Shown one piece after another: positions 1 through 30,865 of a stretch of DNA of 30,865 nt. The DNA is taken from the IMG/VR virus record IMGVR_UViG_3300020377_000005, positions 1 through 30,865 of that record; one strand, 5' to 3'. A model generated the notes under the pieces. The model was not told where the DNA came from. It worked only from the letters and a program-made list of their open reading frames with translations, and did no database searches. The number at the start of each line of letters is the position of its first letter. Position 1 is the first letter of the stretch. Position numbers and translations under genes: made by a program. The stretch comes from a virus.

Positions 1-55
1 TTTTATACACCATCGTATCTTTTATTCATTTTATTTACTAGCCCCTTAATTAATT
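1..55. repeat. 55-bp direct terminal overlap (contig circularisation)
   Basis: Bases 1-55 are identical to 30811-30865. An exact direct overlap of this size at contig ends is typical of an assembler closing a circular or circularly permuted genome, so the unique genome is about 30,810 bp. The overlap includes the last codons of the replication initiator gene and part of a late-promoter motif. It is more likely an assembly overlap than a biological terminal repeat. Confidence 0.9.
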
Positions 56-1133
56 GCTTTGTATCTTTGGGTTTACTTACCTTGTTCTGCCATATGCTTT
101 TGAAATAAGCTATCGTGTATGGTGGTCTTGTTCTATCCTGGCTACACTTCTTCAGCTTCTTTGTTACCTCATCCATGAAGCTATCAATCGTCACTCCAGT
201 TTGTATGATCTCTTCTGCTATGGCTTCTTCTCTTTTGGTCCATCGCCATTGTCCTCGTGTCTTGCAGATATCGTCTAGTGCATGTGAATAACTTCTTAGC
301 AATTCAAAAACATTATCTTTAATATTATTATTATTAGTTATAGTAATATAGTTCTGTACAACATCATTGTGTTGTGTATCGGCACAACCTCTAGTGTTGT
401 ATAACTTACTCTTATTCACAACCTGACGTTGTATATCTTGGGCCTTTAAATAGCCTTTTTCTATGGGTGAAAGTAGGCCACAACCGATCTTATTCCAGGC
501 ATCAATAGTCTGTTTACCTGACAAATAAGTGACCATAGCATTGTATACTGTATCGTATGGAAAGTACTCAGTCTCATCCTTCAAGTACTTTTGAGCAATA
601 TCATTAGCAAGTTTATCTTGTGCTGGTGATAACTTATTCTGTTTCTTTTCTATCTTCTTAAATGTTTCTTCTGCTTTATTCTGTTCTACAATGGGATCAG
701 TAGATGTTTTTATTAGCTGAGTATCAGTTATACCTGGATCATATATGATACGATAAGTAGCTGTCTTTTTACCTTTCTGACGTAATGCATTCTCATTGAG
801 TATCTTCTTTATATATCCCCAATCAATAAGCTTTACTATTTGCCTGGATATAGCTTGCTGAGACCGGTTTAGTCTTTTAGCCAGGAGAAGCTGAGAAGGG
901 AATGCAGTACCTGATTGACCTGAGACATAAGAACATAAAACACATAAGACCTGGAGTGCTGATGGATTGTTAAGTATCCTGGTATCGGCTAAAGCTCTTG
1001 AAGGTATATTGATGTAAGGTGAGGGTGATTGCTCATTAGATATTCTATACTTCTTAGGTGGCAATGTTATCTGCTCTCTTGCCTTCAATATCTCCTGGGC
1101 CTTATCAATCTTAGGAACATCAATCATATTCAT
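3..1133 (-). CDS. Winged-helix replication initiator protein
   Basis: The 376-aa product has a winged helix-turn-helix domain at about residues 55-130, whose recognition-helix region reads SQQAISRQIVKLIDWGYIKK. An Asn-rich linker (about 240-265) follows, then a C-terminal helical domain (about 270-376) containing WRWTKREEA and PPYTIAYFKSIW. This plan of N-terminal DNA binding, linker and C-terminal partner domain is that of phage/plasmid initiators such as lambda O and DnaT-like replisome organisers. The phage has no polymerase or helicase gene, so the protein probably loads the host replisome. It is the last gene of the leftward operon, 1 bp after the nuclease gene. Its linker-coding DNA holds three dyad repeats beside an AT-rich tract, a likely origin. 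A purely regulatory role is possible but less likely. Confidence 0.7.
   Translation of the reverse strand: MNMIDVPKIDKAQEILKAREQITLPPKKYRISNEQSPSPYINIPSRALADTRILNNPSALQVLCVLCSYVSGQSGTAFPSQLLLAKRLNRSQQAISRQIVKLIDWGYIKKILNENALRQKGKKTATYRIIYDPGITDTQLIKTSTDPIVEQNKAEETFKKIEKKQNKLSPAQDKLANDIAQKYLKDETEYFPYDTVYNAMVTYLSGKQTIDAWNKIGCGLLSPIEKGYLKAQDIQRQVVNKSKLYNTRGCADTQHNDVVQNYITITNNNNIKDNVFELLRSYSHALDDICKTRGQWRWTKREEAIAEEIIQTGVTIDSFMDEVTKKLKKCSQDRTRPPYTIAYFKSIWQNKVSKPKDTKQLIKGLVNKMNKRYDGV
305..435. other. Candidate replication origin: three dyad iterons plus AT-rich tract
   Basis: Three imperfect palindromes with arms ACAAC and GTTGT lie at 358-375, 384-400 and 418-432, with arm gaps of 8, 7 and 5 nt. 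GTTGT is followed by GTA or ATA in each. They are flanked at 305-352 by a nearly pure A/T tract, a likely unwinding element. Everything lies inside the initiator gene, in the part encoding its Asn-rich linker, and read along the gene the iterons come before the AT tract. Lambda ori inside gene O has the same order. The repeats are in different reading phases and do not encode a repeated peptide, so they are not a protein-level repeat. Function is inferred. Confidence 0.5.
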
Positions 1134-1469
1134 CTAAATCTCTTTGATAACTGTTCCAGGATAGCAAGCTTCAACCAGCTTCTTCTTCAGTCTATATACT
1201 GGTGTCTTAAATCCTTTTACATCTTCAACAATGTAATAACCTATTTGTCCTTGAGGGCCGATATCATCGACCATGAGATACTCAAAGTCAGCTTTATATG
1301 TGCAAACCTTTTTGCCATTGACCATACATTTGAACTCAGGCTGAAGTTTTAAACTGTTTATAATACCAGCTTTCTCCATGATCTTTAGCTCAGAATATCT
1401 GTTAGCTTCTCTTTTACTATCAAAGTAAATACCATCAACCATAGTTCTAATAGCTCTATACTTTGTCAT
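1134..1469 (-). CDS. DUF1064-type PD-(D/E)XK nuclease
   Basis: The 111-aa product matches the DUF1064 (PF06356) layout: an N-terminal FDSKREANRYSEL segment with Glu21, a central YKADFEY with Asp61, and EDVKG with Asp83 and Lys85. Together these form the acidic/Lys set of the PD-(D/E)XK nuclease fold. It is short, as expected for the family. It is likely a phage DNA-processing nuclease, perhaps resolving replication or recombination intermediates. It lies between the ribbon-helix-helix gene (14-bp overlap) and the initiator (adjacent), so it is co-transcribed with the replication function. The family is confident; the exact substrate is unknown. Confidence 0.75.
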   Translation of the reverse strand: MTKYRAIRTMVDGIYFDSKREANRYSELKIMEKAGIINSLKLQPEFKCMVNGKKVCTYKADFEYLMVDDIGPQGQIGYYIVEDVKGFKTPVYRLKKKLVEACYPGTVIKEI

Positions 1470-1713
1470 TGGCCTTCACCATCTGATCTAACTTTTCAGC
1501 TATCTTTAAATCCGATATCTGTTCTTTTTGATCATCAAATATAATATCATTACTAATAGAACCTGGTGTTCTTCTTCTTAATCCTTCCCTTAATATATGC
1601 TCAGTTAATCCAGCCATTGACCACCTTTCTTTCTTGGCCTGATGCTTTAGCATATCGTAACAACCCCTTGATAACCGGCAATAAAAGGGAACTATCTCTA
1701 TCTCTTTTTCCAT
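1456..1713 (-). CDS. Ribbon-helix-helix (Arc/MetJ-like) DNA-binding protein
   Basis: The 85-aa product has an N-terminal beta strand (VPFYCRLS, about residues 8-15) and two helices (about 17-30 and 32-48, the second containing SMAGLTEHILREGLRRR). This is the pattern of ribbon-helix-helix repressors, followed by an acidic, probably disordered tail. It is the first gene of the leftward operon and sits next to the divergent promoter region with an inverted repeat, so autoregulation of the switch is plausible. The start has no clear Shine-Dalgarno; it lies about 36 nt from the predicted transcription start. A role as copy-control or lysogeny repressor is inferred, not shown. Confidence 0.6.
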   Translation of the reverse strand: MEKEIEIVPFYCRLSRGCYDMLKHQAKKERWSMAGLTEHILREGLRRRTPGSISNDIIFDDQKEQISDLKIAEKLDQMVKANDKV

Positions 1714-1755
1714 TTGTATAAAACCTATTAAACTTTTTTTACGTCTAGGTCTTGT

Positions 1756-1786
1756 ATTTTAGATATCTATCTGATATATGTATATA
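1756..1786. promoter_or_regulatory. Overlapping divergent promoters with inverted-repeat operator
   Basis: Leftward promoter: -35 TATACA (minus strand of 1779-1784), 17-bp spacer, -10 TAAAAT (minus strand of 1756-1761). Rightward promoter: -35 TTTAGA (1758-1763), 17-bp spacer, -10 TATATA (1781-1786). The two occupy the same DNA, so polymerase could occupy only one at a time. An inverted repeat, ATATC-5 nt-GATAT (1763-1777), lies in the shared spacer and could be the operator for the adjacent ribbon-helix-helix protein. The elements are partial consensus matches in AT-rich DNA and need mapping. The whole gap 1714-1834 contains no other gene. Confidence 0.45.
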
Positions 1787-1834
1787 GGTAAGGCATAAGT
1801 TTTACATCGGTAATAACAAAAAAGGGGCTAAAAA

Positions 1835-2062
1835 GTGGAATATATTATCAAAGGACAAATTGGTAAAAATCGTAAAGGACATCACTTATGTGAAGAACTA
1901 GAGAACCTGGGTTATGTTTTAGTCAAAGAAAACAGTCATCCAAAAGGTTGGTCTTTAGCTAGGAAGTTAGATACAACGAATGTCCAGCATTGGTCATCAA
2001 GTCTTAAAAGATTAGATAATTATATTTCAAGGCACATAACTACTTTAAGAGGAGCAAAGTAA
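1835..2062 (+). CDS. Unknown early protein, 75 aa
   Basis: First gene of the rightward operon, starting with GTG. The start is supported by an AAGGGG Shine-Dalgarno about 7 nt upstream. The product is basic (many Lys/Arg) with mixed helix and strand character and no membrane segment. A KGWSLARKLD segment in the middle is followed by a helix-like WSSSLKRLDNYISRHI. I do not recognise a family. First genes of phage early operons are often small host-takeover or regulatory proteins, but nothing here proves that. Its stop overlaps the next start (TAATG), and a GAGGAG ribosome site for the next gene lies inside its last codons. Confidence 0.6.
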   Translation: MEYIIKGQIGKNRKGHHLCEELENLGYVLVKENSHPKGWSLARKLDTTNVQHWSSSLKRLDNYISRHITTLRGAK

Positions 2063-2418
2063 TGGAACAAATTAGACTAGGTGTTAAGTTTTCAAAAACA
2101 AAATATCTTGTAGACGAAGTTATAAATTTTGGTGAAGTTGTCCAGGAAGACCAGCCATTTGAGGGTGACCTTAACGACAGATATGTAAAGTTTTGTTTCG
2201 GTATCAAAAAGGTATCAGCATCAACTATGGTTGATGTCGATGTCTTTGTTGAGTTTTATAAGGACCTTATAAATCGAGCAAGCATTGATTACCTGGAAGG
2301 TCATTATGATAGCGATGAAGATAGTGATGTCTATTATAGAAAAGGTGGTGAGTACATATACAAAGTTGCTCAGTCTCTTGAAAAGAAACATAAATCAATA
2401 ATCCAAGGAGCAAACTAA
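2062..2418 (+). CDS. Unknown early protein, 118 aa, acidic
   Basis: The start overlaps the previous stop by one base and is preceded by GAGGAG, so translation is coupled. The product is acidic, with a DSDEDSDVYY patch at about residues 83-92, no membrane segment and no motif I recognise. Predicted strands in the first half suggest a small mixed fold. Its 3' end carries a copy of the junction GGAGCAAA-TAATG that also closes the preceding gene, so the recombinase start is coupled in the same way. An acidic DNA-mimic type inhibitor is one speculative possibility. Confidence 0.6.
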   Translation: MEQIRLGVKFSKTKYLVDEVINFGEVVQEDQPFEGDLNDRYVKFCFGIKKVSASTMVDVDVFVEFYKDLINRASIDYLEGHYDSDEDSDVYYRKGGEYIYKVAQSLEKKHKSIIQGAN

Positions 2419-3170
2419 TGAGGGTTAAGAATACAGCCGGTCAAGAACATACTGGTGTCTATTGTGCCTATGTTAGGGTATCAACTGACAGTCAGGATGT
2501 TGCCAGGCAAGAAATGGAGATCAAGAAGTGGCTCAATGGTGGTGATCACCAGGTCATATGGTTTAGGGAAGAGGGTGTCTCAGGTAAAATTTCACCTTCA
2601 AAAAGACCTGAGCTATCTAAATGTATCGAGACTGCCAAGGTCAATAAAGGTACAATCATTGTAGCTGACCTTGAAAGATTCAGTCGTAGGATGCAAGACA
2701 CATTGGACTTCTTTGAAGAGAAGTTGGAGAAGGGCAAGATCAAATTTGTTGTCTGCAATGAGCCTGAGATATCAGAAAGCTGGGAAAGGTTTTCTATGAA
2801 AGCTTACTTCGGTGCTATGGAAAGACGTAGAATAGCTGAAAGAACTAAGTCAGGTCTAACTAAGATAAAAGAAGAGCTAAGAGAAAAGGGTAAGTATCAA
2901 ACCAGGTCAGGCCGTACTATCACTAAGCTTGGCATCCATGATCATATGGATAAGGCAAGAGCTAGGGCTGGTGAAGTAGTGAAGGCTGAGAGTGATGGTT
3001 TTGCTCAGATTGTAGGACCAACTATCCAGGCCCTTCTAAACTCAGGCATGACTTATAGAGAAGTCGCAATCAACTTAAATCAAATAGGTACAACAACTGC
3101 AAGAGGTGGTGAGTGGTATGCTTCTACAGTTCGTAACGTAATCAAAAGATTGGAGAGTATGAATGAATAA
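2418..3170 (+). CDS. Serine site-specific recombinase (resolvase/invertase family)
   Basis: The 250-aa product has the resolvase catalytic domain (about 13-150): YVRVSTDSQD with Arg20 and nucleophile Ser22, then ADLERFSR with Asp84, Arg87 and Arg90, and the E-helix segment AMERRRIAERTKSGL. The C-terminal part (about 190-248) has the small DNA-binding motif MTYREVAINLNQIG followed by a Trp-containing STVRNVIKRL segment, as in 'recombinase' family proteins. At 250 aa it is much shorter than typical large serine integrases (about 450-550 aa). It may therefore act as a resolvase, invertase or compact integrase. It overlaps its neighbours by 1 and 8 nt in the early operon. I could not identify its crossover sites. 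Confidence 0.85.
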   Translation: MRVKNTAGQEHTGVYCAYVRVSTDSQDVARQEMEIKKWLNGGDHQVIWFREEGVSGKISPSKRPELSKCIETAKVNKGTIIVADLERFSRRMQDTLDFFEEKLEKGKIKFVVCNEPEISESWERFSMKAYFGAMERRRIAERTKSGLTKIKEELREKGKYQTRSGRTITKLGIHDHMDKARARAGEVVKAESDGFAQIVGPTIQALLNSGMTYREVAINLNQIGTTTARGGEWYASTVRNVIKRLESMNE

Positions 3171-3690
3171 AAAACAATTACAAGATTATCTTGATATGGA
3201 AATGTCTAAAGTACTTTGTGAGCTTGAGCTTAATATATACCAGGGAAGGCAAGATCGATTAACAACAAAAATACAAAGATATTTTAATTCAACACCTCTT
3301 AGAAATGCTTTTAATAGAATTGTAACTTACTCTTATATTGTTAACGAGTTTTACACTATTTCATATGTGGCTGATCAACTAAGAACAACAAGACAATCTA
3401 TTTCAAACATGGTCGAAGAGTGTGAAGCTGAAGGATGGATAGAGGTTGATAGATCGCCTAATCGTGTGGGATTTAAAGGCACTGCATCTAATTATGAAGG
3501 GTTTTTATCGTACCTTAAACACCGGAAGGCACTAGCTAAGGATGTAACCAAAGGTCGATGGAATGATCTTACAAGACTAGCTGATATGGTGGAAAATGAT
3601 TTTACACTATACCCACCTTTGAGTGACAAACCAGGTAACATTGATAAGGATTCGCAAAATGATAATGTTATAAATAAGGAGATGTCATGA
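3163..3690 (+). CDS. MarR-like winged-helix regulator
   Basis: The 175-aa product contains a winged helix-turn-helix at about residues 50-107, with YVADQLRTTRQSISNMVEE followed by the wing region GWIEVDRSPN. An N-terminal helical segment could dimerise, and the C-terminus (about 145-175) is polar and probably disordered. This suggests a DNA-binding transcription regulator. It overlaps the recombinase gene by 8 nt and the next gene by 4 nt. The late operons share a motif without a -35 box, so this protein is one of the plausible late activators, but that is speculation. No ligand pocket or protease domain is visible. Confidence 0.6.
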   Translation: MNKKQLQDYLDMEMSKVLCELELNIYQGRQDRLTTKIQRYFNSTPLRNAFNRIVTYSYIVNEFYTISYVADQLRTTRQSISNMVEECEAEGWIEVDRSPNRVGFKGTASNYEGFLSYLKHRKALAKDVTKGRWNDLTRLADMVENDFTLYPPLSDKPGNIDKDSQNDNVINKEMS

Positions 3691-4085
3691 AACCAAAGTT
3701 TGGCAAAATTTTAGAAACCAGGATCAAGAAAATTGGCAAAAGAAATATTAACGGCCATAATATTGCAGACTTGTTTCCAACTTTGACCGGGCCACAACGA
3801 GAGAAGGTGGCAAGGGCAGTGCTAAATCACGAACACTACATGCACTACAAAGGAGCTAAGACTGCCGTTAGATTAACAATCCCTATTGTTGATAGGAAAA
3901 CTATTCGCAATGCTTCCCAGGAGCTTAAACAACTGGCCAAGGACCTACAAGCTATTCAGCGAGATACAAGTAAGTCAGTATTTCAAAGATGTCTTGATGC
4001 ACAAGATGCTATTACCAGGGCAAACTTTAGTATAAAGTCTAGGTCAGACTTCATGTTTTTATACGGCATACACGGGCTAAGATAA
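3687..4085 (+). CDS. Unknown basic early protein, 132 aa
   Basis: The product is strongly basic at the N-terminus (KILETRIKKIGKRN) and otherwise helical, with no membrane segment and no Cys cluster. I do not recognise the family. Context suggests a nucleic-acid-binding accessory of the early operon: it lies between a winged-helix regulator (ATGA overlap) and the membrane protein and recombination genes. Codon use and CCWGG content match its neighbours, so it belongs to the phage backbone. Confidence 0.55.
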   Translation: MKPKFGKILETRIKKIGKRNINGHNIADLFPTLTGPQREKVARAVLNHEHYMHYKGAKTAVRLTIPIVDRKTIRNASQELKQLAKDLQAIQRDTSKSVFQRCLDAQDAITRANFSIKSRSDFMFLYGIHGLR

Positions 4086-4147
4086 TGAATAGAAAACCTA
4101 ACAATAACAAACGACTTAAAATAGAATTACTACATTTAGGTGGTGTT

Positions 4148-4176
4148 TTGACACATACTTCTAAGGGTAGTACAAG
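4148..4176 (+). promoter_or_regulatory. Internal sigma70-type promoter
   Basis: A perfect -35 hexamer TTGACA (4148-4153) is followed by a 17-bp spacer and TACAAG (4171-4176, four of six matches to TATAAT). The expected transcription start is near 4183, just before the strong ribosome site 4192-4197 of the downstream small membrane protein. It lies inside the early operon and would let that one gene be expressed independently. Confidence 0.5.
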
Positions 4177-4204
4177 AAAACCATTAATGAGAAGGAGATA
4201 TAAT

Positions 4205-4456
4205 ATGGTTACTAATCAAAGGCTTAGAGACAAAGGCCGTTATGGATATAACAGTTTGTCGCATAATATATACTGTGTAAGAGATATAATCAGCCAGTTT
4301 TTGCACAACCATCCAGCTTTTGTAAGCACACTGATGGTCCTAGGTACTATCCTAGCATCTATCTTTACGTTGGTCTACATCTATTACCTACTACATTTTG
4401 TGTGTCTAATTGATGATGCATGCTTCACTCAGAATTATGGAGTGATCAATGGCTAA
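4205..4456 (+). CDS. Small single-span membrane protein with own promoter and strong ribosome site
   Basis: The 83-aa product has one long hydrophobic segment (about residues 32-56, rich in Leu/Val/Ile/Tyr) followed by a short Cys-containing tail. I chose the ATG at 4205 because AAGGAG lies exactly 7 nt upstream and a sigma70-type promoter lies just before it. The reading frame is open back to an ATG at 4085, overlapping the previous stop (TAATG). A 123-aa form with a basic 40-aa extension is therefore also possible, and both could be made. Function is unknown. An independently expressed membrane protein in an early/lysogenic region fits an immunity or superinfection-exclusion gene, by context only. 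Confidence 0.6.
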   Translation: MVTNQRLRDKGRYGYNSLSHNIYCVRDIISQFLHNHPAFVSTLMVLGTILASIFTLVYIYYLLHFVCLIDDACFTQNYGVING

Positions 4457-5375
4457 ATATTCAGATGATACTAAGGAGCTAGGTGCTTCAAGAGTGCCAG
4501 CTATAGTTTTGGGTCAGACTAAATTTTCTACTAACGAAAGAGAAAGACAAAAAACTATTCATGCAAGGCAAGGTATTCCTACCATTGAATCTGACTTTGC
4601 ACAAGATGCAAAAGATAGAGGTAACTACCTGGAAGAAGCAATCATAGTTTGGTCAATAGACAAGCTTGCCAAGATAGGAGAGGGTGTTGCTGATGTCAGG
4701 GTGCATGATGTCACTGATGGACATAGGATACCGGACCTGGGATTGTGTGCATCTCTAGATGCTATGGTGCAGATAGATGGTGAGATTAAAATGCAAGACC
4801 CTCAGACTAAAGGTCATATGATCCTTACTGGTATGGGTGCATTGGAGATCAAGACAACGAACTCTGATGACTTTCCAAGACCTGACCAGGTTATACAGCT
4901 TCAGACACAATTACTTTGCAGTGGGTTGAAGTGGGGCATCATTGCTATCTTTGGGAAATCACAAAGACTAAACCTTGTACCTTACAAAGCTGATGAAGAA
5001 CTTCATGCTATCATCATGGAAAAGGTTGCTGAGTTTTGGCAGAAGGTAGACCTGGATGAACCATACCCACCATTAGATAATGGTAAACCCTACACCATAA
5101 ACCTGGACCATTTACAAACTAAGAATGAAGTTATTCGTATAGCTATGGATTGGGCCAAGGCTGATGCTGAGGTGAGGGAATGGTCAACCACCAGGCAAGA
5201 ATGCCAGGAAGCATTAGAGCTTGTTATGGAACAGAATGATGCCGAGATAGCTGAGATAGGGGAGTACAGAATACTTAATCCTATCGTCAAAAGAAAAGCA
5301 CAACCGGAAAAGATAGTGCCAGCTAAGGAAGCATCTTGGTACAGAAAATTTAAAATTGAAAAGAAGGAGAAGTAA
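4449..5375 (+). CDS. YqaJ-type viral recombinase exonuclease
   Basis: The 308-aa product has the lambda-exonuclease/YqaJ nuclease core: RGNYLEEAI with Glu62/Glu63, CASLDAMV with Asp104, and ALEIKTT with Glu133 and Lys135, followed by the Gln-rich helix VIQLQTQLLCSG. This matches the PD-(D/E)XK active site of phage 5'-3' exonucleases that resect double-strand ends. The C-terminal third is helical and Lys-rich. It sits directly before RecT, the classic exonuclease/annealase pair, with an 8-nt overlap with the membrane protein and a start adjacent to RecT. The pair would drive strand annealing during replication, genome maturation or exchange with other phages. Confidence 0.85.
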   Translation: MAKYSDDTKELGASRVPAIVLGQTKFSTNERERQKTIHARQGIPTIESDFAQDAKDRGNYLEEAIIVWSIDKLAKIGEGVADVRVHDVTDGHRIPDLGLCASLDAMVQIDGEIKMQDPQTKGHMILTGMGALEIKTTNSDDFPRPDQVIQLQTQLLCSGLKWGIIAIFGKSQRLNLVPYKADEELHAIIMEKVAEFWQKVDLDEPYPPLDNGKPYTINLDHLQTKNEVIRIAMDWAKADAEVREWSTTRQECQEALELVMEQNDAEIAEIGEYRILNPIVKRKAQPEKIVPAKEASWYRKFKIEKKEK

Positions 5376-6257
5376 ATGACATTACCAACTTTAAATCCAA
5401 CCAACATGACAGAAGCTATGGAGTTCTCCAAGTTTCTAGCAACATCAACTCATATTCCAAAAGACTTCCAGGGCAATCCTAATAATATCCTGGTAGCTAT
5501 TCAGTGGGGATATGAGATTGGCCTAGCACCCATGCAAGCTCTTCAGAATATTGCAGTCATAAATGGTAGGCCATCACTATGGGGTGATTCAATGATTGCA
5601 GTTTGCAAGGCACATCCTGATTGGAGAGGTATCAGTGAGACTTATATCGAGGAAGAAGATAAAGCAGTATGCCTGGTCAAAAGAAATGTGCATGGTGAGA
5701 TAGAAGAAACCAGGTCCGAGTTCTCATACAAGGATGCACAACGAGCTAACCTTACTAACAAACCTGGTCCTTGGAAAAACTATCCTAAAAGAATGTTACA
5801 ACTTAGGGCCAGGGGCTTTGCTTTGAGGGATGCATTCCCGGATGCAATCAAAGGATTGATTACTGCTGAGGAAGCTATAGATTACCCGGAAAAAAAAGAC
5901 CCTAGGAACGTCACTGAGTCCAGTAAAGATACTGATGTGATTGATGATATCAAAAAACAAGTTAAGTCGCTGGAGAAGGCTGAAACAGACGTTAAATACA
6001 TAATGCATTTTATCGGTGATCATCAGCCTATTGTTTACAGTAATCCAAGTGATTTCATCCTAAAATTTTCAGATACCCTGGATAAAATTACCAAGCTAGA
6101 CAAACCTAGTGACATGAAGAAAAACTTCTTTAGGGATTTAAGACAAAAAAATTCTGAGACTATTTCCAAGCTTGATCCATTAGAGCAATCTGAATTGGAT
6201 ATGATGGTCGAGAGATACAGTTCAACCTATTCTGATCAGGAGACAAACAATGACTAA
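5376..6257 (+). CDS. recT: RecT-family single-strand annealing protein
   Basis: The 293-aa product follows the RecT pattern. The N-terminal segment (about 30-75) reads NPNNILVAIQWGYEIGLAPM, then QNIAVINGRPSLWGD. A central sheet region (about 85-125) comes next, then PGPWKNYPKRMLQLRARGFALRDAFP (about 128-155) and GLITAEEA. These are hallmark segments of RecT-like annealases. The last 110 residues are a polar helical tail. It probably binds the ssDNA exposed by the upstream exonuclease and anneals it to complementary strands. The start follows the exonuclease stop immediately, with AGAAGGAGA upstream. It overlaps the LexA-like gene by 8 nt. Confidence 0.88.
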   Translation: MTLPTLNPTNMTEAMEFSKFLATSTHIPKDFQGNPNNILVAIQWGYEIGLAPMQALQNIAVINGRPSLWGDSMIAVCKAHPDWRGISETYIEEEDKAVCLVKRNVHGEIEETRSEFSYKDAQRANLTNKPGPWKNYPKRMLQLRARGFALRDAFPDAIKGLITAEEAIDYPEKKDPRNVTESSKDTDVIDDIKKQVKSLEKAETDVKYIMHFIGDHQPIVYSNPSDFILKFSDTLDKITKLDKPSDMKKNFFRDLRQKNSETISKLDPLEQSELDMMVERYSSTYSDQETNND

Positions 6258-6471
6258 GATACCTATGACCAAAAAACAAGTTGAGATATTTAAGTTTATG
6301 AAAAGTTATTTTGATGAGCATGGTGAGATGCCAAGACAATCAGACATAGCTGATCACTTTCATATCGTATCAATATCAACTGTACAATTCCATCTTAAAG
6401 GTATGGTTGAAAGAGGGTGGGTAAAAAAACTACCTGGTCGTAAAAGAGCATTAGCTCTTGAACTAGATTGA
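6250..6471 (+). CDS. LexA-type winged-helix DNA-binding protein without protease domain
   Basis: The 73-aa product is essentially only the LexA DNA-binding domain. MTKKQVEIFKFMKSYFDEHG is followed by MPRQSDIADHF and a recognition helix near VSISTVQFHLKGM, and it ends with the wing residues GRKRALALEL. Full LexA/CI-like repressors add a Ser-Lys autoprotease of about 120 aa; here translation stops right after the wing. It could be a repressor not subject to RecA-stimulated cleavage, or a competitor at host SOS boxes. It is the last gene of the rightward operon and overlaps the convergent lysozyme gene by 9 bp. Confidence 0.72.
   Translation: MTKIPMTKKQVEIFKFMKSYFDEHGEMPRQSDIADHFHIVSISTVQFHLKGMVERGWVKKLPGRKRALALELD
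6444..6459 (-). terminator. Weak hairpin at the early/late convergence point
   Basis: A perfect 6-bp stem, AAGAGC/GCTCTT (6444-6449 and 6454-6459), has a 4-nt loop. Read leftward, the end of late transcription, it runs into a short T stretch (TTTTA), giving a weak intrinsic-terminator shape. Read rightward there is no T tract. A second stem, CTCTCG/CGAGAG (6498-6503 and 6524-6529), is followed by T-rich DNA in the rightward direction but has a 20-nt loop. Termination here is expected from the layout, but neither signal is strong. Confidence 0.25.
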
Positions 6472-6903
6472 TTTCATCCTCTCGACTAACCTATCTGCTC
6501 TCGTTGTTACTTGATTGTACCAGCGAGAGTCTTTCATTTGATTACCAGCTTCAACCCAATCTCTAGCATCAACTGCCTTCTTCATTTTGTGAAACCTGGA
6601 CAACCTGGGCCTTCCCATATTGAACATCATGTTTGCTATAATCTGTTGAGCTTCTTCCGGCAACTCATCAAAGTCATTATATAATAACTTACACTCATCG
6701 ATAGTTACCTGGACATCCTGGTCAAACAATTCGTTTACTCTATCCTCAGATACTTCAGTGCCAACTGGTTTACCATACTCATCATCCCACTCAGTCACCA
6801 GGTGGCCTATGCCTACAGTAGGCAAGTTCAGATGATCTAGATATACAGAATTTACACAACCCTCATCTATCTTGAGTTGGTCTCTAAGCTTTTCGATATC
6901 CAT
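6463..6903 (-). CDS. T4-type lysozyme endolysin (GH24)
   Basis: The 146-aa product has the T4 lysozyme catalytic triad with exact family spacing: Glu14 in KIDEG, Asp23 in YLDH and Thr29 in LPTVGIGH (T4 has Glu11, Asp20, Thr26). Downstream are the expected helices, including QQIIANMMFNMG and SRWYNQVTTRADRL. It cleaves the MurNAc-GlcNAc bond of peptidoglycan at lysis. There is no signal peptide, so export needs the holin. It is the last gene of the late transcript, with its start overlapping the preceding small gene (TAATG). Its 3' end overlaps the convergent LexA-like gene by 9 bp. It is slightly shorter than T4 lysozyme (164 aa). Confidence 0.92.
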   Translation of the reverse strand: MDIEKLRDQLKIDEGCVNSVYLDHLNLPTVGIGHLVTEWDDEYGKPVGTEVSEDRVNELFDQDVQVTIDECKLLYNDFDELPEEAQQIIANMMFNMGRPRLSRFHKMKKAVDARDWVEAGNQMKDSRWYNQVTTRADRLVERMKSI

Positions 6904-7043
6904 TAGGCAGTCGCTGTTTTCTTTTTCTTTTTAGCAAACATTCTAAGCTTCTTAAAATCAGATGCTTCCATCTTCTTTTTGTTGCCTGACATCTTCGCAA
7001 TCTTTTTTTGCTTTGATGAATAACTTCCATAACTTCCTGGCAT
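6903..7043 (-). CDS. Very basic 46-aa protein in the lysis cassette
   Basis: I chose the ATG at 7043 because AAAGGA lies about 7 nt upstream and it avoids a 65-bp overlap; the frame stays open to an ATG at 7112. The product begins MPGSYGSYSSKQKKIAKM and ends in a run of Lys with few other residues, so it is strongly cationic and probably disordered or nucleic-acid binding. I do not recognise a defined family. It lies between another basic protein and the lysozyme. It could be a virion-packaged DNA-condensing peptide or a lysis accessory. Confidence 0.6.
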   Translation of the reverse strand: MPGSYGSYSSKQKKIAKMSGNKKKMEASDFKKLRMFAKKKKKTATA

Positions 7044-7047
7044 GATC

Positions 7048-7257
7048 TTATCCTTTCTTTTTTCTAAATAAATCGCCATCTGCCTTTTTGACAGTTGCCT
7101 TCCCCTTCGCATGTGCCTTTAGTCTTGCGACAGCCCATTGATGAGGAGACATTTTAGGTCTACTACCGGATGAGTAGTAAGCTCCTAAACCTCTCTTATA
7201 AATCTTGTTTGCTCTTTCTGTTCCGAACATCTTTTGATATTTTGCTGGTGCTGACAT
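7048..7257 (-). CDS. Small basic phage protein, 69 aa
   Basis: The product contains KYQKMFGTERANKIYKRG followed by GAYYSSGSRPKMSPHQWAVARL and a Lys-rich tail. From memory, the segment YYSSGSRP...HQWA...R recurs in small proteins of marine phages (a DUF family, possibly DUF5824; not verified). The function is unknown. The first half looks like a short helix-hairpin with aromatic residues. It follows the other basic gene with a 1-nt gap and is part of a tight lysis-end cluster, so co-expression with holin and lysozyme is certain by layout. Confidence 0.65.
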   Translation of the reverse strand: MSAPAKYQKMFGTERANKIYKRGLGAYYSSGSRPKMSPHQWAVARLKAHAKGKATVKKADGDLFRKKKG

Positions 7258-7258
7258 G

Positions 7259-7468
7259 TTAACCTCTCATTCTTTGTTTAGCTATTTTGTCCATCATGGC
7301 TGGTGTAAGTTTACCTTCTTTATATAACCTGGCAGTCCTCTTGATCTCAGCTTCTCTTGCTTTAGGGTTCTTCGCACCAGCTACATATTTTATTGGTGTG
7401 CCTTTCTTAGTCTTAGGAACTTTGGCAAACTTTCGTTTGAACTTTTCTTTAGGGTAGGGCTTCTTCAT
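7259..7468 (-). CDS. Small basic phage protein, 69 aa
   Basis: The product is Lys-rich, with VPKTKKGTPIKYVAGAKNPK followed by a predicted helix (REAEIKRTARLYKEGKLT) and a short amphipathic tail. Similar short proteins occur in marine podoviruses and T4-like cyanophages, to my recollection, without known function. It overlaps the holin stop by 4 nt (ATGA), so it is translationally coupled to the holin. The absence of a signal or membrane segment argues against a spanin. A virion-associated DNA-binding role is possible. Confidence 0.65.
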   Translation of the reverse strand: MKKPYPKEKFKRKFAKVPKTKKGTPIKYVAGAKNPKAREAEIKRTARLYKEGKLTPAMMDKIAKQRMRG

Positions 7469-7872
7469 TTTTTCATATTCTCCCTTGATACACCTTTTGA
7501 CTTCTCAAAACTTCTCATTCCCCCAAGTCCTAATAATGAAACAGTCAAACCCATAAGTCCTTCGGCATTAAGTTTTGGCAGATCAACACCAGGCATCCAA
7601 ATGGCTGTGGCCCATTCAGCAATTGGCAATAAAAAAAACTGAGTGAATAAACCTAAAGCACATATCCACATGATAGCTGGCCTTGCACCGGCTACGAAAA
7701 GACTAGGGTGTTTCGCTTGTTCCTTGTTAGTTTCTATCTGAGATTTAGCAAGCTCCTGGGCATGTCGACTGGCAAGGGTGGCCAGGTCATGGGCCAATTT
7801 ATTTTTCTGATCTTTATCTTCTATAAATTTTCCAACCAGGGATGTCACTGGACCTATCAATGCTTGTAACAT
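7465..7872 (-). CDS. Holin of the GTA 3TM type
   Basis: The 135-aa product matches the GTA_holin_3TM family (PF11351) plan. An amphipathic N-terminus (1-17) and a charged helical stretch (18-55) precede the signature AGARPAIMWI at 61-70, which starts a hydrophobic span (about 66-92). A second span (about 105-120) follows, then a basic tail. Such proteins form inner-membrane lesions that release the endolysin. It lies two small genes upstream of the T4-type lysozyme in the late transcript and 1 nt after a one-span membrane protein. This gives a recognisable lysis cassette. Confidence 0.82.
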   Translation of the reverse strand: MLQALIGPVTSLVGKFIEDKDQKNKLAHDLATLASRHAQELAKSQIETNKEQAKHPSLFVAGARPAIMWICALGLFTQFFLLPIAEWATAIWMPGVDLPKLNAEGLMGLTVSLLGLGGMRSFEKSKGVSRENMKK

Positions 7873-7873
7873 T

Positions 7874-8092
7874 CTAACCTCCTTTTAACACTTCGTTCAA
7901 ACCAAAACCCTCTAGCAAAATTAGGGTAAAAAATAATAACAAGATGCCACCAGCTATAAGTTTACCACTGAAGTTTGTTGATCCGATTTTGATTGCTACG
8001 AACTCATTACCAAGTATTCGTAGAGACAACTCAAAAGAATTGTCACTTACCTTTACGTTTGCCCAATCTGATAATGGTTTTTTATCAGTCAT
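7874..8092 (-). CDS. One-span membrane protein upstream of the holin
   Basis: The 72-aa product has a polar N-terminal half with probable beta strands (FELSLRILGNEFVAIKIG), then one strong membrane segment (about residues 45-63) and a short tail ending in GG. I do not recognise a defined family. Position directly before the holin and overlap with the preceding gene (TAATG) suggest a lysis accessory such as an antiholin or pinholin partner. It lacks a lipobox, so it is not an outer-membrane spanin. Confidence 0.65.
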   Translation of the reverse strand: MTDKKPLSDWANVKVSDNSFELSLRILGNEFVAIKIGSTNFSGKLIAGGILLLFFTLILLEGFGLNEVLKGG

Positions 8093-8253
8093 TACTTGCC
8101 AACTTTCTTTTGTGCTAGTTTGTGAGCATCACCGAATGACATACCTTGCATCATCTTCGATCTCATCAACTTCATATGCTTTGATGTGTGATGCTTTGAA
8201 TGTTTCTTCATCGTATCTTCCTGACGTTTAGTAAGTTCTTTTTTTTGTTTCAT
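8092..8253 (-). CDS. Small basic protein, 53 aa, first gene after a late promoter
   Basis: This short ORF has a strong ribosome site (GAGGAG) and its stop overlaps the next start (TAATG). The product is Lys/His/Met-rich: KKELTKRQEDTMKKHSKHH is followed by a HMKLMRSKMM segment and FGDAHKLAQKKVGK. Short proteins of this pattern appear in marine phages from memory, without known function. It follows the late-promoter motif 8267-8279 by only 13 nt, so it is probably the first gene of a separately boosted lysis transcript. High His and Met content hints at metal binding but is not proof. Confidence 0.75.
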   Translation of the reverse strand: MKQKKELTKRQEDTMKKHSKHHTSKHMKLMRSKMMQGMSFGDAHKLAQKKVGK

Positions 8254-8266
8254 TGTTAGACACTCC

Positions 8267-8279
8267 TCTAGGATTTATA
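8267..8279 (-). promoter_or_regulatory. Late promoter motif before the lysis genes
   Basis: The minus strand reads TATAAATCCTAGA, a full match to the shared TATAAANNCTAGA motif. It lacks the GTG that precedes the motif at the three other sites. No -35 hexamer is visible 16-18 nt upstream. The CTAGAGGAG end overlaps the Shine-Dalgarno of the 53-aa gene, so a transcript would have a leader of only about 15 nt. Confidence 0.6.
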
Positions 8280-8750
8280 TTATATAATACCTTTCTTTTT
8301 TGCAATGATAGCTAAAACTGTGACAACACCTGAAAGAAGGCCAACAATAAGAATTGCAAGTACTACTTTCAATACTGTTTCTTTTAATTTTTCTCTTTGT
8401 TTCTCGGCTTTTATCCTGGCATCTCGTCTAGCTTTACGGGCCTCAGTTTTGTAGTGGACATAGTCCTGGTACAAACCTGGTCTTCCTAGGTAGATCATTA
8501 TCTGTTTTAACTCTTCTTCTTTTGTTTTGATTTGTTCCAGGGCCATAAACTCTTCCAGGTCATTATCTGTTTTACCCAGGAAGTTTGTCCACATGCTGTT
8601 CTTTTTTTTATGTAAATCTTGTTTAAGTTGATCCTCTGCTCTACAAAAATCTGCGATACTTTTACCAGCCCTGGTTATTTCAGACCCGTTTTGAATCGTT
8701 TTTTTAATTATCGCATAAGCACTATTAGCCAATGCTAATGCTTCGAGCAT
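8280..8750 (-). CDS. Coiled-coil protein with C-terminal membrane anchor, 156 aa
   Basis: The N-terminus (1-20) is mildly hydrophobic. The middle (about 40-126) is a long charged helical region with coiled-coil character, and the C-terminus has one membrane span (about 127-150) followed by KKKGII. The CCWGG content is very high (seven sites by eye), in sharp contrast to the genes just upstream, so it belongs to the phage backbone. Function is not recognised. Possible roles are a lysis accessory or a virion protein inserted in the membrane at infection. It ends at 8280, next to the late promoter motif for the lysis genes. Confidence 0.65.
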   Translation of the reverse strand: MLEALALANSAYAIIKKTIQNGSEITRAGKSIADFCRAEDQLKQDLHKKKNSMWTNFLGKTDNDLEEFMALEQIKTKEEELKQIMIYLGRPGLYQDYVHYKTEARKARRDARIKAEKQREKLKETVLKVVLAILIVGLLSGVVTVLAIIAKKKGII

Positions 8751-8757
8751 ATCTACC

Positions 8758-8913
8758 TCACATAAACATTTGAGTTACAAGAAGCATAATGATAGAACCC
8801 ATGCCAGCAAACAACCAACTCTCTATTCTTCTTAACGAAGTTTTTAATTCTTGAACAATCTCTTTAAGATTATCAATCTCAGCTTTCAGACTTGTCATTG
8901 TTGGCTTGCTCAT
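8758..8913 (-). CDS. Small coiled-coil membrane protein, 51 aa
   Basis: The product has an N-terminal heptad-like helix (TSLKAEIDNLKEIVQELKTS), then a Trp and one C-terminal membrane span (about residues 31-49). This resembles XhlA-type haemolysin or phage small membrane proteins in shape. I chose the ATG at 8913, with a GAGA-rich ribosome site close by; an in-frame ATG at 8898 is the alternative. It overlaps the 45-aa AT-hook gene by 35 nt in another frame. A lysis role is plausible, given that membrane proteins, holin and lysozyme follow. Confidence 0.6.
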   Translation of the reverse strand: MSKPTMTSLKAEIDNLKEIVQELKTSLRRIESWLFAGMGSIIMLLVTQMFM

Positions 8914-9016
8914 CTTTCTCTTTCTTTGGCCTACCTTTTTTAACTGGCTTTGGTTTTTCTTCTTGTGCCTGGGGCTTTGGTTTTAAGTGTGGATTTAAAT
9001 CATATATATGTGCCAT
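8879..9016 (-). CDS. AT-hook-like 45-aa protein
   Basis: The product is rich in Pro and Lys, with a single AT-hook-like core KKGRPKKEK at about residues 26-34 and a polar tail. AT-hooks bind the minor groove of AT-rich DNA, so a small DNA-binding or genome-organising peptide is possible. The start overlaps the previous stop (TAATG), and its 3' end overlaps the 51-aa membrane protein by 35 nt. It carries a CCTGG site and marks the edge of the CCWGG-poor block upstream of it in the transcript. Confidence 0.6.
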   Translation of the reverse strand: MAHIYDLNPHLKPKPQAQEEKPKPVKKGRPKKEKDEQANNDKSES

Positions 9017-9231
9017 TACTTTTCCTTTGAATTATTGAGGGATGTTCTTAAATCAAACAAGTATGATTGATGTAATCTGTTTGCATCTTCAAAAGCTTCA
9101 CTTAATTTTATAGCTTCTGCTTGCCACTTGCTTGTTTTATTAAAAAGTTTTTTTTGATCCTGATCTAAATCTTCAGGTTTGTATTCTGTACCATCTATAT
9201 TGATAGTATTTGATTGATTTGTAACTTTCAT
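9016..9231 (-). CDS. Small phage protein, 71 aa (DUF6447-like pattern)
   Basis: The product starts with strands (NTINIDGTEYKPEDLDQDQ) followed by a long helix (about residues 25-66). An INIDG-type start followed by a helix recalls a small phage family I know as DUF6447, not verified here. The function is unknown. AAAGGA lies 7 nt before the ATG. It is the first gene of the CCWGG-poor block and lies downstream of the fibre-associated genes, so it may be a fibre or tail accessory. Confidence 0.6.
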   Translation of the reverse strand: MKVTNQSNTINIDGTEYKPEDLDQDQKKLFNKTSKWQAEAIKLSEAFEDANRLHQSYLFDLRTSLNNSKEK

Positions 9232-9233
9232 AA

Positions 9234-9638
9234 TTATTCCTTTGGATATTTATCTTTGATTACTTTGATTGTAGCTTTCCAACCATCAATGCCATTGTGA
9301 TAGATGTCATCTAATTGATCTTCAATTGCTGGATATTCTTCTTTTCTTTTATCTTTATATGTCATGTTAGCAATTCTATCTGCTTCAGCTTTAGCTTCAG
9401 CATCTGCATTAACTTTCTTTTCTGTTGTATGTTTTGTTTCAAAATCAAAGGATGATATATCAGTTATATCTTCATTAGCTGTGCCATCATTATATTCTAT
9501 TGTACCTTTAGAGCCTTCCCATTGTATTGCATGAATATTAGAAGCAATACCATAGTTTGATGAATCTACTTGCTCTCCATCTATTATTAATTGTGATTTT
9601 GAATTTTCACCATCTTTAATATATGTTATTTTAGCCAT
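9234..9638 (-). CDS. Tail-fibre assembly-like protein, 134 aa
   Basis: I chose the ATG at 9638, which has AAGGAG 7 nt upstream; the frame is open to 9668, but that would overlap the oxygenase gene. The N-terminal half is strand-rich (residues 1-65). The C-terminal half has an Ala/Lys helix and the segment YPAIEDQLDDIYHNGIDGWK followed by IKDKYPKE. From memory, that ending is common in proteins encoded just after phage fibre genes and linked to fibre assembly. It probably helps fold or attach the distal fibre. The whole gene lies in the CCWGG-poor block together with the distal fibre, consistent with the pair moving together. Confidence 0.55.
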   Translation of the reverse strand: MAKITYIKDGENSKSQLIIDGEQVDSSNYGIASNIHAIQWEGSKGTIEYNDGTANEDITDISSFDFETKHTTEKKVNADAEAKAEADRIANMTYKDKRKEEYPAIEDQLDDIYHNGIDGWKATIKVIKDKYPKE

Positions 9639-9640
9639 GC

Positions 9641-10246
9641 TTAATCTCCTTGTGCTATGTAATACCAACCAGTAGCAATGTATTTATCATGTGTGTAAAC
9701 TGCATTACCTCTGTGGGTATGTGTCCAATCGGCTGGGAAAAAACATACTCGACCTTTCTTTGGCTGTACCTTTAAACCATATTCTAAAAATTCTGTTTCG
9801 CCTTCACCTTCAGGTATATCGTTTAGGTAAATAGTCCATGTTAAACACCTACTACCATAATCTGCAACACCTCTTTCACAATGCCATGTATGAAAGCCAC
9901 CTTTTGGTGGAGTCTTTTGCACCTTTACAACATGACTATAAAAATTATGACAAACACCCAATGATGGATATTCTTCCATATATAATTTTAAACCTTCATC
10001 TAATACTGCATTTGTTTCTTGTGCCATATCTAAAGTATTATTATGTTGCTCAGAAAAAAATATAGATAAGTCTTTTCTTGCTTTTGCACCATATTGCTCT
10101 GTTCCTGAGTTTAAACTTGTTTGCATAAGAGAAGTGTTACTTGCGATCTCCTCAAACTTAGCAATCATTCTATTACAATAATCATGTGATGCTATGTCAT
10201 ATGAACTAATAAAAGTTAGATTTTTTACTTTAGTCATATCATTCAT
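9641..10246 (-). CDS. 2OG-Fe(II) oxygenase (prolyl-4-hydroxylase-like)
   Basis: The 201-aa product has the jelly-roll dioxygenase core: GGFHTWHCE with His122 and Glu124 as an HxE iron pair, strands TWTIYLND and GETEFLEYG, then KKGRVCFFPADW with distal His178 in HTHRGN and Lys188 in DKYIATGWYY as the likely 2-oxoglutarate contact. Most family members use HxD; the Glu is an accepted variant. Such enzymes hydroxylate Pro, Asn or other side chains. It is encoded between the Cys-rich protein (ATGA overlap) and the assembly-like protein, downstream of the fibre. Modification of fibre or other virion protein is therefore a reasonable guess; DNA or host targets cannot be excluded. Confidence 0.82.
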   Translation of the reverse strand: MNDMTKVKNLTFISSYDIASHDYCNRMIAKFEEIASNTSLMQTSLNSGTEQYGAKARKDLSIFFSEQHNNTLDMAQETNAVLDEGLKLYMEEYPSLGVCHNFYSHVVKVQKTPPKGGFHTWHCERGVADYGSRCLTWTIYLNDIPEGEGETEFLEYGLKVQPKKGRVCFFPADWTHTHRGNAVYTHDKYIATGWYYIAQGD

Positions 10247-10548
10247 TGTGAAATACTTTTTCTATTTTTAAGTTCCATATACTTTGATAGTTCTAATAAA
10301 TTTTGATTTGACTCATTAGCTTTTACCATTTCATTTCTAAATGATTCAATTGCACCACCAGTTTGTCTAGATTGCATTGCATTTTCTACTAACAACATTG
10401 GTAACCATGCCATAGCACAAGCATATTCATCTACTTCTTTTCCATCGTTAGGATTAGTACCTTTCATTTGTACAAACCATGCACATTTAAATTGTTTACA
10501 TTTTTTAAAACCATTCAATGGGCAATTTTCTTCAACTTTTAATTGCAT
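10243..10548 (-). CDS. Cys-rich small protein, 101 aa
   Basis: Four Cys residues (9, 17, 22 and 43) occur in the segments CPLNGFKKCKQFKCAWF and YACAMAWLP, suggesting a Zn or Fe-S site or a redox pair. The second half is a helix with NAMQSRQTGGAIESFRNEM. Similar proteins are frequent next to fibre or structural genes of marine phages, to my recollection, with no known function. It directly follows the fibre gene and overlaps the oxygenase start (ATGA), so oxygenase and Cys protein may form one functional unit, for example an iron- or electron-supplying partner. That link is inference only. Confidence 0.6.
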   Translation of the reverse strand: MQLKVEENCPLNGFKKCKQFKCAWFVQMKGTNPNDGKEVDEYACAMAWLPMLLVENAMQSRQTGGAIESFRNEMVKANESNQNLLELSKYMELKNRKSISQ

Positions 10549-10549
10549 A

Positions 10550-12847
10550 TTAATCCTTGTTAGCTATGATAAAATCCACATAATTAACATTGATTGATGC
10601 ACTAGATGCACCAACTGCTAAATTACCAGCAGTAATATTACCACTCATACTGCCACTTAAATTATGTCCATGATTGTGTGAACCACCACCTCCTGATGCA
10701 CCAGAAGTTTTATTTGTATTAGCAGAAGAAGCATATTGATCAATTTGATTAAATCCACTACCAGCATTACCTACAGCAACATTATGTGAATGAGATGGTA
10801 TTTGATTAATTGATAATGTTGTATTTGATATATTACCACTTATACTAACACTTAGATTACTAGTAGGATTACCACTAACAGAACCACCAGCAACACTAGG
10901 AGTTGCAAGAGCAGTGCTAAATGCAGTAGTACCACCAGTGCCAACACTGCCAGTTACAATCCTAAGTGCTTTATCATTATGTGTTGTTTGCTTTGTCCAA
11001 CCAGTAGGTGCTGAAGTTTGTTGAAACAACATTGATGTACCACTTGGAAATAATTCAACTGATGCAAAAGAAAGGTTACCAGCACCATCAGTCTTTAAAA
11101 ATTGCCCAGCACTTCCATCAGAAGTTGGATAAGACAATCCATCAAGAACAACTTTTCCACTTCCATTAGGTGTTATTGCTATATTCCTATCACTTGTTGA
11201 CACAATTGAATGTGTCACAACATCAAGATCTCCACCAAGTTGTGGAGTTCCATCTTGTACTATATCTGTTAATGAACCAGCAACGATAGTTACCCAAGCA
11301 GACCCATTATAATATTTTAAAACATTAGCAGTAGTGTTGTATGCTAAATCACCTTCATCTAATGATGCAGTAGGATCACTACTACCTACTCTATATCGTT
11401 GTGCAAAACTATTTACTTCACCTATATTACTAGCAACCACATTAATATTAGAAGTTTCCACTGTAATGAGATTACCCATACCATTACCATGTGTGGTGCA
11501 ATAATATTTTAATGAAGATGGTGCATCTGAAGGTACAACGAATGTAGTTTTTGCTCCAGCATTTCCAGGAGTACCAGTAGAAGTTACACCTGAAGTATAA
11601 CTGGCATCTGCACTAGTTCTAAATGCTATAGGGTGTGTAGCATTACTAGAATCACTTTGATCAAATACATATGTATTACCTCTTATTAAAGTAAGGGCTG
11701 GATTACCAGTACCATCTAAGTAGAATACATTACCACTACCACCACCATATAATGTTCCACTTGCAACTGTAACTGCATAATTTGTAGTAGATGCAAGAGC
11801 GTTTACAAGAGAAGTAACATCAGAACTTATACCTGAAAGTGTTTGTATGTCGGCACTTAAACCAGCCACTGTTGTTATTTCTGAAGCTTTACCAGCTACT
11901 GTAGAAATATTATTTGTTGGACTAATTTGTCCAGCTACAGTAGCAATATTACCAACTACACCACTAGCACCTAATGTAGCCATATTTGTTACATTTGATG
12001 ACGTTGCAAGAATTGCTAAATCAGCCACAACATCACTTGTACCTAAAAGAGCTAAATCAGCGACAACATCGCTTGTTCCTAAAAGACCCATCGCAGTTAT
12101 GTTTGCAGATGTTCCAAGAAATCCCATATCTTCCACAACAGCAGATGTGCCAAGTAATGCCATATCAGCTATAACATCACTTGTTCCAAGTAAAGCCATT
12201 GCAGATAAATTACTTGATGTCGCAAGAAGACCCATATCTTCTATGACCGCTGATGTAGCTAGTAAACCCATATCTTCAACTACTGCTGAAGTACCTAATA
12301 AATTGATAGATGCAGTAACATCAGCTAAACTTTGCACAGCAGTAATAGTTGGACCAGCTTCAGGATTACCAGTTGTTGCATTGAAACCAAGAACTGTGCC
12401 TTTCCTGGTATCCTTGACTGGCAATGTCATATCTGCACCTGATATAACGTCATGTTCTGCTTGTCTTAAAGATCTATTTATTTCTTCATTAGTTTGCTGG
12501 TGTATAAACATATTGGTATCAAAATCATCTTCTAGCGATGATGCTGTAAGCTGACCACCGGATGTATAAACTGATGTCCTGGATAAAGGTATGTCACCCA
12601 GGATTGTAATAGTTTGACTAGAAGTAGGGTGGTTGCCAGTTGTAAATGATATTGTACCAGCACCAGTGCCTGAATTGAGAGATACTGTATAATGACTAGT
12701 TTCTGTTTTTTCTGTTGTATCTACATATACTTTTATTTCACTTGTAGCATTGACCTGAAAAGCAAAAGCAAAAGGTCCAGCAGTGCCGTTTCCAGTAAAT
12801 TGCACTCTTCGTGCTGTAGTCTGATCTGTTACGTCATATGTAGCCAT
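10550..12847 (-). CDS. Tail fibre with T7 gp17-type anchor, dodecad repeats, cupredoxin-like and collar domains
   Basis: The 765-aa mosaic protein comprises: residues 1-150, a T7 gp17-like N-terminal anchor (TARRVQFTGNGTAGPFAFAF...; EINRSLRQAEHDV); residues 183-302, ten near-perfect 12-residue repeats of LLGTSDVVADMA type; residues about 355-465, a cupredoxin-like domain with potential copper ligands His405, Cys450, His453 and Met457; residues about 490-530, a YNTT...KYYNGSAWV segment; and residues about 598-765, a tail-collar-like end with PSHSHN and GGGGSHNHGH. It attaches to the tail and contacts the host surface. CCWGG sites occur in the anchor-coding part, but only one downstream of it, suggesting the distal part was swapped. 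A late promoter motif lies 13 nt before the ATG. Confidence 0.88.
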   Translation of the reverse strand: MATYDVTDQTTARRVQFTGNGTAGPFAFAFQVNATSEIKVYVDTTEKTETSHYTVSLNSGTGAGTISFTTGNHPTSSQTITILGDIPLSRTSVYTSGGQLTASSLEDDFDTNMFIHQQTNEEINRSLRQAEHDVISGADMTLPVKDTRKGTVLGFNATTGNPEAGPTITAVQSLADVTASINLLGTSAVVEDMGLLATSAVIEDMGLLATSSNLSAMALLGTSDVIADMALLGTSAVVEDMGFLGTSANITAMGLLGTSDVVADLALLGTSDVVADLAILATSSNVTNMATLGASGVVGNIATVAGQISPTNNISTVAGKASEITTVAGLSADIQTLSGISSDVTSLVNALASTTNYAVTVASGTLYGGGSGNVFYLDGTGNPALTLIRGNTYVFDQSDSSNATHPIAFRTSADASYTSGVTSTGTPGNAGAKTTFVVPSDAPSSLKYYCTTHGNGMGNLITVETSNINVVASNIGEVNSFAQRYRVGSSDPTASLDEGDLAYNTTANVLKYYNGSAWVTIVAGSLTDIVQDGTPQLGGDLDVVTHSIVSTSDRNIAITPNGSGKVVLDGLSYPTSDGSAGQFLKTDGAGNLSFASVELFPSGTSMLFQQTSAPTGWTKQTTHNDKALRIVTGSVGTGGTTAFSTALATPSVAGGSVSGNPTSNLSVSISGNISNTTLSINQIPSHSHNVAVGNAGSGFNQIDQYASSANTNKTSGASGGGGSHNHGHNLSGSMSGNITAGNLAVGASSASINVNYVDFIIANKD
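11942..12301 (-). repeat. Ten 36-bp coding repeats in the tail fibre
   Basis: Ten consecutive 12-codon units encode variants of LLGTSDVVADMA (fibre residues 183-302). Conservation is at the protein level: Leu, Gly/Ala, Thr-Ser, a hydrophobic pair and Met/Leu keep fixed positions while the DNA diverges. One adjacent pair (residues 255-266 and 267-278) is identical in amino acids. The likely structure is a regular trimeric shaft. Confidence 0.85.
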
Positions 12848-12859
12848 ATTAGATACCTC

Positions 12860-12874
12860 TCTAGGATTTATACA
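12860..12874 (-). promoter_or_regulatory. Late promoter motif before the tail fibre
   Basis: The minus strand reads TGTATAAATCCTAGA, a full match to the shared late motif. CTAGAGAGG overlaps the ribosome-binding region of the fibre gene, whose ATG is at 12847. No -35 box is visible. The surrounding gap 12848-12900 contains only this motif and A/T-rich DNA with an AATATT dyad. Confidence 0.65.
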
Positions 12875-12900
12875 CTATTTTAAAATATTTATAAAGAATA

Positions 12901-15756
12901 TTATGATCCTCCTATTGCAAGCTTCTCAGGATTTTCTACTCTCATCTTTGTACTTGGCATCATTTCAAATAGTTTTTTTATAGCACCAGTAGAATATTTT
13001 GACCTGATAGTATTTAATTCAGCAAACTTTTCATCGTCATTCAAACCTTTATAACCTGATCCATCGTCAGTAATTTTTATTCTAAGTTGTTCTTTTATTG
13101 TCTTATCTGCTCTCCAGCCTGGATCATTTTTTGTTAAATACAAATGTCTATTAGCATCTACAACATTTATAGTATTAAATAAATCTATGTAATTATTATA
13201 CTCTTCTGCTGTAAAGTATGAACCTTCATACCTTTTTTTATGACCACCAAAAACCCCTGATCCATTTTCAGCTAATCTCCTAAGTTCATTGTTTACAGCA
13301 TCAAAACCAACTTCTTGTATTTTTATTGGGTTGAAATAATCTGTAAATTTACCTGATGTTTGCTGTCTAACTTCTCCCCAATAATTTAAAGAAGGTGGTA
13401 ACTGATCACTAAATATTGGATTTCTAGACTTAGCTTTATTTAAGGCTAAATAAAAACCTCTCATAACATTTGGTATACCTGATCGTTCAACTTTAAGTAA
13501 TTGCTCTTCATCAAGCATTACATTTGATGCATCAGGATTGCCAACTCTTTCAAGTGTTGCAGTAAATGATGTTGCACCTATAAGAGGTTGTCCTGGCAAA
13601 AACTGATTTATAAAATCATTAGTTGTAGTTGCAACACCACCAGCTTTCTGACCAAGGTATATTTGTATACGTTCAATAAACTTTTCAGTAGAACCTTGAG
13701 GATTAAAACTTGCTTTGTGCAATTCTGATACACCCTGGAGAAATGGCATATTCATAGCATATTCGGAAACAGCCAATACACCGGATGTAAATATATTTTC
13801 AAGACTAACCATATCTGCATCACCTGAGTTTTGAGCATAATATGCATAATCAGATGCCATAGCTAAAACACCTGAGATAGGATCGAATCTTGAAAATGTA
13901 AAATATTTATATGATCCATCTTCTTGTTTAAAACCAATAGAGTAGGGTGGGGCATCACTAAACTTCCTAGCCTTTGGATTACTAGGGCCACTTCCATTTA
14001 TAACAACCTGGTCTCCATACTCACCCATAGCCATATAAACCATACTTGCAAATATTGAGTTACCTAAAACTAGTTTTGAAAAAGCTTTGTCAAACTCAGC
14101 ACCTTCACCTTTTTTTACTGCTCTATAAACTGGTGACCAATTCAAAGTTCTGTCAAAAACAGCCTTTACAATGTTTGTAGGTGTTTTGGAAAAAGGTATA
14201 ATTACTTTACCACCAGGTATGTTAGATGCCCTGACCAATGCAGAAAAAGCTCCTTGTGGGTCTTCCTGAAAAGTAGACTCCCTGGCTTCTTGTGTCATTA
14301 GCTGTTTGATATCGTCATACTTATCAGTATTAAGTAAAATATCTTTGTATACGTTTTCTGCTTCTCTCTTTGCCACCTCTTTACTTGCACCACCTTTTAT
14401 GAGTGTTTCATACTTAATATGCATATTACGATATGCTTCTCTGTATAAAACCTTTCTTTCAGTAATGACTTTAAAAAATGCATCTTCTGAAGCAAGAAAT
14501 CTGCCTGGCATCCTAGTCATAATACCTAAAATATTTAAGGCTGGCATGAATGATGTTTTGCCAAACTCTACCAGGCCACCACCTTTTATATTCTGTATCT
14601 GTTCAACTACTGTTCTTATGTTGTCAGTATTTCCTATTGCAGTAAGATTTTTTAAATCAATCTTTGTTGCAACATTTTCTGAGCCTTCAATACCCAGGGT
14701 AAGTGCAAAGCTTTTCATAGCATCCATCAGTGCCATCTTAGCACCATGTGCTTCTGCATTGAACTCACCAAGATAAACTCTATCACCAGTCTTGCCACCA
14801 ATACCCATTTTAGTTCTTGCTTCTCCAACAAGACCAGCTAGTCCAGTTTCTAAAGTTCTTTGTGCAGAATAAATAGCATTACCAGCCATATTGACTACAT
14901 GAGTTACTGGAGAAGATAGTAGGGCATTTATGTATATTTCCATCAAAACGTCATAACTTTTTGACAGTATACCTTGCCTTGCAAACTGCATTCGACCTGG
15001 TTTTGGGAGTGTTGCATACATTTCTATATGTGCATTTATGAAATCATCATCTTCAGTAGGCATAATCTTATCTGCTTTTACATAGAAATCTGCCATATCT
15101 ACATTCATTAGTTTCTTCATGGCTGATAATATACCAAGTGTTCTACCACCTTCTGATCCAACACCACTTACCTGGCCAATGATATTTTTCATTATGCCCA
15201 TGTTAATATTAAATTGTTTGTATAAATCAACTTTCTCTTGACCTTTTGACATACCTTTAATTTTTGTAGCCATGTCATCTAAGTTTCTAGCAAGGGAAGC
15301 TATTAACATCATACCACCAACTAAATGTTCTACTGGCAAAACTTCCCCTGGTTTTCTGCTAATTAAATCATATGCAATTTTGTCTAGGCCCATGCCTTGT
15401 GCAGTCGCAACAACATCCTCTAGACTTTGTGGGTCTCTTTTTAAAAACTTAAAAAATTGTTCGTTGTCTTTTGATATGGCCAGTATCATCTCTTCTAAAT
15501 TAAGAGTTTTCATTTGACCATCTAGTTTTTCAGATAATATTTCACCAACTCTTGCAAGGTTTATACCTGGGCCTTGGTATCCTTCTTGCTTCAATGCCTG
15601 GTTAAATGCATCTATATTTTTATCATCAATAGCCTTGAAAGTTACACCTGATGAACCAAAAGTAACTTCATCACTTGGCAGTCTATCTTTAGTTATCTGT
15701 GCTTGTTTTTTCTCACCAGCCTTTAATGCTTTTATAAGGTTATCAAGTAGAGCCAT
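12901..15756 (-). CDS. Large internal virion/ejection protein (gp16-like position), about 951 aa
   Basis: I chose the ATG at 15756 because GGGGGTGA lies at the right distance; a GTG at 15762 would sit inside that ribosome site. Visible segments include GSEGGRTLGILSAMKK (about 200-215), SSPVTHVVNMAGNAIY (about 280-296), IPGGKVIIPFSKTPTNIVKA (about 513-532) and QIYLGQKAGGVATTTNDFI. These recall very large virion proteins of marine podoviruses ejected with the DNA. The position, after the gp14/gp15-like genes and before the fibre, is that of T7 gp16. I see no lytic transglycosylase motif. It overlaps the preceding 891-aa gene by 14 nt. Confidence 0.7.
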   Translation of the reverse strand: MALLDNLIKALKAGEKKQAQITKDRLPSDEVTFGSSGVTFKAIDDKNIDAFNQALKQEGYQGPGINLARVGEILSEKLDGQMKTLNLEEMILAISKDNEQFFKFLKRDPQSLEDVVATAQGMGLDKIAYDLISRKPGEVLPVEHLVGGMMLIASLARNLDDMATKIKGMSKGQEKVDLYKQFNINMGIMKNIIGQVSGVGSEGGRTLGILSAMKKLMNVDMADFYVKADKIMPTEDDDFINAHIEMYATLPKPGRMQFARQGILSKSYDVLMEIYINALLSSPVTHVVNMAGNAIYSAQRTLETGLAGLVGEARTKMGIGGKTGDRVYLGEFNAEAHGAKMALMDAMKSFALTLGIEGSENVATKIDLKNLTAIGNTDNIRTVVEQIQNIKGGGLVEFGKTSFMPALNILGIMTRMPGRFLASEDAFFKVITERKVLYREAYRNMHIKYETLIKGGASKEVAKREAENVYKDILLNTDKYDDIKQLMTQEARESTFQEDPQGAFSALVRASNIPGGKVIIPFSKTPTNIVKAVFDRTLNWSPVYRAVKKGEGAEFDKAFSKLVLGNSIFASMVYMAMGEYGDQVVINGSGPSNPKARKFSDAPPYSIGFKQEDGSYKYFTFSRFDPISGVLAMASDYAYYAQNSGDADMVSLENIFTSGVLAVSEYAMNMPFLQGVSELHKASFNPQGSTEKFIERIQIYLGQKAGGVATTTNDFINQFLPGQPLIGATSFTATLERVGNPDASNVMLDEEQLLKVERSGIPNVMRGFYLALNKAKSRNPIFSDQLPPSLNYWGEVRQQTSGKFTDYFNPIKIQEVGFDAVNNELRRLAENGSGVFGGHKKRYEGSYFTAEEYNNYIDLFNTINVVDANRHLYLTKNDPGWRADKTIKEQLRIKITDDGSGYKGLNDDEKFAELNTIRSKYSTGAIKKLFEMMPSTKMRVENPEKLAIGGS

Positions 15757-18418
15757 CTTCACCCCCTAAGTCAGGAGTGTCAGAATCTACTCCTTCGGTT
15801 GATCTGTTTTTTCTTTCTGCTTTGGAGATTTCTCCGGAGAAGATTTCCTCAAGTTCTTTCCCAATAAGATCGATGTTTGACTCTCCATCAACTTCGGCAT
15901 TTGTTCCTCGGTTTCCACGAATGTTATTTTTGTAACTGCCACCAGTAATGTCCTTTTCCCAGTTATTGCCAACAAATTCGGCATTGCTCTCCATAATATC
16001 AACTTCAACATCAAAATTCAAGTCATCTGTCATTTTACTTAAATCGTTTTCAACAAAAGATGTTATGTATTCTCTACCTTCTTTCTCTGATTTAATTACT
16101 TTTGCTTTTTTTGCATCTGTAAGAGTTTGTTTTGTAATTACTATATTTACACCGACACGACCATCTTGAAGTGTTATTGGATGATAGCCTTGTGCTACAA
16201 TCCCTTTTTCATCAAGCTCCATTAAGTTTTTCATCAATGTGTCTAAATTATTTTTTTCTGTTACACTTGATCCTTTAGATACCAACATAACACTAAAGTG
16301 CTGAGGATTTTGTGTAAGAGGTTTCATTTGATGAACTAAAACTTCTGTTTGATTTAAAACATATCCTAATTTATTTGCAACTTGTTTTGCTGTGTCAAAA
16401 GTTATAGGGCCTTCCATTACTGTTGAAGGATTTGAATATTGCTTCCAACCACCTTGCCCATGAATTACTGTATTTAAAGTAGCACCTTCGTCTTTTGCAA
16501 TCAGTTCAACAGCTTTTTTAGTAACAACATTATTTATATTGATTCTATCGTTTTCAGCAAGATTGCTATATCTTGATCCATATTTTTCTGCCCAAGGTGA
16601 GCCACTACCTGGATCAACTTCCATTGCTATTCTAGATGTGTTTCTTGTCATAGCTGTAGCAGTATTACCACTTCTACCACCTTCACCAGTAAGTTTGTTT
16701 GATAAAGCCATCCAACCCACTGCCTGTACTTCTTGTGGTGTCCAGTCGTTTTTGCCTTGCCAACTTATTGAATTTAAATGTTCTGTTAATTCTCTTCCAA
16801 AGATAGCTCTGTTTTCGTACATCGGACCTTTGATGCCACCTTCACCAACATCTAAAATAATATTATCAGGAACTTTATATCCTAGACGTTTTAGATGATT
16901 AACTAATTTTCTGTCTACTAAACCAGTATCTCTTGCCGTATGTACATCAACAACAAAAGGAGAACCACCATCAGGATTGTTACCCATTATTGATCTAGTT
17001 GTTTTTTTGTAACCACTATCTATGAAATCAGAAATTTTCTGACCAGCACCACCAGTAATTTTTTCACCATAAATTATATCTGATGCTATTTTGTTTGCTG
17101 AAGGTAGCCCTTTACCTTTGACTTCACTTCTTGGAACACCTCTTTTAAATTGTTCAAAAATATGTAATACGTTTGTCATAGCCGTAGCTGGTGTTTCGTT
17201 TTGTTGTGCAGATAACCAAGCTTCTCCAATTTTTCTTAATGTTGATTGATCTTCTCCAGCTAGTTTGTCAAACTCTTTAAAAACATCATCATACCAATCT
17301 TTTTCTATCATAATTTCTTCTTTAGTAAGAAGCTTTTCAGTTCTTTTTATCCAATCATCAAAGGTTATTTTTCCTACAACAAAGTCAGGTAAATTGTTAT
17401 TTGGTGCTTTAATAACTGTTCTTTCATTCTTTGGGCCACCAGGATATTGTACTCCTTCTGCAACTTTATCTAATCGCATTTTATGTAGACGTACATTGTT
17501 GTCAGTAATATTTTTATCAAAAGGTATACCTTTGCCAGGTGCTAACTTTGCCAACCCTTTGTTTATAGCTGTATTTATTTCACCTCCACCCATAGACGAT
17601 AGGGTAGTCGTATTAGCATCTAGGTCTAATTCACCCTGGGCTTTTTCTCCGATGTTCTGCAAGGCATTCTTAATCTTATCACTACCTTTCATAGCTCTAT
17701 ATAAAACACCAACACCTTCTAGAGCCTTGCCTAATGCTTCTCCTACAATGCCACCCTCAAAAAACCTTTGTGGTGCTTTTTGTATTTTTTGCATCAATAC
17801 AGATTGATCTTCATCGGCTTTTAGGCTGTTAATTATTTCTTGTTTTAAATTATCATTGGATACAAAGAAGGATGTGCCTAGTTCTAATAATCCTTGGTCT
17901 TGTGCATTCATTCCTATTGCTTCTGCACTACCATAACCTAAAACATTTCTTAAAAATGTTGATCCTATATTAGCACCCTGAAGAGCTTTTGTTCCCACAG
18001 CACCAGGTAAAACGACCTGGCCAACACCCTCACCGATTGCCGAACCAACTTCTTGTGCAGTGCCTTCAGGCTTCAACAAATTATTAATATAATTATTTAT
18101 ATCACCTATGATAGGTAACTTTTCATTTACAAAAGGTATAAATGATTTGCTGTATGCACCATTAGTAATAGTGTCCATTATCTCAGTGCCAAACTTACTT
18201 GCACCAGTCGGAACTCCTTTAGCAACACCTACACCAAAATCACCGACAGCACCTGGAGTAGCTTTGACAACATCAACTGCTTCATCGACAAAAGTTCTTT
18301 GTTTTTGGATGTTTGCACCATTTTCTGAAATAGCAATGTTAAGATTTACACCTTTGTCTCTTAGTGTATTACTAGCAAATATTTCTGATAAAATCTGATC
18401 TTCATCAAATATAATCAT
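15743..18418 (-). CDS. Large internal virion protein, 891 aa
   Basis: The N-terminal third has Gly/Ala-rich weakly hydrophobic helices (about 35-75 and 110-175), typical of ejection proteins that interact with membranes. The middle (about 490-640) contains VDVHTARDTGLVD and the segment NDWTPQEVQAVGWMALSNK, a signature I associate with large phage virion proteins of marine phages (a DUF7178-type segment, not verified). The C-terminus is acidic and disordered. It lies between the gp15-like and 951-aa genes with short overlaps (ATGA at 18415). It is probably ejected into the cell with the DNA. Enzymatic activity is not evident. Confidence 0.65.
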   Translation of the reverse strand: MIIFDEDQILSEIFASNTLRDKGVNLNIAISENGANIQKQRTFVDEAVDVVKATPGAVGDFGVGVAKGVPTGASKFGTEIMDTITNGAYSKSFIPFVNEKLPIIGDINNYINNLLKPEGTAQEVGSAIGEGVGQVVLPGAVGTKALQGANIGSTFLRNVLGYGSAEAIGMNAQDQGLLELGTSFFVSNDNLKQEIINSLKADEDQSVLMQKIQKAPQRFFEGGIVGEALGKALEGVGVLYRAMKGSDKIKNALQNIGEKAQGELDLDANTTTLSSMGGGEINTAINKGLAKLAPGKGIPFDKNITDNNVRLHKMRLDKVAEGVQYPGGPKNERTVIKAPNNNLPDFVVGKITFDDWIKRTEKLLTKEEIMIEKDWYDDVFKEFDKLAGEDQSTLRKIGEAWLSAQQNETPATAMTNVLHIFEQFKRGVPRSEVKGKGLPSANKIASDIIYGEKITGGAGQKISDFIDSGYKKTTRSIMGNNPDGGSPFVVDVHTARDTGLVDRKLVNHLKRLGYKVPDNIILDVGEGGIKGPMYENRAIFGRELTEHLNSISWQGKNDWTPQEVQAVGWMALSNKLTGEGGRSGNTATAMTRNTSRIAMEVDPGSGSPWAEKYGSRYSNLAENDRININNVVTKKAVELIAKDEGATLNTVIHGQGGWKQYSNPSTVMEGPITFDTAKQVANKLGYVLNQTEVLVHQMKPLTQNPQHFSVMLVSKGSSVTEKNNLDTLMKNLMELDEKGIVAQGYHPITLQDGRVGVNIVITKQTLTDAKKAKVIKSEKEGREYITSFVENDLSKMTDDLNFDVEVDIMESNAEFVGNNWEKDITGGSYKNNIRGNRGTNAEVDGESNIDLIGKELEEIFSGEISKAERKNRSTEGVDSDTPDLGGEDGST

Positions 18419-20280
18419 TCGCTAAACCTTTCTTCAGCAAGCATACTTTTTGTTATTGATATATATGTTTCAATTCTTTTCTTTTCTGTTTGCTCGTTAC
18501 CTGACTCAAATAGACCCTTTTCTCCTTTTCTTTTGTTTTTATCTTCAAGCATATCCTCTAGCCTATCTTCCATTTTTAAAACATTTGCTCTTGTCATAGG
18601 CTGATCAGGAGAGATCAAATCAGGAAATTCTCTTACAAAAGTATCAAAGTAATTTCTTTTGAAGCTATCCCTTTTTTTTGTAAATATTTCTTGTAAGATT
18701 ATTTCACCATCAACTTTAACTAAGTCTTGCACAGCTTTTACATGATCAAAGGGAGCATCGGCAGTGGTTTTTGTTTTATTGTAGTTCAACTCTTGTTCTT
18801 GCAGTTTACCGAGTATCTGTACAAAAACTTCACCTTTTGCATATTGTGGATCGTTCTGATCAGTAATTTCTCTATCAACCAAAAATCCTAATTCTTTTGC
18901 TAGTATAGTTTTCGCATCTGCAAAGCTTTGTGTTTGCTGTCCATTAAGTTTTGTAAGTATAGTGTTAAAATCTGAGGGTGTTAATAGGTCAGCCTTATCG
19001 TTAAGTGTTTTATATGTGAGTGTTCCAAAACCAGCTTTCTTAGTTAACTCTCTCAATGTTACAGCATCACTAACAGTTCTTACACCACCAGCCTTGTTGT
19101 TCATTTTTGTTAGAGTTTCCCAGGCATTTGTTTCATCGTCTAGATCAACAAGTTTTTTTAACTTAGCTAAATCTGCTATTATTGTTGCTTGAGGTTTACC
19201 TTGCTGTATATCGTTAGTAATTTTAACTTCTAATTCTGAAGCTGTCTGACCAGCCAACTTAATTTTTTCTTCATCAGCTAAATCTTCTATTGAGTTTTGA
19301 TTATTAACCATAGCTGTGATTTCTGTGGCTAGTGTTTGTCTATCATCTAAAGACAAGCCTGATACCAAAGCATCTATAATTTTATCACCAGTGGCTTTAC
19401 CTCTTCTAAGATCATCTGTAATGTCTGATACATCTTTACCATTGTTTAATGACAATGTTTTGAGTGTTGAGAACATACTTGTCTTGAATGCTGTGTTCCA
19501 ATCTTTTACACCTGATTTAAATGCTTCTTTTTCAAATCTAGCACCAATCATCGTTTGACTGTATTTGTTTAACAGACTGTCTTTAATGCCACCCTTGCCA
19601 TATATTTTTTTTGCAAGTTCTTTTTGATCTACAGTGTCTGTGTTTTTTGGAAGTATGGCTGTGATTTCACTCTCTAAATTATTAAGGTGATTATCTAAAA
19701 TTAATGTTGCACCACTTTGTAAACCACGAGTTGTAATTTTATTTAGCTGGACACCATACTTGTAGAAGTGACCATTAGCCTTAATACTTAGATCAGATGT
19801 AATTTGTTCACCAATACCAGGTGAAATGTCATATGCTAGTTTGGATGTTTCTAAAATTATTGCATTTAGGTCTTTTTTAAACTCATCAATACTTATTGGA
19901 GTTTGTTCTACCTCTAGACGTTTTTGATTCATTTGATTACTAGCAGAAACAATCAGACTATTACCAAGTGTCTTGGCTACCTGGTTAAAAGCAGATGATC
20001 CAAAAACTGTTTTTCTATCAAATTGATCTAAAGGATTTTCACCTTTGGCTATAGATTTTTGATAGTCTTGTACAGTCGGAGTATTATCAGCACCAAATTT
20101 TTCACCTTGTATCTTTGCTTCTGCTTCTGCTCTTTTGAAAAAAAAGTTAGTCATTTTGTTAAGCTCACTGCTCAACAAACTCAATGTTCTACCTTGCTCT
20201 CTTGCTCCAATACCTGAAGGTCCTTGGATATTACCAAGTTGTATTCTAGATGATAATGGTTGAAATCTAGTTCTAGCCAT
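18415..20280 (-). CDS. Internal virion protein, gp15-like position, 621 aa
   Basis: The product is an almost entirely helical, charged protein with no membrane segment. The N-terminus reads RFQPLSSRIQLGNIQGPSG, and many Asp/Lys/Gln-rich helices suggest a long rod or ring-forming protein. The order of a gp14-like gene, then this, then two very large proteins copies the T7 gp14-15-16 core cluster. It probably forms part of the ejectosome. It overlaps the upstream gene by 8 nt and the downstream one by 4 nt. Sequence identity to T7 gp15 is not obvious by eye; the call rests on order and character. Confidence 0.65.
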   Translation of the reverse strand: MARTRFQPLSSRIQLGNIQGPSGIGAREQGRTLSLLSSELNKMTNFFFKRAEAEAKIQGEKFGADNTPTVQDYQKSIAKGENPLDQFDRKTVFGSSAFNQVAKTLGNSLIVSASNQMNQKRLEVEQTPISIDEFKKDLNAIILETSKLAYDISPGIGEQITSDLSIKANGHFYKYGVQLNKITTRGLQSGATLILDNHLNNLESEITAILPKNTDTVDQKELAKKIYGKGGIKDSLLNKYSQTMIGARFEKEAFKSGVKDWNTAFKTSMFSTLKTLSLNNGKDVSDITDDLRRGKATGDKIIDALVSGLSLDDRQTLATEITAMVNNQNSIEDLADEEKIKLAGQTASELEVKITNDIQQGKPQATIIADLAKLKKLVDLDDETNAWETLTKMNNKAGGVRTVSDAVTLRELTKKAGFGTLTYKTLNDKADLLTPSDFNTILTKLNGQQTQSFADAKTILAKELGFLVDREITDQNDPQYAKGEVFVQILGKLQEQELNYNKTKTTADAPFDHVKAVQDLVKVDGEIILQEIFTKKRDSFKRNYFDTFVREFPDLISPDQPMTRANVLKMEDRLEDMLEDKNKRKGEKGLFESGNEQTEKKRIETYISITKSMLAEERFSE

Positions 20281-20803
20281 AAGTTACCCTTGGAGTTGTG
20301 TTTGGCCCATAAGTAGTTCCAGTAAAAGATGTTGTTGGTGATGTTGATGGGCCAGGACCACCTAGTGAAGCATAGTTCATACCAGCACTAGCAAGAGTTC
20401 CTAAAGCACTTATATATCCTTGTTTCTTTGCTTGCCTTCCAGCAAAACGTAAATCTTGGGCTTGAGCCTGAGAAGAACTTATTGCTAAGAATGCATTATC
20501 CCTGGCAGTAAAAAAGTCTGATGTACCAGGTTTTATAATATTGTTGATTGCAAATGTATTTGGTGTACCAATTGTAGGTTCTAAGCCACCAGCAAAAGCT
20601 GTAGCATTTACAGAAGCCAAAGCTCGTCTTGTGTTCTCCAAAGCTTTTGTACCTTGCTCTTTTGCCTTTACTGCTTCTATACGGCCCTCTAGTTCCTTAA
20701 ATTGTGCCTGAGAGTAGTATGCTTTCTTTTGTGCTTCTCCGGCTTTTATCTGAGCAAATGCACTTACTCCAGCTAATACTAATGATGCGACTGCTACTGT
20801 CAT
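20273..20803 (-). CDS. Internal virion protein, gp14-like, 176 aa
   Basis: The product starts with a hydrophobic segment (residues 2-19, TVAVASLVLAGVSAFAQI), then a long Ala/Gln/Lys helix (20-70), a central region with NNIIKPGTSDFFTARDNAF, and a Gly/Ser/Thr/Pro-rich tail. This size, N-terminal hydrophobic span and helix match T7 gp14-type ejection proteins that insert in the outer membrane during infection. It lies 1 nt after the gp12-like tail tube gene and overlaps the gp15-like gene, as in T7-type gene order. Confidence 0.72.
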   Translation of the reverse strand: MTVAVASLVLAGVSAFAQIKAGEAQKKAYYSQAQFKELEGRIEAVKAKEQGTKALENTRRALASVNATAFAGGLEPTIGTPNTFAINNIIKPGTSDFFTARDNAFLAISSSQAQAQDLRFAGRQAKKQGYISALGTLASAGMNYASLGGPGPSTSPTTSFTGTTYGPNTTPRVTYG

Positions 20804-20804
20804 G

Positions 20805-22838
20805 TTATTGTCCAGTACTTAGTTTGTACTCTACTCCTAATACAGTAGCGAATAGAGGTTGTGTTTGTGTAAATGTAATTTGTGCTGTATCACTGTATCC
20901 CAGTAGGGGAGCAATCCTTTTTCTTCCGGTAAATGTCGTAGGCACTGATCCTAATGTATAAGGAAAAGATTCTAAGACACATTGAAACCCATTGATGGCT
21001 ACATTCTGAGTTCTGTCTAAAACTGGTGTAGCTTCTAATATTCTTCTTTTTCTAGAAACAACAACTCCTGATGATAACTTTGGTTCTGCTGGTAATGTCT
21101 TGACTTCGACAGTGTAGGGAAGGCCAACCTCAACAAATGATGAGGGTGCTTGATCTATAGTTATAGCCCCAGTAGATACAGTCTTATCAGTCAAAACAAA
21201 ATTATCTCTTACTACATCTACAGTCTTGCCTTCCAGGTGAGATAGGTTGGAGCAAGTTGTATTACCTGGTAAAGATTGATCAGGAGTAGTTGCCCCGGAG
21301 AAGTACTGTATGTTGGCATCTGTCGTTCTTTGATCGTCAAACATCTCAACATATCTTTTTGTAGCACTATTTATTGTTCTTTCTGTAACCACATAAATGT
21401 CAGTAATATCAACGGCTACGTCTAAAAACTTACCATCTGTGATGAACTCTGAAGGAGCTACAACATTCTGTGATCTTAGGATTGAGAATGCACCCATAGT
21501 GCCATCAGTATCATTTGTTATTAATAATAAATCTCCGTCATCAGTAGATGTTGCAACCCTCAATGCCATTGACCTAGGTGACTTCAATAGATGTGATGAT
21601 AGCAATGAGATATTATTAGCCTGGTAGTTTAGATCGACATCACTGAATAAAAACTCTCTTAGGGCCTTGCCTTCTCTTTGAATAAATAACGTACCACCTT
21701 CTGCTGATACTGGCTTGATACCTTCTTTCGATCCTCTTCTAGTTGCATTCTTAACAACCAGGTTAGATGGTGTGATAGGATCAAGGTCTGCCTGGGGAAC
21801 AAAGAACTCAGCATCAGTTGTAAATATCTGTAGGTCTCTACCTGATCTCATGGCTGTTATAGCATTCACACTGTCGGTAGCTATAGTTACAAATAATGCA
21901 TCATCATCCAGGGCTTCATGTGTTTTAAAATTAAAAAAGTCACCTATCTTTGATCCAAACAAAGCATTGGGTAAAGACTTGCTTCCACCAAAAAATAACC
22001 TTCCTTCATGGAATGTGCATGTTCTTGGAAATCCTCTAGTACTAGAAAAAACATCTTCATAACCAATTTCTAACTCCCAAGCCCCTGATGCGATAGCAAC
22101 ATCTTTTTCAAAAAAAGGAAACTCAGTTACTACTTTTACTTCTGTAGATGATGGCTGTTCGACTATCCTTGCCCTACCAAAACCATTTAAAACATTTATG
22201 TATTGATCAACATGACTTCCATTAAAGACAGCAGAAGAAGCTGTTATATTCACTGTGCCATCGACAGCATCAGGAGTTATTGTTACAGAAGGATTGCTAG
22301 ATGATAATGAAAAAGCATGTTTTGGTGAAGTTAAAGTTGGTGTAGAAAATGTCCAGGTAGAATTACTGCCACCTCTAACAATAGATTTAGGAGACATATC
22401 TTCATGGACCAGGATCAAAGTATCTGCACTTTGAGTAAAGTACATACGATCAAGATCAATATCACCTAATGCACAAACAAGAAAATCATTACCTGAACCA
22501 TTGATGTTGGTTATCTGTTGTCCATTAGCAAAGACAAACATCCTGGTATTGCTAGTTGTGTTTTTTACAAACACCAGCATATAAGATTGTGTAGTAGAAA
22601 ATTCAAAAGGTATTAATCTTATGCCATCTAAAGTAGTAAATGATCCACCCAGGTGAGATGATATATCCAGCATGAATCTAAGACCAGGCCGTCTTTCAAA
22701 ACCACCCTGGGGAAGCACAACAACATTCTGTGCTTTTTCTAAAGCTGATGCATATTGCTGTATATCTATTCTGCCATGTAAAAGAGGATCAATCTCACCT
22801 ACAGTGAAATTTGATTGATACTGGGTAACCCTGGCCAT
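20805..22838 (-). CDS. Tail tubular protein B (gp12-like nozzle)
   Basis: The 677-aa, beta-rich product begins with the gp12-type signature TVGEIDPLLHGRIDIQQYASALEKAQNVVVLPQGGFERRPG, the most recognisable stretch of podoviral nozzle proteins. Later segments such as RTCTFHEGRLFFGGSKSLPNALFGSK and FTTDAEFFVPQ fit propeller-like strands of this family. It forms the distal end of the short tail through which DNA exits. It starts at the stop of the gp11-like gene with a one-base overlap. Its length is somewhat less than that of T7 gp12 (794 aa). Confidence 0.88.
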   Translation of the reverse strand: MARVTQYQSNFTVGEIDPLLHGRIDIQQYASALEKAQNVVVLPQGGFERRPGLRFMLDISSHLGGSFTTLDGIRLIPFEFSTTQSYMLVFVKNTTSNTRMFVFANGQQITNINGSGNDFLVCALGDIDLDRMYFTQSADTLILVHEDMSPKSIVRGGSNSTWTFSTPTLTSPKHAFSLSSSNPSVTITPDAVDGTVNITASSAVFNGSHVDQYINVLNGFGRARIVEQPSSTEVKVVTEFPFFEKDVAIASGAWELEIGYEDVFSSTRGFPRTCTFHEGRLFFGGSKSLPNALFGSKIGDFFNFKTHEALDDDALFVTIATDSVNAITAMRSGRDLQIFTTDAEFFVPQADLDPITPSNLVVKNATRRGSKEGIKPVSAEGGTLFIQREGKALREFLFSDVDLNYQANNISLLSSHLLKSPRSMALRVATSTDDGDLLLITNDTDGTMGAFSILRSQNVVAPSEFITDGKFLDVAVDITDIYVVTERTINSATKRYVEMFDDQRTTDANIQYFSGATTPDQSLPGNTTCSNLSHLEGKTVDVVRDNFVLTDKTVSTGAITIDQAPSSFVEVGLPYTVEVKTLPAEPKLSSGVVVSRKRRILEATPVLDRTQNVAINGFQCVLESFPYTLGSVPTTFTGRKRIAPLLGYSDTAQITFTQTQPLFATVLGVEYKLSTGQ

Positions 22839-23455
22839 TATCTTACATCCGTTAATAGATAATCAGCGATTACTGTTTTTGATTGCCCAGCCCCATCTAT
22901 GTTGATTGCTTGTCTAAAATATCCACCTCTCATATTCTCAGAAGGTGTTCCTAGAGCTACAGTTTTCCAATAATCACTTTTTGTGGTTTGATCTGTAACT
23001 GGCTCGGCTAAATGCCAGGCCATTTGATAAACAAGCATCTGAACAAAGTATGAAGGCATATCGACCTCAGATACTAGCTTTTGATAATCTAAAACTATTG
23101 TTGTTTCATTTGTAAATAACTGGTCACCCTGGATTTCATAGTCAGTAATCTTAGGTAGTGTACCAGTTGATAAAGAAGCATATACAGCCCTAGGAACACC
23201 ATTAAACATATCTGATGGTAGTTGGTAAGCATACAAGTAAACATTCGTAGGTGTTGTTGTAAGCTGGCCTAATTGCTGTTTTGTTAGTGTAAAGGACCAG
23301 GGATACATTCCCAGGGTTTGTGCTTTGACACGAGGATACAGCACTGAGCAGACTGAGCTAGGGGCAGTGCCGTCTGCAAACGATGTGATTTGATTTGCTC
23401 CAAGAAGAAGGAGAGCTTGTGAACAAATGCTTACGTCAGTATCGCCTTCAGCCAT
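22838..23455 (-). CDS. Tail tubular protein A (gp11-like adaptor)
   Basis: The 205-aa product starts with SICSQALLLLGANQITSF, then YPRVKAQTLGMYPWSFTLTKQQL, the gp11/gp4 adaptor signature in which an Ala-Leu helix is followed by PWSFA-type residues. A domain with YAYQLPSDMFNGVPRAVY follows, then VQMLVYQMAWHLAEPVT. It forms a dodecameric ring between the portal and the nozzle. It overlaps the nozzle gene by one base, and GAGGAT lies just before its ATG. Length is close to T7 gp11 (196 aa). Confidence 0.88.
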   Translation of the reverse strand: MAEGDTDVSICSQALLLLGANQITSFADGTAPSSVCSVLYPRVKAQTLGMYPWSFTLTKQQLGQLTTTPTNVYLYAYQLPSDMFNGVPRAVYASLSTGTLPKITDYEIQGDQLFTNETTIVLDYQKLVSEVDMPSYFVQMLVYQMAWHLAEPVTDQTTKSDYWKTVALGTPSENMRGGYFRQAINIDGAGQSKTVIADYLLTDVR

Positions 23456-23473
23456 ATCCTCGCCTTTTAGTTT

Positions 23474-23749
23474 TTAGTCGCTATCTGTCATAGCCACAGT
23501 TGTGCCATCTGTAACGTCAACAACACTAGATGCATTAGATGCAACCATCACTATACTTAGTGATGGTGTGTTGCTGTCATGTACAAAGATAACATCACCT
23601 ACAGACAAATCATCAGACATATCATTGAAATAACCGGCTGTGTTTACAGTAGCTATTGCATCGGCTGATGTGTAAGTCCACATTTGAGGGGCTACTCCTT
23701 TTTTGGATTGACCACCTATTGGGTTCATACCAGTTCTACTAAATGCCAT
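23474..23749 (-). CDS. Probable capsid decoration protein, 91 aa
   Basis: The product starts MAFSRTGMNPIGGQSKKG, followed by APQMWTYTSADAIATVNTAGY and a strand-rich region with VGDVIFVHD. A GQS-R/K-G start followed by a TSADA-type helix occurs in small structural proteins encoded after the capsid gene in many marine and other phages. The compact strand-rich tail suggests a capsid-binding (decoration or head fibre base) domain. It sits 2 nt after the capsid gene stop, so it would be made in similar amounts. Direct proof of capsid binding is absent. Confidence 0.6.
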   Translation of the reverse strand: MAFSRTGMNPIGGQSKKGVAPQMWTYTSADAIATVNTAGYFNDMSDDLSVGDVIFVHDSNTPSLSIVMVASNASSVVDVTDGTTVAMTDSD

Positions 23750-23751
23750 GA

Positions 23752-24606
23752 TTAACTCTCCCTACAAGTTATATCAACAAGACCATTCGCATCTATTACG
23801 ATTGCTCCGGCTGAATACATTGCTGTTACTAAGAAAGAAGTTTTCTCAGGAATGTAGTTGACCTCTGTCTTTGGTGGGATACCAACAGCACAACCGATAG
23901 CATCTCTATGAAATGCTAAACAAGTTCTGTCATTAGACCCATCTTTTGGAAGTCCACCTTCATCACGATCACCAATCATGTGCATAGTGAAACCCATGAA
24001 TGAGTTTACTTCACCTCTAACTAATGCCTGGACCTGAGCAAAGTCTGCTGAGATTGCTCTTTCATCTCCAAGCAATGATGCTAGTGAGTTAGCATGGATA
24101 ATCATGTGACGATCTGTAGGTGGTACTGACTTAGCATCCATTCCTTTTTTCGCTTCGATTATCTTTCCTACATTCAAATCTGAAGCACTTGCAGAACCTG
24201 AAGTCACAACAGTGTTAGCCACTGTAGTGCCAGCAGACCCAGCTATTAATGCATCAATAATGATTTGATCTTCTCTTCTTCCTATTGCATTTCCAACTAA
24301 CTTTGCAAGCTCTTGTCTTTCATCAAAGTTGATTTTTGCCTGGTTGAATATGTCTGAATATTCAGAAGCAACATAATCAGTAAGAGTTGCAGTTACACTT
24401 GAAAATGTACCATTGAGTGGCACAACATCTGTAGAAGGTGTTCTTACAGAAGCTGAACCTTTAGCCAAGATTGGAAACTTAGCAGTGCTACCTTCCACTC
24501 CAGTTCTCATACGAGCAACATTTCTTAGAGTGGCAGATGCCTGATAAGCTTGATGAACCTCAGCTTCAAACAGCGTTACAAACGCTGGACTTAAAGTTGT
24601 AGCCAT
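23752..24606 (-). CDS. Major capsid protein (HK97 fold)
   Basis: The 284-aa product matches the pattern of compact HK97-fold capsid proteins (Phage_capsid_2-like). The N-arm has FVTLFEAEVHQAYQAS; the E-loop region has AKFPILAKGSASVRTPSTD; a long spine helix has DERQELAKLVGNAIGRREDQIIIDALIA; the A-domain has HMIIHANSLASLLGDE and ...FMGFTMHMIGDRD; and a C-terminal strand set ends YSAGAIVIDANGLVDI. It is preceded by the scaffold gene and a 170-nt leader with its own late promoter motif, so it is expressed at high level. GGAG lies 9 nt before the ATG. Confidence 0.9.
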   Translation of the reverse strand: MATTLSPAFVTLFEAEVHQAYQASATLRNVARMRTGVEGSTAKFPILAKGSASVRTPSTDVVPLNGTFSSVTATLTDYVASEYSDIFNQAKINFDERQELAKLVGNAIGRREDQIIIDALIAGSAGTTVANTVVTSGSASASDLNVGKIIEAKKGMDAKSVPPTDRHMIIHANSLASLLGDERAISADFAQVQALVRGEVNSFMGFTMHMIGDRDEGGLPKDGSNDRTCLAFHRDAIGCAVGIPPKTEVNYIPEKTSFLVTAMYSAGAIVIDANGLVDITCRES

Positions 24607-24756
24607 AAAGACTTCTCCATAGTTAAATTATTACATCGTTTTGGTTACCGGAAAATCCGACCTCAACTTTTTACAAGTATGATCGGCTGACGAGAGTTAT
24701 CGATCTAACTAGAAGATACACCAAGATATAGTGCTTTGTAAACCCTAGAATACATA

Positions 24757-24771
24757 TCTAGTATTTATACA
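24757..24771 (-). promoter_or_regulatory. Late promoter motif before the capsid gene
   Basis: The minus strand reads TGTATAAATACTAGA, a full match to the shared late motif and also to TATAAATA, the core of T4-type late promoters. No -35 hexamer is visible. It lies at the start of the 170-nt gap between scaffold and capsid genes and would give a leader of about 150 nt. The remainder of 24607-24776 holds dyads: CTAGA/TCTAG at 24745-24761 at the 5' end of the transcript, and AGTTA/TAACT around an ATCGAT core. No ORF is visible. Confidence 0.65.
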
Positions 24772-24776
24772 CTTAA

Positions 24777-25559
24777 CTAAGTGCCATAAGCTTGCTCAAA
24801 TGCTTTCTCAACCTTTCTTCTATACACCGGATCAGTTTGGTACTTAGGATCAGCTACCATTGCTGTAAGCTCATCTTTGTCCGGTGCATCTCCAGCTAAA
24901 GATACAGTTGGTATCTCTTGCTTGCCATTGATAAGACCTCTAAGCTTTTGCATCACTCTTTGGCCTTCGGCAGTACCACCAAGAATTTCTAACTCGGCAT
25001 AATCATCTTTTGTAAATATACCATCAGCAACAAGCTTCTTGCCCCAGTTAATATTTGATTGGATAATTTCAGTGGCATTGACACCAAGCTTTTCTTTTTC
25101 CTGGGCTACACTGATTTCTTCTTCTTGCTGTTCACCACCAGTGATTTCTATAACTTTATTGATCAATCCAGTAATAGATTTATTTGATAATTGTTTTTCT
25201 TTGCCAAACTCTAAGACTGCCTGGATTACAGCATCATCAGGATCAACTGCTATTTCAGATAAGTCATATTTATCAGGGGCTGTCTCACCTAATTTTTTCT
25301 CCAGGTGATTAATGCTTTTAGCCATGTTTTCAATGTTTGGACCATCTTTTTCATCCCAAAATTTTTCGGGAAACCAATCGGGTCTTTCGTAGATTTCTCC
25401 TTCTGCAAGTTCTTCCTCTCCTCCAGTATCTTCATTTTGGATGTGAGAGATTGCTTTTTCTTCGGCATTGTTCTCCTCGCTTTCTATGTTTTGTGCTTCT
25501 TCAGCCATTAGACCAGCAGATTGCTGATCTTCTTGTGCCACATCTTTTTCATCATTCAT
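24777..25559 (-). CDS. Capsid scaffolding protein
   Basis: The 260-aa, strongly acidic product has a disordered N-terminal third (Glu/Asp/Gln-rich, residues 1-55), then YERPDWFPEKFWDE followed by helices (NMAKSINHLEKKLGE), a central helical region with GVNATEIIQSNINWGKKLV, and a C-terminal basic helix (YRRKVEKAFEQAYG) likely to bind the capsid. The acidic body, short basic tail and the motif around PDWFPEKFWD are typical of podoviral scaffolds encoded between portal and capsid. It overlaps the upstream gene by 8 nt. Confidence 0.85.
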   Translation of the reverse strand: MNDEKDVAQEDQQSAGLMAEEAQNIESEENNAEEKAISHIQNEDTGGEEELAEGEIYERPDWFPEKFWDEKDGPNIENMAKSINHLEKKLGETAPDKYDLSEIAVDPDDAVIQAVLEFGKEKQLSNKSITGLINKVIEITGGEQQEEEISVAQEKEKLGVNATEIIQSNINWGKKLVADGIFTKDDYAELEILGGTAEGQRVMQKLRGLINGKQEIPTVSLAGDAPDKDELTAMVADPKYQTDPVYRRKVEKAFEQAYGT

Positions 25560-25845
25560 TATTGCATCTCCTCATACGTTGAATAATTTCTCTTACTAGT
25601 GAGTTCTGTCCTTCTCTTGCATAACCAAAAGAGGGATCACTGCCTGGTGTCCAGGCTGGTTGATCAATGGTGATTGACTTTAAATGTTCTAAAACCTTTT
25701 GGCCTTCTTCTGATGAAAAGACCCTTAGATAGGTTTTGTCGATCTCACTGGGTTCGTTTTTAAATACTACATATGGATCATCAATACCATCCCAGCCATT
25801 ATTACTGTTCAGGTATCTGATCTTCTGTGCCTGGTCCTGGTCCAT
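25552..25845 (-). CDS. Bbp19-like small phage protein, 97 aa
   Basis: The product contains LRVFSSEEGQKVLEHLKSIT and a later YAREGQNSLVREIIQRMRR. This is the pattern of the Bbp19-like family, small proteins between portal and scaffold genes in podoviruses. The start at 25845 is supported by AAGGAGG at 8 nt, although it makes a 44-nt overlap with the portal gene 3' end. The function is unknown; it may assist head assembly. It overlaps the scaffold gene by 8 nt. Confidence 0.75.
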   Translation of the reverse strand: MDQDQAQKIRYLNSNNGWDGIDDPYVVFKNEPSEIDKTYLRVFSSEEGQKVLEHLKSITIDQPAWTPGSDPSFGYAREGQNSLVREIIQRMRRCNNE

Positions 25846-27373
25846 CCATCATTCCTCCTTGTTGTGCCATTTGTGCTACTTCCTGAGCTTGCTGTAACAA
25901 GGCTTGTCTTTCTTCCGGTGTTGTTCTCAAGCTTGCCGGAATACCAAGATTATCAGCAATAAAATCCATAGCTCTTTCCTGGTTCATAAATAATTGACCT
26001 TGTGGTCCTAGCCCCTGAAGTATCTGCATATAATTTAAAACTTCTTGTACCTTTTCCATATTCTGAGCCATAGCAAGTGGTGCTGTAGGACTAATCTTGA
26101 CTTGCAGTCCATTAATCTTCAACGGCAGTTCTATCATGCCAAGCTCATTCATAAGTTCTAGTGTACGTCTAACCACCGGATACATAGTCTCCGATATTAA
26201 TCTACCAAAAGCTGATCCCAGGTTCTGAGATAACTGCTTCATTCTTTCTTGTATCTCGGTAGCTGATCTTGCTGACATATTATCCGGTGGCAAACTTTCA
26301 TCCAGCATGATTGTTTTTATAGATGATATTAAATCATTAGCTGTAAACTGTGTGAGTTGTGCATCTCCTGATCTTGGTAGGGGTTTTAAACTTTCACCTT
26401 GTGGGCCACCATTTCTTGCCACGGGTATGATAGCACCTGGTACAATACGAACTGTATTCGGATTCAATACACCATCGTCAGATGCCGTGAATACACCACC
26501 GATAGATAGACTAGCATTTTTGAGGGCAAGTTGTTTGGTTACATTCAATGATTTGATATCAGGCAAGGCCAGCAATACCGGACCTCTTCCATATCTCTCA
26601 CCAGCAGTTTTACTGTATCTTGATACAACCCAGGGAAAGCTTTTAAGTTCTCTATAAACAAGCTCATCCTCACCATTATCGGATATAATCTGATAGTGAA
26701 CATTACCAGTCGTCTTATCAAAATATGTGCCTTCAATCATTTCAACCATTTCAGTTGGGTCTTGTTCGTATCTGCTTTTCATTGAAGGTGGTATTTTTAT
26801 ATCAGGAAACTCCTGGTCTAAAACCTCATATGGTCTCTTCATACGTCTATAGACTTTTTCTACATTTCCATTTGGCCCTTCATCGTATGAAATCAGGAAT
26901 GTTGGTATGCAAGTATATCTGATGGGTTCTACATCATCACCTGGCTGAATCAGCATGACTGCTGTTCCTATGGCTAGTTCCTGGAGAAACTCACCGATGG
27001 CCAGGTCAAACTTGGATTGTCTCATCACTGAGAACATTTGCTCTGCATATTTATCTAAGATTTGTTGTACTTCTATCTGTCTTTCTTCAGGTATTTGATC
27101 ACCGGGTTGCAACCGACACCAAGTTTGCTGGGGAGGAAATAGACCGGATTGGATTCTATTAGCAAACTTCTGTGTCGATTGCTGGGCTGTGGAATCAAAA
27201 ACTTTAGAACTCTTATCTTGTCCTGGCACACTGCCTTCATAATAACCATCATATAAATTTTTATTTGGTAGGGCATAACGATAAGCATCTTCGTATATTG
27301 ATCTCCAATGAGACTTTTGACGTTCTGCCTGGTCATATCTTTTTTTAAGCTCTTTGGGATTTAATTTTGTCAT
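25802..27373 (-). CDS. Portal / head-tail connector protein (gp8-like)
   Basis: The 523-aa product begins KKRYDQAERQKSHWRSIYEDAYRYALP, followed by KVFDSTAQQSTQKFANRIQSGLFPPQQTW, the signature of the podoviral head-to-tail connecting protein family (PF12236). Later it has RYGRGPVLLALPDIKSLN and SARSATEIQERM, the conserved crown/stem segments. The C-terminus is Gln/Met/Gly-rich. It forms the dodecameric ring at the capsid vertex, docking site for TerL and then the tail. Length is very close to T7 gp8 (535 aa). It overlaps its upstream neighbour by 4 nt. Confidence 0.92.
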   Translation of the reverse strand: MTKLNPKELKKRYDQAERQKSHWRSIYEDAYRYALPNKNLYDGYYEGSVPGQDKSSKVFDSTAQQSTQKFANRIQSGLFPPQQTWCRLQPGDQIPEERQIEVQQILDKYAEQMFSVMRQSKFDLAIGEFLQELAIGTAVMLIQPGDDVEPIRYTCIPTFLISYDEGPNGNVEKVYRRMKRPYEVLDQEFPDIKIPPSMKSRYEQDPTEMVEMIEGTYFDKTTGNVHYQIISDNGEDELVYRELKSFPWVVSRYSKTAGERYGRGPVLLALPDIKSLNVTKQLALKNASLSIGGVFTASDDGVLNPNTVRIVPGAIIPVARNGGPQGESLKPLPRSGDAQLTQFTANDLISSIKTIMLDESLPPDNMSARSATEIQERMKQLSQNLGSAFGRLISETMYPVVRRTLELMNELGMIELPLKINGLQVKISPTAPLAMAQNMEKVQEVLNYMQILQGLGPQGQLFMNQERAMDFIADNLGIPASLRTTPEERQALLQQAQEVAQMAQQGGMMDGPGPGTEDQIPEQ

Positions 27374-27642
27374 GTCTTTTTATGCCTATTTGCAAAGTTT
27401 CTAGCACTCTCTTTTGACCTAAAGCCCCATGCCTTCAAAGCCAGTGCTAATCTTGTTGGCCTTCCTTTTTCATCTTTCTCAGGACCTTTCATACCAGCAA
27501 ACCTTGAAGCAAATGATACTCTTCTTGGACTTGTACCAGTCTTAATTGGCCTTTTAAGATTTGATCCTTCTGTCTTTTTAAAATGCTGTCTGCCAGCTTC
27601 ATTTAATCCACCTTCAGGATTTTGAAATTTTTTAGCCACCAT
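27370..27642 (-). CDS. Small basic phage protein, 90 aa (DUF6321-like)
   Basis: The product contains KKFQNPEGGLNEAGRQHFKK and then GPEKDEKGRPTRLALALKAWG with a basic tail. From memory, NPxGGLNxxGR and DEKGRPTRLALxAxAWG define a small phage family (DUF6321) encoded near the portal or terminase in marine phages; I could not verify this by search. The function is unknown, perhaps head-associated. It overlaps the portal start by 4 nt and the zinc-ribbon gene by 11 nt. Confidence 0.7.
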   Translation of the reverse strand: MVAKKFQNPEGGLNEAGRQHFKKTEGSNLKRPIKTGTSPRRVSFASRFAGMKGPEKDEKGRPTRLALALKAWGFRSKESARNFANRHKKT

Positions 27643-27778
27643 CGGTTTTCAACTTACAAGCTGGACATTGAAACTCTACCTCATCATCTTCTTCGATCTT
27701 GGCCATAGCAACTTTACATCGAGGGCAGATAGGTAAGCCCTTTTCAAATTTTTTTGGATTGCGAGGGTATGATCTCAT
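27632..27778 (-). CDS. Zinc-ribbon protein, 48 aa
   Basis: This short ORF contains two CxxC knuckles: CPRC (residues 18-21) and CPAC (38-41), separated by 16 residues, the arrangement of a small zinc ribbon. The sequence between is acidic (EEDDEVEF). It overlaps both neighbours slightly (4 and 11 nt, ATGA with the upstream one), as all genes here do, which supports its reality. Zinc ribbons in this position may bind nucleic acid or a protein partner, for example the packaging or transcription machinery. Function is otherwise open. Confidence 0.75.
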   Translation of the reverse strand: MRSYPRNPKKFEKGLPICPRCKVAMAKIEEDDEVEFQCPACKLKTDGG

Positions 27779-28008
27779 GCTCTTGGATTTCTACCTGGTC
27801 CTAAAGTTCTTTGTACTGGCTCAACTCCAGTGGCATCACCTGACATAAGCATTCTGTTACGTCTGCTTCTTGAAATCTGCCTTGATGCTATCTTTCTTTT
27901 TTCTTCGTTTTCCTGAGCTACTGCTCTTTCTTCTCTTTGTTGTTGTCTGTCTAGCTCTTCCTGAGAAGGACCTGGTGGTGGCTTTGAACCACCGAATAAA
28001 CCACCCAT
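27775..28008 (-). CDS. Small structural-type protein, 77 aa (gp7.3-like character)
   Basis: The product begins MGGLFGGSKPPPGPSQEE, with a Gln/Glu/Arg-rich helix (about residues 17-50) and a segment RSRRNRMLMSGDATG. Small Gly-Pro-rich N-termini with an Arg-rich 'R..R.R.ML.SG' element are common in podoviral tail/head accessory proteins such as T7 gp7.3, which occupies a similar place just before the portal. Sequence identity is not evident, so this is a character- and position-based call. Start and stop overlap the neighbours (1 and 4 nt). Confidence 0.6.
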   Translation of the reverse strand: MGGLFGGSKPPPGPSQEELDRQQQREERAVAQENEEKRKIASRQISRSRRNRMLMSGDATGVEPVQRTLGPGRNPRA

Positions 28009-28505
28009 TAAAACAATCTCCCATAAACATAGTAGTCTTTGATATCAGGGCCATATCTTTTCAATAAACCCTCACGATCAAAATAACACATCTCCATCCA
28101 TTTAACGGCTCGGTAATTTGTCGAACAGACATAGGTTTGAAGTCTATGAAGCTCTAATTTCTTGGTAGCATGATCAAAAAACCTTAATGCACCTTTATGA
28201 AAAATCATTTTGCTGGGTTCAAGATCATGTGTTGGAAGCATCCAGGCTTCGGCTACACCTTTCCATAGGGGATACAATCCCCATATAACAATAACCTTGG
28301 CATTTCTGATAGCTGTAAAAGATAATCCTTCTACACCATAATCTTCGATATGTGGTCTTCCATAACCTTCCAGGACTTCTTTTTCAAATGATCTAAAATT
28401 AGCCATATGGATATGTCTTTGGTGGAAGGGAACAACTCTATGCTTGATGCCATCGAGTTGCATAATGTCCATTATTTCTTCTGAAGTAAACATAACTGTC
28501 CTCAT
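28008..28505 (-). CDS. gp13-like / GNAT-fold phage protein, 165 aa
   Basis: The product resembles the DUF2833 (T7 gp13-like) family. A central strand reads AKVIVIWGLYPLWKGVAEAWML, followed by FFDHATKKLELHRLQTYVCSTNYRAVKWMEMCYFDREGLLKRYGPD, the GNAT acetyltransferase-like core ending in a GF/YF-EG-L turn. In T7, gp13 is needed for virion morphogenesis though absent from or minor in the particle. The acetyl-CoA loop is not clearly conserved here, so catalysis is doubtful. It follows TerL with an ATGA overlap. Confidence 0.7.
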   Translation of the reverse strand: MRTVMFTSEEIMDIMQLDGIKHRVVPFHQRHIHMANFRSFEKEVLEGYGRPHIEDYGVEGLSFTAIRNAKVIVIWGLYPLWKGVAEAWMLPTHDLEPSKMIFHKGALRFFDHATKKLELHRLQTYVCSTNYRAVKWMEMCYFDREGLLKRYGPDIKDYYVYGRLF

Positions 28506-30022
28506 GCAAATACGTTAAAATCTGTTTGGGCTATTACTGGCTGGCTAAATGTTCTAGTTCCTCTAGTCATTCTTTTCATCTCACCACCACCGAGCAGACA
28601 ATAACCAACACTATCGCCAACATGGGAATGTTCATTCTTGTTTGGTTTATCTCTGAATCTTTCCTGGCCAGCCCCTACAGCTACCCTGGTAAAGTGATAA
28701 CCACCGGAAAGTGATTTTCTTAGTCTTAGACATTTTCTATTCACCAAGAAACCAGGCTTGCCTTGTATCAGTCTATTCATCGGCATAGCTACTGCTTCTC
28801 GTCTAACTTTGAAATCATTAGTGGCAGTCGGCCTGGCTAATATCCCATGTGTTTTTAAAAACTCAAAAGATGTCTGCTCATAGATACCTTCTCTTGAAGC
28901 ACCAGCCGGATCACCCCAAACCATAAACTCATTGTTTTTTGGAAACCTGATTGCCATTTCTGACTTCAATAGATTCACAAATCTATCCAGGCCCATATCA
29001 AAAGTTACAATCTCATGTAAGACATGCCATGCACCATTTGGCATTTTCTGAGCAAACACTGCCGAGGGTGTCAATCCAAAGTCTAATCCAACTTGTACTG
29101 GTATATTCTCATCGACCTCTAGATCAGCAGACATTGTGCTATCATCATATTCAGGCCATACGGGCCTTCCTTCCTGAACATAGGTATACTTGCCTTCTGC
29201 ATAACATCTAACCCAGTCTAAATTTTTACCACCCAGTAGCTGGTCATAATATCCATCAGGTAAATTATGTAAGTTCTCGGCCTTTGGATTAGTTTTAAAC
29301 CAGCGACCACCAGCCGATATATAACCCTGGGCTTCAGGTATTTCTTTTGGTACATCTTTCAGTGGCACTTCAGTAACACCACCTGGTTGACGATAAAACT
29401 TCCAGGCAAACTTACCTTTTGGTTTTTCTTTCTCAGCAACTTTATACATCCAGTGATCATCATCACATGGGTTACTATCCATCCATATTCCTCGCCAGGT
29501 ACATCCACCATCAGCCATAGAAGGGTATCTTCCAACTCTATGAGACAATCCATCAATAACAGCTTTTGGAAGCTCACGAGCTTCATTGACGAATGCCCCA
29601 GTGAGTTCAAGAGATAACAGTTTTCGAGTATCCTTGGGTTGATCTAATGCAAGAAATATTACTTCACAATCTATGCCGGATGCATTGCCCCTGGCTGGTA
29701 GTTTCAAATGATGTTTGATTGGTGGTGACCAGTGAAGGCCACCCCAAATATTCTCAGGGAATAATTCTAACCAGGTTTTTATCGTAGTCGTTTTGAGCAT
29801 AGGATAACTGTTTCTTACAACAACAAACCTGGAATATCTTACACCATCCCTAGGTGACGGCTTCTGCTGTACAGCCCGTTTAAATACCTCAGCACAACTA
29901 GCATACGACTTACCTGATCCCACCGGACCAATCAATCCTCTAACAAAGCTATCATCCTTTAAGAACTTCCAAACAGTAGGTGATGTACTAAAATCTAAAT
30001 TTAATTTATCAGGTTTTTCCAT
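28502..30022 (-). CDS. terL: Terminase large subunit (packaging ATPase/nuclease)
   Basis: The 506-aa product has a Walker A motif GPVGSGKS (32-39), a Walker B-like strand TGAFVNEA with catalytic Glu147 (Asn146 replaces the usual Asp), and a coupling motif DSNP (182-185). The RNase H-like nuclease follows, with acidic residues Asp314 (VGLDFG), Asp371 (WGDPAG) and Asp470 (HVGDSVGY). It pumps DNA into the prohead and cuts the concatemer. It follows TerS with a 14-nt overlap; TAGGAC lies 7 nt before its ATG. The Walker B substitution is worth noting but probably tolerated in this subfamily. Confidence 0.93.
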   Translation of the reverse strand: MEKPDKLNLDFSTSPTVWKFLKDDSFVRGLIGPVGSGKSYASCAEVFKRAVQQKPSPRDGVRYSRFVVVRNSYPMLKTTTIKTWLELFPENIWGGLHWSPPIKHHLKLPARGNASGIDCEVIFLALDQPKDTRKLLSLELTGAFVNEARELPKAVIDGLSHRVGRYPSMADGGCTWRGIWMDSNPCDDDHWMYKVAEKEKPKGKFAWKFYRQPGGVTEVPLKDVPKEIPEAQGYISAGGRWFKTNPKAENLHNLPDGYYDQLLGGKNLDWVRCYAEGKYTYVQEGRPVWPEYDDSTMSADLEVDENIPVQVGLDFGLTPSAVFAQKMPNGAWHVLHEIVTFDMGLDRFVNLLKSEMAIRFPKNNEFMVWGDPAGASREGIYEQTSFEFLKTHGILARPTATNDFKVRREAVAMPMNRLIQGKPGFLVNRKCLRLRKSLSGGYHFTRVAVGAGQERFRDKPNKNEHSHVGDSVGYCLLGGGEMKRMTRGTRTFSQPVIAQTDFNVFA

Positions 30023-30389
30023 CTGTCGGTCCTACCATGTTAACTTCTATGACACTCGGCTTCTCACTTTCATGTTCCTTATCAAGAATACCAGCACTCT
30101 TAGCCAGCATTTGCAGAACTCTTACCTTGTCGATCATTTCGATTTCGACCTCGTAATTTTCACCCACTGGTCTCGCTTTAATCTTCTTAATGGATTGAAG
30201 TGCATGTTCCGGGATTTGATCCATATCCTTAATAGTAACTTTGCCTTGATCATCCCAATCCACAACATCAGTAACCTTTGCTTGACTAATCGACAGTAAA
30301 GCTTCTGCAAGCTTCTCTCTATTCTCAAAAATAACATCTGATCCTCTTAGCTTCTTCTTGATGTCTCTTACACCACCAAGATTATTCAT
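30009..30389 (-). CDS. terS: Terminase small subunit
   Basis: I chose the ATG at 30389: it comes 16 nt after the preceding stop, with AAAAGAG upstream, giving 126 aa. The frame is open to an ATG at 30455, but that would overlap the previous gene by 50 nt. The product has an N-terminal helical basic region (GGVRDIKKKLRGSD), LSISQAKVTDVVDWDDQG, and a C-terminal helix with DKVRVLQMLAKSAGILDKE, the typical ending of phage TerS proteins in the 'dK...L.lL.k..Gl' pattern. It would recognise the packaging site; a GC-rich hairpin element lies less than 400 bp upstream. Position directly before TerL supports the call. Confidence 0.75.
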   Translation of the reverse strand: MNNLGGVRDIKKKLRGSDVIFENREKLAEALLSISQAKVTDVVDWDDQGKVTIKDMDQIPEHALQSIKKIKARPVGENYEVEIEMIDKVRVLQMLAKSAGILDKEHESEKPSVIEVNMVGPTDGKT

Positions 30390-30405
30390 CTTCGGAATAA
30401 CTCTT

Positions 30406-30666
30406 TTAGAAGGCAATATCACTCTCCAGGGTTGCATCCTCATTACTAAATCCATTTTGCTGATCTACAGCTTTATAATCTTTTGGAAATATCTTTAGCC
30501 ATACCTCGCCCTTATCATCAGGGATAGGATAGCAATCCAACTTCATAGAACTCGGTACACCCATCTTGGTAAACAGCTTACCAATCTTAATCCACTGGGT
30601 TTTCTCATTGCCTTCTCGATCAAAGTATTTCTTACCTTGAACTAAATCTAATGTTTCTTTATCCAT
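30406..30666 (-). CDS. Conserved small phage protein before terminase, 86 aa
   Basis: The product has a strand-rich core, YFDREGNEKTQWIKIGKLFTK followed by SSMKLDCYPIPDDKGEVWLKIFP, ending in an acidic tail. The 'KTxWxxIG' and 'LDxxPIP' segments recur in short proteins of many phages and plasmids, with unproven function. An OB- or SH3-like small barrel with ssDNA binding would fit but is not shown. It is the first gene of the late packaging transcript, about 140 nt downstream of the late motif, with TAGGAG 7 nt before its ATG. Confidence 0.72.
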   Translation of the reverse strand: MDKETLDLVQGKKYFDREGNEKTQWIKIGKLFTKMGVPSSMKLDCYPIPDDKGEVWLKIFPKDYKAVDQQNGFSNEDATLESDIAF

Positions 30667-30704
30667 GTAAAACTCCTATATGAAAAAATGGAAAATATTT
30701 TTGT

Positions 30705-30750
30705 GAGACCCCCACGTATATGCTGTGGGCCGGGGGGAGGGTAGTGTCGC
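30705..30750. other. GC-rich hairpin element, candidate packaging site
   Basis: A GC-rich island in AT-rich surroundings contains CCCAC-9 nt-GTGGG (a 5-bp stem starting near 30710) followed by GGCCGGGGGGAGGG. A second stem, GTCG/CGAC, lies close by (about 30744-30768). There is no T tract on either side, so it does not look like an intrinsic terminator. It is in the leader of the packaging transcript, just upstream of TerS, where pac or cos sites often lie. The rest of 30667-30810 shows A/T-rich DNA and the late motif, with no ORF. Confidence 0.35.
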
Positions 30751-30804
30751 TTTTGCCAGCCACGACTATAATATTTTTTTGTGTGTACATATTCTACATG
30801 ACCA

Positions 30805-30819
30805 TCTAGCTTTTATACA
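30805..30819 (-). promoter_or_regulatory. Late promoter motif before the packaging genes
   Basis: The minus strand reads TGTATAAAAGCTAGA, a full match to the shared TATAAANNCTAGA core. No -35 box is present. In the circular genome it lies directly after the replication initiator gene and would start a 140-nt leader running through the GC-rich element to the 86-aa gene. Confidence 0.6.
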
Positions 30820-30865
30820 CCATCGTATCTTTTATTCATTTTATTTACTAGCCCCTTAATTAATT
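30811..30865. repeat. second copy of the 55-bp terminal overlap
   Basis: Exact copy of bases 1-55. If it is removed, the 3' end of the initiator gene joins directly to the packaging-region leader, with the late promoter motif 30805-30819 lying across the junction. Confidence 0.9.

Follow-up and report, generated by a model that had tools for sequence, protein, structure and literature searches.

A site composed of three ACAAC/GTTGT dyads (iterons) and an adjoining A/T tract, which lies within the replication initiator gene of a marine phage, is very probably the replication origin of the phage, and would be read by the protein that the same gene encodes. The origin reading is supported by the constraint acting on this DNA element, by the coupling of the dyads to the recognition helix of the initiator and by their tie to DnaA boxes and to the A/T tract, as judged from the sequences compared. 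The DnaA boxes and a coupled change of helix and iterons, both unseen in a preliminary description of this DNA, are the stronger evidence for an origin. In this way, one gene gives a predicted binding site, DnaA partner sites and an unwinding element across a wide family of uncultivated podovirus-like phages, for which no replication start had been recognised hitherto and whose nearest cultured relative is MEP301. The dyad site may also serve as a marker for locating origins in viral metagenomes.

The array and the gene that carries it

The window, i.e. the whole stretch of DNA analysed (30,865 bases), contains no ACAACN4-9GTTGT other than the three dyads (table 1), which span positions 358-432, exactly the 75 bp within which they had first been reported. 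Dinucleotide shuffles (n=100) gave a mean of 0.18 dyads, with three dyads in 0/100; the array and the adjoining A/T tract exceed chance. The tract, initially described as almost pure A/T, is 89% A/T over 301-353, and one of its 40-mers shares the highest A/T content found in the window. Both elements fall, as had also been proposed, within the linker-coding part of the gene (3-1133, minus strand; codons about 233-277), of which residues 233-266 are predicted to be disordered. The claim that the dyads are mutually out of phase at the codon level stands for dyad 2 and fails for dyads 1 and 3 (numbered in the gene sense), which share a reading frame; family-wide, 43 of 58 genes have their iterons in different frames. 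The spacers are unequal (N5, N7 and N8, unlike the 18-bp iterons of lambda), so that a single rigid dimer may be unable to fit every dyad, and N8 is the spacer in 80 of 113 family iterons.

Table 1. Features of the initiator gene, the putative origin and the recombinase gene (window coordinates).
Feature	Position	Strand	Remarks
Replication initiator gene, 376 aa	3..1133	-	N-terminal part: HTH_36 E 9.7e-09, phrog_270 replication initiation protein E 2.2e-06; model
Winged-helix DNA-binding domain, aa 41-130	744..1013	-	pLDDT 83-90 for the most part, two blocks being lower
Recognition helix, aa 92-105, begins Gln92-Gln93	819..860	-	helix bounds from model; Gln-Gln accompanies ACAAC dyads
Disordered linker, aa 233-266, coded by iteron array	336..437	-	pLDDT 35-39; synonymous differences 0.9% in core codons
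Iteron 1 (gene sense), ACAAC-N5-GTTGT, 15 bp	418..432		arms invariant in all near relatives covering the site
DnaA box TTATTCACA, overlaps iteron 1	412..420	+	invariant in near relatives covering the site
Iteron 2, ACAAC-N7-GTTGT, 17 bp	384..400		conserved in near relatives
Iteron 3, ACAAC-N8-GTTGT, 18 bp, adjoins A/T tract	358..375		conserved in near relatives
A/T tract, 89% A/T, presumed DNA unwinding element	301..353		AT-richest 40-mer downstream of iterons in 40/42 genes
Second DnaA box TTATTCACA, beyond A/T tract	283..291	-	near relatives have it either exact or with one mismatch
Small serine recombinase gene	2418-3170	+	

The order of domains in the predicted model of the initiator is winged helix, middle domain, disordered linker and C-terminal helical domain, the linker being flanked on both sides by better-predicted parts; in the same model the recognition helix begins with the Gln pair. 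A structure search with the winged-helix domain returned many winged-helix chains at Z 6-7.6, including the initiator structure 4pt7 (Z 6.8); as far as the model goes, the likeness of fold to 4pt7 and 5kbj is generic. For the C-terminal domain, which has a mean pLDDT of 74.8 when modelled alone, there was no Pfam family above the cut-off and no match to solved folds, so that its route of helicase recruitment is one that we infer. The RepA_N domain (PF06970) was absent among the Pfam matches of the initiator up to E 0.1, and its O-like PHROG matches were weak only and concerned chiefly the winged-helix part.

A 55-bp direct terminal repeat is present at 1-55 and 30811-30865. The genome can accordingly be drawn as a circle of 30,810 bp, with the end of the initiator gene occurring at both ends of the window, and the record probably represents a complete phage genome with a circular map. 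Among its genes are T7-like ones for capsid assembly, portal and tail; RecE/RecT-like proteins and a serine recombinase are also encoded, and a 2OG-Fe(II) oxygenase-like gene (9641-10246, minus strand) stands among the late genes. The 31 window proteins scanned gave 0 matches to DNA polymerase or replicative helicase families, from which a need for the host replication machinery is likely, and no P-type helicase loader was found among the window proteins scanned (part of the ORFs, most of them against one library). The GC skew, which had been suggested as a check on the origin, was computed and tracks gene direction here, being uninformative on this point. Relatives of the initiator were not found in the collection of genome contigs, which therefore pointed to no host or prophage; the plasmid search yielded two weak helix-turn-helix matches only, and the phage collection yielded MEP301 and ten Rhodobacter phages, again as helix-turn-helix matches, with no ACAAC/GTTGT-type dyads in the gene of RcKai, a match among the latter.

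Constraint on the site and its coupling to the initiator

Loss of the dyads under a conserved protein had been named beforehand as the observation that would speak against an origin; instead, arms and spacings are kept in all 13 near relatives (collected by protein similarity) that have a complete linker, and the arms are invariant, not covarying. In five of these 13 (L011-L015) the array is intact in a protein without the approximately 75 residues directly before it. Two length classes of relatives can be told apart, the shorter of which has no middle domain (window codons about 161-233). When ten representative genes of 16 were compared, near-identical or truncated relatives being left out, synonymous differences amounted to 9 in 1,000 comparisons (0.9%) over 26 core codons, as opposed to 2,906 in 10,122 (28.7%) in the rest of the gene, and the lowest figure in 217 other codon windows was 8.1%. 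The constrained element extends into the A/T tract. Synonymous suppression is also found in the distant L085 clade, where 34 genes were compared out of a sample of 80 (from 490 relatives counted) after leaving out 7 truncated or variant genes and then near-copies. In L036, whose protein is 51% identical to the window initiator, four dyads occupy the matching place. The initiator of that contig is preceded by an ORF (398-952) with an NPPY motif, presumably methyltransferase-like on that account, and followed by an SSB-like ORF (2351-2869).

Site and gene also find each other. A DNA-only scan of viral contigs for paired dyads returned at least 119 stretches, no fewer than 105 of them new loci; among the matches listed, the dyads lie inside an ORF homologous to the window initiator in 43 of the 105, versus 0 of 58 loci in a control scan with rearranged arms (AACAC/GTGTT; Fisher p 2e-10, a value that is overstated since related loci are not independent). 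The homology test covered first 70 of the 105 loci with two queries (29 found) and then all 105 with seven more queries, which came from the scanned set itself, so that the test set was favoured over the control. Searches by protein only gave 140 homologues in four sets. At least two dyads are present in 103 of the 106 homologues with the Gln-Gln recognition helix, the exceptions (L010, L296 and L303) all being cut by contig ends, and ACAAC dyads are present in one of the 34 homologues without that helix, namely L327, which is cut before the helix; 29 of these 34 belong to one sister clade (MEP301 type), so that few independent events are represented. Taken across the family, these sequences indicate that the dyads follow the recognition helix of the initiator.

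As for the partner sites, TTATNCACA, which we take to be the consensus form of the DnaA box, occurs only twice in the window, both copies flanking the array; with 2.16 expected by chance in the whole window, the boxes are unusual in position only. Among 46 loci, 38 copies lie within 120 bp of the dyads (14.4 kb) versus 9 in the other 405 kb, and in the L085 clade (80 loci) the linker region, 20.8 kb in all, contains 68 copies versus 4 in 419 kb elsewhere. An exact box near the dyads is absent in 18 of the 46 loci, so that the boxes are not universal. The A/T tract has a preferred side: in 40 of 42 non-redundant genes, and despite a wide range of base composition, the 40-mer richest in A/T within 250 bp is found on the downstream side of the iterons.

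The coupled change is found in L292, which the tree places within the Gln-Gln/ACAAC genes and which shares 66% identity with L249. Where the recognition helix of L249 has SQQAVSK, that of L292 has SRQAVSK, with Arg in place of the first Gln. All six iteron half-sites of L292 are GCAAC/GTTGC, four of them paired in two palindromes (arms of 8 bp) and the other two standing singly, while the L249 linker has ACAAC/GTTGT throughout. One further GCAAC is present farther down in L292, near the A/T part, and two non-iteron ACAAC words at matching places in L292 and L249 are unchanged in both. The pairing of Gln with A and of Arg with G is the textbook base preference. The swap is that of a single contig, whose winged helix also departs from those of its relatives at further residues, and the odds appear evenly balanced that, in this large uncultivated phage family, one position of the recognition helix sets the outermost iteron base (Gln-A, Arg-G), one residue and matching changes in the same gene being enough to switch replication specificity. 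If this were true, the self-contained gene would provide a natural series of mutually non-interfering replicons, and which residue reads which base, a matter usually settled by crystallography, would become testable from natural sequences.

Proposed mechanism and alternative explanations

In the mechanism that we consider most likely, the winged-helix domain, probably as a dimer, would read each ACAAC...GTTGT palindrome via its Gln-Gln helix, a first step for which the coupled change in L292 gives indirect support, and host DnaA would bind the flanking TTATNCACA boxes. The array would distort the DNA, the A/T tract on the downstream side of the gene would open, and the C-terminal domain together with DnaA would bring in the host helicase and replisome, presumably for theta replication.

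The initiator might, on the other hand, bind the dyads not to open an origin but to exert control, be it by autoregulation, copy-number handcuffing or fork arrest. The initiators of iteron replicons can indeed also repress and handcuff, and the coupled change in L292 speaks to binding specificity, not to function. However, DnaA boxes and a directional A/T tract packed at the dyad site would be needless for control alone, and the dyads are about 700 nt into the coding region, far from the gene start, all of which makes this alternative improbable.

The best non-origin reading is that of a res-like resolution site for the serine recombinase encoded in the same genome. The three dyads with their unequal spacers are reminiscent of Tn3-type res sites, and the recombinase is present in 21 of 23 records searched, picked from the family and from pattern matches, a co-occurrence for which this reading was taken seriously. 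It is nevertheless highly improbable: MEP301-type phages have the recombinase in all nine records searched (of 31, MEP301 included) but dyads in none of 29 initiator genes or their flanks (29 of 30 genes, the truncated L235 being left out), and the dyads, which are part of the initiator gene and stand beside DnaA boxes, are separated from the recombinase gene by about 2 kb. Furthermore, the homologue survey and L292 have the dyads following the recognition helix, the coupled change in the latter tying them to the initiator and not to the recombinase. A res site was set aside on the grounds of the MEP301-type recombinase without dyads and of L292.

That the conservation stems from the protein linker or from RNA structure is hardly credible, since, although near relatives have fairly similar linker peptides, the linker is predicted to be disordered, and frozen synonymous sites, mixed reading frames and arms that are invariant rather than covarying make a coding or RNA constraint very unlikely.

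Comparison with known systems

The layout of an origin inside its initiator gene, which is the reading preferred here, is already known from lambda O, SPP1, pSK41 and P1. The initiator family looks new; no description of it was found in titles and abstract openings, which is weak evidence, subscription journals being largely outside that search. On its sequences, the family is notable for its breadth and for what appears to be one natural change of specificity.

The MEP301-type phages of OM43 resemble the window phage in the portal (57.5% identity), the serine recombinase and a short related winged-helix protein, but differ in that their 29 initiator genes have neither linker dyads nor the Gln-Gln helix; no comparable repeated-dyad array was seen in the MEP301-type genes examined (n=10). 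The available text of the MEP301 paper reports no polymerase and names no initiator or origin (PMC8024684). Two contigs of this type (L226 and L232) have a pair of TGTTG-armed dyads 18 bp apart, about 400-440 nt into the initiator gene. A more distant helix-turn-helix gene without ACAAC dyads (L330, from 3001) contains repeated CTTGTTCA/TGAACAAG words, which are perhaps another intragenic iteron set.

For P1, oriL is described as a presumed origin that the initiator gene repL contains, together with an A/T region; its two DnaA sites proved dispensable, and the term 'iteron' is not used in the available text (PMC9948254). The repC gene of repABC replicons has the intragenic origin layout with, in the part of the source available, neither iterons nor DnaA boxes (PMC3155836). 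Rep_3 iteron plasmids have DnaA boxes at the origin, as at the window array, but their iterons are direct repeats, whereas the window units are inverted repeats. The same layout is described for SPP1 oriL in gene 38 (PMC6316719), which has direct repeats in place of the palindromes of the window; SPP1 also has its own helicase, loader and second origin.

In the rep genes of pSK41 and the chimeric pPR9, according to the available sections of a review, the initiator boxes are central and code for the linker, the N-terminal domain of pPR9 is pfam13730, the Pfam family also of the window initiator, and DnaA boxes were not detected in staphylococcal plasmids (PMC5703833). The pSK41 initiators are, however, RepA_N proteins, unlike the window initiator, which has no RepA_N match.

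In lambda and Stx phages the origin is in the middle of the initiator gene, with dyad iterons followed by an AT-rich tract, as the consulted portions of the sources describe (PMC7466680, PMC5043065). The likeness to lambda O in place and order was borne out when recomputed on lambda, where the iterons occupy O nt 349-433 and are followed, from nt 436, by the 40-mer that is richest in A/T in the whole gene. The term 'lambda-O-style', used in the preliminary description, holds for the layout and not for homology, the best BLAST E value of the family proteins compared with lambda O being 3.8. Lambda iterons are equal, of 18 bp and of the ATCCC... type, whereas those of the window are of 15, 17 and 18 bp; the lambda stretch examined has no TTATNCACA, as opposed to two at the window array; and lambda has its P partner, a P-like protein not being seen among the window proteins scanned. 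Common to the lambdoid O/ori and to the putative origin described here is the position of the array between the DNA-binding and the C-terminal domains of the protein that it encodes in part.
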